Below are positions 1 through 64,000 of a stretch of 64,000 nt of DNA, piece by piece (the first letter of the stretch is position 1; the number at the start of each line of letters is the position of its first letter). This stretch comes from Phycisphaerales bacterium (GTDB lineage: Bacteria > Planctomycetota > Phycisphaerae > Phycisphaerales > UBA1924). The DNA lies in the NCBI GenBank assembly GCA_016741915.1, contig JACVCS010000003.1:1-64000 (forward strand), given 5' to 3'. The position numbers and the translations under genes were made by a program. The notes below the pieces were generated by a model that worked only from the letters and a program-made list of their open reading frames with translations, was not told the DNA's origin and searched no databases.

Positions 1-134
1 GTGGGGGGGAAGGGGGGCTACGGACTTTCGTTGGGGGGTGCAGGACGGTATGATCGTCCCCTTCCGGGCGGGCGACGGTCGTGGCCGTGGCTGACGGTCC
101 CGGGGTCGGGGGGTGAATCCGTGAGGCGAGTCCC
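1..134 (+). promoter_or_regulatory. upstream region of accB, possible promoter
   Basis: No gene is recognised in this stretch. A TATGAT hexamer at 49-54 resembles a -10 element and would give a leader of about 70 nt before accB. No convincing -35 is visible. G-rich runs occupy the first 40 bases. The assignment is tentative because the window begins here. Confidence 0.25.
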
Positions 135-635
135 ATGATTGATATTCGGAAGCTGAAGGAACTGGTCCGTCTGATGGTTGAGAACGACCTGACGGAGTTG
201 AACCTGCAGGATCAGGCGGAGACGGTGACGGTGAAGCGGGGGATGGGGATGGTGGTTGGCGGGGCGGCGGTGATGGGTCCGCCGGTGGTGCACACGGCAC
301 CGACGGTTTCGGCGGCGGCACCGGCTGCGGCTGCTGCTCCGGCGGCGGCGGGTGGCGGCGGTGCGGCGGCGGCGGCGGCGGCGAGTGATGCGGGGCTGGT
401 GGCGATCACGAGCCCGATGGTGGGGACGTTCTATGCCGCGGCGAACCCGGAGGCGCCGGCGTTTGTGACGGCGGGGAAGGCGGTCACGCCCGACACGACG
501 GTGTGCCTGGTGGAGGCGATGAAGGTCTTCAACGAGATCAAGGCGGAGACGACGGGGGTGATCGAGCGGGTGCTGGTGCAGAGCGGCCAGAGCGTGGAGT
601 ATGGGCAGAAGCTGTTTTTGGTGAGGCCGGCGTGA
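135..635 (+). CDS. accB: acetyl-CoA carboxylase biotin carboxyl carrier protein (AccB)
   Basis: AccB carries the biotin that shuttles carboxyl groups in acetyl-CoA carboxylase, the first step of fatty acid synthesis in the cytoplasm. The 166-residue length is normal. Residues 1-40 form the conserved N-terminal segment ([11 protein letters not shown], then NLQD). Residues 55-85 are an Ala/Gly/Pro linker, unusually Ala-rich here. The biotinyl domain follows from about 88, with the attachment motif EAMKV at 128-132, so K130 should be biotinylated. The ATG is preceded by a weak GAGG. The partner subunit gene accC lies about 500 bp downstream instead of adjacent, separated by a four-helix-bundle gene. 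Confidence 0.97.
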
Positions 636-636
636 C

Positions 637-658
637 GCTCTGCCCGGACGGGCAGAGC
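637..658. terminator. hairpin just after accB
   Basis: A perfect 10-bp stem (GCTCTGCCCG / CGGGCAGAGC) with a 2-nt loop begins one base after the accB stop codon. No T-tract follows, so it may be a transcript-stabilising or attenuating hairpin and not an intrinsic terminator. A hairpin of similar design lies at 15374-15395. Confidence 0.5.
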
Positions 659-659
659 G

Positions 660-697
660 GAGAGATCGAGGGATCATGGGACCAAGGGACCGAGTGG
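660..697 (+). repeat. octanucleotide (RAGGGAYC) array A
   Basis: About four to five degenerate units of the 8-bp pattern RAGGGAYC (variants GAGGGATC, AAGGGACC). The array overlaps the 5' end of the four-helix-bundle reading frame. It is inverted relative to array B at 1092-1130, and other copies lie at 2494-2552 and 45857-45977. Confidence 0.75.
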
Positions 698-1095
698 AAG
701 GCGGGGACACTGATCGGGTCGTGCGAACGTATCGCGATCTGGTTGCGTGGCAGAAGGCGTATGAACTCGGTTTGGAGGTCAGCAGGTCGGCCCGGTCCTT
801 GCCGGCGGAAGAACGTTTCGGTCTCGGTTCGCAGCTTCGGCGTGGTGCGGTATCGGTTGCGAGCAACATCGCCGAGGGGTATGGAAGGGGCGGGCGAGCG
901 GACTATGTGCGATTTCTGAAAGTCGCGCGGGGCAGTCTGTATGAGTTGGAGACACAGCTGAGTTTTTGTTTCGATCTTGGATATCACGATGCCGCGGTGC
1001 ACGAGCATCTGCGCGTCAAGTTGCAGGAATGTGAGCGTGTGCTCGCGGGGTTGATCCGGTCGTTGGAACGATTGAACGGCGGTTCAAACCCCTGA
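676..1095 (+). CDS. four-helix-bundle protein (bS23/IVP family)
   Basis: This 139-residue protein matches the four-helix-bundle family first known from 23S rRNA intervening sequences and related to the Avd accessory protein of diversity-generating retroelements. Visible hallmarks are YRDLVAWQKAYEL near the start, then LRRGAVSVASNIAEGYGR and a late helix starting with YELETQL. No rRNA or reverse transcriptase is nearby, and the molecular role of stand-alone members is not settled. The first codons lie inside an octamer array, so the true start may be GTG at 721, which would give VRTYRDLVAW. The gene splits accB from accC and is bracketed by inverted octamer arrays, which suggests insertion as a unit. 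Confidence 0.85.
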   Translation: MGPRDRVEGGDTDRVVRTYRDLVAWQKAYELGLEVSRSARSLPAEERFGLGSQLRRGAVSVASNIAEGYGRGGRADYVRFLKVARGSLYELETQLSFCFDLGYHDAAVHEHLRVKLQECERVLAGLIRSLERLNGGSNP

Positions 1096-1130
1096 TCCCT
1101 TGGTCCCTTGGTCCCTCGATCCCCGGGTTC
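1092..1130 (-). repeat. octanucleotide array B, inverted
   Basis: Read on the minus strand this is the same RAGGGAYC pattern as array A, with about four units. Together A and B form an imperfect inverted repeat around the four-helix-bundle gene. The array ends a few bases before the accC start codon. Confidence 0.75.
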
Positions 1131-1136
1131 TTCTTC

Positions 1137-2477
1137 ATGTTCAGCCGCATCCTTATTGCCAACCGTGGTGAAATCGCCCTTCGTGTTATCCGCGCCTGCC
1201 GGGAGTTGGGGGTGGAGTCGGTGTGCGTGTATTCGGAGGCGGACAAGGATGCGCCGTATCTGAAGCTTGCGGACCGGGCGATTTGCATCGGGCCGGCGCC
1301 GGCGAAGGAGAGCTATCTCAACATCGCGCGGATCATCGCGGCGGCGGAGATTGCCGACGTGGACGCGATCCACCCCGGGTATGGGTTCCTTTCCGAGCGG
1401 GCGGAGTTTGCGCAGGCGTGTTTGGACTGCAAGATCGAGTTCATCGGGCCCACGCCGAGCGCGATGGCTCGGCTGGGTGACAAGGTGGCGTGCAAGAACG
1501 CGGCGAAGGAGGCGGGGGTGCCGATTTTTCCGGGCTCGCCCGGGGCGGTTGAGGATCCGGAAGAGGCGGTGAAGATCGCGGAGAAGATCGGGTACCCGGT
1601 GATCATCAAGGCGAGCGCCGGCGGCGGCGGGCGCGGCATGCGCGTGTGCCACAACGAGATGAGCCTGCGGAGCAACCTGCAGGCGGCGAGCACGGAGGCG
1701 CAGGCGGCCTTCGGCAACGGTGCGGTGTTCATCGAGAAGTTCCTGGAGCACGCGCAGCACGTTGAGATCCAGGTCATCGGGGATAAGTTCGGGAATGCCG
1801 TGCACCTGTGGGAGCGGAACTGCTCTGTCCAGCGGCGGCATCAGAAGCTGATCGAGGAAGCGCCGAGCCCGGGGCTCTCACGCGAGAAGATTGCGCCGGT
1901 ATGCGAGTCGGCGGTTCGGCTCATCCAGCAGGCGAAGTATCACGGGGCGGCGACGGTTGAGTTTTTGATGGACCACAAGCAGAACTTCTACATGCTTGAG
2001 GTGAACACGCGGGTGCAGGTTGAGCACCCGGTGACGGAGCAGATCACGGGGATCGATATTGTGAAGACGATGATCCGCGTGGCGGCGGGTGAGAAGCTTG
2101 GGCTGAAGCAGAGCGATATCAAGGTGCACGGGCACGCGATCGAGTGCCGAATTAACGCGGAGGATCCGGCGCGGAACTTCATGCCGCAGCCGGGGCCTGT
2201 GACGACGTGGGAGATGCCGGGCGGGCCTGGGGTGCGGATGGACACGCACGTGGTGCCCGGGTATGTGATCCCGAAGTTTTACGACAGCATGGTGGCGAAG
2301 CTGATCGTGCACGCGGACGACCGGACGCAGTGCATCGATCGGACTGCCCGGGCGCTGCGGGAGTACAACGTGCAGCCGATCAAAACGACGATCCCGCTGC
2401 ATTTGCGGTTGATGGAGAACACGGACTTCCGCAAGGGCGGGGTGGATATTCACTTCTTGGAGCGGTTGTTGAAGTGA
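1137..2477 (+). CDS. accC: acetyl-CoA carboxylase, biotin carboxylase subunit (AccC)
   Basis: AccC carboxylates the biotin on AccB using ATP and bicarbonate. At 446 residues it is full length. The N-terminal biotin-carboxylase domain opens with ILIANRGEIALRVIRA. The ATP-grasp glycine-rich loop KASAGGGGRGMR lies at about 158-168, and the catalytic NTRVQVEHPVTE segment near 290-301. The C-terminal biotin-carboxylase domain completes the protein. The ATG at 1137 gives the canonical MFSRILIANRGE start. It follows accB in the same direction, and the carboxyltransferase genes accA/accD are not in the window. Confidence 0.98.
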   Translation: MFSRILIANRGEIALRVIRACRELGVESVCVYSEADKDAPYLKLADRAICIGPAPAKESYLNIARIIAAAEIADVDAIHPGYGFLSERAEFAQACLDCKIEFIGPTPSAMARLGDKVACKNAAKEAGVPIFPGSPGAVEDPEEAVKIAEKIGYPVIIKASAGGGGRGMRVCHNEMSLRSNLQAASTEAQAAFGNGAVFIEKFLEHAQHVEIQVIGDKFGNAVHLWERNCSVQRRHQKLIEEAPSPGLSREKIAPVCESAVRLIQQAKYHGAATVEFLMDHKQNFYMLEVNTRVQVEHPVTEQITGIDIVKTMIRVAAGEKLGLKQSDIKVHGHAIECRINAEDPARNFMPQPGPVTTWEMPGGPGVRMDTHVVPGYVIPKFYDSMVAKLIVHADDRTQCIDRTARALREYNVQPIKTTIPLHLRLMENTDFRKGGVDIHFLERLLK

Positions 2478-2493
2478 TGGGGGGGAGGGGGAA

Positions 2494-2552
2494 GCAGAAG
2501 GGATCGAGGGATCAAGAGATCAGGGGATCGAGGGTTCAAGGCACCAAGTGGC
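2494..2552 (+). repeat. octanucleotide array C
   Basis: Roughly six to seven degenerate RAGGGAYC units start about 20 bp after the accC stop, in the same orientation as array A. The 3' units decay in sequence. No gene overlaps it. Confidence 0.7.
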
Positions 2553-2596
2553 CGCGGGTTTTGCGGCGTTGGTGTTGTTGATGCGTGGGGGTTGTC

Positions 2597-3112
2597 TCAG
2601 GCGTGCTTCGCCGTCAGGTATTGCCAAATCCAGAAGGCGGTGATGAGGGCGTAGGTGATGGCGTTGGCTGCCCAGACGGTCCGGCCGCCGCGGGCGGTGG
2701 CGTGTTCGCGGAAGGTGTGTCTGAGCAGGAGCGACTCAACGGCGGCGGAGACTGCGAAGAAGACGGGGCAGAGCGCGAGGGCGGCGAGGGGGATTTTCCA
2801 GTGGATGTTGGCTTCGTCGGGGATGAGCCAGGGAGATTGGAGGGTGACTTGTGAGATTGGGTTGTGAAGGACGCCGCCGCCGCCGTAGCTTATCTGGAGA
2901 ATGACGAGGATGAACCAGGTGATGGGGACGCCGAGGAGTGTGGAAATGAGGTTGGCGAAGAAGACGGGGAAGCCGAGCTTCTTGAAGGGGATGCGTGTGG
3001 CGCGTCCGATCCACCAAGCTTCAATGAACACGACGGGCACGAGCGAAACGACGAGCACGGGCAGGTGCACGGCGAGCATCGGGATGCCCATGTTGGCGAG
3101 GGTGAGCGGCAT
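2597..3112 (-). CDS. hypothetical multi-pass membrane protein
   Basis: The product has 171 residues and about four hydrophobic segments (near residues 12-32, 47-73, 108-126 and 148-165), so it is probably an inner-membrane protein. A soluble loop of roughly 35 residues lies between the second and third segments. No family was recognised and no catalytic motif is evident. No Shine-Dalgarno sequence precedes the ATG, and internal ATG codons near the N-terminus could also serve. It converges with accC. Confidence 0.6.
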   Translation of the reverse strand: MPLTLANMGIPMLAVHLPVLVVSLVPVVFIEAWWIGRATRIPFKKLGFPVFFANLISTLLGVPITWFILVILQISYGGGGVLHNPISQVTLQSPWLIPDEANIHWKIPLAALALCPVFFAVSAAVESLLLRHTFREHATARGGRTVWAANAITYALITAFWIWQYLTAKHA

Positions 3113-3169
3113 GGGAAAGACTCTTGCGTATGTTGTAATTGAGTTCCAGCGACTACCCGTGGAGCATGG

Positions 3170-3712
3170 TCATTTCGATTCGAATCTTTGTCCGGGAATG
3201 AGCATGTACGAAGGCATGTGAAGCATGTCTGCATCGGCGTCGAGGGTTGTTGGCAACTGGCGGTACTTGTGCATCCAGAGGGGGAGCGATTCGTTGAGAA
3301 GGGGCATGAGTTGTGCGAGAACGGGTTCGAGGCAATCGGGGCCGTGTCCGGGGCCCCAGCGGCCGCCGTCGATATCCCACCAGATATCTCGATGTTCGGA
3401 GTCGAGACGGCCGATTCGGGATTGCAGCTGGCATGACTGAACTGAGGGACCGCTTTTGCCGAGGGGTGGTAGGTGGGTTGAAGGGGCGTCGATCCAGTGG
3501 ATGCCGAGCTCGAAGGTGAACGATATCTCTTCGCGATTGGAGAACCGACTCTTCTGAAGACTAACGACCTGCCAGCGCGCGGGCGTGTCTGGTCGGAATA
3601 GACGCCAGTTCAGGCCTTGCTTTTTGTAGCCCTGGGCTTTCAATGCCGGCGCGACGTGGTCCTGAATAAGTCTATCGAAGGCGAGATGAGTCCACGTTTG
3701 ATCTTCGGACAT
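3170..3712 (-). CDS. DUF4304 domain-containing protein
   Basis: The 180-residue protein begins with a helix (FDRLIQDHVAPALKAQGYKKQGLNW) and continues with a beta-rich stretch containing QVVSLQKSRFSNREEISFTFELGI. This arrangement is typical of DUF4304 proteins, whose function is unknown. A later DIWWDI segment also fits. A GAGG lies just before the ATG. It stands among other small accessory genes and shows no operon partner. Confidence 0.7.
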   Translation of the reverse strand: MSEDQTWTHLAFDRLIQDHVAPALKAQGYKKQGLNWRLFRPDTPARWQVVSLQKSRFSNREEISFTFELGIHWIDAPSTHLPPLGKSGPSVQSCQLQSRIGRLDSEHRDIWWDIDGGRWGPGHGPDCLEPVLAQLMPLLNESLPLWMHKYRQLPTTLDADADMLHMPSYMLIPGQRFESK

Positions 3713-3882
3713 GACGGCCTCGGCTGGAGAGGTTGCAGGGGCGGTGTTGAACTCGTCCTTTGATCAAGTCCAGATTGAGTGGTGGGTTTTGAGTTTACGC
3801 ACGGTGGCGCCCGTGGCGTGCAACTACGCAGGCAGCGCGGGCGTATCGGCCTCATGGGAGGCGGCTGGGCATTGGAGCGTGG

Positions 3883-4674
3883 ATGACGCGGTACTTCGCG
3901 AGATCGTTCAAGCGGATTGCGCTTTGCCAACCGGCTTGGGCGTGGGCGGTGATGTTCGTGATCGCATTCATTGTGGATTCGGGTTTCGTTGCGACACTGC
4001 ACGTGTATTCAAAGTCGAGGAAGTACTACTTGTGGGGTGTATTCTTCCCGCACAGTGGGTATCGCACCAGCGGTCCGCGCGCGGAGTTTGCGTATATCGG
4101 TGGTGAATGGCATAAGGTCGAAATCTACGGCAATCGGAGTTCTACGAACGTGGCGGTGGACGGAACGCGGGTGCCGGATGGCGTGCCGAGTGCGATTTTG
4201 ATCTACCGTCATCCGGAGATTCATTATGGGTTACTGATGCCGTGTGTCACGGCGACGCGAAAGGTTCCGTGGGTGCATGTCTACAGCGACATCGAGCTGC
4301 GATTCCGCGAAGAGGAGGTCGCTGGGATTGAGCGCGCGTTGCTTCAACGGTTTGCTATTGATGTGCTGAACGACGGATCGAAAGCTGCCTACTTGCGTGG
4401 CGGCGATCCGGGTTCTACGTATAGATTCGATCCTTTCTGGATCGCGCATGATCTGGCCTTCATCGGTCTTGGAGCAATCGTGGTGCGGAGTTTCACGCTT
4501 CGATCTACTCGATCGAGATTGCGGCGTCAGCTCGATTGGTGTCATCGACGGCGGTACTGCCCGAGGTGTCGATATGACCGAGTGGGCTTCGAGAACAGCC
4601 TTTGCAGCGAGTGTGGATGGCCGCGGTCGTTTGGGCAAGGTCGGGGTGATGTGAACCCGATGACCACGAAATGA
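3883..4674 (+). CDS. membrane protein with C-terminal zinc ribbon
   Basis: The 263-residue protein has an N-terminal membrane helix (about residues 17-36) and a central extracytoplasmic-looking domain. A second hydrophobic segment (about 188-203) leads to a C-terminal zinc ribbon, CPRC-X13-CSEC, near residues 223-243. The ribbon would sit on the cytoplasmic side if both helices cross. A GGAG precedes the ATG by about five bases. No function is known. A protein of related design is encoded at 9170-9769. Confidence 0.65.
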   Translation: MTRYFARSFKRIALCQPAWAWAVMFVIAFIVDSGFVATLHVYSKSRKYYLWGVFFPHSGYRTSGPRAEFAYIGGEWHKVEIYGNRSSTNVAVDGTRVPDGVPSAILIYRHPEIHYGLLMPCVTATRKVPWVHVYSDIELRFREEEVAGIERALLQRFAIDVLNDGSKAAYLRGGDPGSTYRFDPFWIAHDLAFIGLGAIVVRSFTLRSTRSRLRRQLDWCHRRRYCPRCRYDRVGFENSLCSECGWPRSFGQGRGDVNPMTTK

Positions 4675-4790
4675 TGCATTGAATCAAGCCGAGCGATCGG
4701 AAACACCGACCTGAAGAGGGCGGGTGAGGAATGGACCATTCGCATGCGAGCGTGTGGGGGCATGTTCGCTTGCGGTTCAGGAGTGATCGG

Positions 4791-5684
4791 ATGTCACAGC
4801 TTGGTGGGCAGAGTGCGGGCGGCGGTGGCGGTGCTGGCGGCGGTGGTGGTGGGATCAGTATTCAGCAGTTTGCGGCGTGGACGCAGCAGTGGATTGCTCG
4901 GCTGAATCAGCAGCAGGTGAAGCTGGCGCAGCGGGTGGCGGGTGTGGAGGTGCGGGCGATGTTGAGTGAGGCGGGGCGGAGGCCGCGGATGCCGATGCGG
5001 TTTACTTCGCAGTATGGGGAGGATTTGTTGTTGTGGGCGTTGTTTGAAGGGCAGTTGGACGGGTTTTACATTGAGGTGGGTGCGTATGACGGGAAGTTTT
5101 TGTCGGTGAGTTATGCGTTTGATGCGATGGGGTGGCGGGGGTTGTTGGTGGAGGCGTTGCCGGAGGTTGCGGCGAGGTGCCGGGCGAATCGCCCGAGTGC
5201 GCGGGTGGAGCAGTGTGCGCTGTCGAAGCCGGGGAGTGCGGGGACGACGACGTTTTATAGTGCGGGGGGGGCGGGGGGCGTGGGCGGGCAGGAGAACGAT
5301 GCGGGCGGGACGGTGTTTTCGTATCACCAGCCCACGGCGGCGCACATGCAGTTGCTTCAGCAGCAGAAGGTCGAGTCGCGGGCGATCACGGTGCCCGTGT
5401 CGACGATGGACGAGCTGCTCAAGGGGCACGAGGGCGGGGTGGACTTTGCGGTGATCGATGTGGAGGGCGGGGAGGCGGACCTGCTGGCGGGGTTTGATGT
5501 GGGGAAGTGGCGGCCACGGGTGATGCTGGTTGAGGACAACACGCGCGGGCAGGATGGGGCGCTGAACGCGTATTTCGCGGGGCGGGAATATGAGTTGATG
5601 GGGTGGGTGGAGGTGAGCCGGGTGTATATCCGGAATGATGAGCGGGAGTTGAAGGAGCGGTACCGGGGGTATGTGGGTGTTTGA
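4791..5684 (+). CDS. FkbM-family methyltransferase
   Basis: This is a SAM-dependent methyltransferase-like protein of 297 residues. The family signature is clear: SQYGEDLLLW, then FYIEVGAYDGKFLS (SAM-binding motif I), GWRGLLVEALPE, and the later FAVIDVEGGEADLL. FkbM proteins methylate hydroxyl groups of sugars or small molecules, but the substrate here cannot be told. The ATG at 4791 is preferred over one at 4731 because AGGAG sits seven bases upstream. The N-terminus is Gly-rich and then probably coiled coil. Runs of up to eight G occur in a Gly-rich loop. Confidence 0.85.
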   Translation: MSQLGGQSAGGGGGAGGGGGGISIQQFAAWTQQWIARLNQQQVKLAQRVAGVEVRAMLSEAGRRPRMPMRFTSQYGEDLLLWALFEGQLDGFYIEVGAYDGKFLSVSYAFDAMGWRGLLVEALPEVAARCRANRPSARVEQCALSKPGSAGTTTFYSAGGAGGVGGQENDAGGTVFSYHQPTAAHMQLLQQQKVESRAITVPVSTMDELLKGHEGGVDFAVIDVEGGEADLLAGFDVGKWRPRVMLVEDNTRGQDGALNAYFAGREYELMGWVEVSRVYIRNDERELKERYRGYVGV

Positions 5685-5701
5685 GGGGTGGGGGTGGGTG
5701 G

Positions 5702-6013
5702 TTAGCTGACGTAGATGCTCCGCGCGTGAACTTCGAGCCCTCTGCAGAGACTGTACTTGTTCCGCTCGTACTCCACGAGTCCTTCGAGCAAGATGTGATC
5801 CATCTCTCGAGTCTTTTCAAGGAAGTCGTTGATTGCGTCTTGGTTGGTGACGCCTGAGAAGTGGATGGTGCCGTCAAATTCGGCGCCGCCGCGATCGAGA
5901 ACACTGATGACCAAAGTGAGTTCGTCGATCGATTTCCAGCGGGCTTCGATGAGTTCGCCGTCGACAAAGTGCTGGCCTGAGGCGTTGCTGATTCTTCGCG
6001 GATACTTGGGCAT
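5702..6013 (-). CDS. hypothetical protein
   Basis: A 103-residue soluble protein of mixed alpha/beta character, with a strand-rich centre (LTLVISVLDRGG, FDGTIHFSGV) and a helical segment (NQDAINDFLEKTREMDHILLEGLVEYE). It was not recognised. It converges on the FkbM gene with about 17 bp between stops. No clear ribosome-binding site is visible. Local G+C looks slightly lower than in the neighbours, which would fit an acquired small gene, but this is only an impression. Confidence 0.5.
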   Translation of the reverse strand: MPKYPRRISNASGQHFVDGELIEARWKSIDELTLVISVLDRGGAEFDGTIHFSGVTNQDAINDFLEKTREMDHILLEGLVEYERNKYSLCRGLEVHARSIYVS

Positions 6014-6282
6014 CAGTTGGACTTGGTGGAAGTGTGTTGCTGGCGGCTTAATGGCCGCAGTATCGGACGAGTCGGGGATGATAAGGGTTGTGCAAGTGGG
6101 GATATGTCCGGATCTTAGCCGTTTTGTCCGGACGCTCTTCGACGGATGAAGAAACGCCGGGGCCCTGGGGATTTCGCTGGCGGTTTTGGGCGGGTCGTGT
6201 ATGGTGGGTGTGTTCGGCGGGTTGGGGTGGTTGTGCGTTGGAGGGAAGCGGTTTGTGTGGGCTGAAACGTGGAGGTTGAGCC

Positions 6283-7950
6283 ATGCGGTGTGTGTGCGCG
6301 ATGGTCAAAGTTCTTTCGGTTGTGGCGAGTGTGCTGGTGGGTGGGTTGGTGGTTGGTGAGCGTGGGGCGCTTGGGCAGGTGGGTTTGGCTTCGCAGTCGC
6401 GGCAGATTGTCGTAGCGCACCCGGACGGGACGCTGGTGCAATCGGCGCCGACGTTCGGCGTGTGGAACCAGTTGGTGATTGTGGGGAATACGGCCGGTGG
6501 TGAGAACTCGGTCGATGCGCAGTCGAACGTGAGCGAGTCGACGATCCGGATGTCGGCGAACGTGACGACGTGGGCGGGGGGAAACGCGACGACGTTCGAT
6601 CCGGTTTCGGTCAACGTTTCGGTCTCGTTCAACATCTTCAGCGAAGCAACGGTGAACATCGCGGCGTCGGACACGATGGGGGTTTTCGCCTCGGCGGGGT
6701 TCTCGTTGACGGGGCCTGGGGTGAATGTCAGTGGGAGGACGGTTTCGCAGACGCGGACGCTCGGGCCCGGGGCGTACACGCTGACGTACACGTTTACGAA
6801 GTTGGGGAGCACGCTGCCCGCTTCGGGGTCGTTCAGCTTTGCGTTGGACTTTGTGTCATTTCAACCGGGGCCGACGGCCGTGACGTATCAGGGGAAGGTC
6901 AAGGACTCGACGGGCGCGCCGGCGAGCGGTGCGTACGACGTGGGGTTCATGGTGTACAGCGATGCGGTGGGTGGAACGCCCCTGCAGTTCGGCATCACGC
7001 GATCGAATGTGCCGGTGGTCGACGGGGTGATCACGACGGAGTTTGATTTCGGATCGACGCCTTGGCAGGCGAGCGCGAACCGCTGGCTTGAGGTGGCGGT
7101 GAAGAAGAGCGGGACGCCCGACCCGTTCACGGTGCTTTCGCCGAGGCAGCGGATCGGGCCGACGCCGCGGGCGATCTATGCGGACTCGGCGGGGCTCACG
7201 TCAACGGCGAACACGGCGTTCGGGTTGGACGCGTTCTCACGGGTGCAGCTCAGGGGTGAGGCGGGTGCGTCGAGCAACAGCCCGGGGCTGATCTTTGCCA
7301 CGCCGGTGAATGCGCCGGTGGCACGGGGGTTTGTGGGGATGGCGGACTCGAACAATCTTGGGTTGTATGGGTACGCGGGTGCGGGGTGGGGGTTGACGAT
7401 GCGGACGGACACCGGGCGGGTGGGCGTGGGGACGCTGAACCCGGGTGCGCAGTTGGAGGTAGCGGGCGCGGTGCGTGCGACGGGGTATCAGTATCCGACG
7501 TCTCAGCTTCGCAGCAAGATGATCGGGTATACGGAGTTTCGGTGTCGGGGTGCGGCGAGCCCGGCGATCAACAACATCAACCTCGGTGTGGCGGGGCCGG
7601 ACGGTTCGAACACGTCGTTGATCGCGACGGTGACGGTGCCGGCGGGTGCGCAGTTGAATGAGTTCACGGTGTATTACCGCGATGCGGACGCGACGGGGAG
7701 CATGTCGTTCGCGTCGTTTATCTACAACATGGATGTGCCGAACTTGTCGGTGCTGACGCAGCCGCTGAATATCAACGCGGCGCAGAGTGCACCGTTGACA
7801 CGGTTGATTTCGATCCCGGGCGGAGCGCCCACGACGAGCGAGACGGTGATTCTATTGGAGGTGACGCCGATCAACGGGCTGTGGAGCTCGTCGAATCTGA
7901 TGACGATCCAGGCGGTGAAGATCAGCTACTTTGTGGGCGGGCCGGATTGA
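6283..7950 (+). CDS. secreted protein with 'TYQG...SPRQRIGPTPRAIYA' domain
   Basis: A 555-residue exported protein. A signal peptide spans about residues 1-32 and may be cut after LGQ. Residues 30-200 are beta-rich. Residues 204-305 carry a module common in secreted bacterial proteins, running from VTYQGKVKDSTGAPASGAYDV to SPRQRIGPTPRAIYADSAG. The following part (VGVGTLNPGAQLEVAGAVRATGY) resembles tail-fibre or surface stalk sequences. No sorting signal is seen at the C-terminus. A strong GGAGG eight bases upstream supports the start. The role is unknown, perhaps surface display. Confidence 0.7.
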   Translation: MRCVCAMVKVLSVVASVLVGGLVVGERGALGQVGLASQSRQIVVAHPDGTLVQSAPTFGVWNQLVIVGNTAGGENSVDAQSNVSESTIRMSANVTTWAGGNATTFDPVSVNVSVSFNIFSEATVNIAASDTMGVFASAGFSLTGPGVNVSGRTVSQTRTLGPGAYTLTYTFTKLGSTLPASGSFSFALDFVSFQPGPTAVTYQGKVKDSTGAPASGAYDVGFMVYSDAVGGTPLQFGITRSNVPVVDGVITTEFDFGSTPWQASANRWLEVAVKKSGTPDPFTVLSPRQRIGPTPRAIYADSAGLTSTANTAFGLDAFSRVQLRGEAGASSNSPGLIFATPVNAPVARGFVGMADSNNLGLYGYAGAGWGLTMRTDTGRVGVGTLNPGAQLEVAGAVRATGYQYPTSQLRSKMIGYTEFRCRGAASPAINNINLGVAGPDGSNTSLIATVTVPAGAQLNEFTVYYRDADATGSMSFASFIYNMDVPNLSVLTQPLNINAAQSAPLTRLISIPGGAPTTSETVILLEVTPINGLWSSSNLMTIQAVKISYFVGGPD

Positions 7951-7970
7951 TGGTTGTGTGAGGGGTGATG

Positions 7971-9173
7971 ATGTGGGGCGGGGCGTGTCGTGATCGGTTG
8001 ATATGCTTCGGGGTTGTGAAGTTGTTGCTCTGGAAGCGTGCTTCGGCGGTGGGTGATGATCGCGGCGGGTCGTTCGACCTGGACGCGTCGGACGCGGCGT
8101 GGAGGGAGGAGATTGGCAGAGACGGCGACGACGAGGTGAAGGAGATCTGGCGCAGGAAGATGATCGCGCAATCGTCGCTGACGTCGAAGGTGGATATCGC
8201 CTGGGTGGTGATCGGCGCGGTGGTGCTACTGCCGGTGGTGCTGGTGATCGTGTGGGTGACAGAGACGTTGAAGCTGAACTCGTGGGTGGGGACGGCGGTG
8301 CTTGTGCTCTTCGCCATCTCGGCGTTTCACTTTGTACGCACGTGGGTGTTGCGGGAGAAGATCATTCGCTCGCGGATCACGCTCTTGACGTACTACCGGC
8401 GCTGCCCGCAGTGTGTGTCGCGGCTTGAGGGGCTGGTGGTCGATGAGGCGGACGGGTGCGTGAAGTGTCCGGAGTGTGCGTGCTCGTGGAAGGCTTCGCG
8501 GTTTGGTGGTGATGAGGTGATTCGCGAGCTGAGGGAATCGGTCCTGCGGTTCAAGGGGGCGGAGGTGGTGGCGGGCGAGCGGCCCGATGCGGCGGTTGAG
8601 AAGACGGTCGACCCGGTGCTAGGGCCTCTGCGGCGGTGGTTGTTGCCCGGGATGGTGGTGACCGACGCGCACGATCGCGCGGTGAAGTTGTGCCGGGCGG
8701 ATCTGATGGATGTGCCGAGTGAGCACCGCGATGCGGTTGAGCCGGTGCGGCGGGAGCGACTGTTGGAGGCGGCGGGATCGTGGAAGCGGCGATGTGCGCA
8801 CGGACTGGCGGGGACGCTGCTGTTGGCGTTCTTTGGCTGGGCTCAGTACTCGTCGCTGTCGAGGTCGTGGCAGTTGCTGCCCGGTTCGACGCTGATGGAG
8901 ATCGGCGAGAAGGCGGTGCGGATCTTCGCGTTCTTCTTGATGATGGCGCTCTACGGTTCGATGTTGTGGCGGGTGTTTGTGAGATCGAGGCCGCTGTCGA
9001 GGAAGGAGTTCGCGCGGGCGATGGTGGGCGAGGGGTTGTGCCCGTCGTGCGCGGGGAGACTCACGCGGTTGCGGCGTGATGATGAGGGTGTCGCGGGGGC
9101 GGGAGATGAGCGTGAGGCGAAGTGGGTGCAGGACTGTCCGAAGTGCCGGGCGGTTTGGGGGGTGGATTCGTGA
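7971..9173 (+). CDS. membrane protein with two zinc ribbons
   Basis: About 400 residues. Two adjacent membrane helices are visible (near 75-95 and 102-120), followed by a cytoplasmic zinc ribbon CPQC...CPEC. Two more hydrophobic segments come later, then a second ribbon CPSC...CPKC at the C-terminus. AGGGG at 7961-7965 lies five bases before the ATG at 7971. Nearby GTG 8016 is another possible start. The stop codon overlaps the GTG start of the next gene by four bases (GTGA), so the two are probably co-translated. Function unknown. Confidence 0.65.
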   Translation: MWGGACRDRLICFGVVKLLLWKRASAVGDDRGGSFDLDASDAAWREEIGRDGDDEVKEIWRRKMIAQSSLTSKVDIAWVVIGAVVLLPVVLVIVWVTETLKLNSWVGTAVLVLFAISAFHFVRTWVLREKIIRSRITLLTYYRRCPQCVSRLEGLVVDEADGCVKCPECACSWKASRFGGDEVIRELRESVLRFKGAEVVAGERPDAAVEKTVDPVLGPLRRWLLPGMVVTDAHDRAVKLCRADLMDVPSEHRDAVEPVRRERLLEAAGSWKRRCAHGLAGTLLLAFFGWAQYSSLSRSWQLLPGSTLMEIGEKAVRIFAFFLMMALYGSMLWRVFVRSRPLSRKEFARAMVGEGLCPSCAGRLTRLRRDDEGVAGAGDEREAKWVQDCPKCRAVWGVDS

Positions 9174-9769
9174 GCAGGATGCGTCGGTTGATTGTGTTCA
9201 GCGTGGTGGGTGTGAGCGTTCTGCTCACGCTGGCGTGCGCGTGGATGTGGATCATGCGGCCTCAGTGGCAGGTGCGCGGGCACTGGCCCTCGGGAACGAT
9301 TCGAACACATACTGACGGAATACGCATCATCCGCGATGAGTCGTTGTCACGGTTGTTCGTCGATGCCGAGCGCGATGTGATTCTTTATTCTGCTCCGTAT
9401 GTCACTTACAGGCGGCGTGCGGATCGCGATGCCAACCCGACGATGATGGATTGGGCCGTTCAGGACAATGAACTTTGGTCGAGGCCGTTCGGTGTTCAGG
9501 TGTTGGGCTATTCTGGCGAACGCTTTCACCAGCGAATGCGGGGCGTGCCGGTGATTCCGTGGTTCACGCACGTCACGATTGAGTTGCCTTGGTGGGTCTT
9601 GACATCGGCCTCGGCGTCGCCTTTCGGGGCCATCGCGTATGTGCAGATTCGCAAGCGGGGACGGGCCGAGCGAATAGCGCATGACGGCGCGTGCGCGTGC
9701 GGCTACTCGCGTGCGGGGCTGAAGGTCGGAGTGCCTTGTCCGGAATGTGGCTCATACGCCGCACGTTGA
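9170..9769 (+). CDS. membrane-anchored protein with C-terminal zinc ribbon
   Basis: A 199-residue product starting at GTG 9170, which overlaps the upstream stop codon. ATG 9179 is the alternative. One N-terminal membrane helix (about residues 5-25) is followed by an extracytoplasmic-like domain. A second hydrophobic stretch near 145-160 leads to a terminal ribbon CACGYSRAG...CPEC. The design, helix-domain-helix-ribbon, is the same as in the protein at 3883-4674. Translational coupling to the two-ribbon membrane protein suggests that they work together, but nothing shows the task. Confidence 0.65.
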   Translation: MSRMRRLIVFSVVGVSVLLTLACAWMWIMRPQWQVRGHWPSGTIRTHTDGIRIIRDESLSRLFVDAERDVILYSAPYVTYRRRADRDANPTMMDWAVQDNELWSRPFGVQVLGYSGERFHQRMRGVPVIPWFTHVTIELPWWVLTSASASPFGAIAYVQIRKRGRAERIAHDGACACGYSRAGLKVGVPCPECGSYAAR

Positions 9770-9878
9770 TGGCGAGAAGCACCCTTCGGCTCGGACAACG
9801 GACGCAACGGGCTGAGCGGAACGGCGCGCTCAGCAACGGTCGCTGAATGGGCGTTTGACTCTCAGCGGCATGCCGTGA

Positions 9879-11519
9879 TCAGAGTGATCGCCCTCGCCGG
9901 CGACGGGCGACAATCAGCGAGGCGAGCGCGAGGGTGGACAGAGCGCCGGGGGAGGGGATCTGGACGGTGATGAGACGGGAAGAGCCGTCGCTGAAGGCTG
10001 CGCGGAAGGCGACGATGCCTTGGTCGTTGAGCCCGGTGGCGTAGCCGCTGGTGGTGTTGCTGTTGCCGATGAAGTCGATCTGGGTAACGGTGGCGGAGGA
10101 AGCGAGGCCCGGGAGTGAAGTGGGGAGGGGCCGACCGACGAGTGCGAGGGTGACGAGCCCGCCTTGGGGGTCGTAGGCGAAGAGGGCGTTGAGTTCGGTA
10201 GACAACCCCGTGCTGCCCCCACCCATGAACGCGGCTTGACCGGCGTTGTTCAGCGCGATCTGGTCAAAGTATGTGACCGAGTTGGTGCTGAGACGAGGGC
10301 TGAAGAGTTGCAAATCAACGGCCGAACTTGATCCGATGACGGAGAGGCTTTGAACCATGCCGGAGAAGCCGGGGAGCGGATCGCCGGAACGTGCGATGAC
10401 GCGTGAGCCAAGCGTTGGGTCGGTGATGACGATCGCCTGGGCTCTGCCGGTCGGTGAACTCGACAAGCTCACGGAAGAGAGCACCTGTCCGGCGTTGTTC
10501 AGAACAACCTGATTCAACGCGATGGTGCTTGATGGGGCGGGGTGAAAGGGCGCACGGGCGGAAACGGGTTGCACGTTGCCCGTGCTTGCGGAGTACACAT
10601 AGGCGTTGTTGTCGGTGCTCAGGAAGGCGATATCGCCCTGCGCGTTCACGGACAGCGGGCCGGTGGGAACAGGGTCGGCCGTGTTTGAGCGGGCGAGGTA
10701 GAGCGGCGTGATGCCGCCGGCGAGCGTGTGGCTCCAGATGCCGGCGGCGAATTGCTGACCCGAAGCGCCCGCGGCGAGGCTTGTTGAGAAGAGCACGCGC
10801 CCGGTGGGGTCCATCGAAGCACGAACCGACGTCGAAAGCGCGTTGGATGCGAACTGCTGGGTGGTGCCCGGCGCCGGGGTGAGCCCCATGGTGGAGATCA
10901 GGGTTGTTTGTGAGCCGTCGATGCGGATCAGCGAGGTGCGGTTGAGCGAGTCGGGATCGTTGGGTGTGCGCGTGCGGAGCGGAACGACCAAACTCTGACC
11001 TTGCCCGGCGATGGTTCCAACCGGATTGGTTTGACCGGCGGCGATGGTGCCTGTGGCGGCGTCGAGGAGTTGGTTCGGGGAGAGGATGGTTTCGACCACG
11101 CCGTTGGCGTTGCGATAGATTCGAGTGCCGGCCGCGGCGTTTGAATCGATGTTGATTGAGTAGACCGTGCCGTTGGAAATCAGCGGCGAACGGCGGGAGA
11201 AACTCATCGGGCGATAGTCTGCGGAGCTTGGGTCCGGATTGAGAACGATGGCAGGCGTGATGGTGTTGCCGAGAGCGGTGTGAATGGAGCCGAACGAGGC
11301 GATCCATCGGCTGTAGGCGACGCGGCCGTCAGCATCGAGAGACGGTGCGCTGGACGGGCTCGGCAAATCGAAGAACGGGTTGGCGAGGTTCACCGGCCCG
11401 AGCTGGTTGTAGATCAGTTGCCCCTGCGCATGGGCGTGGTGCACGTTCAGCGAAGCAGCGGCGAGTGCGTTGAGCGCAAGCACGAGTGCGCGGTTTGAAG
11501 CGGAAGTCGTGAGATTCAT
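9879..11519 (-). CDS. secreted NxxGxxAF-repeat protein with PEP-CTERM-like tail
   Basis: A 546-residue exported protein. A signal peptide covers about residues 1-31, ending HHAHAQ. The body holds repeats of the NxxGxxAF type (for example LNNAGQAAFMGG and LNDQGIVAFRAAF), a beta-rich repeat family seen in secreted planctomycete proteins. The C-terminus is PSPGA, a short hydrophobic helix and ARRRRGRSL, a PEP-CTERM-like sorting signal read by exosortase systems. ATG 11519 is chosen over 11558 because it opens directly into the signal peptide. It is a close tandem paralogue of the next gene. Confidence 0.75.
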   Translation of the reverse strand: MNLTTSASNRALVLALNALAAASLNVHHAHAQGQLIYNQLGPVNLANPFFDLPSPSSAPSLDADGRVAYSRWIASFGSIHTALGNTITPAIVLNPDPSSADYRPMSFSRRSPLISNGTVYSINIDSNAAAGTRIYRNANGVVETILSPNQLLDAATGTIAAGQTNPVGTIAGQGQSLVVPLRTRTPNDPDSLNRTSLIRIDGSQTTLISTMGLTPAPGTTQQFASNALSTSVRASMDPTGRVLFSTSLAAGASGQQFAAGIWSHTLAGGITPLYLARSNTADPVPTGPLSVNAQGDIAFLSTDNNAYVYSASTGNVQPVSARAPFHPAPSSTIALNQVVLNNAGQVLSSVSLSSSPTGRAQAIVITDPTLGSRVIARSGDPLPGFSGMVQSLSVIGSSSAVDLQLFSPRLSTNSVTYFDQIALNNAGQAAFMGGGSTGLSTELNALFAYDPQGGLVTLALVGRPLPTSLPGLASSATVTQIDFIGNSNTTSGYATGLNDQGIVAFRAAFSDGSSRLITVQIPSPGALSTLALASLIVARRRRGRSL

Positions 11520-11605
11520 GGATGGAACTTTCGATCGGTGCATCGAACTGATTGGCATTCGATGGGCATGGTGTTGCGAGTTCCGACGCAGCGGATGATC
11601 TGGAA

Positions 11606-13297
11606 TCAGAGCCCGCGGCGACGTCGGGCGGCGAAGAGCGAGGCGAAAGCGAGGGTGGTCAGTGCGCCGGGCGAGGGGAGTTGCACGGTGATCAGGCGCG
11701 AAGAGCCGTCGCTGAACGAAGCGCGGAAAGCGACGAGGCCTTGGTCGTTGAGGCCGGTGGCGTGGCCGCTGGTTGTGTTCGATCCACCGATGAAGTCGAT
11801 GGAGACGATTGTCTGGTTCAGCCCGAGCTCGGGGAGTGGTTGTCCGGTGACCGCAAGAGTGGAGAGTCCGCCGAGCGGGTCGTAAGCGACGAGGGCCAAG
11901 CGAGCGAACGCGGTTCCGTCGGTGAAGTTGGCGAGGAAGACAGCCTGATTGAGGTTGTTGAAGGTGAGTGCTCCGAAGGCGATCGAGTTGAAGCCCCGCT
12001 GAGAGCTGAAGGACTCAACGCGAGCCGAATCCGTCGGAATCTGTGAGCCTACCGGCGATGGTGCACCAAAGAAAAGGGAAGCAAACCCGGGAAGGCGATC
12101 GCCCGAGCGGGCGATGACTTGCTGAGCACCGCTTTCGTGGGTGATGGTGAGGGCCGCGAGTTCTGTGCGGACGCCGTTCACGACAGAGCTAGCACCGACC
12201 AAGCTGAGGACGGCGCCGGAATCGTTGAGCAAACCTCTCGAATAGGTCAAGTTGCTCGGAATCGAGAAGGCCGCGGATGTGCTGACCTGTCGTAGGGCAC
12301 CGGTGGCGTTTGATCGCACATATTGCCCATTGGCTTGAGTCCGAAAGAGAATGTCGCCTTGGCTATTGACGGAGAGTCCTGAGTAGGCATCAGGCACCGG
12401 GTCGGTCGTGTTCGGGGTTGGGAGGTACAACGCCGTCAGGCCGCCGTCGGTGGTGTGGCCCCAGATCCCGGATGTGAACCGTGTTGTCGTTTGATAGGTG
12501 TTGAGGTACGAAGTGAAGATCACGCGACCTTGGCGATCAAGAATCGGCGTGACGGGGCGGGTAGAGAAGACGAAGCGATCGATTGAGAAGGGCTGGTTGG
12601 TCCCCGGCGCGATCGAGTCGACGAGTTGGGTGACCAGGGTGGTCTGCTGACCGTCGATACGAAAGATAGCAGGGCGGGAAATCATGGTTGTATCGTTTGG
12701 AAGCCGCGTGTCGATCACGCCGGTCAACCGATTGCCTTGCGCCGACATGTAGCCGAAGTTCTGTGCGAGCGTGTTCGCGCGGGCGCCGGTCGCGGCATCC
12801 AGGAGTTGTCCGGGGGAGATGATCGTTTCGACGCTGCGATCGGTGGATCTGTAGAGGTACGGCCCACCTGAACGAGCGCTGGCGAGGTAGACAACGCCGT
12901 CAGAGATGCGCGGTGAGCTTCTGGTTTGATCGACAACGCGGATCAACTGCCCGGTGGATGTGTACCCGCCCTCGATAACCGGGGTGATCGAGTTGATTCC
13001 CGCGAGATACGCCGAGCTGCTGCGACGGTATGCGACGGTGCCGTCGGCATCGATGCTCGGTGCGCCCCAGGCCCAAGTCTGTTCGCCCTGCGAACTCCCG
13101 GAGTTGTTGATGAGCCCGAGCTGTCGATAGACCAACTGCCCTTGCGCCACCGCCTCCTTCGGCGTGCACATCAAGCCGGCAACACACAGACCGGCCGCGA
13201 TGGTGAGTCGGCGGGCGGTTCGGAGATTTGGATGACGATCAGTCAACGCGTCCGCGTGAGAACCACGCGAACGCACCGCATTCGTGCGTGTGGGCAT
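11606..13297 (-). CDS. secreted NxxGxxAF-repeat protein, tandem paralogue
   Basis: A 563-residue exported protein with a long positively charged N-terminus before the signal helix (about 30-52, ending AVAQ). Like its downstream neighbour it opens its mature part with GQLVYRQLG and has a matching SPGQLLDAATG segment. It ends with SGHATGLNDQGLVAFRASFSDGSSRLITVQ followed by PSPGA and a hydrophobic ARRRR tail. GGGAGGA just upstream of the ATG supports the start. The pair arose by tandem duplication, with the C-terminal third most conserved. Function unknown, probably cell-surface. Confidence 0.75.
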   Translation of the reverse strand: MPTRTNAVRSRGSHADALTDRHPNLRTARRLTIAAGLCVAGLMCTPKEAVAQGQLVYRQLGLINNSGSSQGEQTWAWGAPSIDADGTVAYRRSSSAYLAGINSITPVIEGGYTSTGQLIRVVDQTRSSPRISDGVVYLASARSGGPYLYRSTDRSVETIISPGQLLDAATGARANTLAQNFGYMSAQGNRLTGVIDTRLPNDTTMISRPAIFRIDGQQTTLVTQLVDSIAPGTNQPFSIDRFVFSTRPVTPILDRQGRVIFTSYLNTYQTTTRFTSGIWGHTTDGGLTALYLPTPNTTDPVPDAYSGLSVNSQGDILFRTQANGQYVRSNATGALRQVSTSAAFSIPSNLTYSRGLLNDSGAVLSLVGASSVVNGVRTELAALTITHESGAQQVIARSGDRLPGFASLFFGAPSPVGSQIPTDSARVESFSSQRGFNSIAFGALTFNNLNQAVFLANFTDGTAFARLALVAYDPLGGLSTLAVTGQPLPELGLNQTIVSIDFIGGSNTTSGHATGLNDQGLVAFRASFSDGSSRLITVQLPSPGALTTLAFASLFAARRRRGL

Positions 13298-13653
13298 GAT
13301 GTCCTCCCATTCGAGAGCGTACCCGCAGAGTTCCCATGTTGCGAGAAGTTTCTTATGTCCATCTGTGAACTTTGGTCGTCAATATGGGCGAAACACCCTC
13401 TTGCTTTCGTGCGCAAGTTGTTTTCTGACAGCGGGTTGTGATTGCGATCGCGTGGGGTTGTCCGGGGGGCGTTGGGTGGTGGCAAAAAGAGGCGGCGGAG
13501 GGGGGCAGCGGTCTAGAATCTTCTTCCTCTCACCACGCCGCGGGTTCGCGGCGTTTCAGCTCTGCCTATGGACGGGCTGCGACGGCGGCTTTCGGATAGC
13601 CCGAAAGTCGCGGTGGTGAAACCGGCGTTGGTCTTTCATCGAGTCACCCCCAA
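13298..13653 (+). promoter_or_regulatory. intergenic leader upstream of the S1 gene, two hairpins
   Basis: This gap separates divergent genes. A TAGAAT hexamer at 13514-13519 may be a -10 box for the S1 gene. The predicted leader of about 130 nt would hold a perfect 8-bp tetraloop hairpin (ACGCCGCG-GGTT-CGCGGCGT, 13535-13554) followed by TTT. A second 7-bp hairpin lies at 13589-13607. No small ORF was accepted. The arrangement could serve attenuation or autoregulation. Confidence 0.35.
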
Positions 13654-15360
13654 ATGTCCACCCCCTCCACCCCGTCCACCCCCGAAAACACCTCCACCCA
13701 GGCTCCCGAGGCGGTGAGCCCCGCCACCGAGGCCGCGGCTCCCGCGGCTGCTGCTGCGGGCCCGAACCTCAAGGGTCTGCCCCCGATCAAGAAGGCCGAG
13801 GTCATCCGCGGCGAGGGTGAAGACGCCCCGCGCGGCAACCGGCCGGGTGGTAGTGGCGGCGGTCGTGACTTCAAGCGTGGCGATCGCGGCACTCCGCGCG
13901 ACACGCGCGAGAAGGCACCCGATACCCGCTCGACCCTGCAGGCCGTCAACGACGAGAGCAAGGGACTGATGGAGGACTTCGCTCCGGGCGAGCTGGATTC
14001 GCTGCTCGATTCGTCGAGCCCGGCGCAGAAGGCCGCGGGTGGGAAGAAGAAGGACGACGGCGCAACGGCGCGTGCGCACAGCCACGACGTTGAAGTTCGC
14101 GGGGGCAAGGCGCCCGCGGCCGTGCGCGGCCCGCGCGTGGTGCAGTCTGGGCGCGAACACCGCACGGGCAAGGTCGTCTCGGTCGGTCCGACGGACATCT
14201 TCATCGAGTTCGGTCCGAAGGAACTGGGTGTTCTGCCCCGCGCGAACTACAAGGAAGACGAAGCGCTGCCGACGCCCGGCGGCGAGATCGAAGTGGTCAT
14301 CGAGCGGTTCAGCGCCGAAGAGTCGCTGTTCATCTGCGCCCGTCCGGGCGCGGTGACGAAGGCCGCGTGGGAGATGCTCGAGGTCGGGCAGGTGATCGAG
14401 GCCCGCGTGACGGGCGTGAACAAGGGCGGCTTGGAGCTTGAGGTCTGCAACCACCGCGCCTTCATGCCGGCGGGTCAGGTCTCGCTCGACCGTATCGAGG
14501 ACCTGTCGGTCTTCGTGGGTGAGAAGTTCCCCTGCAAGATCACCAAGATCGACCGCCGCGGCATGGGCGACATCGTCCTGAGCCGTCGCGACCTGCTGGG
14601 CGAGGAGCGGAAGGCGAACGCCGAGAAGCTGAAAGAGAAGCTTGTCGAGGGCGCGATTCTTGAAGGCACGGTCCGCAAGATCATGCCCTTCGGCGCGTTT
14701 GTTGATCTGGGCGGGCTCGACGGGCTCGTGCACATCGAGAACATGACGTACGACCGCGTCACGCCGACGGAGAAGAACGTTCAGAAGTTCGTGAACGTGG
14801 GTGACAAGGTCAAGGTGCAGATCCTCAAGCTCGACCTTGAGAACAACCGCATCGCCCTGGGCATGAAGCAGCTCGCGGAAGATCCGTTCCAGACCGCGGT
14901 GAACGCGGTGACCGAGGGTGCGGACGTCACGGGCACGGTCGTCCGTCTGACCGAGTTCGGCGCGTTCGTTCAGATCGCCCCGGGCGTGGACGGCCTGCTG
15001 CACGTCAGCGAGATCAGCCGCAAGCGCATCGAAAAGCCCGAGGCGGTGCTGAAGAAGGACCAGGTGATCACCGCCCGCGTGATCAAGATCGACCCGTCGA
15101 CGCGTCGCATCAGCCTGTCGATGAAGGTGCTTGAGGCGGACACGCCCCCTGCGCCGGGCAGCCGCGAGGCGATGTTCGCCGAGAAGAAGGCCGCGAAGGA
15201 CCGCATGGCGCAGGAGCGTCTGGCGGAGATCCAGAAGGAATCCCCGGAACTCCGCCGCAAGCGCGAGCAGTTCCGCAACAAGGAACTCACCGGCGGCTTC
15301 GGCAAGAAGATCCCGGGCGATTCGGGCAACGCCTTCGGCCTCACGCTCGGTCAGCGCTGA
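13654..15360 (+). CDS. rpsA: S1 RNA-binding domain protein (ribosomal protein S1-like)
   Basis: A 568-residue protein with four S1 OB-fold domains at about 168-232, 243-312, 331-405 and 420-492. The last two carry the classic GAFVDL...GLVHIENM and GAFVQI...GLLHVSEIS motifs. Residues 1-165 are low-complexity, first Pro/Ser/Thr/Ala and then basic. The C-terminus is charged and helical. Ribosomal protein S1 usually has six domains in proteobacteria and about four in many other phyla, so this may be the true bS1 or a paralogue. No Shine-Dalgarno is visible, and a structured leader precedes it. Confidence 0.85.
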   Translation: MSTPSTPSTPENTSTQAPEAVSPATEAAAPAAAAAGPNLKGLPPIKKAEVIRGEGEDAPRGNRPGGSGGGRDFKRGDRGTPRDTREKAPDTRSTLQAVNDESKGLMEDFAPGELDSLLDSSSPAQKAAGGKKKDDGATARAHSHDVEVRGGKAPAAVRGPRVVQSGREHRTGKVVSVGPTDIFIEFGPKELGVLPRANYKEDEALPTPGGEIEVVIERFSAEESLFICARPGAVTKAAWEMLEVGQVIEARVTGVNKGGLELEVCNHRAFMPAGQVSLDRIEDLSVFVGEKFPCKITKIDRRGMGDIVLSRRDLLGEERKANAEKLKEKLVEGAILEGTVRKIMPFGAFVDLGGLDGLVHIENMTYDRVTPTEKNVQKFVNVGDKVKVQILKLDLENNRIALGMKQLAEDPFQTAVNAVTEGADVTGTVVRLTEFGAFVQIAPGVDGLLHVSEISRKRIEKPEAVLKKDQVITARVIKIDPSTRRISLSMKVLEADTPPAPGSREAMFAEKKAAKDRMAQERLAEIQKESPELRRKREQFRNKELTGGFGKKIPGDSGNAFGLTLGQR

Positions 15361-15373
15361 TCGCGCTTTGGTG

Positions 15374-15395
15374 GCCCGGCTCTCCAGAGCCGGGC
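15374..15395. repeat. perfect palindromic hairpin after the S1 gene
   Basis: A 10-bp perfect stem (GCCCGGCTCT / AGAGCCGGGC) with a 2-nt loop lies 14 bp after the S1 stop codon. No T-tract follows. It resembles the hairpin after accB and may be a REP-like element. Confidence 0.5.
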
Positions 15396-15448
15396 GCTGG
15401 ACGCCCGACTGGTCCCAAATCCGAACCGGACGATGAAGCAGTTTTTCA

Positions 15449-15482
15449 CCCGCGCCGCGAGAATCACGCGGCGCGGGTTTTT
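15449..15482 (+). terminator. intrinsic terminator of the S1 gene
   Basis: An 11-bp perfect G+C-rich stem with a 7-nt loop (15449-15477) is followed by five T. It is a textbook Rho-independent terminator for the S1 transcript. Confidence 0.9.
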
Positions 15483-15594
15483 CGTTGCGGGCTGTACTCG
15501 GTACGCTTGAGAGGGCCCGGCACTCCCATGAGTCCTTCGGTCCTTTCGACATTGATCCGCCTTGCACGTCAACCACACGCGAAGAGAGCTCGCC

Positions 15595-16119
15595 ATGACA
15601 TCGCCATCAACCGCCGACACCGCTTCACTCGTCGAACCGAAGCACCGTGAGCATGCGCTCGGCGCGCGGCTGCTGCTCAAGCGGCTTTCGCCGCTGGCGA
15701 TCGTGCCGGGGTATCAGACGGCCCTGAGCGCCGGAATGGACCTCGCGGCATGCCTGCCCGACGGTCCCTCAACGGAACTGACGGTCAACCCCGGGCAGAT
15801 CGTCAAGGTCTCCACCGGCTGGGCGATGCAGATCGAGCCGGGGTACGAAGGCCAGGTCCGCCCACGCTCGGGCCTGGCGACCAAGCACGGCCTGACGGTC
15901 GTCAACGCACCGGGCACCATCGACGCCGACTATCGCGGTGAGGTGCAGGTTGCACTGATCAACCTGGGCAAAGAGGCGGTGAAGATCACCCACGGCATGC
16001 GGATCGCCCAACTGGTGATTGCCCCGGTGATGCGTGCGCAGGTGATGGTGGTCGAAACACTGGACGAAACCCAACGCGGGGTGGGGGGGTTTGGGTCGAC
16101 GGGAGTTGAGTCGGTTTGA
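15595..16119 (+). CDS. dut: deoxyuridine 5'-triphosphate nucleotidohydrolase (dUTPase)
   Basis: dUTPase cleaves dUTP to dUMP and pyrophosphate, which keeps uracil out of DNA and supplies dTMP synthesis. The trimeric-family motifs are in order: [44 protein letters not shown], and the C-terminal [10 protein letters not shown] that closes over the active site. The 174-residue length fits, with an extra N-terminal segment of about 20 residues. ATG 15595, preceded by AGAGAG, is preferred to TTG 15562. A TACGCT hexamer at 15502-15507 may be its -10 box. Confidence 0.95.
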
Positions 16120-16347
16120 AGTACGGGATAACCCTTATCAAAACCCCAAAATACACAGAAACCGGGTGGTCTTCTGATCCGAATAGATGAAGCGCAGATG
16201 GTGGTGTCGTAGAGTTACCACCTTCGCGAATGCGAGGCGGCTTGGGTGCCGCTGTTGCATCGGGGTAACGAGCGGGCGTTCTGCCAGCTTGAGCCGAATG
16301 TCGGGATACCTCACCCGAAATAGGCGGACAATGAAAGGAAACGGATC
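16120..16347 (+). promoter_or_regulatory. region upstream of pseudopilin gene, possible sigma-54 site
   Basis: No gene is seen. The segment 16243-16259 has GG (16245-16246) and GC (16257-16258) ten bases apart, with TTGCA at the -12 side, matching the sigma-54 core GG-N10-GC. The -24 side is otherwise poor. It lies about 90 bp before the pilin-like gene. rpoN is encoded in this window. Confidence 0.25.
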
Positions 16348-17370
16348 ATGAAGACCAAGAGCGCACGCGGATTCACACTGATTGAACTTTTGGTGGTGAT
16401 CGCGATCATCGCGCTGCTGGTGAGCATCCTTCTGCCGGCCTTGGGCAAGGCGAGGAAGCTGGCACGGCAGGCAAAGTGCAACATCAACATCAAGCAGTTG
16501 GGTGTTGCGATCAACAGTTTTGCGAACGACAAGAAGGAGAAGATTGGTACGCTGACCTGGAACGTGCGCCAGCCTGGAACGAACCAGGTTTTTCAAGTCG
16601 AAGCGGGAGGTACCTATACCGCGCAGTACGACTACCAGGCAGCTGTGGCGGAGATGATTGATCTGATCCGCAAGTATGCACCGAACTACCAAGACTTTCC
16701 AACGGGCATCACTGCCATGCCCTATCAGCAGTTTGGCCATCTGGCGCTTGTGCCGTACCTGACGAAGAAGTTGCCCGATCCCGTTGTGATCTGCCCGGAG
16801 GACTATGTGTCGTCAGAGTTGAGCGCCGATCCTAAGGGTACGAATCAGCGTATTCCCAGCGACTTGGCCTTGCCATTCCGCGGCTCGTATGCCTATGCGG
16901 GCGGCACATGGGCTCCCGACGTACGAGACACGAGTGCGGGTATCGGTGTTTCTCCGGTGCCGGGAGATGCAGGTCAGGTTCAGTTTTTTCCATTAACGCG
17001 AATGGGTAACCGACTGATGAGCCAGATTGTGGCTCCATCACGTAAGGCGATCATGTTCGAGGATTATAGCTGGCACACCCGATATCGTGCGACTTACTAC
17101 ACTCACCCGACGTCGAACCCGTCAATGCTGATGGGTGACGGCAGCGCGCGATCCGTCTCACGCATCGATGAAGTAAATCCCGGTGGTGTACTTTCGAAGA
17201 CGCCCGGCGGCTCTATCAAGATTCCCGCCACGGTCACTTGGGTCCCGACCGCAGGCATCACGAATCAACCGCCCTGGCCTGACAATGTCAGTACCACGCA
17301 GCCAGCTCGAATGATGTGGACAGCCGGTGGTCTTCGTGGGATTGATGTCGGAGGTGCAGAGCCGTTCTGA
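16348..17370 (+). CDS. type II secretion/pilin-like protein with prepilin N-terminus
   Basis: A 340-residue protein with a class III prepilin leader: KTKSARG followed by [28 protein letters not shown], so prepilin peptidase should cut after G8 and methylate F9. Downstream lies a large globular domain ending near [18 protein letters not shown], an H-X(n)-DG motif like that of the very numerous planctomycete pseudopilin-like (DUF1559-type) proteins. AAAGGA precedes the ATG. It appears as a single gene with its own terminator. Such proteins are membrane- or envelope-bound, and no role has been shown for this one. Confidence 0.85.
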
Positions 17371-17399
17371 TCAGCATTCGTAGAACAGGCGAATCATCG

Positions 17400-17427
17400 A
17401 AAGCCAGCTGCTGAGGCTGGCTTTTTT
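17400..17427 (+). terminator. intrinsic terminator after pseudopilin gene
   Basis: An 8-bp stem (AAGCCAGC / GCTGGCTT) with a 7-nt loop runs directly into a T-tract (six T at 17422-17427), about 30 bp after the stop codon. Confidence 0.88.
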
Positions 17428-17523
17428 GATTCTACTAGGGGTAATTCTAAGTGGAATATTCGGACTCCTTGAGTAAACTCATGCAATCTCCAGCGATTTG
17501 GAGAGTTGAAATAGGAGACATTT

Positions 17524-18927
17524 ATGAAGTATATGGGTGGAATTGCCGTTATGTCCTTGCTTGCTGGCACATCGTGCACCGCATACGCGGGCGGTCCTTG
17601 TGATGAGTTTCCCCCCGGCTATGTATTGGCCCAGTGTATCGAAGGGCGAGTGAGTGGTATGGCACACTCGTCGCAACTGTCAATACAGTGGCAACTAGTG
17701 AACGGCACGCCCGTGAACCCTTCAGGGTTTGCGGTTGCGGCCGCATTTTCAGCACGAACCGGAGTTTCCCTTCCGTGCTGGGGAGGTCAAGCTGGCCCCA
17801 TGTATTCGAATGACAGCAGTTCTACTTCCCAGTTGGGAGTCGCCGTTTCCGCGAGCGTTTCTGTTCCGCCGACGTTTTTGGGCGGTTGTGCGGCCAACTA
17901 CTCGCTCCCAACCAATGCGAGTGGCAGCGGATACGCCGTTACAAACTCGGCATCCGGTACTTCATCCACCACATCGACAAGTCTAGTCGGTGCTGGCTTT
18001 GGTCGAAACGTCTGGTACGTCGGCGAAGTTGAGTGTGAGATAAGCGACATTCAAACCAGCATCGAGCCGGGACGAGGGATCGCATCAACGCTTTGGGGCG
18101 CAGAGGAGATCATTGCAGCAGGGGGTACTCCAACGATCGAAGTTTGTTTCTCGTCGTATCGTACCGGTGACGGATTTGATTGTGTGATCGGGACTCCTTC
18201 ACCAGGGTGGCCTTCTTTAGGGGCTACCGCTGGTCGCGTCGGTCATCAGGTGACTATCTCCGTGACCGCGAACGGTTCAACGACCACCACCACCGGCGTT
18301 CAGATCAGCGGCGGCGGAATTACGCCTCTTGCCACTGGTCTGTTGAGTGGTTCGGAACCACTCGATTGTGGCACTTCAACTGTGAGCATTCCCGTTCCCA
18401 CAGGCACTCCGGTCTCCTTCAGCGTGACAAGTCGCTCCGTCGGTGTTGGTATTGGCGGTGATCTCAACGGCGATACGCTTGTCGATTGCTCAGATAAACC
18501 GGCTTTTATCGCCGCCATGAACACGGTTGCCAGTGATGTCGCCTATGACATTCGAGCCGATCTGGATCTTGATGGCGATGTGGATGTTCAGGATTTGATC
18601 GCATTTATTGCCAAGGTGCCGTGCTGCTCGTTCGGCTGCAACCCCGCCGACATTGCCTGCGATGACGGCACGCCGCTGCTCTTCAACCCGGGTTGTGCGA
18701 ACAGCAATACCGGGCCGAACGAAGGCGACTACAACGCGTTCTTCTCGGCGATCGGCTTCTTCTACCAGTCGTCTCAAGGGGCCGCCGCGATTGGTTCTTT
18801 CTGCGATATCGCCTGTGACGATGGCACGCCGCTCTGCGAGTCGCCGAACTGTGCGAACAGCGGCGTGAACGAGGGCGACTACAACGCCTTCTTCAACACC
18901 TTCTTCACGACGTGCACCTCCAACTGA
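17524..18927 (+). CDS. secreted protein with dockerin repeats and GC-type dockerin tail
   Basis: A 467-residue exported protein. The signal peptide ends near AYA (residue 22). The body is Ser/Thr/Gly-rich. Near residues 316-360 come two calcium-loop repeats of dockerin type (DLNGDTLVDCSDKPAF and DLDLDGDVDVQDLIAF). These are followed by two copies of a Cys-containing module (DIACDDGTPL...NEGDYNAFF) to the end, which matches the GC-type dockerin C-terminus. It may anchor or assemble the protein on the cell surface. AGGAG sits seven bases before the ATG. Confidence 0.8.
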   Translation: MKYMGGIAVMSLLAGTSCTAYAGGPCDEFPPGYVLAQCIEGRVSGMAHSSQLSIQWQLVNGTPVNPSGFAVAAAFSARTGVSLPCWGGQAGPMYSNDSSSTSQLGVAVSASVSVPPTFLGGCAANYSLPTNASGSGYAVTNSASGTSSTTSTSLVGAGFGRNVWYVGEVECEISDIQTSIEPGRGIASTLWGAEEIIAAGGTPTIEVCFSSYRTGDGFDCVIGTPSPGWPSLGATAGRVGHQVTISVTANGSTTTTTGVQISGGGITPLATGLLSGSEPLDCGTSTVSIPVPTGTPVSFSVTSRSVGVGIGGDLNGDTLVDCSDKPAFIAAMNTVASDVAYDIRADLDLDGDVDVQDLIAFIAKVPCCSFGCNPADIACDDGTPLLFNPGCANSNTGPNEGDYNAFFSAIGFFYQSSQGAAAIGSFCDIACDDGTPLCESPNCANSGVNEGDYNAFFNTFFTTCTSN

Positions 18928-18987
18928 GGCCGAGAACGGCACTCACGCAGAACGAGATCGATTCGCTCTCAATCCGCAGTCGTTTTC

Positions 18988-19019
18988 AGCCCCGGAGGCC
19001 CGTTCCCCCGGGGCTTTTT
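18988..19019 (+). terminator. intrinsic terminator after dockerin gene
   Basis: An 8-bp stem (AGCCCCGG / CCGGGGCT) closes a 12-nt loop and is followed by five T. Confidence 0.85.
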
Positions 19020-19142
19020 CTTTGTCGAATCGACACCTTCGCTCCCCCGCCTTCACCCCCTTTCGCCTATACTTCCCGTCGCGGTCGATCGGGTCTTGAA
19101 CCGCCGGTTTTTCCAGTGGAAAACCGCCTGTTTTCGACCTGA

Positions 19143-21971
<2,829 letters not shown>

Positions 21972-21974
21972 GCC

Positions 21975-22886
21975 TTGAGTATCGAGCCACCAGAGCACGG
22001 CAGCAGTGGCGCGCCATCGCACAGCGGGGATGGTCATCCGCCGCGCCGGTCGATCAATCTCGAAGGCCTGCCGATCGATCTTGCGGCGATGCTCAGTCGC
22101 CAAGACATCCCCGAGCCGAAGATCGATCCGCAGTCGCTGCTGATCAGCGAAACGTTTGTGAGTGTGCAGGGCGAGGGGCTCTTCACGGGTGTGCCGTCGT
22201 GGTTCGTTCGGCTCAGTGGGTGCAACCTGCGGTGCCGGTGGTGTGATACGCCGTACGCGAGCTGGAAGCCCGAGGGTGCGCGTCGGTCGTTGGACGAGCT
22301 GGTTGCGGAAGCGGTGCGGGCGAAGGTGCCGCACGCGGTGATCACCGGGGGCGAGCCGATGATGTTCCCGCAGGTGACGCGTTTATCGCGGCTGCTGACC
22401 GAGGCGGGGCTGGTGGTGACGATCGAAACCGCGGGGACGGTCTATCAGCTGGTGATGTGCGGGCTGATGTCGATCAGCCCGAAGCTCGCGGGGAGCACCC
22501 CGAGCGTTGTGCAGGCAAACGCCGGCGGGCAGAGCGAAGCCTGGGGCGGCGCGGCGGGTCGGCACGCGCAGCGCCGCCTGAACGTGCCGGTGTTGCAGCA
22601 GCTTCTCAATGAGCACCCAGCGCCGAAGCGCCAACTGAAGTTCGTCGTCAGCAGCGAGGATGATCTGCGTGAGATCGACTCGATCCTGGCGCAGCTTCAG
22701 GGGTGGACGAACGCGGACGTGCTGCTGATGCCCGAGGGCGTGGGCGAGCCCGACAGCGCCAGCGCTGAGGATCGCCGTCGCGAGCGTGAGCGCAAGCAGA
22801 TGGTCGCGCAGGCCTGCATCGATCGCGGCTGGCGATACTGCGCCCGCGTGCACATCGATATCTTCGGCAACAAACGCGGCACGTGA
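21975..22886 (+). CDS. queE: 7-carboxy-7-deazaguanine synthase (QueE)
   Basis: QueE is a radical-SAM enzyme that makes 7-carboxy-7-deazaguanine on the way to queuosine in tRNA. The cluster motif C83-X3-C87-X2-C90 sits in FVRLSGCNLRCRWCDTPYASW. VSVQGEGLFTG upstream and the VITGGEPM segment also fit the family. The 303-residue length is longer than usual, with an N-terminal extension of about 45 residues. The TTG at 21975 lies three bases after the gyrB stop, so translation is probably coupled. ATG 22089 is the alternative start. No other queuosine gene is present. Confidence 0.9.
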   Translation: MSIEPPEHGSSGAPSHSGDGHPPRRSINLEGLPIDLAAMLSRQDIPEPKIDPQSLLISETFVSVQGEGLFTGVPSWFVRLSGCNLRCRWCDTPYASWKPEGARRSLDELVAEAVRAKVPHAVITGGEPMMFPQVTRLSRLLTEAGLVVTIETAGTVYQLVMCGLMSISPKLAGSTPSVVQANAGGQSEAWGGAAGRHAQRRLNVPVLQQLLNEHPAPKRQLKFVVSSEDDLREIDSILAQLQGWTNADVLLMPEGVGEPDSASAEDRRRERERKQMVAQACIDRGWRYCARVHIDIFGNKRGT

Positions 22887-22906
22887 TCGCTCGTTGTGCG
22901 GGATCG

Positions 22907-23482
22907 TCAGGGCGCAGTATCGCGAGCGTCCGTCAGCGCATCACACGGAACCCTTCGCGTCACACGGTTCTTCGTCGCTTCCCAGAACCAGCGGAGAGGC
23001 GCATCAGACTTCCCGGCCGTGTGGTTGTCGATGACAAGAAACGCGCTGAACGTCTCCCAATCATCGATGGTGTTCAGCAAACGATCCAGGCGTTCGCCGT
23101 CGCACGAACCCCGCGAGACGTGCTGCCGCCACAGTGCAAAGGGCTCATCGTGCATCTGGGCCATCGTCAGCAGGTCGGGGTCCTGCACGAACTCACTGAG
23201 GAACTTCGCCGCGAGGCTCGCGTGCGACTTCGGATCGGAGATCGGCACATTCGGTGCGGCGTCGGGCTTGAAGGTATCGTGCACATGAACGAGGATGCGA
23301 AGAAGCTGGACCTGCCGCGGGCTGAGCCGGTCTGCAAGCCGCGTGAGGTTGTTCTCAAGATCACGGATGTGCGCCGCGATCGTCCCCTCCGGATGTCCGG
23401 GTCGCGGCTCTCCCCAACGGATGTTCGTGACGTACCGAGGGTCCGCGATGATCTGCTCGAAGATCTGATCCAGCGTGTTCAT
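22907..23482 (-). CDS. HD-domain-like protein
   Basis: A 191-residue soluble protein with a helical arrangement and histidines like those of HD-domain metal hydrolases: TIAAHIRDLE, then ILVHVHDTFK (His-Asp at 68-69), and DPKSHASLAAKFL (H87). A phosphohydrolase or nuclease-like role is possible, but the fit is to the general pattern only. It lies downstream of leuS on the same strand with about 110 bp between. No ribosome-binding site is obvious. Confidence 0.6.
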   Translation of the reverse strand: MNTLDQIFEQIIADPRYVTNIRWGEPRPGHPEGTIAAHIRDLENNLTRLADRLSPRQVQLLRILVHVHDTFKPDAAPNVPISDPKSHASLAAKFLSEFVQDPDLLTMAQMHDEPFALWRQHVSRGSCDGERLDRLLNTIDDWETFSAFLVIDNHTAGKSDAPLRWFWEATKNRVTRRVPCDALTDARDTAP

Positions 23483-23591
23483 CGTTGCACCGCGCAGCGC
23501 TCAATCGCATCGCACGCCTTCACTCTACGAGAGAGCCTGACACCTCCGTCGCAGAGATGATGAGCAAACCACCTTTCAGCCTCTCCGCCCA

Positions 23592-26500
23592 TCACACCAC
23601 GATGTTGACCATCTTGCCCGGCACGACGATCACCTTCTTGATCGGCTTGCCCTCAATGCTCGCGCGGACCTTTTCATCCGCAAGGGCCGCCGCCTCGATC
23701 CCCTTCGCGTCGCACCCGACGGGGACCATGATCCGGCTGCGGACCTTGCCCTGCACCGAGACGGGCATCTCGACCTCGTCGTCGACGACGAGCTTCTCAT
23801 CGAACTGCGGGAAGGGCTCCTGGCTGATGCTCTTCGGGTTGCCCAGTTTGCCCCAAAGCTCTTCGCACATGTGCGGCGCCAGCGGCGCGAGCATGAGCGT
23901 CATCGCGCGGGCGACCTCCACCGGTGCGGCAGAGCCGCCGCCGGTATGCTTGGTGAGCGTGTTGTTCAGCTCGATGAGCTTGGCGATGGAGGTGTTGAAC
24001 TGCAGAGCCTCCATGTCCTGCCGCACGCCCTTGATGGTCTTGTGCAGCGCCTTGCGCAGCTCCATCGGCGCGGGCTGATCGCTCACGCGCAGCGCGCCGG
24101 TCTGCTCGTCGATAAGGTTCCGCCAGAAGCGCTGCAGGAACCGGTAAGAGCCGGGGATATCGCGGATGTTCCAGGGCTTGCTGGCCTCCAGCGGGCCCAT
24201 CGACATCTCGTACAGCCGGAGCGTGTCGCACCCGTAATCGCGGCAGATGTCGTCCGGGGCCATCGCGTTCTTCAGCGATTTGCCCATCTTGCCGTATTCA
24301 CGCACGACGGGCTTGCCCTCGAAGGTGAACGGGCCTTGCGAGTCCTTGAACTCGTCGATGCAGTCCATGAAGTTCCGCCCGTCGGGGGTCTTCACACTGA
24401 ACGCGTCGACATAGATCCCGCGCTCGTCCTTGAAGGCGTACGACTGGATGTACCCCTGGTTGAACAATCGCCGGAAGGGTTCGGGCGTGCTGACGTGCCC
24501 GAGGTCGAAGAGCACCTTGTGCCAGAACCGCGCATAGAGCAGGTGCAGAACCGCGTGCTCGACGCCGCCGACGTACAGATCGACGCCCAGCCGACTGGCC
24601 GCGGACTTCTCCGCGTTGCCGCTCATCCAGTACTTCTCAACCTGCGGCGAACAGAACTGCTCGCTGTTCTTCGGGTCCAGATACCGCAGGTAATACCAGC
24701 ACGAACCGGCCCAGTTGGGCATCGTGTTCGTCTCGCGCTTGTAGCGCTGAGCCCCGAAGCCGATGTCCAGCGTCGTCGTCGCCCAGTCCTTCGCGCGGTC
24801 CAGCGGCGTCTTCACCGGCGCCTGCGGGTCCTCGCTCGACTCGGGCTGGAAGTTGCCCATGTGCGGCAGCGTCACGGGCAGCATGCTCTCCGGCATCGCG
24901 TACGCCTCGCCCGACTCATCAAAGACGATCGGGAACGGCTCGCCCCAATACCGCTGCCGGCTGAAAAGCCAGTCGCGCAGCTTGTAGTTGATCGTCCCCT
25001 TGCCCAGCTTCGCCTGTTCCAGATACTCCGCCACACGCACCTTCGCGGTGGCGGTCTCGAGCCCGTCGATCTTCAGCGAAGTTGAGGCGCTGTTGACCGC
25101 GAGGCCAGCACCGCTGAAGGCCTCGCCCTGTCGTGCATAGAACCCCGCGTTGACGAACCGCTCGCGGAACTCGTTGAAGTCGTGGATCTCCAGATCGTCG
25201 AGGGTCTCAAGCCAGAACGACCGCACCACGCCGCGGCGTTCACCGATCGAGCCCGGGCTGCTCGTGTCCGCCGCCGTCACCACGCCCCCGGATCGCGCCG
25301 GATCGCGCCGCGAGCGGATCATGTGCAGCATCTCCGCGTGCGAGCGCTGGTGCTGCCCTTCGCCCGATACCACGCCCAGATAGTCCGCCAGTTCGTCGCG
25401 CCAATCGCTCGGCGGCACCTCGTTCTCAAACGCGTGCAGCGCATAATGAGCCATCGCCGCCACCGGCCGCGGGTACACCACGTCGCGGATCGGCAGTTTG
25501 AAGGCCTTCGCAAACTCAAAGTCGCGCTCGTCGTGCGCGGGAACGGCCATGATCGCCCCCGTGCCATACCCCGACAGCACATAGTCCGCGATAAACACCG
25601 GCACGCGCTGCCCGTTCACCGGGTTCAATGCGTACGCACCGATGAAGACGCCCGTCTTGTCCTTCCCCTCGCCACGCTGCGCGTCGGTCTTCTTGCTCGC
25701 GAAAGCGCGGTACGCCATGACCAGCTCGCGCGGGCTGCAACCGTTGGCGAGCATCTCCGCCGCTCCGGGGAAGATCGCCTTCTCGAATGCGACGTTGCCG
25801 TACTTCTCGCCGACGAGATGATCGACCATCTCGTGCTCGGGGCTGATGACGATGTACGTCGCGCCGAACATCGTGTCCGGTCGCGTGGTGAAGACGCGGA
25901 TCCGCCGGGTGTTGCACGCGAAGTCCGCCATCGCGCCCTCGCTGCGGCCGATCCAGTTCCGCTGCATGATCTTGACCTTCTCGGGCCAATCCACCAGCTC
26001 TAGATCGTTCAGCAGCCGCTCCGCGTACGAGGTGATCCGCATCATCCACTGCTTCAACGGCCGCTTGTAGACCGGGTAGTTCCCGCGCTCGCTGCGACCG
26101 TCCGCGGTCACTTCCTCGTTCGCCAGAACCGTCCCCAGCATCGGGCACCAGTTCACCGGCACCTCCGCCAAGTACGCCAGTCGGTGCTCGTCGATCACCC
26201 GGCGCTTGACCGCTTCGGGCAGGCTCTTCCACGGGCGGTTCTCGCCCGGCACGGTCCGCTCGCCACGCTCGAACTGCTCCACGAGCTGCGCAATCGGACG
26301 CGCCGCCCCCGCCCCGCCGTGCGCGTCCGCGTCGTACCAACTGTGGTAGATCTGCAGGAAGATCCACTGCGTCCAGCGATAGAAATCCTCGTCGGTGGTG
26401 CTGACGCTGCGCGTGGGGTCGTGCCCCAGGCCCAGACGCCGAAGCTGCTGGCGCATGGTTGAGACGTTGCGGTTCACCGCTTCGCGCGGGTGCACGTTGT

Positions 26501-26918
26501 TCTGCACCGCGTACTGCTCCGCCGGCAGGCCGAAGGCGTCGAAGCCCATCGCGTGCAGCACGTTGTGCCCGGTCATCCGCATGTACCGCGCGTAGATATC
26601 CGTGGCGATGTACCCCAGCGGGTGACCCACGTGCAGCCCCGCCCCAGATGGGTACGGGAACATGTCGAGGATGAACTTCTTCGGGCGCGACGCATCGAAC
26701 CCCGCCTGCCCCGGGTTGGGCGTCACGAACGTCCCCTCACGGTCCCAGCGATCCTGCCAGGCGTTCTCGATCTGCTGCGCCAGCGCCGCGGTATAGCGAA
26801 ACGGCGGCGTATCGCTCCCGCCTCCCACAGCACCGCCACCGCCCGCCGAGAGGGCGTTCGAGGCGTTGTTCGAAGTCTCAGCGTTGGAGTTGGAAGGAGT
26901 CTGTCCGGGGGTGGTCAT
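23592..26918 (-). CDS. leuS: leucyl-tRNA synthetase
   Basis: LeuRS charges tRNA-Leu and edits mischarged products. The class I signature HVGHP (96-100) lies in DMFPYPSGAGLHVGHPLGY. The KMSKS loop is the variant KMGKS in EYGKMGKSLKNAMAPDD, retaining both lysines. The CP1 editing domain and the WAGSCWYYLRY segment are present. At 1108 residues it is far longer than the usual 860 or so. The extra length includes a Ser/Asn/Gly-rich N-terminus of about 38 residues and insertions around the editing domain (for example near HQRSHAEMLHMIRSRRD). A TAGACT upstream may be its -10 box. Confidence 0.96.
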   Translation of the reverse strand: MTTPGQTPSNSNAETSNNASNALSAGGGGAVGGGSDTPPFRYTAALAQQIENAWQDRWDREGTFVTPNPGQAGFDASRPKKFILDMFPYPSGAGLHVGHPLGYIATDIYARYMRMTGHNVLHAMGFDAFGLPAEQYAVQNNVHPREAVNRNVSTMRQQLRRLGLGHDPTRSVSTTDEDFYRWTQWIFLQIYHSWYDADAHGGAGAARPIAQLVEQFERGERTVPGENRPWKSLPEAVKRRVIDEHRLAYLAEVPVNWCPMLGTVLANEEVTADGRSERGNYPVYKRPLKQWMMRITSYAERLLNDLELVDWPEKVKIMQRNWIGRSEGAMADFACNTRRIRVFTTRPDTMFGATYIVISPEHEMVDHLVGEKYGNVAFEKAIFPGAAEMLANGCSPRELVMAYRAFASKKTDAQRGEGKDKTGVFIGAYALNPVNGQRVPVFIADYVLSGYGTGAIMAVPAHDERDFEFAKAFKLPIRDVVYPRPVAAMAHYALHAFENEVPPSDWRDELADYLGVVSGEGQHQRSHAEMLHMIRSRRDPARSGGVVTAADTSSPGSIGERRGVVRSFWLETLDDLEIHDFNEFRERFVNAGFYARQGEAFSGAGLAVNSASTSLKIDGLETATAKVRVAEYLEQAKLGKGTINYKLRDWLFSRQRYWGEPFPIVFDESGEAYAMPESMLPVTLPHMGNFQPESSEDPQAPVKTPLDRAKDWATTTLDIGFGAQRYKRETNTMPNWAGSCWYYLRYLDPKNSEQFCSPQVEKYWMSGNAEKSAASRLGVDLYVGGVEHAVLHLLYARFWHKVLFDLGHVSTPEPFRRLFNQGYIQSYAFKDERGIYVDAFSVKTPDGRNFMDCIDEFKDSQGPFTFEGKPVVREYGKMGKSLKNAMAPDDICRDYGCDTLRLYEMSMGPLEASKPWNIRDIPGSYRFLQRFWRNLIDEQTGALRVSDQPAPMELRKALHKTIKGVRQDMEALQFNTSIAKLIELNNTLTKHTGGGSAAPVEVARAMTLMLAPLAPHMCEELWGKLGNPKSISQEPFPQFDEKLVVDDEVEMPVSVQGKVRSRIMVPVGCDAKGIEAAALADEKVRASIEGKPIKKVIVVPGKMVNIVV

Positions 26919-27014
26919 AGCAAGGGCTTTCTGCGGTCAAAGATCGCGGCAAGTCTAGGTCGATCTTCCTCTCTGCTCAGCACCCATCGAGCCCCCAACC
27001 GCGAATCGGATGCC

Positions 27015-27581
27015 GTGCCCGAAGACCCCTCCAACACGTTGACGCCAGGCACCACGACGCCGATTCCCGATCGCGCGCCGATGATGTTCAAGCCGCAGAC
27101 GCCGATGCGCACGGTCGTTCTCGGGTTGGCGGCGCTGGCTCTTCTCGCCTTCGCGATGCCGTTTCTTGTCGGGCTGCTTCCGCATACTCGCCGCGGCCGA
27201 TCACCGACATTCACCGTGATGAAAGCCGTGGGGCATCACGAGCAGATCAACCAACGCGGGTTGATGCTCAGCATGTTGATCCCGGAACTTCAGTGGGACC
27301 CGCGGGCGTGGGTGCGTGTTCTTCGCGGGCCGCAGCCATTGCCGACCGACCCGAGCGTGCGCATCGCCCCGGAGGACGTGAAACGCACCGGCACCGCGGT
27401 GCAGATCATGGCCCGCGACCGCTGGACGATCGTGCTGTGGTACTCGGGTGATCCGGACAACACCACACCGATGGTGCTCGTCCCGCTTGCGACGATGAAG
27501 GACCCGCAGTCCACGCAGGCGGAGCTTTCGCTGCCGTTCGTCGCGGGCAATCCGATCATCACGCTGCCCAACCCCGACTGA
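27015..27581 (+). CDS. hypothetical membrane-anchored protein
   Basis: A product of about 188 residues with one N-terminal membrane helix (TVVLGLAALALLAFAMPFLVGLL) and a soluble C-terminal domain of about 120 residues. The start is uncertain: GTG 27015 and ATG 27081 are both possible, and the frame is open well upstream into antisense leuS. No family was recognised. It is transcribed away from leuS, and its stop lies six bases before the convergent folC stop. Confidence 0.55.
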   Translation: MPEDPSNTLTPGTTTPIPDRAPMMFKPQTPMRTVVLGLAALALLAFAMPFLVGLLPHTRRGRSPTFTVMKAVGHHEQINQRGLMLSMLIPELQWDPRAWVRVLRGPQPLPTDPSVRIAPEDVKRTGTAVQIMARDRWTIVLWYSGDPDNTTPMVLVPLATMKDPQSTQAELSLPFVAGNPIITLPNPD

Positions 27582-27587
27582 TCGGCC

Positions 27588-29186
27588 TCACTTCTTCTTC
27601 GCCGCCAGCTTCGCCGCGAGCCACTTCTTCGCCTCGCCGACGATGTAGAACGAGCCGGTAACGCACAGCACGTCGTCGCGCCCCACCGCACGCAGGCCCA
27701 GTTCCATCGCGTCGCCCAGATCGCGTGCGATCTGGAACATCTTGCCGCCCGAGACTTCGTGATACTTCCGCGCTAGTTCACCCGGGCTGGTTGCCCGCGC
27801 GTTCCCCGAGGCCTTGGTGAAGATCACCTTGTCCGCCGCCGCCGCGAGCTGTCGCAGCATCCCGGGGATGTCCTTGTCCGCCGCACAACCAAAGACCACC
27901 ACCAGCGAGTCGTACGGCAGGTGCGCACTCATCGTCCGCATAAGCGCCTGCACCGACTCCGGATTGTGCGCCACGTCCGCCAGCACCCGGGGCGAGCGCG
28001 TGACGAGTTCAAACCGTCCGGGCAGTCTGGTCTGGTCCAGACCCTTGCTGACCAGATCCGCCGGGCAGTTGAACCCGCGCTCGCTGAGCTTGTCGAGGAT
28101 CGCCAGTGCGAGGCCGCAGTTGTTCGCCTGGTGCTCGCCCTTGAGCGGGACGGTCACGTGGTCGTAGTTGTTCCGCTCGGTGACGAGTGACGCGCGGACC
28201 AGGGGTCCGACGCCCGTGACAAACTCGGTCCGCGCGGTGAAGTCGATGTCCTGTCCGACGACGCTGAACGGCGCACCCACCGCCGTCGCCTTGCCGCGGA
28301 GCACTTCCAGAACCTTCTTGTCCTGCTCAAAGGTCAACGCCGGCACGCCGGGCTTGTAAATCCCGGCTTTCTGCGCCGCGATCTCTTCCAGCGTCTTGCC
28401 CAGAATGTCCATGTGATCGAAGCCGATCATCGTCACCGCCGCCACCTCGGGCGTGATGATGTTCGTGCAGTCCAAAAGCCCGCCCAGCCCCACCTCGATC
28501 ACCGCGGCGTCCACCGCTTCCTCCGCAAAGTACAACAGCGCCATCGCCGTGGTCAGCTCAAAGAACGTCGCCGGCCCGTGCTCCGCCTCCATCTCCTGCG
28601 CCGCGGAGGCCACACGCTTGGTCAACTCCACAAACGCGTTCTCGCTGACGAGCGCGCGGTTGATCCGCATCCGCTCACGCACGTCGAGGATGTGCGGGCT
28701 TGTGTAGCACCCAACCGTGTAACCACAGGCTTCAAGACACGTCGCGACCATCTCGCACGTGCTGCCCTTGCCCTTGGTCCCCGCGATGTGGACCATCCGC
28801 AGGGCGTTCTGCGGGTCCCCCAGTCGCTTTGCCAGCTCGTGCATCCGGTCGAGGCGGTACAGATCGCGCGTGGCGGCGTTGGGCTTCAGCCGCTCCAGAT
28901 CCGTGCGTGCAAAGAGATACTCGCACGCTTCGCGGAAGCTCGAAATGCCGGAGGGTTCACGCCCTCCCGAGGCGTGCTTGCCAACCGTGCCGTTGCCAAA
29001 GGCCGCCGCCGCGTGAGCCGATTGACCATCGACCGATCCCTCGGCACCCGCGCCCGCACCTGCCCGCACTTGCACGGGCTTGCGCTTCAGTTTGCCCAAA
29101 CCCCCAGCGCTGGAGTGTCCCGCGCCACTCCCGCCTCCACCGCCCCCTTTCGCGCTCCCACCTGCGCCAGCCTTCGCCATACACAC
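27588..29186 (-). CDS. folC: folylpolyglutamate synthase / dihydrofolate synthase
   Basis: FolC adds glutamate to dihydropteroate and folates using ATP. It is a Mur-ligase relative. The P-loop is HIAGTKGKGST (about 133-143), followed by GCYTSPHILDVRERMRIN, MIGFDHMDILGKTLEEIAAQKAGI and VLADVAHNPESVQAL, all diagnostic. At 532 residues it carries a Gly/Ser/Ala-rich extension of about 80 residues at the N-terminus that other FolC proteins lack. The start may be ATG 29180 (MAKAGAGG). The C-terminus is Lys-rich. Confidence 0.93.
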   Translation of the reverse strand: MCMAKAGAGGSAKGGGGGGSGAGHSSAGGLGKLKRKPVQVRAGAGAGAEGSVDGQSAHAAAAFGNGTVGKHASGGREPSGISSFREACEYLFARTDLERLKPNAATRDLYRLDRMHELAKRLGDPQNALRMVHIAGTKGKGSTCEMVATCLEACGYTVGCYTSPHILDVRERMRINRALVSENAFVELTKRVASAAQEMEAEHGPATFFELTTAMALLYFAEEAVDAAVIEVGLGGLLDCTNIITPEVAAVTMIGFDHMDILGKTLEEIAAQKAGIYKPGVPALTFEQDKKVLEVLRGKATAVGAPFSVVGQDIDFTARTEFVTGVGPLVRASLVTERNNYDHVTVPLKGEHQANNCGLALAILDKLSERGFNCPADLVSKGLDQTRLPGRFELVTRSPRVLADVAHNPESVQALMRTMSAHLPYDSLVVVFGCAADKDIPGMLRQLAAAADKVIFTKASGNARATSPGELARKYHEVSGGKMFQIARDLGDAMELGLRAVGRDDVLCVTGSFYIVGEAKKWLAAKLAAKKK

Positions 29187-29530
29187 CGTCCCGTCTTCGG
29201 GCCGTCGGCACCCGTGAAGCTGTCAAGTTGCACACAACCGTCCACGATCACCAGCCCCACCCGACCCAGTCGCGACGCGATTGGGGCAAACCCTATGCGT
29301 GCCCACCAACCATCTCTCGCGGACTGGAGCACGCCCGCCTCTGGTGTACCACGAACCGGCGAAAACGCAACCCCCCCTCAACCCCCCTCAACCCTCCCTT
29401 GTCCCTCCGATTTCGGTCCCGCGATGAGGGGGCTTGAAGATCAATTGCCCCTACAGGTACTTAGGGTGTCCTAAGGCCTTAGGAACTCAGGGTCAACCCG
29501 ATCAGCAGAACTCCTCGGGAACTTTTCAAG
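29187..29530. other. intergenic region between folC and murJ
   Basis: No gene is accepted in these 344 bp. The region contains a C-rich stretch near 29371-29400 and a perfect 14-bp loopless palindrome CCTAAGGCCTTAGG at 29470-29483. The palindrome could be an operator for folC, but it is 280 bp away from that start, and it lies closer to the 3' end of murJ. No terminator with a T-tract is visible. Confidence 0.3.
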
Positions 29531-31195
29531 TCACTGTTTCGCCTTCGATCGCCCGACCAACCACGTCCACTCGCGGCTGCCGAGCGCCAGAGCCGCCAAT
29601 GCGTAGATGATTCCCCCGATACTCGCGCAGACCATCAGGCGCAGCGCGTGCTCGCGCCAGCGGGCGCCTTCGGCCAGGGGCCAGAGGTACTGCACCAGCC
29701 CGACCGCACCGCCCATGATCGCGCAAAGCGCCAGGATTCGCGCGATGGCGGTGAACAGTTCGCGGTTGAAGACCGAAGGGAAACCCTCGGCATGCAGGCG
29801 ACTGCGCAGCACCCACGCCAGCACCAGGGTTTGCAGCATCGCGCAGATGCTCGTGGACCAAGCCAGGCCCGCCTCTTTGAGGAACCAGATGAGCGTGAGG
29901 TTGAGCACCAGGTTGATGCCCACGAACCACAGCGAAACGCGCAGGGCGGTGGTGGTATCGCCCCGCGAGTAGAACGCGCGGGTCAGGACGTGGTTGATCG
30001 AGTAAGCCCAGACGCCCGGCGCGAAGCCCAGCAGCACGGCCGCCGCCCGCGATTGACCCGTTGGGGTGTACGTCGGGGTGATGGCCGCGAGCGCGTCGGT
30101 ACGGACGAGGATCAGCCCGACCGTCGCGGGCAACGCGATGAACAGGCTCAGGCGTATCGCCCGGCGCAGAACACTGACAAACTCCGGCTTGTCGTCCACG
30201 GCCTTGCTCAACAGCGGAAAGACGGCGCTCGCCACCGCGATCCCGAAGACCCCCAGCGGGAACTGGTACAACCGACTGGAAAGGGCCATGATCCCCGCGG
30301 AGCGCTCGTCGAGCGGGTAGTCATACCCGAAGATCGTCGTCCCGACCCACAGAGGATAGCTGGCGATCGCCACGTCCATGAAGGCGTTGAGCTGGAGTGT
30401 CCCCGTCCCCAGCAAGACGGGGAAGAACTTCTTCAGCATGCGGTTGGCGGTGGGGCGTATGGGGTCCGTATCGCTGCGCCAGCGGGCGTGAGGTTTCAGG
30501 AGCCTCGCGAACCACCAGCACTGGCTGAATCCCGAAAGTGTCGTTGCGGCGGCGATGCTGTACGCCGCGGCGTGCCCGGCGCTCGTGCCTGTGAGGACAA
30601 AGTAGAGCCCCGTCGCGACGATGAAGGTGTTGAGGATCAGCGGTCCGGAAGCGGCGGCGGCGTACTTGCCGTGCACTTGCAGCATCCCCGAGAGGATCGC
30701 CGCGATGCAGATCATGGGCATGAACGGCAGCATCACGATGGTGAGCAGGATCGTGGTCTGCCGCTCCTGATCGCTGGGGAGCACGATCAGCAGGGCCGTC
30801 AGCAGGAGTATCGCCAGCGTTGTGATCAACCCCGTGGCGACGAAGAGCCAACGCACTGTCAGGCTCGCGAGTCGGTCGGCCTGGTCGGGCTCGTGCTTGA
30901 CGCCCTGCGTGTATTCCGGAATGAACGCCGCGGAGAGCGCCCCTTCACCAAAGAGTCGGCGGAAGAGGTTGGGGATGCTGAAGGCGGTGGCGAAGGCGGA
31001 GTTCAGGGCGGAATCCCCGAACATGATGCCCACGAGAACGTCGCGGGCGAGGCCGCCGAAGCGTGAGGCAAGGGTGACCAGCGAGGTCGAGCGCACGGCA
31101 GAGCCAAGGCTTGCAGAAGCCGAGGGGCTTGACGCTTGGGCGGGCGATCCCGCCTGCGGCGTTGAAGTTGGGGGTGTATTTGGGTGAGCGTCCAT
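29531..31195 (-). CDS. murJ: lipid II flippase MurJ
   Basis: MurJ moves lipid II across the cytoplasmic membrane for peptidoglycan synthesis. The 554-residue protein has an N-terminal Pro/Ser/Ala-rich tail of about 30 residues and then SLVTLASRFGGLARDVLVGIMFG. The conserved IPNLFRRLFGEGALSAAFIPEY follows, then about 14 membrane segments. Its presence supports a peptidoglycan wall in this organism. A TACGCT hexamer at 31206-31211 (minus strand) lies ten bases before the ATG. It is divergent from dnaB. Confidence 0.93.
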   Translation of the reverse strand: MDAHPNTPPTSTPQAGSPAQASSPSASASLGSAVRSTSLVTLASRFGGLARDVLVGIMFGDSALNSAFATAFSIPNLFRRLFGEGALSAAFIPEYTQGVKHEPDQADRLASLTVRWLFVATGLITTLAILLLTALLIVLPSDQERQTTILLTIVMLPFMPMICIAAILSGMLQVHGKYAAAASGPLILNTFIVATGLYFVLTGTSAGHAAAYSIAAATTLSGFSQCWWFARLLKPHARWRSDTDPIRPTANRMLKKFFPVLLGTGTLQLNAFMDVAIASYPLWVGTTIFGYDYPLDERSAGIMALSSRLYQFPLGVFGIAVASAVFPLLSKAVDDKPEFVSVLRRAIRLSLFIALPATVGLILVRTDALAAITPTYTPTGQSRAAAVLLGFAPGVWAYSINHVLTRAFYSRGDTTTALRVSLWFVGINLVLNLTLIWFLKEAGLAWSTSICAMLQTLVLAWVLRSRLHAEGFPSVFNRELFTAIARILALCAIMGGAVGLVQYLWPLAEGARWREHALRLMVCASIGGIIYALAALALGSREWTWLVGRSKAKQ

Positions 31196-31205
31196 GCGAA
31201 GAACC

Positions 31206-31296
31206 AGCGTAGCGTGGGGTCATCATCGGATTTCTGGGGATGGTCTGGGGACGTTTTGGCATTAGCGACCGTCCGGGCCCGCCGTCGGCGTACGCT
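31206..31296. promoter_or_regulatory. divergent murJ / dnaB promoter region
   Basis: TACGCT occurs on the minus strand at 31206-31211 (10 nt before murJ ATG) and on the plus strand at 31291-31296 (7 nt before TTG 31304 of dnaB). Both resemble -10 boxes placed for very short or absent leaders. The -35 elements are weak. Confidence 0.4.
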
Positions 31297-31303
31297 GGTG
31301 CGG

Positions 31304-33241
31304 TTGACCACCATCTCCTCCAACCCGAGTTCCAACAGCGGCGGCACCAGCGACTTCGAACGCCGATTTACCACGCGCCCGGGCGGGTTTGGTTCTCGCG
31401 GCGGCAAGGGTGGTTTTGGTGGTGGGGGGGGTGGTGGGGATCGTCAGCTTGAGCCGCTGGGGAAGATGTTCGATCGCACGCCTCCGGTGAGCCCGGAGGC
31501 GGAGAAGTGCCTGCTGGGCGCGATGATCCTCGACGGGCGGATCATCGCCGACGTTTTGAGCATCATCAAAGGGCCCGAGGCGTTCCATTCCTCGGCCCAC
31601 GCGCTGATCTACCAGGCGATCGTCAGCATCTCCGACAAGCACAACGACATCGACCCGGTGCTGCTCGAGCAGCGCCTGGCCGACCGGGGTGTGCTGGAAG
31701 AGGTCGGCGGTCGGGCGTACTTGGGCGAGCTCGTCTCGGCCCCGCCCGGCACGGCGAACGCGGTGCACTGGGCGAAGATCGTCAGCGACAAGGCACGCCT
31801 CCGCCGATTGATCGACGCGGCGGGCGAGATCCTCTTCCAGACCTATCACCACGGGCAGGCGGAGGGTGACGAGGCGAAGCAGCTGGTGGGCTGGGCGGAG
31901 CAGAAGGTCTTCGAGATCGCGCGCGAGGAGCACTCTGCTGACATCGAGTCGATGCAGGTGATGATGCAGCGCGAGATCGACCTGCTCAACGCCATCGCCG
32001 ACGGCAACCTCCCCGCGCAGGGCGTGAAGACCGGCTTCGCGGACCTGGACAAGATGCTCGGCGGCTTGCAGCCCGGGGAAATGATCATCCTCGCCGCCCG
32101 CCCGTCGATGGGCAAGACGGCGCTGGCGCTGAACCTCGCGGAGCAGATCGCAACCGGCAAGGACCTGCCCCGCAGCACGCACCTTTCGCGTCAGCCCGCG
32201 CCGGTGGGTCTCTTCAGTTTGGAAATGGGCAAGAACGCGCTGGCGCAGCGCTGGCTGAGCGCCTGGTCGGGCGTGGAGAGTCAGCGGATCCGCGCCGGCA
32301 CGCTGAGCAAGGGCATGACCCGCCACGGGTATGTCGAAGAGCTGGACGAGTACAAGAAGCTGGTGGATGCCGCGGGGGCGCTGGCGCTGGCGCCGCTGTA
32401 CGTCGACGACACGCCCGGGCTTTCGATCACGGGCCTGCGTGCGCGGGCGCGCCGGATGGTTGCGCAGTACGGCGTGCAGTGCATCATGATCGACTATCTC
32501 CAGCTCCTCAGTTCGCCCATGCAGGCGCGCGAGAGTCGGCAGGTCGAAGTCAGCGCCATCAGCCGCGGCGTGAAGGAACTGGCCCGCGAGCTGAAGATCC
32601 CGGTGATCGCGCTCAGCCAGCTCAACCGCGGGCCCGAAGGGCGCGAAGGCAACCGCCCGCGCATGAGCGACCTGCGCGAGTCGGGGAGCCTTGAGCAGGA
32701 CGCCGACGTGGTTCTGCTGCTGCACCGCGAGGAGTATTACCACAAGGGCGAGCCGGCCTGGGACATCAACAGCCCGCAGTTCGACGAGAACAACCGCGAC
32801 AAGGTCGGGCAGGCCGAGATCATCATCGCCAAGCAGCGCAACGGGCCGACGGGCGTGGTGGCCCTCTCGTGGGACGCCGGCACGACGCGGTTCAAGAACT
32901 TCGCACCAACCCACGCGGGCGACGACGCCTACGGCGGCTTCGGTCACGGCGGTAGCGGCGGTGGCGCTGGCGGTCACGCCGCCGGCGGTCACGCATCGCA
33001 CGCGCCGGCGGGTGGTCACGGCGGCGGTGGCGGAATGGCCTACGGCGGCGACTTCGATGCCGTGGGCTTTGGACCGATCAATCCCACGCCGCAGGCTCCG
33101 GTCCGCAGCGCGGGCTGGCACCCCGGTAAGCAGGCGGGCATTCCCGACAATCACCGCGACGGCGGCGGGCCCGATCGCTCCGCGCCGCCCCCCTCGGGTG
33201 GTGATGGCGGCGACAGCGGCGACGAACAAGCGCCGTTCTGA
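31304..33241 (+). CDS. dnaB: replicative DNA helicase DnaB with SSB-like C-terminal tail
   Basis: DnaB unwinds DNA at the replication fork. The N-terminal domain begins near PPVSPEAEKCLLGAMILDG. The RecA-like domain has Walker A ARPSMGKT (about 265-272 from TTG 31304), GLFSLEMGKNAL, CIMIDYLQLLSS and the DLRESGSLEQDADVVLLLHR segment. Two disordered additions are unusual: a Gly-rich N-terminus of about 50 residues, and a Gly/His-rich tail of 109 residues (32912-33241) ending GDSGDEQAPF. That end resembles the acidic Pro-Phe tip of SSB. The start is uncertain (GTG 31298 or GTG 31184 are also open). TTG 31304 is chosen from the promoter-like TACGCT. Confidence 0.95.
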   Translation: MTTISSNPSSNSGGTSDFERRFTTRPGGFGSRGGKGGFGGGGGGGDRQLEPLGKMFDRTPPVSPEAEKCLLGAMILDGRIIADVLSIIKGPEAFHSSAHALIYQAIVSISDKHNDIDPVLLEQRLADRGVLEEVGGRAYLGELVSAPPGTANAVHWAKIVSDKARLRRLIDAAGEILFQTYHHGQAEGDEAKQLVGWAEQKVFEIAREEHSADIESMQVMMQREIDLLNAIADGNLPAQGVKTGFADLDKMLGGLQPGEMIILAARPSMGKTALALNLAEQIATGKDLPRSTHLSRQPAPVGLFSLEMGKNALAQRWLSAWSGVESQRIRAGTLSKGMTRHGYVEELDEYKKLVDAAGALALAPLYVDDTPGLSITGLRARARRMVAQYGVQCIMIDYLQLLSSPMQARESRQVEVSAISRGVKELARELKIPVIALSQLNRGPEGREGNRPRMSDLRESGSLEQDADVVLLLHREEYYHKGEPAWDINSPQFDENNRDKVGQAEIIIAKQRNGPTGVVALSWDAGTTRFKNFAPTHAGDDAYGGFGHGGSGGGAGGHAAGGHASHAPAGGHGGGGGMAYGGDFDAVGFGPINPTPQAPVRSAGWHPGKQAGIPDNHRDGGGPDRSAPPPSGGDGGDSGDEQAPF

Positions 33242-33289
33242 CGTTTTCAGATCACCATCACATCAACACGCAATCACTTCATCTTGCCA

Positions 33290-34675
33290 TCACATCGGCG
33301 CGGGCATGGGCACGATGGCCGGTCGATCGCCGTCGTTCCCGCGTGGCGTGTTCTTGGGGAGCTTCGCACGCTGCGACTCACTGAGGATGGTGTCGAGTTC
33401 CTTCATCGTCGCGTCGTCGATCTGCTTGCGCTTGGTGCGGAGTTCCTGCATCTCGCCCGACTCGCTGGCGTTGCGCATGACCGCGACGCGGCGTTCGCGG
33501 GTGTTGCCGTTGCCGGTCGGGCCGCCGGTGGTCTTCGTGTTTCTAACGTTCTCTTCTTCCTGCTTGACGATCTGGGCTTCGAGTCGGTTGTTCAGATTGG
33601 TGGACTGATCGGCGAACTTCTGGCGCAGTGAAGCGAGGGCCGAGCGCTGGTCTTTCGTCAAATCGTCAAACCCCTCGGCCGCGCTGAGCGCACGGTGGAT
33701 CACCCGCTCGCGGTGCACCGACGGGAAGATCGCACGGTCCGCCGCGGCTTTGAAGCGCGGGCCTACGTCGTTGCCCAACTCGTCGGTCAGGCGCTTGGCC
33801 CAGCGCTGGTTGATCTCGCGCAGGCGTGAGCGGGTGCGGAGCTCGTCGAGCTCGAAGGCCGTGATCCCGTCGGGGTCGTTCTTCTCAAGCAGGGCGTCGA
33901 TCTTTTCGCGCTTGCTCTGCATGAGTTCGTTGCGGGTGATGATCGCGGCGTCGAGCTCCTGCTCGTACTGCTCCAGAAGCGGGGCGAGGGCGGTCTGCGT
34001 CGCCTCGGGGAGCTTGAGCTGATCGATGAGTTTGACCAGGTCAACGCGCTCGCCCGCGACGCTGGAAAAGCTCATCCCCGGCGCGGGGCTTTCACGCCGA
34101 CGCAGCCGCTCGATACGCGGCCAGAGCGGTTCCTGCTCTTTGGTCAGCAGGCTCTTCAGATCGCTGATGAACTGCTTCTCGGCCGCGTCACGCTTGTCGC
34201 GCAGGGTTTGGAACGTGCCCGACAAGCGGCGCATTACCTCGGGGTCGATTCCGTCGCGCATCTCGGCGCGGGCGGCTTCAATGGCGGGCTTGGCTTCGTC
34301 GCGGGCCTTGGCAAGGTCGGCATCGAAGCCCGACCGCAGCGTCTTGGCCGCCTCGAGCTGTTCGGGCGTGAAGTTCAGGATCTTCCCCCAGCGGTTCAGA
34401 TCGTTGTCGCTGATGCGGAATGAGGAGGAGGCGGGGCTGAGGCTGGTCGGATCGACGTCCTCCCCGTTGATGTTCATGCGGACGGTGGCGCCTTCGGGGA
34501 GGATCATCCCGCCGCCGTTGGGCGCGACGATGATGGGCACGGCGAGCTCTTCGGTGACGGGTTGTTGAGCGTGGGTGAGGCGGCCGCCGGCGAGGAGCAG
34601 CAGCCCCGCGATCAGTGCAGCGCCGGTGCGGGCGGAGGTGTTGGAGCGTGAGAGCGGGGTCTTCGTGCTGAACAT
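33290..34675 (-). CDS. secreted helical protein, Spy/CpxP-like
   Basis: A 461-residue exported protein with a signal peptide (about 1-37, ending LTHAQ). The rest is almost entirely helical and charged, with LTxxQ-like segments (LTKEQEPLWPRI and LTKDQRSALASLRQKF) that recall the periplasmic Spy/CpxP chaperone family. Length and repeats exceed those of Spy, so the match is architectural. GGAG eight bases upstream fixes the ATG at 34675, well inside a longer open frame. A protein of similar type is encoded at 50993-51979. Confidence 0.65.
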   Translation of the reverse strand: MFSTKTPLSRSNTSARTGAALIAGLLLLAGGRLTHAQQPVTEELAVPIIVAPNGGGMILPEGATVRMNINGEDVDPTSLSPASSSFRISDNDLNRWGKILNFTPEQLEAAKTLRSGFDADLAKARDEAKPAIEAARAEMRDGIDPEVMRRLSGTFQTLRDKRDAAEKQFISDLKSLLTKEQEPLWPRIERLRRRESPAPGMSFSSVAGERVDLVKLIDQLKLPEATQTALAPLLEQYEQELDAAIITRNELMQSKREKIDALLEKNDPDGITAFELDELRTRSRLREINQRWAKRLTDELGNDVGPRFKAAADRAIFPSVHRERVIHRALSAAEGFDDLTKDQRSALASLRQKFADQSTNLNNRLEAQIVKQEEENVRNTKTTGGPTGNGNTRERRVAVMRNASESGEMQELRTKRKQIDDATMKELDTILSESQRAKLPKNTPRGNDGDRPAIVPMPAPM

Positions 34676-34854
34676 GCGGTCACTCCAAAGTGTCGATGTG
34701 CGTGCAAGTGTGCAAGTGTGCGATTGTGTCGACGGACGGTTGTGTACGTGTCGCCGCCGAGGCAGAACGCCCGGGGGCGAGGTCGGCGGCTGGGTGATCC
34801 GGCCGCCAACGCTGAACACGCAGATGCGCCGGCGAGGACGAACCGTCAGCACGG

Positions 34855-34888
34855 AAACGAAAACGCCGCGACGGTCGGTCGCGGCGTT
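34855..34888 (-). terminator. intrinsic terminator of the NAD(P)-binding gene
   Basis: On the minus strand a perfect 11-bp stem (AACGCCGCGAC on the plus strand) with a 5-nt loop leads into TTTTC. It lies about 40 bp after the stop of the gene at 34926-35930. Confidence 0.75.
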
Positions 34889-34925
34889 CGGGAATGGTCT
34901 GGTGATGTGCGATGGAAAGAGCCGC

Positions 34926-35930
34926 TCAGTGGGCCGACGCGGTGGCGAGGTACGCCTTGGCGCTCGGCTCGAACGGCGCGGGGTTGATTTCCAGATGGGC
35001 GCGAAGCTTGGAAAGGTCGGCGGTGGTGTCGACCTGCGCCATCGCGGGCATGCCGTCGTCGAAGGGGAGCAGGTTGCCCATGCCCAAGACCTTCGCCACG
35101 CGGGCGATATACACGTGCGGCGTGCCGGGCAAGCCCAGGATCGGTAGGTTCGCCGAGCCCGGGGTGTTGTCGCTGAAGACCTTCAGCATGCGGTCGAAGG
35201 TCAGCTCCTGTGAGCCGACGACGTTGTAAATCTCGTGGACGGTCTGCGGGCGGTTCAGGCAGCGGACGAACGCCTCCGCGACGTCCTGCACCGTCACCGG
35301 CGCGACGCGGGCGGGCTCGAACGAAACGCGACCCAGCGGCACGCCGTCGTCGTGCTCGACCATCCGCGTGAAGAACGGCACGAACCAGAACGGGCTGGTC
35401 TTGCCCTTCACCCAGCTCTGGATCAGGCCCGTCAGTTCGCCCTCAAGCCCGTGGATGATCCCCGGGCGGAAGATCGTCCAGTCCATCGCGCTGCGACGCA
35501 CCAGCAGCTCCGCGGCGAACTTCGACCGCTGATACTCCGCCTTGCCGTCGGGGTTCACACCCAGCGCGGACATGTGCACGAAGCGCTTGCATCCCGCCTG
35601 TTCCGCGGCGTCGAGCATGACCTTCGTCGCGTCGATGTGCATGCGCTGGAAGGTCTGCCCGCCGAAGGGCCCTTCGTGCGTCTCGCGGAGGATGCCGATG
35701 AGGTGGATGCAGGCCTGGCAGCCGGTGAGCAGGGCCTTGGGGGCGCTGCCGTCGTGGACATGCCCGGTGACGACCGTGAGCTTGGGGTTGTGTCCCAGGA
35801 CCGATCGGGCTTTCTCGGCGTCGCGCGCCAGCGCCCGGACGGTGTATCCCGCGGCCAGCAGCCGCCGAACGATCTCACGCCCGACAAAACCCGTCGCCCC
35901 CGTGACCGCGATGGTGCTGATCTGACTCAT
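34926..35930 (-). CDS. NAD(P)-binding epimerase-like protein (atypical SDR, NDUFA9-like)
   Basis: A 334-residue Rossmann-fold protein. The nucleotide motif TGATGFVGREIVRRL is at the N-terminus (about 9-23), followed by RALARDAEKA, CIHLIGIL and KRFVHMSALG, then EYQRSKFAAELLV, with the YxxxK pair changed to Tyr-Gln-Arg-Ser-Lys. The pattern is that of atypical extended SDRs similar to complex I subunit NDUFA9 and NmrA-like proteins. The substrate is unknown. ATG 35930 is chosen because it begins directly at the Rossmann strand. A TACCCT lies eight bases upstream and may place the transcript start at the ATG. Confidence 0.85.
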   Translation of the reverse strand: MSQISTIAVTGATGFVGREIVRRLLAAGYTVRALARDAEKARSVLGHNPKLTVVTGHVHDGSAPKALLTGCQACIHLIGILRETHEGPFGGQTFQRMHIDATKVMLDAAEQAGCKRFVHMSALGVNPDGKAEYQRSKFAAELLVRRSAMDWTIFRPGIIHGLEGELTGLIQSWVKGKTSPFWFVPFFTRMVEHDDGVPLGRVSFEPARVAPVTVQDVAEAFVRCLNRPQTVHEIYNVVGSQELTFDRMLKVFSDNTPGSANLPILGLPGTPHVYIARVAKVLGMGNLLPFDDGMPAMAQVDTTADLSKLRAHLEINPAPFEPSAKAYLATASAH

Positions 35931-36028
35931 GGTCGTCGAGGGTAGGAGTCCAAAGCCCCCGGGGAGAGCCGCGCTCGCGACACCCTTTTCCCGAATCGAG
36001 AACCCGAACCCAAGCAACAATCCCAAGC

Positions 36029-36916
36029 ATGTCCCTCTCCTGTGAGAACCTGCGCTTCGCCTATTCCTCCGCGGGCAAACCCGTGATCGACGGGCTCAGC
36101 GCCCGCTTCTTGCCCGGGCGGTTGACCGCCATCATCGGCGCCAACGGCTGCGGCAAATCCACCCTCATGCGCCTGCTGCTCGGAAGCCTGCAACCCCAGG
36201 CCGGCACAATCAAACTCGACGGCGTCGCCCTGAACGCAATCAATCCCGGGCAACGCGCCCGCCGGCTGGCGTACGTCGCCCAGCGTCCGAGCCTCAGCGA
36301 GGCCTTCACCGCCCGGCGCGTGGTCCAGCTCGGGCGTCACGCCTCATCAACCCTTTTCACGTCGGGCACGCAGGATCGAAACACACCTGATGCACTCGCC
36401 GTCGACGGTGCGTTGCGCCGCGCCGGTGCGACGGAACTGGCCGACCAATCCTTCGGCGAGCTCTCCGCGGGTCAGCAGCAGCGCATCAGCCTGGCGCGTG
36501 CGATCGCACAGCTCGACCGTCCCGCTTCACCAACCGCTCAAGCCGCCGACGCGGGCGCGGTCCTGCTGGCCGATGAGCCCTGCTCGGCGATGGACCCGCG
36601 GCACGAGCAGCACACCATGCGGCTGCTGCGCGCCCTGTGCACCGGTCAAAGCGACGACGGCTCGACGCGCCCGCCAACAACGGTGATCGTCGTCCTGCAC
36701 GACCTTTCCGTCGTCGCGCGGTGGTGCGACAACGTGCTCATCATGAACCCCCGCGGCGGCGTTATCGCCCACGCCCCGATCCACCAGGCCCTCACCCCCG
36801 CGTCTCTCCGCGAGGCCTTCCAGACGAACTTCCGAATTGTCCACGAGCCCGGGTCGGACCAATCAAACCCGAACGCCAAACGCATTCTCGCAATCGTTCC
36901 AGAAGACGAGCCCTGA
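36029..36916 (+). CDS. ABC transporter ATP-binding protein (iron/cobalamin type)
   Basis: A 295-residue ATPase. Walker A is GANGCGKST (about 37-45), the Q-loop follows in YVAQRPSLSEAF, the signature is ELSAGQQQR, Walker B is AVLLADEPCSAMDP and the switch is VLHDLSVVAR. The overall form is closest to ATPases of siderophore, haem or cobalamin uptake (FecE/BtuD-like). An insertion of about 15 residues precedes Walker B. No permease or binding-protein gene is adjacent, so its partner must lie elsewhere. No Shine-Dalgarno is seen. Confidence 0.85.
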   Translation: MSLSCENLRFAYSSAGKPVIDGLSARFLPGRLTAIIGANGCGKSTLMRLLLGSLQPQAGTIKLDGVALNAINPGQRARRLAYVAQRPSLSEAFTARRVVQLGRHASSTLFTSGTQDRNTPDALAVDGALRRAGATELADQSFGELSAGQQQRISLARAIAQLDRPASPTAQAADAGAVLLADEPCSAMDPRHEQHTMRLLRALCTGQSDDGSTRPPTTVIVVLHDLSVVARWCDNVLIMNPRGGVIAHAPIHQALTPASLREAFQTNFRIVHEPGSDQSNPNAKRILAIVPEDEP

Positions 36917-37010
36917 GTATTCGTGCCTCCGCCCCGCGTATCATTCCAACAGCGTTATCGAGCCCGTGCAGCGGCGTGCGCTCATCGGGAGACTCGGGTA
37001 AAGGGATCGC

Positions 37011-37883
37011 ATGGGCAACAACTGGCCTCAGTTCGCGATCATCATCTTCTTCCTGCTCTTCTCCGCGATTTCCTGGACGGTGCGGAAACTCAAAGAGCAG
37101 AACGAGGTCAAACGCGCCCGCGAAATGGCCGAGGCCCGCGAGCGCGAGATGCTCCGCACCGGGCGTGATCCGAACGCCGAACCGCTCCCCGACCTGACCC
37201 CGCCTTCGCAGCAGGTCAGGCCCGATCCGATGCTTTCCCCCGGGGCTGATCGTCGCCAACTTGCGGCGGAACAAGCCCGGGCCGAACTGCGTCGCCTGCG
37301 CCAGATGCGTTCACCCGGCGCGCCGATGCACGCCCCCGCTGTCGGCGGGAGTGCCCAGCAGCCCACCATCGCCCCGAACGCCACCGGCGGCCCGGCACCC
37401 ATCCGCACCGAGCTCTGGCCCGGCGGGCCCGTCATTGAGATCAACCCCGGCGCGGGCGCAAACCAGCCCGTCCCGCCGCAGATGCCCGCGCATCGCCCGC
37501 AGCAGCCTCAGTCCCGCCCGGCCGCGATGCAGCAGCCCATGGCCCGTCCCCCGGCCACCTCCGCCCAGCGTCGCACGCCCACGCAGGCCCAGCGCGCCCA
37601 GGCCCAGCAGCGCAGCGACGAAGACCGCGCCGAACGCGCCGAGCGGGCCCGCAAGCAGAAGGCCCTCGCCGCCAAGCGTGAGAAGGAAAGCCGCGAGCTC
37701 GCACGCGACGCGCGTGAAGACGCCGAGGAACTCCAGCGCGCAGGCCTCACGCCCGTCGGCGCTCAGCCCGTCAACATCAACCTCCCCAAAACCCCCGAGC
37801 AATGGCGCTCCGCCCTCGTGCTCAACGAGATCCTCGGCCAGCCCCTGGGCATGCGCAGCAACCAGGCCGGCGACCTGCGTTGA
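37011..37883 (+). CDS. hypothetical membrane-anchored Pro/Ala/Gln-rich protein
   Basis: A 290-residue protein with a single N-terminal membrane helix (WPQFAIIIFFLLFSAISWTV). Charged coiled coil (about 24-50) and a long Pro/Gln/Ala-rich linker follow, then a second charged helix (SDEDRAERAERARKQKALAAKREKE). The C-terminal segment is short and conserved-looking (WRSALVLNEILGQPLGMR). It may act as an anchored scaffold, though no function can be assigned. AAAGGG precedes the ATG. Confidence 0.6.
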   Translation: MGNNWPQFAIIIFFLLFSAISWTVRKLKEQNEVKRAREMAEAREREMLRTGRDPNAEPLPDLTPPSQQVRPDPMLSPGADRRQLAAEQARAELRRLRQMRSPGAPMHAPAVGGSAQQPTIAPNATGGPAPIRTELWPGGPVIEINPGAGANQPVPPQMPAHRPQQPQSRPAAMQQPMARPPATSAQRRTPTQAQRAQAQQRSDEDRAERAERARKQKALAAKREKESRELARDAREDAEELQRAGLTPVGAQPVNINLPKTPEQWRSALVLNEILGQPLGMRSNQAGDLR

Positions 37884-37935
37884 CCCGCTCGTGTATCAAC
37901 GCTCACCCCCCCGCGCGGTGCCCGTCACGGGCACG

Positions 37936-38871
37936 TCACTTCTGCTCCGTGTCGCCCTCGCGCTTCACAGGGCTGGTGATCCACACGCTATCGCTCACCC
38001 GCACGGGCAAGCCCAGCGCCGTCACACGCTGAATCTCCTGCTCCGCCACAACGCCAAGCTCGGGCACGAACCACGTCGTGGTGGTGTTCACAACCTTCGC
38101 GGGGTTCAGGTCGGCTTCGAGTTTCGTCCGCACCCGCGCCGCGATGAACTCACCCTCTTTCGTCCGCAAGCGTTCAAACCGTACGAGCTCCACCGTGTTC
38201 TTCGCCTTGCCCTGCGCCTTGATCGTGCTCTGGTTCTCCATCGGCCGCACGACCATCTCAAACTCGCTGACCACCGGCTTGCCGACCTCCAGAACAGCCG
38301 GCAGCACCACCATCGCCGGCGTAAAGCTCGTCGTCACCCGATCCTCAAAGTCCGCCGAGCGGCTGAGCACCAGCCGCCCCTGTTCATCGAGCACCATCTC
38401 GAACTGCGAACCCTTCTTGGGCAGTTCGCTCCCCTTTCCGCCGTCAGCAACCGCCCCGGGCCTCCGCACCGCCTCGCTCGGCTCGCCGCCATCAAACGGC
38501 ACCTCACGCACGTTGACCGTCTTCCCACCCTCGCCCACAACCCGCGTTGAAATCAACCGCGATTCGGGCTTCTTCCCGTCGAACGCGCGCCGAATTCCCA
38601 TCACCTTCATCGCCAACCGCGAAGGCGTCAGCTCGCCCAGCTCCTTCGCCGCGGCGGCTTGATCCACCACGAACAACGACAGCCCCGTGCCACGATCACC
38701 CCGCGCACCGCCACCCTCGGCCTTGCCCGGATTCTCACCGCCGACGGTCATTCCCCCGTTCGCCGCATCCGGTTCGATCTCCACGGGCGTAGAAGCGCAC
38801 CCGCCCAGCAACGCCGCGAAAACCACCCCGCCCATCATCACCGCCAACACCGCTCGTGTATGCACACCCAT
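37936..38871 (-). CDS. predicted lipoprotein
   Basis: A 311-residue protein with a lipoprotein signal peptide: hydrophobic VLAVMMGGVVFAALLGGC with lipid-modified C25 as the likely mature N-terminus. The mature part is beta-rich and acidic early on. No known domain was recognised. ATG 38871 is chosen because it starts just before the signal peptide. TACGCT at 38879-38884 (minus strand) lies seven bases upstream. The gene is divergent from another predicted lipoprotein, 43 bp away. Confidence 0.65.
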   Translation of the reverse strand: MGVHTRAVLAVMMGGVVFAALLGGCASTPVEIEPDAANGGMTVGGENPGKAEGGGARGDRGTGLSLFVVDQAAAAKELGELTPSRLAMKVMGIRRAFDGKKPESRLISTRVVGEGGKTVNVREVPFDGGEPSEAVRRPGAVADGGKGSELPKKGSQFEMVLDEQGRLVLSRSADFEDRVTTSFTPAMVVLPAVLEVGKPVVSEFEMVVRPMENQSTIKAQGKAKNTVELVRFERLRTKEGEFIAARVRTKLEADLNPAKVVNTTTTWFVPELGVVAEQEIQRVTALGLPVRVSDSVWITSPVKREGDTEQK

Positions 38872-38878
38872 GGTGCAG

Positions 38879-38906
38879 AGCGTAGACGCCGCGTGGGCCT
38901 TATACT
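38879..38906. promoter_or_regulatory. back-to-back leaderless-type promoters
   Basis: Minus-strand TACGCT (38879-38884) lies 7 nt before ATG 38871. Plus-strand TATACT (38901-38906) lies 8 nt before ATG 38915. Both resemble -10 boxes that would start transcription at or next to the start codon. The two promoters must share the 43-bp gap. Confidence 0.45.
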
Positions 38907-38914
38907 GGTTTTCC

Positions 38915-39874
38915 ATGGATCACACCCCCGCAGGGACCACGCCCAACCGCCCCGTCACGCGCCGCACGCGCACCTCGCCTATCTCCCGTGCGGGCCTCGC
39001 CGCCATCCTTGCGTCGAGCATCGTGCTGAGCGCCTGCGACACCGCCGCCAACCGCCGTGCGGCCGACTCGGGCTCGATCTTCGCCATGATCGCCCCGCCC
39101 ACCCCGGCTGAGGCCGCACGCTGGGCCGTGGATCCCTACGACGCGAACAAACGCATGGCGGGTCTGAACCTCCTCGCCAACGCGCCCTTCGGCGGCGACG
39201 ACGTCTACGTCAAGGTCTACCGCATGGCCCTGGGCGCACCACCGGCCGACAAGCCCGACGAGGACGTGGGCGTTCGCGCCGTCGCGGCCCGCGCGCTCGC
39301 GCTCCACGGCCAGCCCTCCGACGTCCCGCTCATCCTCCCGCTGATGTCCTCAACCGACCGCCGAGTTCGCGCCGAAGCCGCCCGCACGCTGCAACGCCTG
39401 CACAACCCCGTCGCCGTGCCCGCCCTGCTCGACGCCACCCGCATGACCAAGGAAGAGGACGTCGACGTCCGCGCCGAGGCCTGCGCCGCACTGGGTCAGT
39501 ACGCCGAGCAACGCGTGCTGCAGGCCCTCATCGGCGCCCTCAGCGACGACTCGCTCGTGGTCAACCGCGCCGCGAGCAAATCGCTCTCCACCCTCACCGG
39601 GCAAGACTTCGGCGACGAACCCCGCGACTGGCTCAAGTGGCTCGATACCAACCGCACCCCCTTCGCCCAGCGCCGCGAATACATCTACCCCTACTTCGAA
39701 CGCGATAAGTTCTGGTACGAGTGGATCCCGCTCATCCCCCAGCCGCCGAACGAACAGCCCGGCTCGCCCGTGGGCATGGCCCCCGTCAACGCACCAGCCA
39801 CCGCCGCACCCGCTCGGCCCGCCTCTTCGTCTTCAACATCATCTTCGTCATCAACCCCCGCGCCCAAGCCCTGA
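38915..39874 (+). CDS. HEAT-repeat lipoprotein
   Basis: A 319-residue protein with a basic N-terminus and a lipoprotein signal (LAAILASSIVLSAC, C41). Residues 75-215 hold HEAT-like helical repeats (VRAVAARALALHGQPSDVPLIL, VRAEAARTLQRLHNPVAVPALL, VRAEACAALGQYAEQRVLQALI). These usually serve protein-protein binding. The C-terminus is Pro/Ala/Ser-rich. It should be attached to a membrane facing the periplasm. The ATG overlaps no Shine-Dalgarno sequence. Confidence 0.75.
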   Translation: MDHTPAGTTPNRPVTRRTRTSPISRAGLAAILASSIVLSACDTAANRRAADSGSIFAMIAPPTPAEAARWAVDPYDANKRMAGLNLLANAPFGGDDVYVKVYRMALGAPPADKPDEDVGVRAVAARALALHGQPSDVPLILPLMSSTDRRVRAEAARTLQRLHNPVAVPALLDATRMTKEEDVDVRAEACAALGQYAEQRVLQALIGALSDDSLVVNRAASKSLSTLTGQDFGDEPRDWLKWLDTNRTPFAQRREYIYPYFERDKFWYEWIPLIPQPPNEQPGSPVGMAPVNAPATAAPARPASSSSTSSSSSTPAPKP

Positions 39875-39952
39875 TCGCCCCGAGGCCCGGCAGTCTTCGA
39901 GATCATCGAGAACATCGCGCAGCGCGGATCACCACGCGAACTCCACACCGCC

Positions 39953-40141
39953 TTACTCGCTCTTCTTGTCCTGCGAGCCCGCCGGCGCAGCGCTCACCGT
40001 CAGCGTCGCCCGCCGCTCGTGCTTCTTGCGCTTCGCTCGCTTTGTCCAGAACGGCACCGGCACCACATTCCGCAGCAGATACCCCAGCGCCATCAGCGCC
40101 ACCAGCGTGGTGACCCAGAACTGCCAATCGTGAACGGGCAT
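39953..40141 (-). CDS. small membrane protein downstream of feoB
   Basis: A 62-residue protein with one membrane helix (about 9-30, FWVTTLVALMALGYLLRNVVPV) and a strongly basic cytoplasmic-looking tail (KRAKRKKHERR). Its ATG lies one base after the feoB stop, so it is almost certainly co-translated with feoB. It has no Cys cluster and is not FeoC in sequence. Small membrane proteins after feoB occur in several phyla, and a role in the Feo complex is inferred from position only. Confidence 0.65.
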   Translation of the reverse strand: MPVHDWQFWVTTLVALMALGYLLRNVVPVPFWTKRAKRKKHERRATLTVSAAPAGSQDKKSE

Positions 40142-40142
40142 A

Positions 40143-42230
40143 TCAGGAAAGCCCCGCGAAACGAGCCAGGTTGTACGCCAGCAGCGCCCCGCCGTACGCC
40201 ACCGTGGTCATCCACACAAACTGCAAGACCGCCCACTTCACGTGCCCGCTCTCCTTGCTCGTGAGCACCAGCGTGGGCAGGCACTGCATCGCCAGCACGT
40301 AGAAGACCAGCAGGCTCCAGCACGTAGCCGGCGAGAAGACGCGCGTCACCCCGTCGCTCCGCGTGGCGCTGGCAAGTTCCTGCCTGATGGTCTGGTTGGC
40401 GTTCTCGTCGTCGCCTTCTTCCTGACCCGCGATCACCACGCTCATGGTGCTGACAAAGACCTCGCGCGCCGCAAAGCTCGCCAGCACCCCCACCGTCAGT
40501 TGCCAGTCGTACCCCAGCGGCTTAAACACCGGCTCCAACCCGCGCCCCAGCACGCCCATCAACGACGCGCTCTTCGCCTCGCGGTGTTCAAGGTGATCCG
40601 CCCGCGCGGTGAGCACTTCGACAAGCGCCTTCTTCCGCGCCGCTTCGTCGAGCTTCGCCAGTTCCGCCTGCTTCGCCGGGTCGTTCAGGTCCCACGTCGT
40701 CGCAGTGCCAGCTTCGACCATCTTCGCCTGCTCGCGAAGGGCGACAACCTTGGCGCTGGGCTCGGCTTTCGGGTAGCTGCCCATCCACCACAGCACGATG
40801 CAGATCGCCAGGATCGCCGTGCCCGCTTTCTTCAGGAAGACCATCGCCCGGTCGGTCGTCGCCAGCACCGCGTTCCGCAGGCTCGGGCGCTTGTACGTGG
40901 GCAGTTCCAGGGCCATCGGGCGGCTCTGCCCGCGCAGGATCGTCCGCCGAGCCAGCAGCGCCGAGAGGATCCCCGCGCCGATCCCCAGCGCGTAACACCC
41001 CACAAAGGCCAGCGCCGCGGTGAGCGGGCTGTCCTTGAACAGCAGGCCTGTTAGCAGCACATACACCGGCAGCCGCGCCGAGCAGGTCATGAACGGCGCC
41101 ACCAGAATCGTCGCCAGTCGCTGGCGTGAATCCGGGATGCACCGCGCCGCGATGATCCCGGGCAGCGCGCACGCGTGGCTCGAAAGCAGCGGCACGAACG
41201 AATGCCCGGGCAGCCCGAAAGGCCGCAGCGCCCGGTCCATCACAAACGCCGCCCGCGCCAGATACCCCGTGTCCTCAAGCAGGCAGATCAGGAAGAACAG
41301 CAGGCAGATCTGGGGTAAGAAGACCAGCGTGCTGCCCACCCCCGCGATGACGCCGTCTTTGAGCAGATCGTGCAAAGGCCCAACCCGCAGACCCAGTCCG
41401 TCCCAAGCCCAGTCGAGTGCGGAGCCCAGCCCACCGAAAAGCCCCTCGATCCAGCCCATGGGGTACTGCGCCAGCCAGAAGACGCACAAAAAGAGCCCCG
41501 TCATGATCCCCGCAAAGGCCAGCACGCCCAGCACCGGGTGCGTCAGGACCAGGTCGGCTCGATCCGTAAACGTCCGCCCGATGAGCTCGCCGCTGCCCGA
41601 GGTGGCGCTGACGACGATCTCCTCCGCCCACGCGCCCAGCGCCGTTTCATCGCCCGGGGGCGTGCGTGTCGGCACCGCACCCACCGTCACCGCCTCACGC
41701 AGTGCGCCACGCAGCTCATCGATCCCCTCTCCCGCGCGGGCCGAGATCAATACCACCGCGCACCCCAGCCGCTCACGCAAAACCGCCGCGTCGACGTGTA
41801 GACCCTGCTTCGCCGCCAGGTCCGCCATGTTCACCGCGACCACCGTGGGCAGCCTTCGGCGCAAAGTCTCGCCCACCAACAACAGATTGCGTCCAAGGTT
41901 CGTCGCATCCACCACCACCAGCACCGCCTGCGGCTCAAAGGCCGGCTCGCCCACCGGGGCCGAGCGACCCTCGATCACCCCCAACGCCACTTCGGATTCA
42001 AGTTGACGCAGCTCAAGTGAATAGACCCCGGGCAGATCGACCAGCTCGATCGCCACCGCACCATCGCCCTGCCCGATGGAGAATCGTCCGACGCGTGCGT
42101 CGAGGGTCGTTCCGGGGAAGTTGCTGGTCTTGTGCCGAAGGCCCGTCAGGCGGTTAAAAAGCGTGGTCTTCCCGGTGTTGGGGTTTCCCACAAGCGCCAC
42201 GCGCCGCTCGGTCATCTCGGCGGGTTCCAA
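40143..42230 (-). CDS. feoB: ferrous iron transport protein B
   Basis: FeoB takes up Fe(II) across the cytoplasmic membrane. The 695-residue protein has an N-terminal GTPase domain with G1 GNPNTGKT (15-22), G3 DLPGVYSL and G4 NMAD. The switch region TSNFPGTTLDARVG and two Gate domains follow, together with about eight or more membrane helices. A long hydrophilic loop near residue 500 is richer in Glu/Ala/Lys than usual. It forms an operon with feoA upstream (5 bp gap) and a small membrane-protein gene downstream (1 bp gap). Confidence 0.96.
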   Translation of the reverse strand: MEPAEMTERRVALVGNPNTGKTTLFNRLTGLRHKTSNFPGTTLDARVGRFSIGQGDGAVAIELVDLPGVYSLELRQLESEVALGVIEGRSAPVGEPAFEPQAVLVVVDATNLGRNLLLVGETLRRRLPTVVAVNMADLAAKQGLHVDAAVLRERLGCAVVLISARAGEGIDELRGALREAVTVGAVPTRTPPGDETALGAWAEEIVVSATSGSGELIGRTFTDRADLVLTHPVLGVLAFAGIMTGLFLCVFWLAQYPMGWIEGLFGGLGSALDWAWDGLGLRVGPLHDLLKDGVIAGVGSTLVFLPQICLLFFLICLLEDTGYLARAAFVMDRALRPFGLPGHSFVPLLSSHACALPGIIAARCIPDSRQRLATILVAPFMTCSARLPVYVLLTGLLFKDSPLTAALAFVGCYALGIGAGILSALLARRTILRGQSRPMALELPTYKRPSLRNAVLATTDRAMVFLKKAGTAILAICIVLWWMGSYPKAEPSAKVVALREQAKMVEAGTATTWDLNDPAKQAELAKLDEAARKKALVEVLTARADHLEHREAKSASLMGVLGRGLEPVFKPLGYDWQLTVGVLASFAAREVFVSTMSVVIAGQEEGDDENANQTIRQELASATRSDGVTRVFSPATCWSLLVFYVLAMQCLPTLVLTSKESGHVKWAVLQFVWMTTVAYGGALLAYNLARFAGLS

Positions 42231-42235
42231 GGTCC

Positions 42236-42694
42236 TTACACCCCGCGCGACGGTTCACCCGACGCGCCCACAGTCACCATGCTCACCATGATCTTCTCGG
42301 CCAACGGACGCGCCAGCCCGATCCGGGCCGCACATCGACACCCCTGGGCATCCGCGCCCGGGTTCGAGGCGTGATGATGCCCCGAAACCACCGCGACGAT
42401 GCACGGCTCACCCGTTCGGCACATCACCACCCGCCGACCCGGTGCCAGCCCCATCGCCCGCAAAAGTTTCCCGTCGTCTTCACTGAGGTTCGAATCCGCG
42501 ATCACCCCGGTTTGCCCGGTTTTGAGGGCCGAAAGCGCCACCGCGGGGGTTGGCTCGGCCTTGTGCACGGCAAGCACCACGGAAACCGAGGCAGAGCTCG
42601 CCCGCTCCGCCGCGCTGGCGCAGTTGCACGGATCACTCGCGCAGCCCTGCTGCACGACCTGCGGAAGCGGAGTGGATGAAGGGGTGGTGCTCAT
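42236..42694 (-). CDS. feoA: FeoA-domain protein with Cys-rich N-terminus
   Basis: FeoA is a small cytoplasmic SH3-like partner of FeoB. The core runs from about residue 53 (VALSALKTGQTGVIADSNL...LLRAMGLAPGRRVVMC) to the end. It is 152 residues, about twice the usual length. The additions are an N-terminal Cys segment (CASDPCNC) and a His/Cys insertion (SGHHHASNPGADAQGCRC) inside the core, both possible metal ligands. The gene leads the feo operon, with a promoter and Fur-like palindrome directly upstream. Confidence 0.88.
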   Translation of the reverse strand: MSTTPSSTPLPQVVQQGCASDPCNCASAAERASSASVSVVLAVHKAEPTPAVALSALKTGQTGVIADSNLSEDDGKLLRAMGLAPGRRVVMCRTGEPCIVAVVSGHHHASNPGADAQGCRCAARIGLARPLAEKIMVSMVTVGASGEPSRGV

Positions 42695-42721
42695 GGCGGT
42701 TGGACCTGCTTCGCCCGGAGG

Positions 42722-42750
42722 AGCGTAGCGTCAATGAGATTCAATCTCAA
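42722..42750 (-). promoter_or_regulatory. feo operon promoter with overlapping Fur-like operator
   Basis: On the minus strand TTGAGA (42745-42750) and TACGCT (42722-42727) are separated by exactly 17 bp, a good sigma-70 promoter. The perfect 15-bp palindrome TGAGATT-C-AATCTCA (42735-42749) overlaps the -35 and the spacer. Its 7-1-7 form resembles the Fur consensus, so iron repression is likely. The start would lie about 20 nt before feoA ATG 42694. Confidence 0.7.
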
Positions 42751-42901
42751 CACGACGAACCTCGTCTGCAGGCGGTGCTTTTCGATGGCTGGCTCGATCT
42801 TGGGGTATTCCCTTATCGAACGAGCCATCGTTCATTCGGATCTTCAATCGTCAAGTGGAGCACCGGTTGAGATTCCGGCATGGTGGCCGCGGCCATTGAG
42901 A

Positions 42902-44056
42902 TCACACCGCACGGAGGGGGTCGGCGTCGGCGGTGCTGACGATGAACTTCGCGCTGGGCAGGCGGGTTGAGAGTTGCTGGGCGAAGGTGGGGAGGTAGCC
43001 GCGTTCGGTGGCGGTGTGCCCGCAGAGGAGGATCGACAGGCCCGCGGCGGTCATGGCGAGGACTTCGTGGTGCTTCATTTCACCGGTGATGAAGAGCTCG
43101 CAGCCGTCGCTGAGGGCGAGGGGGGCGAGGTCGCCGCCGGCGCCGGGGCAGACGCCGATGGTGTTGATCTTGCCGGGCTTGGCCTGCGCGACGGTGACGA
43201 CGGGGATGTTCAGGTTCGTCTTCAGGCGCTGAGCGATGGTTTCAAGGTCCTGCGGCGTGTCGAGGATGAGGCGCCGACCGAGGCCCGTATCGCGCCGCGG
43301 CTGGGGTTGAAGTTCGTAGACATCGATCGCGGGGTGTTCGTAGGGATGGAACTGCTTGAGCGTCTGCAACGCGATGGGCAGAGCCCGGCGGGCGCAGACC
43401 ATTTCCAGTCGCATCTCACGCACGGATTCGAGTTGACCGGGGTTGCCTACCGCGGGTGAGGCTTTGTCGGAGCCGAAGAACGTGCCTGTACCCTCCGCAG
43501 CGAAGGAACAGACGGAGTACTCGCCGATCATTCCTGCGCCGGCGCTGGCAAGGCCCAGGCGGACGCGTTCAAGCGCATCGGCCGGTACGAACGTGACGAT
43601 CTTCAAGCGCTGCGATGGGGGCAGGCTCGGCGCGGGGCGGAGGGCGCGCCGGTCGGCGCTGTGGGGTGAGCCGCTCTGGCGTGAGAGGAGGAGTTTGTTG
43701 GCGAGCCAGTCGGTCATGCCGTCGCGGGTGGCGTCGAGGGCGGTGTGGGGTGAGTAGATCGCCAAGCCTGCGCGGGCGGCGCGGAGGAGTGTTCGGCTCA
43801 GGGCCGAGTCGTCAACGAGGCGTTTGATGGGCTTGAAGATCGGCGGGTGATAGGCGATGACCGCCGCGGCCTTGTGCGTGAAGGCCTCTTCGAGGACCGC
43901 TTCGGTCAGGTCGATGGTGATCAGCACGGGCCCGGTGAGTGCGTCGGCGGGCGAGCCGAGCAGCAGGCCGACGTTGTCCCACTCTTCCGCCAGCCAGGTG
44001 GGGGCGAAGTCGTCCAGGGTGCGGACAAGGTCGGCAACGGTCAGGTGCTGGGCCAT
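42902..44056 (-). CDS. Nif3-like dinuclear metal centre protein
   Basis: A 384-residue member of the NIF3/YbgI family, which form hexameric toroids with two metals per subunit. Visible hallmarks are TWLAEEWDNVGLLLGSP near the start, AVIAYHPPIFKP and YSPHTALDATRDGMTDWLA. The C-terminal part has GVCPGAGG, FITGEMKHHEVL and GHTATERGYL. It contains the inserted PII-like domain typical of longer members (about residues 130-270). The catalytic role is not established. ATG 44056 is preferred, with TATCAT five bases upstream. Confidence 0.88.
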   Translation of the reverse strand: MAQHLTVADLVRTLDDFAPTWLAEEWDNVGLLLGSPADALTGPVLITIDLTEAVLEEAFTHKAAAVIAYHPPIFKPIKRLVDDSALSRTLLRAARAGLAIYSPHTALDATRDGMTDWLANKLLLSRQSGSPHSADRRALRPAPSLPPSQRLKIVTFVPADALERVRLGLASAGAGMIGEYSVCSFAAEGTGTFFGSDKASPAVGNPGQLESVREMRLEMVCARRALPIALQTLKQFHPYEHPAIDVYELQPQPRRDTGLGRRLILDTPQDLETIAQRLKTNLNIPVVTVAQAKPGKINTIGVCPGAGGDLAPLALSDGCELFITGEMKHHEVLAMTAAGLSILLCGHTATERGYLPTFAQQLSTRLPSAKFIVSTADADPLRAV

Positions 44057-44258
44057 GCGGGATGATAAGAGAAGCACGGGGGACAAAGTGGCGGGCAAAT
44101 CACGGGCGGATGTGGCTTTTTGTACGAAAAACCCGGAATGGGGTGTGAGTCAGAGGGGGTACGGTGTCGATACACTGTGAACGCGTTTGGCATGGCAGTT
44201 GCAGTGGGTGCGGTTCTTGATGGCTGTGGGGGCGGGGGTTGAAGGAGTGCGGAGTTCG

Positions 44259-45851
44259 ATGCGGTTTGATGCCTCTCAATCCATGCGCATGAGCCAGCAG
44301 ATGAAGCTGGCGCCGCAGATGATCCAGTCGATGGAGATTCTGCAGATGTCGCAGGCGGAGTTGGAGGAGCGGATCGAGCGGGAGCTTGAGAACAACGCGA
44401 CGCTGGAGATCGCCGAGGGGGGCGAGGGCGAGTTTGAGCTGCGTGCGGAGCGTGAGCAGGAGCGGTTTGAGGCGAAGGCCGAGCGGGGGGAGCTGACGGT
44501 CGGCGAGGGTGCGGCGGACTTTGAGCGGCTGGACACCTTTGAGCAGAGCAACCCCGAGGCGGCGGAGAACGCGTTTGATGAAGGAGTGGGGGGCAGCGGG
44601 CTGACGCGCGAGCGCGATGATTGGATGGAGCGGTCGCGTTCGGGGAGTGACGGCGGCGGCGATCGCGACGCGAAGATGGACGCGATGGCGAACACGGCCG
44701 AGCGCGCCAAGCCGGTGCAGGAGCAGTTGATCGAGCAGTGGGCCCTGACGGAAGTCGACGAGACCCTGAGGCCCCTGGGCGAGGCGATCCTGGCGCATAT
44801 TGAGGATGATGGGTACCTGCGGACGCCGCTGGAGAAGATTTTGGATCGGATGCCGGGCGCAACGATGAAGGGCGGCGCGCCGGTGGCGATCGCGGATTTG
44901 GAGCGGGCGCTGCGTGCGGTGCAGTTGCTCATGGAGCCGGCGGGGATCGGGGCACGTGACAGCAAAGAGTGCCTGCTGCTGCAGATCGACGTGAAGCTCG
45001 ACGAACTCGCGGCCCGCGACGGCAGCGAGGCGGAGCGCAGCGGCTGGGAGCTTGCGCGCACGATCGTCGCGGAGAATCTCGAAGACCTGGCGAACAACCG
45101 GCTGCCCAAGATCGCCAAAGGCACCGGGGCGAGCGTCGATGAGATCAAGGGTGCGCTGGAGCGGTTGCGGACGCTGAGGCTCGCGCCGGGGCGCGGGCTG
45201 AGCGAGAGCGTTGAGCCGGCGATCGTGCCCGACGCGTTCGTGGAGTATGACGCGGAGGGTGATCGGTACATCGCGTACCTGAACGAATCGCGGTTGCCGA
45301 ATCTGCGGGTGAATCAGGAGTACGCGAAGCTGGCGAAGGACCGCACGGCCCCGAAGCCCACGCGCGAGTTCCTGAAGACGAATCTCGCGAACGCGAACTT
45401 CCTGATGGACGCCATCGAGCAGCGAAAGAAAACGGTACTGCGCGTCCTTGAGGCGGTGGTGGATGCGCAGCGCGAGTACTTCGACTTTGGCCCGCAGGCG
45501 CTGAAGCCTTTGCCCATGACGAAGGTCGCGGAGCAGCTTGGGATCCACGTGGCGACGGTGAGCCGGGCGGTGGCGGATAAGTACATCCAGACGCCGCGTG
45601 GGATCGTGGCGCTGCGGAAGTTTTTCTCGGGCGGGACGGTGAGCAGCGAATCGGGCGAAGAGGTTGCGTGGGACGCGATCAAGGTGGCGCTGCAGGAGGT
45701 GGTGTCGACGGAGGATAAGAAGAACCCGCTGAGCGACGATCAGCTCGCGGAGGAACTGAAGAAGCGCGGGTTGGATATCGCGCGACGAACGGTTGCGAAG
45801 TACCGCGGGCAGTTGGGGATCCCGACCGGGCGGTTGCGGAAGGAGCATTGA
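44259..45851 (+). CDS. rpoN: RNA polymerase sigma-54 factor
   Basis: Sigma-54 directs transcription from -24/-12 promoters with enhancer-binding ATPases. Region I is Gln/Met-rich (MRMSQQMKLAPQMIQSMEILQMSQAELEERI). An acidic linker follows, then the core-binding domain with LEPAGIGARD-like LMEPAGIGARDSKECLLLQ. The HTH region has ATVSRAVADKYIQTPRGIVALRKFFS, and the RpoN box ARRTVAKYRG lies at 508-517. The 530-residue length is normal. GGAG upstream of ATG 44259 fixes the start. No enhancer-binding protein gene is nearby. Confidence 0.95.
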   Translation: MRFDASQSMRMSQQMKLAPQMIQSMEILQMSQAELEERIERELENNATLEIAEGGEGEFELRAEREQERFEAKAERGELTVGEGAADFERLDTFEQSNPEAAENAFDEGVGGSGLTRERDDWMERSRSGSDGGGDRDAKMDAMANTAERAKPVQEQLIEQWALTEVDETLRPLGEAILAHIEDDGYLRTPLEKILDRMPGATMKGGAPVAIADLERALRAVQLLMEPAGIGARDSKECLLLQIDVKLDELAARDGSEAERSGWELARTIVAENLEDLANNRLPKIAKGTGASVDEIKGALERLRTLRLAPGRGLSESVEPAIVPDAFVEYDAEGDRYIAYLNESRLPNLRVNQEYAKLAKDRTAPKPTREFLKTNLANANFLMDAIEQRKKTVLRVLEAVVDAQREYFDFGPQALKPLPMTKVAEQLGIHVATVSRAVADKYIQTPRGIVALRKFFSGGTVSSESGEEVAWDAIKVALQEVVSTEDKKNPLSDDQLAEELKKRGLDIARRTVAKYRGQLGIPTGRLRKEH

Positions 45852-45856
45852 GGGGG

Positions 45857-45977
45857 GAGGGGATCGAGGGATCGAGGGATCGAGAGACCGAGGGATCAAG
45901 GGATCAAGGGAGCAAGGGAGCAAGGGATCAAGGGAACGAGGGAACGAGGGAACGAGGCACCGAGGGATCGAGGGACG
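45857..45977 (+). repeat. octanucleotide array D (about 15 units)
   Basis: About fifteen near-perfect 8-bp units RAGGGANC fill almost the whole gap between rpoN and ispE. The last units place AGGGA eight bases before the ispE ATG, so the repeat may double as its Shine-Dalgarno. It has the same unit as arrays near accB/accC. Confidence 0.88.
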
Positions 45978-45982
45978 ACGTG

Positions 45983-47014
45983 ATGCGGACGATTTCGGCA
46001 CGGGCTTGGGGGAAGATCAACTTGGCGTTGGCGGTCGGGCCGCCGGAGCCCGCCGGCAGTGCGAAGCCGGGGTGGCATCGGATCTGTTCGTGGTTTGCGC
46101 CGGTGCTGCTGCACGATGAGCTCACGCTTGAGCGGCTGGATGATGAGCGTTCGGCGAGCGCGTTTGCGATCTCGTGGTGCGAGGATGCGCCGGTGATCAG
46201 CCCGATCGATTGGCCGATGGAGAAGGACCTGTGCGTGCGGGCGCTTCGGCTGCTGGAGCAGCGTGTCGGGCGACCGCTGGGCGTGAAGATGTCGCTGCGG
46301 AAGCGGATCCCGGTGGGCGGGGGGATGGGCGGGGGCTCGTCGGATGCCGCGAGCATGCTGCTGGCGGTGGATCGGTTGTTCGATTTGAAACTGGGGCGTG
46401 ATGAACTGCGGACGCTGGGGGCGAAGCTGGGGAGCGATGTGGCGTTCTTTATCGATGACGAGATCGACGCCGGCGTTGACGAAGCGGACGACGACGAGGG
46501 CGACGTGGATCCGATCGTCGCGGACCTTCGGCGTGCGTGGGACCGCCCGCCGCGGTCGGCGGTGGTGAGCGGGTTCGGTGAGACGATCGAGCGCGTGGAA
46601 ACGCCGAGTGAGGATGTGCTGCTGATCGTGCCGGGGTTTGGGTGCCCGACGCAGGCGGTGTACAAGGCCTTTGATGCGAAGCCGACGGCGCGGGTTGATG
46701 AAGAGCGCGTGCGGGCGTTGGTTGAACGGGCGGCGGACGAAGGGGCGATCCCCGCGATGGAACTTTTCAACGATCTCGCTGCGCCCGCGGCGGCGGTGGA
46801 GCCGCGATTGGCGGAGGTGATGAAAAGGGTGCTCGCGCCGACGCAGATCCCGGTGTATGTGTCGGGGTCGGGGAGCACGCTGTTCGTGCCGTTTGAGGTG
46901 GAGGAGGACGACGAGGCGATCAATCGACTGGCGGATTTGGCGGAGCAGAACCTACCGCGGGAGGGGCCAGCAGCGGAGTTCGGCGTGGTGGCGGTGCCGA
47001 CGCGGGTGGTGTGA
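45983..47014 (+). CDS. ispE: 4-diphosphocytidyl-2-C-methyl-D-erythritol kinase
   Basis: IspE phosphorylates CDP-methylerythritol in the MEP isoprenoid pathway, which feeds the hopanoid cyclase encoded in the same window. The GHMP kinase motifs are ARAWGKINLALAV at the start and IPVGGGMGGGSSDAASML in the ATP loop, with LGSDVAFFI later. It is 343 residues, longer than usual, with an acidic insertion (DDEIDAGVDEADDDEGDVD) right after GSDVAFFI. The frame stays open upstream through the octamer array, but ATG 45983 gives the canonical N-terminus. Confidence 0.9.
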   Translation: MRTISARAWGKINLALAVGPPEPAGSAKPGWHRICSWFAPVLLHDELTLERLDDERSASAFAISWCEDAPVISPIDWPMEKDLCVRALRLLEQRVGRPLGVKMSLRKRIPVGGGMGGGSSDAASMLLAVDRLFDLKLGRDELRTLGAKLGSDVAFFIDDEIDAGVDEADDDEGDVDPIVADLRRAWDRPPRSAVVSGFGETIERVETPSEDVLLIVPGFGCPTQAVYKAFDAKPTARVDEERVRALVERAADEGAIPAMELFNDLAAPAAAVEPRLAEVMKRVLAPTQIPVYVSGSGSTLFVPFEVEEDDEAINRLADLAEQNLPREGPAAEFGVVAVPTRVV

Positions 47015-47067
47015 GGGACTGAGACAGTTGAACGGTGCAGATTGTCAGGACGTACGATTGTGCAGGT

Positions 47068-47391
47068 ATGGTCATCAACGGCGTGAACTTTCCGGAGCAG
47101 GAGATCGCGGCGTTCTGCGGTCGGTATGCCGTGGCGCGATTGTCTCTTTTCGGGAGCATCCTGCGAGAACCGTCGGGCGAGGGTGGGACGGGTTTTCGTC
47201 CGACGAGTGATGTGGACATGCTGGTGGAGTTTCGGGTCGGACAGACGCCGAGTTTGCTGGACTTTGCGGGGATGCAACTTGAGTTGTCGGCGTTGATCGG
47301 TCGTGAGGTGCATCTGCACACGCTGGCGATGCTATCGCCGTATTTCAGGAATGCGGTTGCGCGAGAAGCGAGGATGCTGCATGCCGCGTGA
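47068..47391 (+). CDS. mntA: MntA-type nucleotidyltransferase antitoxin
   Basis: A 107-residue minimal nucleotidyltransferase. The motif FGS...DVDMLVEF is present. Between GS and DVD there are 17 residues instead of the more usual 10 or so, owing to a Gly-rich insertion (GEGGTG). In MntA/HepT pairs this enzyme adenylylates the toxin and blocks it. Its stop overlaps the hepT start by 11 bases. TTGAAC (47028-47033) and TACGAT (47053-47058) upstream may form the promoter. The ATG at 47068 is preferred to GTG 47035. Confidence 0.85.
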   Translation: MVINGVNFPEQEIAAFCGRYAVARLSLFGSILREPSGEGGTGFRPTSDVDMLVEFRVGQTPSLLDFAGMQLELSALIGREVHLHTLAMLSPYFRNAVAREARMLHAA

Positions 47392-47764
47392 GTCGTCGCA
47401 GGGTGGTCCGGGCGATCGTGAGCGGATGCAGCACATGCTGGACGCCGCGAGGGATGTCGCGACGATTGTTTCGGGGAAGACAATCGCTGAACTGGACTCG
47501 GACATGATTACGCGGCGTGCGCTGCTGAACGCGTTGCAGGAGATCGGTGAAGCGGCGGCGCGCGTCGGAGATGAAGGGCGCCGGCGCACGCCCACACTTG
47601 CGTGGGGCAAGATCGTTGCGACACGGAACATTCTTGTTCACGTGTACTGGGGTGTTGATCACGAGCAGATCTGGAAAATGGCCACGATCAACGTGCCGGA
47701 GATGATCGCCGCCCTCGAAGCCGCGTTTGTGGATTGGCCGATGGGTGGGACGACGACTGAGTAA
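47381..47764 (+). CDS. hepT: HepT-type toxin (HEPN ribonuclease)
   Basis: A 127-residue HEPN-fold protein. The catalytic RX4HXY motif is RNILVHVY, followed by WGVDHEQIW. HepT cleaves RNA and is silenced by AMP attachment to the motif tyrosine. The N-terminal helix (RERMQHMLDAARDVATIV) fits the family. The frame overlaps the end of mntA, so the pair is a translationally coupled type VII toxin-antitoxin operon. Both catalytic residues of the motif are intact. Confidence 0.85.
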   Translation: MPRESSQGGPGDRERMQHMLDAARDVATIVSGKTIAELDSDMITRRALLNALQEIGEAAARVGDEGRRRTPTLAWGKIVATRNILVHVYWGVDHEQIWKMATINVPEMIAALEAAFVDWPMGGTTTE

Positions 47765-47781
47765 GCCGCGGTCGCACCGAA

Positions 47782-48936
47782 TCACACGAACAAGCCGCCC
47801 TGCGTTGTCGGCGTGATTGTCATCGGCTCGAGCCTTTCGCGCAGGCACTCGCGTGAGACGACGTACAGGTACTCTTTGTTCTTCAGGTGGCTGACCTTGC
47901 CGACCTTTTCGCCCTGCGGGTTGTAGATGCCGATCTGTGCGCCGACGTAGCGCTTGAAGTCGTTCTCGATGGTGGTGACTTTGCCCGTGCCGTCCCACAG
48001 CTCCGCGAGCATGCCCTCCATCTCTTCGCGTGAGAGGTATCCCTCGTTGTTGAACGAGACGATCAGCACCGGCGCGCGGACGGTCTTCAAGAGCCGCCGC
48101 ATCGCCTGGGCGAACTGCTTTCGGCTGTTGAAGACGCTCTGGCGGGTGCGCACGTCGGTGCGCTTGCAGGCGATGCCGTAGACCTCCGGCTTGTCCCAGC
48201 GGACCAGCGACTCCCATACGTGGTAGTTGCCCAGGTACGAGTGCTGGTTGTACGGCGGGTCGATGTACGCGATGTCGCCCTCAAGCGTCGCGGCGGCTTC
48301 GAAGGCGTCGAGGCACGAGGCCTGGCCCTTGCCGTGCTTGGCGCGGGGAAGGACCTCGGGCACGCGGAGTTCCAGATCGTTGTGCGCACGCGGCGCCCAC
48401 GACTTCAGGTACGCCATCTGCAGGCCCGTCGTCGAATCCACCCGGTCTGCGGCTTCCATTAGCGAAACCAGCATCACCGCTTCGAGCTCGGGTGGTAGCG
48501 ACTTGCGCGCGATGGCCTCGCGGATGGTGTCGATGCGCTCGCCGTTCTTTGGTTGAAAGAAACGAGACTGAACGCAGAACGTCTGTGTGAAGTACCCGGG
48601 CGTGCACGGGCCCTTCGCCAGATCGTTGAACTCGCTGACCAGGAGCTTTGCTTCGCGGAGGACATCCTCCGCGTCGGCTTGGACATAACACGTCGCCAGC
48701 GTGGCGGCGTAGGCGTTGTGGTCGTTCGACAGCACGCGGTACCCGGCGGCCTTGAGCGCGTGCCCGACGCGGGAGGTGCCGGAGAAGAGATCGATCACGG
48801 TTCGGGCGTTGGTGAACGACGAGATCGCGCTGAGGATCCCCGGTACCAGCACGCGTTTGGATCCGATGTATTTGATCACGCTGAAGGGAATTGTTAGCCC
48901 GGGCACCGATCGTGGGGACTTTCCCTCCCGGATCAT
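47782..48936 (-). CDS. D12-class adenine-specific DNA methyltransferase, orphan
   Basis: A 384-residue DNA N6-adenine methyltransferase of the Dam/D12 class. Motif I is VIDLFSGTSRVGHALKAAGY (SAM binding) and motif IV is AYIDPPYNQHSYLGNYHVWESL, with DPPY catalytic. The family usually begins IKYIGSKRxLxP, which appears here at residue 21, so GTG 48879 is a possible start. The target sequence cannot be read. No restriction enzyme gene is nearby, so it may regulate or belong to a remnant defence system. It lies next to the toxin-antitoxin pair. Confidence 0.85.
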   Translation of the reverse strand: MIREGKSPRSVPGLTIPFSVIKYIGSKRVLVPGILSAISSFTNARTVIDLFSGTSRVGHALKAAGYRVLSNDHNAYAATLATCYVQADAEDVLREAKLLVSEFNDLAKGPCTPGYFTQTFCVQSRFFQPKNGERIDTIREAIARKSLPPELEAVMLVSLMEAADRVDSTTGLQMAYLKSWAPRAHNDLELRVPEVLPRAKHGKGQASCLDAFEAAATLEGDIAYIDPPYNQHSYLGNYHVWESLVRWDKPEVYGIACKRTDVRTRQSVFNSRKQFAQAMRRLLKTVRAPVLIVSFNNEGYLSREEMEGMLAELWDGTGKVTTIENDFKRYVGAQIGIYNPQGEKVGKVSHLKNKEYLYVVSRECLRERLEPMTITPTTQGGLFV

Positions 48937-48992
48937 CGAATTTCACGCCCGCGGGCTTGAGTTTTATCGGGTTTGAGCCGACCCTTTGGTCT

Positions 48993-49988
48993 ATGGCAAC
49001 GCGAACCGATCGGCCCGTGGTGGGGATTGACCTTGGCGGCACGAACATGCAGGTCGGCGTGGTGGATTCCACCGGGCGGATCATCGGGCGCGCGAAGAAG
49101 AAGACCCGGGCAGAGGAAGGGCCCGCGAAGGTCATGGGGCGGATCCACGACGGCATCCGCGAGGCGTGCGAAGAGGCGAAGATCCCCGCGCGGGCGCTGC
49201 TGGCCGTGGGCATTGGTGCGCCAGGGGCGATCGACCCGGTCACGGGCATCGTCCTTGAAGCGCCGAATCTCCGCTGGAACCACATCCCGCTGGCGAAGAC
49301 CCTCGCGAAGAAGGTCGGCCGCCCGGTCTACGTCGATAACGACGTCCGCTCGGCGATCTTCGGCGAGCACCAGCTCGGCGCCGGGCGCGGCTGCTCCGAG
49401 CTCATGGGCGTCTGGATCGGTACCGGGATCGGCGGCGGGCTGATCCTCCGCGACGAGCTCTACCACGGCTACACCAACACCGCCGGCGAAGTCGGGCACG
49501 TCACGCTCTTCCCCGGCATGCCCCCGGGCTCCACCTCGCTGGAGAACAACTGCTCGCGCACCGCCATTGTCGAGCGGATCATCAAGCTCATCAAGACGAA
49601 CCACAAGTCGATCATCCCGAAACTCGCGGACAACGACCTCTCCGACGTCAAGGCCCGCGTGGTGGCGATGGCCTTCGCACGCAACGACCGCGTGACGAAG
49701 ATGGTTGTCGAGAGTGCCGCGGAGAATTTGGGCATCGCCATCGCCTCGGTGGTGACGCTGCTGGGCCTGCAGCGCGTGGTCATCGGCGGCGGACTGACCG
49801 AGGCGATGGGCGAGCGGCTCGTGGGGCTCATCCGCCGGAGCGTGCACAAGCACGCCGCCCCGGAGATCAACCGCCACGTTGAGGTGGTCAAGACCGAGCT
49901 TGAAGCCGACGCGGGTCTGCTCGGGGCGGCCATGCTCGCCCGCAAGGGCCTCTCCTCGCGCTCACGCACCCGCGTGATCCGCGCGTGA
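48993..49988 (+). CDS. ROK-family sugar kinase (glucokinase-like)
   Basis: A 331-residue actin-fold kinase. The phosphate-1 motif is VVGIDLGGTNMQVGVVD, IGAPGAIDPVTGIV follows, and GVWIGTGIGGGLI and AGEVGHVTLFPG mark the ROK signature. ROK proteins phosphorylate glucose, mannose, fructose or N-acetyl sugars. The usual zinc-binding motif (CXCGXXGCXE) after the GHxT histidine is missing: only one cysteine (NNCSRTAIVE) is there. A C-terminal basic tail is present. Glucokinase is the likeliest role but not proven. Confidence 0.85.
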   Translation: MATRTDRPVVGIDLGGTNMQVGVVDSTGRIIGRAKKKTRAEEGPAKVMGRIHDGIREACEEAKIPARALLAVGIGAPGAIDPVTGIVLEAPNLRWNHIPLAKTLAKKVGRPVYVDNDVRSAIFGEHQLGAGRGCSELMGVWIGTGIGGGLILRDELYHGYTNTAGEVGHVTLFPGMPPGSTSLENNCSRTAIVERIIKLIKTNHKSIIPKLADNDLSDVKARVVAMAFARNDRVTKMVVESAAENLGIAIASVVTLLGLQRVVIGGGLTEAMGERLVGLIRRSVHKHAAPEINRHVEVVKTELEADAGLLGAAMLARKGLSSRSRTRVIRA

Positions 49989-50042
49989 GATTCGGCGGAA
50001 AGTCGGCCGCGTACCAATGCACTCGGGCCTTGGCGGCGTTCC

Positions 50043-50048
50043 TACGCT
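50043..50048 (+). promoter_or_regulatory. possible -10 box of mqnA
   Basis: TACGCT seven bases before ATG 50056. The hexamer is identical to the -10 box of the feo promoter, where a correctly spaced -35 is visible. Here the -35 is weak. Confidence 0.4.
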
Positions 50049-50055
50049 GGGCGAT

Positions 50056-50955
50056 ATGACCACGCCGAGCGGACAGTCACCCAACCCCGCGCCAACCAAC
50101 CTGGGCTATGTGAAGTACTTCAACACCTTACCCTTGGTGGAGGGGCTTTCGACGTGCGCGGACCTGTCGCTGCACGCTGCCGTACCGGCAAAGCTGGGCG
50201 ACATGCTGGCTCGGGGCGAGGTGGATATCGCGTTGGCGTCGCTGGTGGATATGGCGCGCAGCAGCGTGCCGCTGACGTTGATCCCCGCGGGGATGATCGG
50301 CTGTGACGGCCCGACGCTCACGGTGCGGATCTTCAGCCGGGTGCCCATGGACCGCGTTCGGACGCTGGCGTGCGATACGGATTCGCACACGTCGGTGATC
50401 CTGGCGCAGGTGATTCTGGCAAGGGTCTTTCAGGTGCGCCCGACGGTGCGCGACTTTGATGCGAGAGAGCGCGTGCTCATGCCCGCGCAGAGCAACGTGA
50501 AGACCGATCCGCACAGCGTCGAGGGCGATTGGCCCGAGACGATGCTGCTCATCGGCGATAAGGTCGTGACCGACTCACCCCCCGCGGTGAGATACCCGTA
50601 CCAGCTCGATCTGGGCGAGGAGTGGAAGAAGCTCACCGATTTGCCGTTTGTGTACGCGATGTGGATGTGCCGGAGCGCGGATGTTGCCGCGGGATCGCCG
50701 ATGCGTGAGCGGCTGTTGTCGATCGCCTCGCTGCTGGATCGTCAACGCCGCCGGAACACCGCCCGGCTGGATTGGATCGTGCAGAGCTACGCCCACGACC
50801 GGCGCTGGCCCGAGGATCTCGCGGAGCGGTACGTTCGGCAGTACCTGCGGTACGAGCCCGACACGCGTGCCATCGGCGCGGTGCAGAGGTTCCTGGGCGA
50901 AGCCGCGGGATTGGGCATCTTGCCCGATGCGAAGGTGGATCTGCTGAAGGCGTGA
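50056..50955 (+). CDS. mqnA: chorismate dehydratase MqnA (futalosine menaquinone pathway)
   Basis: MqnA converts chorismate to 3-enolpyruvylbenzoate, the first step of the futalosine route to menaquinone. The family's opening LGYVKYFNTLPLVEGL is clear, followed by the VDIALASLVDMAR segment and DTDSHTSVILAQVIL. The 299-residue length fits. MqnD is related but differs in these motifs. TACGCT at 50043-50048 lies seven bases before the ATG, so the mRNA may be leaderless. Other mqn genes are outside the window. Confidence 0.88.
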   Translation: MTTPSGQSPNPAPTNLGYVKYFNTLPLVEGLSTCADLSLHAAVPAKLGDMLARGEVDIALASLVDMARSSVPLTLIPAGMIGCDGPTLTVRIFSRVPMDRVRTLACDTDSHTSVILAQVILARVFQVRPTVRDFDARERVLMPAQSNVKTDPHSVEGDWPETMLLIGDKVVTDSPPAVRYPYQLDLGEEWKKLTDLPFVYAMWMCRSADVAAGSPMRERLLSIASLLDRQRRRNTARLDWIVQSYAHDRRWPEDLAERYVRQYLRYEPDTRAIGAVQRFLGEAAGLGILPDAKVDLLKA

Positions 50956-50992
50956 TCGGTGTCTGCGGCTGAATCGATCGCGTCGGACCAAC

Positions 50993-51979
50993 TCACGCCG
51001 GCTGCTTGGGCTGGTCGTTCTTCGCGGGCTGCTCGTCCTTCATCGGATCGGCGTTCGGCTCACCCGCGGGGCTCGCGCTCTTCTGCCCGCGCATCTCGCG
51101 GAGCTTCTCGTAGAGGATCGTCCGCTGGTCCTTGTCCAGAATCGCAACGATCTTCAGGTACGCGCCGACCTTCTGCGCGTTCGTCGCCTTTGCGCCGTTT
51201 CGCTGCACCACGTCGAGCAGGATCTGGCGGACCTTCGCGTCCTGTTCGACGCTGAGGTTCAGCGAGGCGATGACCGCGTCGAGGTCCTTGCTCTGCTGCC
51301 CGATGACGCGTTCGTACGAACGCTTGATCTCCTGCCCGATGATGCCCAGACGTTCATTGATGTTGAACTTGGCGTTGTCGAACTTCTCGCCGCGTTGCTT
51401 GGCGGCGTTCTCTTCGTCCTTCATGCGGGCGCCGTTGTACTCCAGCACCATCTTGCGGAGCTGCGTCGCCTCGTCCTTGCTCAGCACCTTCGCGAGCTGC
51501 TCGACCAGCGCCCCGCGCTTGCGCAGCGGTTGCGAAACCTCCCACAACTCGCCGAGGTACTTCGTCACCTGCATCTTGTCGCCGCTCTGGGCCGCGCCCG
51601 CGACGTTGACAATCAACTCGAAGTTGTCGCGGACGATGGTGTCCAGCACCGCCGCCTGCTCGATAAGCACCGCGTCGACCTTCTCGCGCGTCTGCGGGTC
51701 GAGCTTCATCACCCGCACCGCCGCCTCCGCGGGCTGGATCTCCAGCTTCCTGCACCGACCCTCCGCGTCGCGCTCCACGATCGTCGGCGCTTTCTGCTGC
51801 ACCTTCACGCTCGGGCCCGACAGCGGCGCATCCGTCGCGGGCGAGGACGCGGGCGAACTCGCCGGCTTCGTCGGCTGCTTCTGATCGTCCGCGTGCACCG
51901 CCGCCCCGATGGTCAGCCCGATCACGCTCCCCGCGAGAATCCCCACCAGCTTCGTCAGGTTGATCGACCGATTCTTCAT
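50993..51979 (-). CDS. secreted helical protein, Spy/CpxP-like
   Basis: A 328-residue exported protein. The signal peptide spans about residues 1-30 and may be cut after VHA. A Pro/Ser-rich linker precedes a helical domain with LTxxQ-like segments (LSVEQDAKVRQILLDVV and LDKDQRTILYEKLREMRG). This resembles the gene at 33290-34675 and the Spy/CpxP family, which bind unfolded periplasmic proteins or sense envelope stress. The tail is Lys/Gln/Pro-rich. AGAGGA just before ATG 51979 fixes the start. Confidence 0.65.
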   Translation of the reverse strand: MKNRSINLTKLVGILAGSVIGLTIGAAVHADDQKQPTKPASSPASSPATDAPLSGPSVKVQQKAPTIVERDAEGRCRKLEIQPAEAAVRVMKLDPQTREKVDAVLIEQAAVLDTIVRDNFELIVNVAGAAQSGDKMQVTKYLGELWEVSQPLRKRGALVEQLAKVLSKDEATQLRKMVLEYNGARMKDEENAAKQRGEKFDNAKFNINERLGIIGQEIKRSYERVIGQQSKDLDAVIASLNLSVEQDAKVRQILLDVVQRNGAKATNAQKVGAYLKIVAILDKDQRTILYEKLREMRGQKSASPAGEPNADPMKDEQPAKNDQPKQPA

Positions 51980-52293
51980 ATCCTCTTCCGTTCCCGCGGC
52001 CGCTTTGCCACCGCGACGCATCCTCACCCATTCAACGCATCGCCCAACGTGCGTCCTTCTGTGTTATTGGCGGAACTCGCCGCCGGCTTCACTTTCCCGC
52101 AAATAGATTTCTGTGATAGGAAAGAGTTTGGTATCAATCACCCGTGCAAACCGCACAACAGACTTCGCGGCACACCGCCGCTCGATTCATCATCGCCTCT
52201 TCGCGATCGTTCGGGTCAGTCATAAGGACCATCGGGCCGTCGGTTGTCATCGCTTCATACACCGGTGGCTCGCCCAACGCTCCACGAGGCATC

Positions 52294-52299
52294 TATGCT
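52294..52299 (+). promoter_or_regulatory. possible -10 box of pyrB
   Basis: TATGCT lies six bases before ATG 52306. Transcription from it would begin at or beside the start codon. A G-run between the two could also serve as a weak ribosome-binding site. Confidence 0.4.
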
Positions 52300-52305
52300 G
52301 GGGGC

Positions 52306-53448
52306 ATGAGCCTTGCCGGCGCACGCACCAAGCCCGCTCGCACCGCCCAACCCACCGGGCCCTGGCCTCACCGCCATCTGCTGGAGCTTCGGGGCATGCC
52401 CCCGGAGCATCTCCGCACGGTGCTGGCCCTGGCGCGTGATTACGCGAAACTGCTCGAGAAAGACAGCGCCGTGGGCTCGATGGACGAGCTCGCCCCGATC
52501 GAGATCCCGGGGATGGACCTTTCCTGCCGGGGAAAGGTCGTCGCCAACCTCTTCTTTGAAGACTCCACCCGCACGCGTCTCTCCTTCTCCGTCGCGGCCC
52601 GGCGGCTTGGAGCCGAAGTACTCGATCTCACCGGCGTCGGTTCGTCGGTGAGCAAGGGCGAAACCGTCGGCGATACCGCCGCCACCGTCGTCGCGATGGG
52701 TGTTGACGCGGTCGTCGTTCGCCATCGCAGCAGCGGGGCCGCCCACCTCGTCGCACGCACCCTCGAAGGCGACGCCGCCGTCTCCAACCTCCCCGGCGCG
52801 GAAAAGAAACACACCCCCGGCCCGCGCGGGCACGTCTGCTCGGTGATCAACGCCGGCGACGGCCGCCACGAGCACCCCACCCAAGGTTTGCTCGACATCC
52901 TGACCCTCGCGGAAGTCTTCGATCGCTGGGGCACCTTCGACCTCTCGGGCCTCACCGTCGCCATCGTCGGCGACGTCGCCAGCTCGCGCGTCGCCCGCTC
53001 CGATATCGCCGGCATGACCGCCCTCGGCGCCCGCGTCATCTGCGTCGGCCCGCCCGCCCTCGTTCCCACCAGCCTCACGACACTGGGCTGCGAGGTCAGC
53101 CACGATCTGGACGCGATCCTGGGTGAGATCGACGCGGTGAACGTCCTGCGCATCCAGTTCGAACGCCACGAGGTGAAGAACGCCCAAGCCGCCGAGAACG
53201 CCCCGAAGGCCACGAGCTCGAACGTCATCGCCAGCGTGCGCGAATATGCCGAGCTCTTCGGCATCACCTCCGACCGTCTCGCACGCATGAAGCCCCAGGC
53301 GGTGGTCATGCACCCGGGCCCGATGAACCGCGGCGTCGAGCTCACCCCCGACGTCGCCGACAGCAACCGCTCGATGGTCCTGCGGCAGGTGACCCACGGC
53401 GTGGCCGTGCGTATGGCCGTGCTGAGACTCTGCCTCGCCGGTCGCTAA
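52306..53448 (+). CDS. pyrB: aspartate carbamoyltransferase catalytic subunit
   Basis: PyrB joins carbamoyl phosphate and aspartate in pyrimidine synthesis. The carbamoyl-phosphate loop FFEDSTRTRLSF (83-94) is intact. GSSVSKGETVGDTAATV, the HPTQGLLDILTLAE segment and HPGPMNRGVEL near the C-terminus confirm aspartate specificity. The 380 residues exceed the usual 310. The surplus includes a basic N-terminus of about 22 residues and insertions near residues 50-75 (EKDSAVGSMDELAPI) and around AEKKHTPGPRGH. No pyrC or pyrI is adjacent. Confidence 0.94.
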   Translation: MSLAGARTKPARTAQPTGPWPHRHLLELRGMPPEHLRTVLALARDYAKLLEKDSAVGSMDELAPIEIPGMDLSCRGKVVANLFFEDSTRTRLSFSVAARRLGAEVLDLTGVGSSVSKGETVGDTAATVVAMGVDAVVVRHRSSGAAHLVARTLEGDAAVSNLPGAEKKHTPGPRGHVCSVINAGDGRHEHPTQGLLDILTLAEVFDRWGTFDLSGLTVAIVGDVASSRVARSDIAGMTALGARVICVGPPALVPTSLTTLGCEVSHDLDAILGEIDAVNVLRIQFERHEVKNAQAAENAPKATSSNVIASVREYAELFGITSDRLARMKPQAVVMHPGPMNRGVELTPDVADSNRSMVLRQVTHGVAVRMAVLRLCLAGR

Positions 53449-53518
53449 GGTTCATTCGATACACTCGCGCCGTACGCAACCACCCCGGACACACACCAGG
53501 CTTCATTCTCCACCAACC

Positions 53519-54145
53519 ATGGCCCCCGAAACGAATCAGCACCGTCTGCCCACCGACACCGACACCGGGATGCTGCTGGTGATCTCGGGCCCTTCGGGCG
53601 CGGGGAAGACGACCATCACCCGGGCCGTCGAGCGTGCCATGCCCGGCGCGGTCTTCAGCGTCTCCGCAACGACCCGCGCCAAGACCGACGCCGACGTCGA
53701 CGGCGTCGATTACCACTTCGTCAGCGAAGAGCAGTTCCAGCAGATGGTCGAGCGCGACGAGTTCCTCGAATACGCCGGGGTCTACGGCAAGCGCTACGGC
53801 ACGCCCCGCGCCTGGGTCTTTGAACAGCTCCGCCGCGGGCGACTGGTGATCCTCGAGATCGACGTGCAGGGCGCGAAGATCGTCAAAGGCAAGGTGCCCG
53901 AGATGTTCTCAGTCTTCATTCTGCCCCCGAGCGAGGAAGAACTGCTCCGTCGCCTGCGCTCGCGCAAACGCGAAGACGAGCAGAAGATCCAGCGCCGATT
54001 CGCCGCGGCAAAGCAGGAGATCCTCGACGCGGAACGCAGCGGCGTCTACGACCGGTTCATCGTCAACAATGTGCTGGAAGCCTCGATCACCGAAGCCATC
54101 GGCGCGGTGCAGGCCGAGTTGAATCGACGCAGTCGCCGGGGCTGA
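53519..54145 (+). CDS. gmk: guanylate kinase
   Basis: Gmk phosphorylates GMP to GDP. The P-loop is ISGPSGAGKTTI (about 22-33), and the GMP-binding part shows SVSATTRAKTDADVDGVDYHFV and FLEYAGVYGKRYGTP. The LEIDVQGAKIV segment and IFILPPS-like VFILPPSEEELLRRLRSR complete the match. The length of 208 residues is typical. A TACACT about 55 bases upstream may be its -10 box. It follows pyrB by 70 bp. Confidence 0.95.
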   Translation: MAPETNQHRLPTDTDTGMLLVISGPSGAGKTTITRAVERAMPGAVFSVSATTRAKTDADVDGVDYHFVSEEQFQQMVERDEFLEYAGVYGKRYGTPRAWVFEQLRRGRLVILEIDVQGAKIVKGKVPEMFSVFILPPSEEELLRRLRSRKREDEQKIQRRFAAAKQEILDAERSGVYDRFIVNNVLEASITEAIGAVQAELNRRSRRG

Positions 54146-54227
54146 GCGACGAGCTTCTCGACGGTTCTTTCAACGAAGTGATGGAAGAAATGGAAGTGAC
54201 CAAAGGGTCGCGATGCGATGATTCCAT

Positions 54228-54295
54228 GTGCCCAGTGCCCAGTGCCCAGTGCCCAGTGCCCAGTGCCCAGTGCCCAGTGCCCAGTGCCCAGTGCC
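54228..54295. repeat. heptanucleotide tandem repeat, 9 perfect units
   Basis: Nine perfect copies of GTGCCCA (54228-54290) plus a five-base partial unit lie 80 bp after gmk. The unit length of 7 keeps no reading frame constant. It resembles short tandemly repeated heptamers known from cyanobacteria in form, not sequence. It is not a CRISPR array, as it has no spacers. Confidence 0.95.
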
Positions 54296-54303
54296 TGCTC
54301 CAA

Positions 54304-54342
54304 AAACACCAGTGGCCCGCCTGAACACCAGAGCGGGCCACT
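54304..54342 (-). terminator. probable terminator of the dockerin-anchored gene
   Basis: A perfect 10-bp stem (AGTGGCCCGC / GCGGGCCACT, 54311-54342) with a 12-nt loop lies about 40 bases after the minus-strand gene stop. On that strand a run of five T follows five bases later. Confidence 0.6.
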
Positions 54343-54384
54343 GCGTGATTGTTTCGTGTTGTGTGATCGGAATCTGATTGACGC

Positions 54385-55947
54385 TTACGGGCAACCGAGG
54401 AAGAAGTTGTTGAAGAAGCAGTTGAAATCACCCTCGTTCACGCCGTTGTTCGTGCCCGCGGCACCGAACGGTGCGCGGGGTGAGCCGTCGTCGTTGGCGA
54501 TGTCGCACGAAGCGCCGACCGCCGCGGGGCCCATCCCAGCCTGAGCGAAGAACCCATCGGCGGCGAAGAACAGGTTGTAATCGCCCTCGTTCACGCCCGC
54601 GTTGGGGTTGGCGCTGGGCAGCGGATTACCGCCGTCGTCGGCGATATCCGCCGGCTGGCAGCGCGTCACCAAAGGCGTGGTGGGCGAGGCCAGCACAAGG
54701 CCCTGCGTCCCGTCGGCGAACCGCACCATGAAGGCCACGTCGCCGGCGTTGTTGAACGCGGCCTGACCCTGCAGAACGATTTTGGGCGAGGTGGTGCCGA
54801 AGCCGACAACAAGGCTGCTGCCGCTGGGAGTCTGGATGGTCTGCCCTTCGCGCATCAGGCGGAAGGTGCTTTGCCCGTCGGAGATGAACAGGCCGTTGCC
54901 GGGCTGCGTGGTGCCGGTGATCTCGGCGCGGTAGACGACCATGCCCAGATCGTTGATCGCCGGGGTGTTGGTGGAGAGCCCGCTGTTGCTGATCCCCGCG
55001 CCGGGCCAGGCAACCGCCGAGGCGATGGAGACGTTGGGGTTCACGCCGTCACCGACGAGCAGTTCCCACAGGAAACTCCCCGAGCGCCGCGCGAAGAAGG
55101 CGACCTTGCCCGAGGCGTTCACGTCGGTGTAATCGCTGATCGAGTCGTAGAGCCCGCCCGAAGTTGCGGGGTTGAAGATCGACACCGGCGCTTGATTCTC
55201 TCGGAACCGAGCGATCTCTGACCCGCCCGCACGCAGATACGCACGCGTGCTCATGTACCCCGTGGCGCTCACGGCCGGGGCGTTCAGCAGGCTGTACGCG
55301 CTCTCGAGTGTGCACGTCGCCAGGGCCGTCTGCTGACGCTCGCCGTTGACCGTGCGGTCGACGATGTACTTGATGGTCGAGCCCGAGTTGGTGGGGCTGG
55401 TAGCGCAGCTTGCGCGATAGGCAACCGCGCCGTCGTTCAGACGCTTCACACCGGTGAACTGCCCGTAGACCTGCAGCGGGCCGCCGAGGGAAATAGGTTC
55501 TTCGAGCGTGCCGTCGGTCTGGCGGACTTCCGCAGAGTTGATCAGCCCGGCCTTGGTCAGCACGAGCTTCCCGTCACGCAGGTCGATGGAGTTGTTGTAG
55601 TAGCTCGCGGTGATCGCCAGCGGCAGCACGCTGCTGACCGCTTGTGAGTTCTTGTCATAAATCAAGATCGCTTCGGAACGTTGCGGGGTCCCGGCGTTGA
55701 CGACGTACCGCACCGCCACCGTGCCGTTCTCATCGAGCCCGATCTCGTTCGGCACGCCCGACTCGGCAAAGGTCGTGTTCACGGGGACGTTGATCGCCTG
55801 CGTCGCGGTACCGGTGCGGGCGATCAGGCGATAGTTCCACTCGGTGGGAACCGCCGCGAGAGCCGAACCGGCCAGGGCGAGCATCGCCGCGACCGGAGCA
55901 GCCGACTTGAACCCGCCGCGAGCGAAGCTGTGGACCGTCTTGATCAT
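54385..55947 (-). CDS. secreted NxxGxxAF-repeat protein with GC-type dockerin tail
   Basis: A 520-residue exported protein. The signal peptide ends near SALAA (about 29). The body is beta-rich with NxxGxxAF-type repeats (FNNAGDVAFMVRFADGTQG). It is related in design to the two proteins at 9879-13297, but the C-terminus is different: a Cys-containing GC-type dockerin with two modules (CQPADIADDGGNPL...NEGDYNLFF and CDIANDDGSP...NEGDFNCFFNNFFLGCP). It thus uses another surface-anchoring route. AGGAG with good spacing fixes ATG 55947. Confidence 0.8.
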   Translation of the reverse strand: MIKTVHSFARGGFKSAAPVAAMLALAGSALAAVPTEWNYRLIARTGTATQAINVPVNTTFAESGVPNEIGLDENGTVAVRYVVNAGTPQRSEAILIYDKNSQAVSSVLPLAITASYYNNSIDLRDGKLVLTKAGLINSAEVRQTDGTLEEPISLGGPLQVYGQFTGVKRLNDGAVAYRASCATSPTNSGSTIKYIVDRTVNGERQQTALATCTLESAYSLLNAPAVSATGYMSTRAYLRAGGSEIARFRENQAPVSIFNPATSGGLYDSISDYTDVNASGKVAFFARRSGSFLWELLVGDGVNPNVSIASAVAWPGAGISNSGLSTNTPAINDLGMVVYRAEITGTTQPGNGLFISDGQSTFRLMREGQTIQTPSGSSLVVGFGTTSPKIVLQGQAAFNNAGDVAFMVRFADGTQGLVLASPTTPLVTRCQPADIADDGGNPLPSANPNAGVNEGDYNLFFAADGFFAQAGMGPAAVGASCDIANDDGSPRAPFGAAGTNNGVNEGDFNCFFNNFFLGCP

Positions 55948-56543
55948 GACCGACTCCTGCAAGGTGTGCTGCGACTGCGAAGATCAGAGCGCGATGTGAA
56001 AAACCGCGAGCGACCGACACGATGGAAGACGAGAAATCCGGATCGCGAACCGCCGACTGAGAAGAAAAAATGTCGAGCGACCGATCAAACCAACCCGCCG
56101 GGAGCATTCGCTCGCACCCGCAAGGCGGCACACATTCGCTCGCGCAGACCTGGCATCTCGATACCCTGAGACGTTTGATACGGTTCCAACGCGGAGCAGT
56201 TCCCATAGAGTGCCATAAGGGAACCCCTATGTCAACAGATTCTCTGCAAATCGAAGCATGATCAGGAATCTTCGAAGCAAGATCGATCGTGGTTAGCCCT
56301 ATTCGGGTATACCCTCGAACGGTATTTGTTCTCTATGATTTTTCCTAGGGTTGGCCGGTGATTTTCTTGGCCTCAAAAGTTGGGGGGTCCTCTGAAGCCG
56401 TGGGGATTGGGGGGTGAGATGGTCCTAAACTCGGTCGGATCGTGCAGGATCAGGCGACCTTTCGGGGTGTCGGGGCATCTGGTGTAACGCCCGGCTCGAA
56501 GTCGCGGCGAGGCCTGAAATCGAGATTCTGTTGTTGGTGAGCG
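55948..56543. other. long A+T-richer intergenic region upstream of squalene-hopene cyclase
   Basis: These 596 bp separate divergent genes and hold no accepted coding region. From about 56200 to 56360 the composition is clearly less G+C-rich than its surroundings. An imperfect inverted repeat ATAAGGG-AA-CCCCTAT lies at 56215-56230. A TATGAT at 56334-56339 could be a -10 box for the cyclase. The leader to ATG 56544 would then be about 200 nt. No riboswitch was recognised. Confidence 0.35.
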
Positions 56544-58904
56544 ATGAACATGGTGAATCCCCCCGAGACCCAGCCGCGCACAAACTCCCCCGAATCAGTG
56601 AGCCTCGATCCGGCGGTTGGTGTGGCCGTGCTCGATGGATTTTCGGACCGTGGGGACGCGCAGGCCTTCACGGCGGGTTCGGCGGCGACGGACTTGATCG
56701 CCGGTGGGGTCGCTCGCGTTGAACTCCGCGCCGCCATCGACCGCGCGTGCGAGGCGCTCTACCGCAAGCAGCGCAGTGACAAGGTCAACTTCCCCGGGGT
56801 TCACTGGTGCGCCGAGTTGGAGGGTGATTCGATCCTCTCCAGCGAGTACCTGCTGATGAAGTTCATCCTGAACCAGGAGCAGGGGGAGATGGAACGCCGC
56901 CTGCTCCCGCGATTGGCGAACCAGATGCGCCTCTGCCAGCGCGACGACGGCACATGGGGGCAGTACCCCGGCGCGCCGGCGGACGTGAGCGCTTGCGTCA
57001 AGGCGTACCTGAGCCTGAAGCTCATGGGCGACGACGTGAACGCGCCGCACATGGTCCGCGCCAAGAAGGCGATCCTGAAGCTCGGCGGGGCCGAGTCGAT
57101 CAACACGTTCTCGAACTTCTATCTCGCGTGCCTGGGGCTGGTCTCGTGGGACGCGTGCCCGGCGATCCCGCCGCAGATCATCCTGGCGCCGATGTGGGCG
57201 CCGTTCCACATCCGTCGGATGGCGGCGTGGACGCGGACGATGATCCTGCCGCTGGCGCTCTGCTCCGCGACGCGTCCGGTGCGTGAGCCCGCGCTGACGG
57301 TGAACATCGACGAGCTGTACGTCGACCTGAAGAAGAAGCACACACTGAACAAGCCGTGGGACCGTCGCGACGTGACGAGCCTGAACAACGTCTTCCTCGT
57401 GATCGATCGGCTGATGAAGCTGGCGCGGAAGGTGGGCTTCACGCCGATGCGCAAGCGCTCGATCAAGCTCGCGGAGCAGTGGATCGTTCGGCGCATGGAC
57501 CCGCGGACAACCGAGGGGCTGGGGGCGATCTTCCCGCCGATGGTCTATGTGCAGGTTGCGTTCAAGAAGCTCGGATACACGCGTGATCACCCGCTGATCC
57601 GCCAGGCGGAGGCGGACCTCGACGCGTTCATCATCGACGAACCGAACGCCGATCCGAAGCTGGATCACACCCGGTTGCAGCCGTGCTTCTCGCCGGTGTG
57701 GGATACCGCCATCGCTATTGACGCCCTGACCGAAGCCGGGCACAGCGCCGCGAGCGATCAGCGGCTGGCGCAGGCGTGCGATTGGCTCCGCGCCCGCGAA
57801 GTGAAACTTGTCGGCGACTGGATCGAGAACCTGCGTCCGGAGCACCGCCACCTGCGCCCGGGGATCGACATGGCCTGCTGGGCCTTTGAGTACCGCAACG
57901 ACTGGTACCCCGATGTCGACGACACGTGCATGGTGGCGCGGGCGCTGTTCAAGGCGGGCGATCGCGCGGGCGAGACAAGCAACCGCGACGCGGCGAAGCG
58001 TGCCGTGCAGTGGCTCATCGCGATGCAGAACGACGACGGCGGCTGGGCGGCCTTCGACCGCACCAAGGACCGCCCGTGGATGGAAGCCGTCCCCTTCGCG
58101 GACCACAACGCGATGCAGGACCCCAGTTGCTCCGACATCACCGGGCGCGTGATCGAATCGCTCATGGTCTGCGGCGTCAGCCCCGAGCACCCCAGCGTGC
58201 AGCACGGTGTTGACTACCTCCTCCGCACCCAACGCAGCGACGGCTGCTGGTGGGGACGCTGGGGCGTGAACTACATCTATGGCACGTGGCAAGCCGTCAA
58301 CGGCCTGCGCAGCGCGGGCCTCTCGCCCTCGCACCCGGCGCTCGCGAAGGTCCGCTCGTGGCTGCTGAGCATCCAGAACCCCGACGGCGGTTTCGGTGAG
58401 ACCGCCAACAGCTACCTCGATCCGCGACTGGCGGGCAAGGGCCCCAGCACCGCGAGCCAGACTGCCTGGGCGCTGATGACCCTGCTGAACGTGCTGCCCG
58501 AGGATCATGTCTCTGCGGCACGGGCCGCGGAGTACCTGATGAAGAACCAGCTCTGCGAAGACAAGCCGCCGTATGTTGCGAGCAAGAGCTTCGGCGATGC
58601 GAAGTCCCAAAGCCGAGCGGGCGCGAACGCTGGCAAGCCCAGCGCGCGGGCGAGCGAGCTCGCTTCGGTCTACGACCTTTCACCCGAACGGCTGGGTGTC
58701 TACCCGCCTGAAGACCACCGCGCCGTGGCCGACGCGTCGATCGACCACATCCGCGACTATCGCGGCGGCTGGAACGAGCACTGGTTCACGGGCACCGGAT
58801 TCCCGAAGGTCTTCTATCTGCGGTATCACCTGTACCGCCACAGCTTCCCGCTCAAGGCGCTGGCGCGGTACGAGCGCCGCCTGAAGAACCCGGGCGTGTA
58901 TTGA
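56544..58904 (+). CDS. shc: squalene-hopene cyclase
   Basis: This enzyme cyclises squalene to hopene, the core of hopanoid membrane lipids. The catalytic DXDD motif is D457-V-D459-D460 in WYPDVDDTCM. Several QW repeats are visible: QRDDGTWGQYPGA, QNDDGGWAAF, QRSDGCWWGRWGVNYIYGTW and QNPDGGFGE. It is 786 residues, longer than the usual 630-700, mainly from an N-terminal extension of about 60 residues and a Ser/Ala insertion near DAKSQSRAGANAGKPSA. It is predicted to be a monotopic membrane enzyme. No other hopanoid gene is adjacent. Confidence 0.95.
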   Translation: MNMVNPPETQPRTNSPESVSLDPAVGVAVLDGFSDRGDAQAFTAGSAATDLIAGGVARVELRAAIDRACEALYRKQRSDKVNFPGVHWCAELEGDSILSSEYLLMKFILNQEQGEMERRLLPRLANQMRLCQRDDGTWGQYPGAPADVSACVKAYLSLKLMGDDVNAPHMVRAKKAILKLGGAESINTFSNFYLACLGLVSWDACPAIPPQIILAPMWAPFHIRRMAAWTRTMILPLALCSATRPVREPALTVNIDELYVDLKKKHTLNKPWDRRDVTSLNNVFLVIDRLMKLARKVGFTPMRKRSIKLAEQWIVRRMDPRTTEGLGAIFPPMVYVQVAFKKLGYTRDHPLIRQAEADLDAFIIDEPNADPKLDHTRLQPCFSPVWDTAIAIDALTEAGHSAASDQRLAQACDWLRAREVKLVGDWIENLRPEHRHLRPGIDMACWAFEYRNDWYPDVDDTCMVARALFKAGDRAGETSNRDAAKRAVQWLIAMQNDDGGWAAFDRTKDRPWMEAVPFADHNAMQDPSCSDITGRVIESLMVCGVSPEHPSVQHGVDYLLRTQRSDGCWWGRWGVNYIYGTWQAVNGLRSAGLSPSHPALAKVRSWLLSIQNPDGGFGETANSYLDPRLAGKGPSTASQTAWALMTLLNVLPEDHVSAARAAEYLMKNQLCEDKPPYVASKSFGDAKSQSRAGANAGKPSARASELASVYDLSPERLGVYPPEDHRAVADASIDHIRDYRGGWNEHWFTGTGFPKVFYLRYHLYRHSFPLKALARYERRLKNPGVY

Positions 58905-58915
58905 TCGCGGGGCGC

Positions 58916-59449
58916 TCAGCCCCAGATCGCGTGGATCATCGACGCGATGATCAGCGACATCCCCACGAGTCCGACGATGCTGACCTTGATCAGCGTCGCG
59001 GCGAGCCGTCCTGCGGCCGCCCCGATGCCGACCTTTGTTGAGTGCTGCATCGTCGAGCCCGTGTGGTAGCGTTGCAGGAGCATGGCGAAGAGCCCCGCGC
59101 CGATGGCCGAGCCGATGACCGTGCCCAGCGGCGGCGGGGGGACGAACGTCCCGATGATGGCGCCGATGATTGCACCGAGGATGGAGCCGATGGATGCGGA
59201 GCGCGAGCCGCCGGCCCTTTTGCTGCCGTAGGCCGAGGCGACGAGTTCGAGCACTTCGCCCAGCAAGGCGATCGCCACGCACGTGACCAGCAGCCAGACC
59301 GGGAAGACGGTTTGCGAGTATGTCGAGCCCCACCATTGCACGCCGCCGGCGACGATGAGCAGGAACCACACGCCCGGCAGCGTGAGCAGCGCCATCCCCA
59401 GCGCGAGCAGGGAGGCGAAGAGCATGATGGCGAGCCAGAGCAGTTCCAT
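58916..59449 (-). CDS. DUF456 family membrane protein
   Basis: A 177-residue membrane protein with four or five helices. The family features are LLALGMALLTLPGVWFLLI near the start, LGEVLELVASAYGSKRAGGSR and the Gly-rich ASIGSILGAIIGAIIGTFVPPPPLGTVIGSAIGAGL. DUF456 has no known function. It converges with the cyclase gene (11 bp gap) and shares its strand with hrpA upstream. Confidence 0.85.
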   Translation of the reverse strand: MELLWLAIMLFASLLALGMALLTLPGVWFLLIVAGGVQWWGSTYSQTVFPVWLLVTCVAIALLGEVLELVASAYGSKRAGGSRSASIGSILGAIIGAIIGTFVPPPPLGTVIGSAIGAGLFAMLLQRYHTGSTMQHSTKVGIGAAAGRLAATLIKVSIVGLVGMSLIIASMIHAIWG

Positions 59450-59510
59450 GGGCGTGGTGTCTCGTGCGATCGTTCAGACGGATGAACCATCAGACATGTT
59501 CGGAAAATCG

Positions 59511-62500
59511 TCAGGGTGATTGCAAACGATGCCACAGCTCGTCGAGCTTCGTGGGTGAAACAGGCGTGGGACCCGCGAGGTCCTGCGCGAAGATCGTCAC
59601 GCGGTACTCCTCCAGCAGCCAGCGGTACATCGCGGCACTCTCTCTGCGTGGATCGTCGGGCGCGAAGTTCTCGCGCAGCGCGTCGAGGTCGTCGAGCCGA
59701 CGGTGCACGTCGCGGGCCAGCCGCTGGTCTTTCTCAACGCCCGCGGCACCCTGCGCCTTCGCCCGGCTCAGTCTTCGCTCCAGCGCACGCAGATACTTCG
59801 GATAACTCTTGAACCACGGCATCGGGGCCGCGACGAGGAAATCGGGCGTGATCAGCGCGCCGAGCTGGTCCAGCGCGTCGTCCTTGATGGGCTCTGCCCA
59901 CGAAGAGTTCAGCGCGTTGAGGGCGAGCGCCACCCGCTGCCGCTCGGTGAGGATCTCGCTGAAGAGCTCCGCGGTGACTTTGATCTGATCGTCGATCCAC
60001 GGCTCCGCGGGTTTGAGTCGGCGTTTGAACTCGCCCTGCGTGCGGACAAGTGCGCCGTCGCGCACGAACGTCAGCTCGCAGGCGCGCAGGGCGATCTGCT
60101 CGCGGAGTTGTTCCTGCGTGCCGAAGGGCGAGTAGAGCAGCGCGAGCTGGTTGAAGCCCTTGATGCTGGAGAGGTACTTGCGCAGTTCGTCCTTGATCGC
60201 CAGGCGGAACAGACGCACCTGCGCCAAGCGGTGCGAATAGACCGCCTCGGGCAGGCTCGCGAAGAGTCGCAGCGCGCACAAGCCGTCGGCCTGGTTCGCC
60301 AGCGCCGGGTACGCGCTGACGCGGAAGGCGTTCTCACGCACCGAGGCGTCGATCGGCGGCAAATCGACCTCGAGCATCTCGGGCGGGTCGTCGAAGGTCC
60401 AGTTCGTCAGGTTGTCGATGATCCACGGGCTCTTGACGCGCTCGTTGAGCGCACGCGTGGCGCGGGCGTTGACCGTTCGGCGCAGCGCGAAAAGATCACG
60501 CCCCTGCAGCATCGCACGCCCGGCCCGATCGACCACGATGAAGTTCAACGACAGGTGCCGACGGAGCTCGGCGAAGTTGAAATCCCCGGGCAGAATGTCC
60601 ACCCGCGCCATGGTGGAAAGCTCGTGCGCCAGCGCCTCGATCATCGGGCGATCGGTCTGCGTCAGCGTGCGGGCAAGTTCCGCCGCGACGGGCGCAACGG
60701 GGCTGAAGGCGACGCGCAAACGCTTGGGCAGCGAGCGGATGAGCGTTTCGAAGAGTTCGCTGCGGAACCCGGGCACGAGCCAGCTCGCCGCGCGGTGATC
60801 GATTTCCGCGAGGCGATCGATGGGCACGATGACGCTGACGCCGTCGGCATCGTCGCTCTCGTCGTGCAGATAGCGGAGCTTCATCGCTTCGCCCGCTCGG
60901 CAGAGGTGCAGCTCATCGGGGTAGAGCCGATCGAGGTCCGCGTCGTCGCTGAGGGCGATGACGTCGGAGCGCTGCATGAAGAGCAGGCGGGGCTCTTTGA
61001 GCTCCGCGTGGTGCCGCCATTTCTCGAACGCCGCCCCGCTGAGGGCGTGCTCGGGGAGGCGGTCGTCGAAGAACGCGAAGCGCCTTGATGTGTCGGCCAG
61101 GATGTCCGCGCGGCGCAGCTTGTGCTGCAGGCTCTTCGCCTCGTGCAGCAGGCGCTGGTTGTGCGCCATGAACTCGCCCCGCGTGGGCAGGAGTCCCTCG
61201 ACGAGCGCGCTGTGGATGAAGATCTCGCGCGAGAGCTTCGGGTCGATCCGCTCGAAGGGCACCCGGCGTTTGGGCACGATCGTGAGCCCCAGCAGCGTGA
61301 CCTTCTCGTACGCCATCACGCGAGCGGAACGCTCGTCGTAATGCTCCTCGCTGTACGAGCGCTTCAGCAGGTGCTCGCCCGCCTGCTCGATCCACTCGGG
61401 CTGCACGCGCGCGACCGCGCGGGCGTAGAGCTTGGTGGTGCGGACGAGCTCCGCCGCGACGATCCACTGCGGGTTGCGCTTGAAGAGCGACGAGCCTGGG
61501 AAGATCTGGAACTTCGCCCCGCGTGCACCGTCGTACTCGAAGAGATCGCCCTTTTTGCCGATGCCCGAGAGCAGGCCCGTCAGCAGCGCGCGGTGGATCG
61601 CCTCGTACAGCGGCGTGATGGGCGTTTTCTCTTCCACGCCCTGCGCGGTGTGCAGCTCGCGCCGATTGGTGTGACGCGGCAGGAGCTGATCGCGACGATC
61701 GCGCGAGCGCTGGTGGTGGTGATGGCTTTGCCCGCGCCCGTGGTGTGAACCTCCGGAGCCATCGCGCCCGGCGCCGCTGTGCCCGAGACTCCCGCCCGGC
61801 AGTTCGCTGATCATGTCCAGCAGTTGACGGTGGACTTCGTCCCACTCGCGCAGGCGCACGAACGACAGGAACTCGCTTCGGCAGAGTTTTCGCAACTTCG
61901 CGGCCGAGAGCTTCGCGGATTGATCCTTGAAGTACCACCACAAGCGCAGGTACGAGACGAAGTCGCTCTGCTCATCACGGAACCGCGCGTGCAGCAGGTC
62001 GGCCTTCTGCTGATGCTCCAGCGGCCGCTCGCGCGGGTCCATCACCGACAGGGCCGCGACGATGATGAGCACCTCTTCCAGCGCGCCGACCATCGCACGC
62101 GTCTCACGCGGCGGATTGGGCGTTCGCGATGGTGTCGGCGCTGGAGTCGACGCGCCGCGAGCATTCGCGCCACCACGTTGCGGAGACGCTGAAGCAGCCG
62201 GCTGATTGACGCGACGGTGCGTGCTGGCGGCCTTCATCTCACCGTCACGCGCCGCCAGAATGATCCGCGCGATCGGCGGGTCCACAGGCAGGCGGGCCAT
62301 AAGCGTGCCCAGGCTCGTCAGCTCGCCCTTCTCGTCCACCGCCTGCAACTGCCGAAGCGTGTCGAACGCATCGGAAATCATCCGATCTTCCGGAGGCTCG
62401 ACAAAAGGGAACGTCGTTGCGTCGCCCAGCCGCAGCGCGAGCATCCGCAAGAGCACGGCCGACAGATTCGTTCGCAGAATCTCGGGCGTCGTGAACTCCG

Positions 62501-63947
62501 GGCGCATCCCCAGATCCTGCTCACTGTACAGGCGTATGCACACGCCCGGGCCCACGCGCCCGCAGCGCCCCGCGCGCTGCTGCGCGCTGGCCTTGCTGAT
62601 CGCCTCGATGGGCAGGCGGTGCACCTTCGTCTTCGGGCTATACCTGCTCATCCGCGCGAAACCCGAGTCGATCACGCTCCGCACGCCCGGCACCGTGATC
62701 GACGTCTCCGCAACGTTCGTCGCGAGCACGATCCGCCGCTTGCTCGAACGCTGAAAGACCTTCATCTGCTCCGCGCCGCTGAGGCGTGCGAACAGCGGCA
62801 CGATCTCCGCGTGATTCCCCCATCCCGCTTCTTCCAGAAGCTCCGCCGTCTCGCGGATCTCGCGCTCGCTGGCGAGGAAGACCAGGATGTCCCCCTCGGT
62901 GTCGTGCGCCAGTTCCGCAACCGCCGACACGATGGCGTGCTCGACCTGGTCTTCAAGCTCATCCTCGGTCTGCGCATCGACCGGGCGATAGCGCACCTCA
63001 ACCGGGTATGTCCGACCAGAGACCATCACGATCGGCGCGTTGTCGAAGTGGGCGCTGAAGCGCTGCGGGTCGATGGTGGCGCTGGTGATGATGAGCTTCA
63101 GGTCTGGTCGCTTGGGCAGCAGTGTTTTCAGGTACCCGAGCAGGAAGTCGATGTTCAGCGAGCGTTCGTGCGCCTCGTCGATGATGATCGTGTCGTAGAG
63201 CTCCAGCAGCGGGTCACTCTGGATCTCTGCGAGCAATACGCCGTCGGTCATGACCTTGATGTGCGTGTGCGGCGCGGTCTGATCGCTGAATCGCACCTTG
63301 AAGCCCACCGCGCCGCCCAGCTCGCTGCCCAGTTCGTCCGCCAGTCGCTGCGCAACCGAGCGGGCGGCGATGCGTCGTGGCTGCGTGTGCCCGATGAGCC
63401 CCGCGACACCTCGGCCCAGTTCCAGGCAGATCTTCGGCAGCTGTGTGGACTTGCCCGAGCCCGTCTCGCCGCAGACAACGACGACCTGACTGCTCGACAG
63501 CGCCCGCGCGATCTCGTCGCGCTTCTCGCTGATGGGCAGTTCGGGTGGAAAAGTCGGTCGAGGCCGCACGGCCGCCCGGCGCGTGCGTCGCAGTGCCGAG
63601 CGATCGATGTCGGAGGCGAGCTTGATCAGCGCCTGCGGATTGTCGCGCCCGCCGGTGCGCGCACGAACAAGGCCCTGCAACCGCTGGCGAAATCGTCGCT
63701 GGTCCGCCGTCATGCACTGGGCGATGCGAGAACGCAGTTCATCCGCCGTCGGCACGCGCGCCGGTGAAGCGGCGGGTGAATGAGCGATGACCGGTGGATT
63801 CTGTGAAGCCGAGTCGTTCGGGAGTGAGGGGGGGGGGGGGGTTGGAGCGGAGGAGGCAGGGAACAGGGGTGGCGGAGCGGTCGTGCTGGCTTCGCCGCCG
63901 GCTGGTTCGGTCGGTGTGGACGGGTTGTGAAGAGGATCGGCGTCCAC
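59511..63947 (-). CDS. hrpA: ATP-dependent RNA helicase HrpA
   Basis: A DEAH-box helicase of 1478 residues (E. coli HrpA has about 1300). Walker A is GETGSGKS (160-167), the box is DEAH (257-260), SAT lies in IITSATID, and QRAGRCGRVGPG is motif VI. The C-terminal HrpA region follows. Insertions absent from ordinary HrpA include a Pro/Ala-rich N-terminus, an Ala/Pro stretch near residues 580-610 and a His-rich segment (GSHHGRGQSHHHHQRSRDRRD). The start is GTG 63947. A 14-base C run in the N-terminal coding region encodes PPPP. A TACGAT lies ten bases upstream. Confidence 0.93.
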   Translation of the reverse strand: MDADPLHNPSTPTEPAGGEASTTAPPPLFPASSAPTPPPPSLPNDSASQNPPVIAHSPAASPARVPTADELRSRIAQCMTADQRRFRQRLQGLVRARTGGRDNPQALIKLASDIDRSALRRTRRAAVRPRPTFPPELPISEKRDEIARALSSSQVVVVCGETGSGKSTQLPKICLELGRGVAGLIGHTQPRRIAARSVAQRLADELGSELGGAVGFKVRFSDQTAPHTHIKVMTDGVLLAEIQSDPLLELYDTIIIDEAHERSLNIDFLLGYLKTLLPKRPDLKLIITSATIDPQRFSAHFDNAPIVMVSGRTYPVEVRYRPVDAQTEDELEDQVEHAIVSAVAELAHDTEGDILVFLASEREIRETAELLEEAGWGNHAEIVPLFARLSGAEQMKVFQRSSKRRIVLATNVAETSITVPGVRSVIDSGFARMSRYSPKTKVHRLPIEAISKASAQQRAGRCGRVGPGVCIRLYSEQDLGMRPEFTTPEILRTNLSAVLLRMLALRLGDATTFPFVEPPEDRMISDAFDTLRQLQAVDEKGELTSLGTLMARLPVDPPIARIILAARDGEMKAASTHRRVNQPAASASPQRGGANARGASTPAPTPSRTPNPPRETRAMVGALEEVLIIVAALSVMDPRERPLEHQQKADLLHARFRDEQSDFVSYLRLWWYFKDQSAKLSAAKLRKLCRSEFLSFVRLREWDEVHRQLLDMISELPGGSLGHSGAGRDGSGGSHHGRGQSHHHHQRSRDRRDQLLPRHTNRRELHTAQGVEEKTPITPLYEAIHRALLTGLLSGIGKKGDLFEYDGARGAKFQIFPGSSLFKRNPQWIVAAELVRTTKLYARAVARVQPEWIEQAGEHLLKRSYSEEHYDERSARVMAYEKVTLLGLTIVPKRRVPFERIDPKLSREIFIHSALVEGLLPTRGEFMAHNQRLLHEAKSLQHKLRRADILADTSRRFAFFDDRLPEHALSGAAFEKWRHHAELKEPRLLFMQRSDVIALSDDADLDRLYPDELHLCRAGEAMKLRYLHDESDDADGVSVIVPIDRLAEIDHRAASWLVPGFRSELFETLIRSLPKRLRVAFSPVAPVAAELARTLTQTDRPMIEALAHELSTMARVDILPGDFNFAELRRHLSLNFIVVDRAGRAMLQGRDLFALRRTVNARATRALNERVKSPWIIDNLTNWTFDDPPEMLEVDLPPIDASVRENAFRVSAYPALANQADGLCALRLFASLPEAVYSHRLAQVRLFRLAIKDELRKYLSSIKGFNQLALLYSPFGTQEQLREQIALRACELTFVRDGALVRTQGEFKRRLKPAEPWIDDQIKVTAELFSEILTERQRVALALNALNSSWAEPIKDDALDQLGALITPDFLVAAPMPWFKSYPKYLRALERRLSRAKAQGAAGVEKDQRLARDVHRRLDDLDALRENFAPDDPRRESAAMYRWLLEEYRVTIFAQDLAGPTPVSPTKLDELWHRLQSP
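63828..63841. repeat. homopolymer of 14 G (C on the hrpA strand)
   Basis: A run of 14 identical bases lies about 110 bp inside hrpA. Slippage by one base would shift the frame near residue 36 and end translation early. It may be a phase-variable tract or a sequencing artefact. Confidence 0.85.
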
Positions 63948-64000
63948 AGGTCTGACAATCGTAAGCGCGGGACGCGGAACGATCCGCCAAGAGTCCCCCT

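What the first reader, a model, noticed from the sequence alone, without database searches (positions are those of the whole stretch)
45857..45977. Dispersed RAGGGAYC octanucleotide arrays, including one of about 15 units filling the rpoN-ispE gap
Four loci in 64 kb share the same 8-bp unit (660-697, 1092-1130, 2494-2552, 45857-45977), all intergenic and most directly before or after housekeeping genes. Array D ends with AGGGA eight bases upstream of the ispE ATG, so unit number could tune spacing or translation. The repeat could also bind a protein or form R-loops. An array of variable copy number would be a natural expression switch.
Basis: seen in the sequence. Interest (0 to 1): 0.6.

Follow-up and report, generated by a model that had tools for sequence, protein, structure and literature searches.

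The report
Octamer arrays and an IVS-like insert
Short 8-letter DNA repeats beside housekeeping genes of a planctomycete belong to a widespread class of 7- or 8-letter repeat arrays that hug gene borders and that, in the accB-accC operon here and in many other genomes, form two matching hairpin arms around a small gene otherwise known from insertions in ribosomal RNA.

Summary
The arrays are real, beyond chance and not confined to the window: this Phycisphaerales genome has at least 33, its genus-mate also many, most of its family none. The 5' end of the G-rich strand abuts an ORF (within 30 bp in 48 of 57 arrays; the other end in 10 of 57), usually just after a stop codon. [quoted passage not shown] Of 71 IVP loci in relatives, 47 have such inverted arms, period always 7 or 8 bp, with locus-specific units (control genes 0 of 102); so do 19 of 30 IVP loci in other phyla. 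Many units lack GGG, so G-quadruplexes are not the common principle. The rpoN-ispE array is a lone arm, absent there in relatives, so an ispE switch is unlikely. Closest known: G-rich heptamers of Xanthomonas/Nostoc and 23S rRNA intervening sequences. The link between 7/8-bp inverted arrays and IVP genes in mRNA operons was not found in the literature I could search. How the arrays spread is unknown.

The parts
135..635 (+). accB (biotin carboxyl carrier protein), gene before the IVS-like element
   Evidence: single-copy relatives in 25 of 25 genomes, next to accC in nearly all
636..659 (+). perfect hairpin CGCTCTGCCC-GGAC-GGGCAGAGCG just after the accB stop
   Evidence: sequence and fold
661..692 (+). 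left arm of the IVS-like element: octamer array, about 4 units
   Evidence: complementary to 1093-1124
676..1095 (+). IVP gene (PF05635, 23S rRNA intervening-sequence protein); start codon inside the left arm, stop codon inside the right arm
   Evidence: Pfam E 5.5e-33; PDB relative 2gsc_A E 1.4e-20
1093..1124 (-). right arm: octamer array inverted relative to the left arm, ends 12 bp before accC
1137..2477 (+). accC (biotin carboxylase)
2499..2546 (+). lone degenerate octamer array 21 bp after the accC stop
44187..45851 (+). rpoN (sigma-54)
   Evidence: Sigma54 domains
45859..45978 (+). lone octamer array of 15 units, 7 bp after the rpoN stop, filling the gap to ispE
   Evidence: TRF score 134; WC fold not better than shuffles, G-quadruplex-capable
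45983..47014 (+). ispE-like GHMP kinase (ATG start taken; the frame is open upstream through the array)
   Evidence: GHMP_kinases_N and _C
   Evidence: TRF 100% matches

Best explanation
The arrays belong to a class of dispersed short-period (7 or 8 bp) structural insertions that sit at ORF borders with the G-rich strand running away from the ORF. SHOWN by sequence: they are dispersed, polar, patchy among species and sometimes converge as inverted pairs; where such a pair encloses an IVP gene, the two arms are usually complementary and share a locus-specific unit, and the accB-accC one is predicted to fold into a stem with the IVP gene in its loop. That is the anatomy of the intervening sequences (IVS) of 23S rRNA, but inside a protein-coding operon. 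INFERRED: array length changes by replication slippage; arms of a pair are kept alike by template switching within the hairpin or by selection for pairing; the insertions persist because they land in gaps where they do little harm, as mostly neutral or selfish sequence. In accB-accC the stem may be an RNase III target or slow read-through. At rpoN-ispE the array is a lone arm anchored to the rpoN stop codon; its effect, if any, is on the 3' end of the rpoN message, and it is not a dedicated ispE switch. How one unit spreads to 30 or more loci of a genome is not known.
For: Polarity 48 of 57 versus 10 of 57 within 30 bp of an ORF. At least 33 arrays in G000; patchy in relatives. IVP between inverted arms, RNA fold z -7.66 over the whole region. 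71 IVP loci: arm match median 19 versus 8 for swapped arms, 47 above the 99th percentile, direct orientation 2 of 71, control genes 0 of 102, period 7 or 8 only. 19 of 30 IVP loci in other phyla. Same gap with arrays but no IVP in G001, G007, G033, G013, G014 and with IVP plus another unit in G003. Coxiella 23S IVS: RNase III excision and tandem heptamers before its IVP ORF (PMC4990558). Array absent at ispE in relatives.
Against: Most octamer arrays in G000 are single and not near an IVP gene (27 of 33 unpaired, only 2 IVP genes), so a common origin of lone arrays and IVP-bracketing arms is inferred. 24 of 71 IVP loci do not pass the arm test. At the site shared by G000 and G001 the two arms in G001 have different units and periods. 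In dnaE the insert appears to be translated in the host frame, which speaks against excision there. The fold z-score covers the whole region, not the arms alone. No expression, cleavage or mobility data.
Confidence: 0.5

Rival explanations
1. G-quadruplex element: four or more GGG tracts at 8-nt spacing fold into a G-quadruplex in the message or non-template strand just after stop codons and influence termination or mRNA stability, as proposed for Xanthomonas GGGAATC repeats.
For: Spacing allows G3-N5 quadruplexes; fold of the rpoN-ispE array improves from -20.5 to -29.6 kcal/mol when quadruplexes are allowed. Sense-strand position after stop codons. Published CD evidence for the heptamers (PMC4692102).
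Against: The same architecture uses units with no GGG, e.g. GAAGTTCC, AGGCATCA, GTTTCTA, and these gain nothing when quadruplexes are allowed. Perfect AGGGATCG tandems gained nothing in the model either. Many arrays have broken G tracts or fewer than 4 perfect units.
Confidence: 0.15
2. Purely mutational microsatellite: tandem slippage in G-rich gaps after ORFs, with arms made inverted by template switching; no element, no function, IVP association secondary.
For: Unit variants occur in blocks within arrays; unit number 3-15; lone arrays dominate.
Against: Slippage alone does not put one unit at 30 or more loci of one genome and none in most sister genera, nor fix the period at 7 or 8, nor explain 47 of 71 IVP loci versus 0 of 102 other genes.
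Confidence: 0.22
3. Expression switch for ispE: changes in unit number alter spacing or translation initiation (phase variation).
For: Array fills the gap and ends 7 bp before the ATG; the ispE frame is open through the array.
Against: Octamer array absent at ispE in the relatives; ispE context not conserved; arrays elsewhere sit mainly after stop codons of unrelated genes, including before convergent genes.
Confidence: 0.06
4. Binding-site arrays or ends of a REP/RAYT-type or other transposon mobilised in trans.
For: Dispersed identical units; Y1_Tnp matches occur in G000 (2, weak) and G001 (1, weak).
Against: Y1_Tnp occurs in 32 of 41 relatives, most without these arrays, and the G000 matches are on contigs without listed arrays. 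Arms differ in sequence between IVP loci, unlike fixed transposon ends. No reverse transcriptase in G000, G001 or G007.
Confidence: 0.05

Closest known systems
G-rich heptameric repeats GGGNATC of Xanthomonas and GGGGA(C/T)T of Nostoc (Rehm et al. 2015, PMC4692102)
   Same: Dispersed intergenic G-rich tandem arrays of 2-26 units; close to the 5'-side ORF whatever its strand; after stop codons on the sense strand or before starts on the antisense strand; frequent convergent inverted pairs; general-metabolism neighbours.
   Different: Unit 8 bp (AGGGATCR) instead of 7; Planctomycetota; here inverted pairs of the same class enclose IVP genes, and related arrays use units that cannot form G-quadruplexes.
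23S rRNA intervening sequences (IVS) with the IVP/S23 ORF, e.g. Coxiella burnetii (PMC4990558)
   Same: IVP ORF between complementary arms predicted to form a closing stem; short tandem repeats next to the ORF with differing copy number.
   Different: Located between accB and accC, not in 23S rRNA; arms are tandem arrays whose unit differs between loci; excision not shown.
TAACTGA heptamer direct repeats of Beggiatoaceae, Cyanobacteria and Bacteroidetes (PMC4679880)
   Same: Intergenic 7-bp tandem repeats, patchy over phyla, no mechanism of transfer evident.
   Different: Different unit, mostly just upstream of start codons, essentially no inverted copies.
REP elements with RAYT transposases (PMC3733652 for the palindromes)
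   Same: Small dispersed intergenic repeats able to form hairpins.
   Different: No fixed 20-40 bp palindrome here; arms are tandem arrays of variable sequence; no transposase association found.

Membership tests
G-rich heptamer SSRs (Rehm 2015) | 7-nt unit GGGNATC or GGGGAYT | tested here: not met
   unit is 8 nt, AGGGATCR
G-rich heptamer SSRs (Rehm 2015) | near the 5'-side ORF; sense after stop, antisense before start | tested here: met
   48 of 57 within 30 bp on the 5' side, 10 of 57 on the 3' side
G-rich heptamer SSRs (Rehm 2015) | convergent inverted pairs | tested here: met
   6 of 33 arrays in G000, 4 of 11 in G007, 0 of 19 in G001 by the octamer detector
G-rich heptamer SSRs (Rehm 2015) | G-quadruplex formation (CD, potassium) | not testable with these tools
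   only predicted for the rpoN-ispE array
23S rRNA IVS | IVP/S23 ORF | tested here: met
   PF05635 E 5.5e-33, accB-accC element only
23S rRNA IVS | complementary termini forming a closing stem | tested here: met
   fold z -7.66, arms paired; arm match score 21
23S rRNA IVS | located in an rRNA gene | tested here: not met
   lies between accB and accC
23S rRNA IVS | excised by RNase III | not testable with these tools
   needs RNA; the open host frame at dnaE inserts argues against excision there
REP/RAYT | associated Y1 transposase | tested here: not met
   Y1_Tnp in 32 of 41 relatives irrespective of arrays; G000 matches weak and not beside arrays
REP/RAYT | conserved 20-40 bp palindrome | tested here: not met
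   tandem octamers; lone arrays have no Watson-Crick structure above shuffles
Phase-variation SSR | unit number varies between strains and alters expression | not testable with these tools
   no second genome of this species available
TAACTGA repeats | unit TAACTGA upstream of starts | tested here: not met
   different unit and period

The most novel reading that the evidence does not exclude
A new class of IVS-like insertion elements of messenger RNAs: an IVP gene bracketed by inverted tandem arrays whose period (7 or 8 bp) and orientation are fixed while the unit sequence differs from locus to locus. Recognition would then rest on the hairpin rather than on a sequence, and lone or empty arrays, including the known Xanthomonas/Nostoc heptamers, would be landing pads or remnants of the same system.
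Probability: 0.4. Interest if true: 0.82.

Novelty: new variant of a known kind. Interest (0 to 1): 0.6.

Why it matters
Two puzzles described separately, the G-rich heptamer arrays of bacteria (no function or mobile element found) and the 23S rRNA intervening sequences with their IVP protein of unknown function, look like parts of one structural theme. If so, IVP proteins can be tested as hairpin-recognising proteins, the G-quadruplex reading of such arrays needs revision because many units cannot form them, and IVS-like inserts become a recurrent feature of housekeeping operons (groESL, accBC, pyruvate dehydrogenase, nrdJ), even inside dnaE.

Tried and rejected
(1) ispE switch: array absent at ispE in relatives. 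(2) G-quadruplex as common principle: units without GGG in the same architecture. (3) RAYT/Y1 transposase: no correlation. (4) Telomerase- or DGR-like templated repeat addition, suggested by the outward polarity and by IVP's recalled kinship with the DGR accessory protein Avd: no RVT_1 in G000, G001 or G007. (5) IVP as sole driver of the octamer arrays: IVP genes in 29 of 41 relatives though only 6 have the octamer; G000 has only 2 IVP genes. (6) Conserved 5' leader of arrays: GGGA before the first unit in only 18 of 63. (7) Stop codon preference: TGA 20 of 27 before arrays, 203 of 289 in all genes. (8) Rfam: nothing in the window. (9) Phage carriage: four perfect units in only 2 IMG/VR stretches. 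(11) The 'reversed pattern' control of the genome pattern search is not valid for a tandem repeat.

Full report
OBSERVATION. The four arrays are present at the stated coordinates. The largest, 45859-45978, has 15 units at 87% match (TRF score 134). The detector used here finds 4 arrays in the window and none in 20 Markov-1 simulations. Single RAGGGAYC octamers are only twofold enriched (18 observed, 9.5 expected); the tandem arrangement is what is improbable.

GENOME AND RELATIVES. The window is on contig C81 of a 3.59-Mb, 160-contig assembly. Coordinates shared with named records place it in the Phycisphaerales (Planctomycetota): G001, same genus, corresponds to MAG Bin_57_2_2_sub (JALHNK) and G007 to MAG BJ19 (JACTNA). 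The genome holds at least 33 arrays. Perfect 3-unit registers: 69 in G000, 75 in G001, 31 in G007, 13 in G020, 2 in G025, 1 in G035, and 0 in the other 35 genomes. Over the class, 14 of 298 genomes have four tandem units, one of them 614 times (G137). Across 84,980 species the 4-unit AGGGATCR array occurs in 92 stretches, from Phycisphaerales, WOR-3, Bacteroidetes, Treponema, Elusimicrobia, Acidobacteria and others.

POLARITY. In G000, G001 and G007 the 5' end of the G-rich strand lies within 30 bp of an ORF edge in 48 of 57 arrays, the 3' end in 10 of 57; the 5' side is the nearer one in 46 of 57 (p=3e-6). In 27 arrays that edge is a same-strand stop codon, most often 5-7 bp away. This is the rule Rehm et al. 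report for Xanthomonas and Nostoc heptamers (PMC4692102). The rpoN-ispE array follows it: it begins 7 bp after the rpoN stop. Of 25 ispE loci only this one has an octamer array and one other has a 7-bp array; in the genus-mate ispE follows a different gene.

THE accB-accC ELEMENT. Arrays 661-692 and 1093-1124 are inverted relative to each other and enclose an IVP gene (676-1095; PF05635, 5.5e-33; solved relative 2gsc, XCC0516 of Xanthomonas campestris). Folded as RNA, 636-1136 gives -246 kcal/mol against -204 +/- 5.6 for shuffles (z=-7.66), with the arms forming the closing stem; the score covers the whole region, not the arms alone. The lone rpoN-ispE array shows no such signal (z=-0.07). In many relatives the same gap is 15-130 bp without arrays; in G001, G007, G033, G013 and G014 it holds inverted short-period arrays without IVP (read by eye); in G003 it holds IVP between inverted arrays of another unit (GAAGTTCC). 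In the IVP tree the G000 and G003 proteins are not sisters, which suggests separate arrivals at one site.

GENERALITY AT IVP LOCI. For 71 IVP loci of 29 genomes, the best local match between the upstream flank and the reverse complement of the downstream flank has a median score of 19, against 8 when arms are swapped between loci; 47 of 71 exceed the 99th percentile of swapped pairs, 2 of 71 do so in direct orientation, and 0 of 102 other genes do. The period in those 47 is 8 bp (24) or 7 bp (23) and nothing else. The unit is specific to the locus: G000 itself has AGGGACCA at accBC and GCACATGG at pyruvate dehydrogenase. At the nrdJ site related units (AGGCATCR) persist across genera and cross-genus arms still match (median 20.8), whereas at dnaE and groESL cross-genus arms mostly do not match (9.5 and 9) although within-locus arms do: the two arms tend to change together. 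In genomes of other phyla 19 of 30 IVP loci show the same, again only with periods 7 and 8. Caution: loci at one site are partly related by descent (dnaE, nrdJ), so the counts are not independent and the p-values are too small; the control genes are a convenience sample.

MECHANISM. Shown: polarity, dispersal, inverted arms around IVP, predicted stem, arms alike within a locus. Inferred: length change by slippage (variants run in blocks within arrays); arm concordance by template switching or by selection for pairing; cleavage or slowing at the stem by analogy with the 23S IVS, which RNase III excises in Coxiella and whose IVP ORF there is preceded by two or three tandem heptamers depending on the strain (PMC4990558). 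G-quadruplexes are possible for this unit but cannot be the shared principle, because the same architecture uses units such as GAAGTTCC, AGGCATCA and GTTTCTA. No mobilising enzyme was found: no reverse transcriptase in G000, G001 or G007, and Y1 transposases are uncorrelated. At the one site shared by G000 and G001 (a manC/ruvX-like pair, by eye) G001 has a 7-bp left arm and an 8-bp right arm, so arms can also turn over independently; and most arrays in G000 are single (27 of 33). Both facts limit the simple hairpin picture and are why confidence is only 0.5.

A SIDE RESULT. In six genera the IVP insert lies inside dnaE, and the dnaE reading frame runs open through the whole insert in the +2 frame of IVP (0 stops in 6 of 6; that frame is open in 3 of 65 other IVP loci). 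The insert therefore seems to be translated as a DnaE linker and to encode IVP in an overlapping frame, which argues against RNA excision at that site.

STATUS. What it works like: a hairpin insertion resembling a 23S IVS (accB-accC) and lone G-rich arrays resembling the Xanthomonas heptamers (rpoN-ispE, after accC). Membership: the heptamer family fails on unit length, the IVS family on location in rRNA; RNase III cleavage and G-quadruplexes remain untested. The link between 7/8-bp inverted arrays and IVP genes in protein-coding operons was not found in the open-access literature searched; subscription papers and preprints were not searchable, so novelty is provisional.

Noticed in passing
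L046, L049, L052, L056, L272, L279 (IVP inside dnaE): In six genera an IVP gene flanked by 8-bp inverted arrays lies inside dnaE; the dnaE frame stays open through the insert (+2 of the IVP frame, 0 stops in 6 of 6 versus 3 of 65 elsewhere), so the insert looks dual-coding.
   Followed up: partly
L033, L035, L037, L041, L042, L304; L047, L057, L288, L290, L291, L292; L032, L060, L303: IVP inserts recur at the same housekeeping sites in different genera: groES-groEL, before an nrdJ-like gene, between pyruvate dehydrogenase genes.
   Followed up: partly
window 54228-54295: Perfect heptamer array (GTGCCCA)x9.7 between gmk-like and a convergent gene, followed by a terminator-like hairpin.
   Followed up: partly
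L050, L051, L053, L054: In four genomes both arms (units like GAGCAGGA) lie upstream of the IVP gene rather than around it, a different layout conserved between families.
   Followed up: no
G137 (L270): One class relative has 614 four-unit registers of a close variant, mostly AGGGAGCR: an extreme expansion.
   Followed up: no
L064 (G000) versus L091 (G001): Same gene pair in two species of one genus: 8-bp inverted arms in G000, but a 7-bp left arm and an 8-bp right arm in G001.
   Followed up: partly
window 47035-47764: MNT-like nucleotidyltransferase and HepT-like genes, a probable toxin-antitoxin pair, directly after ispE.
   Followed up: no
G330, G331, G332 (WOR-3), G319 (Bacteroidetes): Very high IVP copy number (19-31 per genome) in genomes that also carry the octamer arrays.
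   Followed up: no
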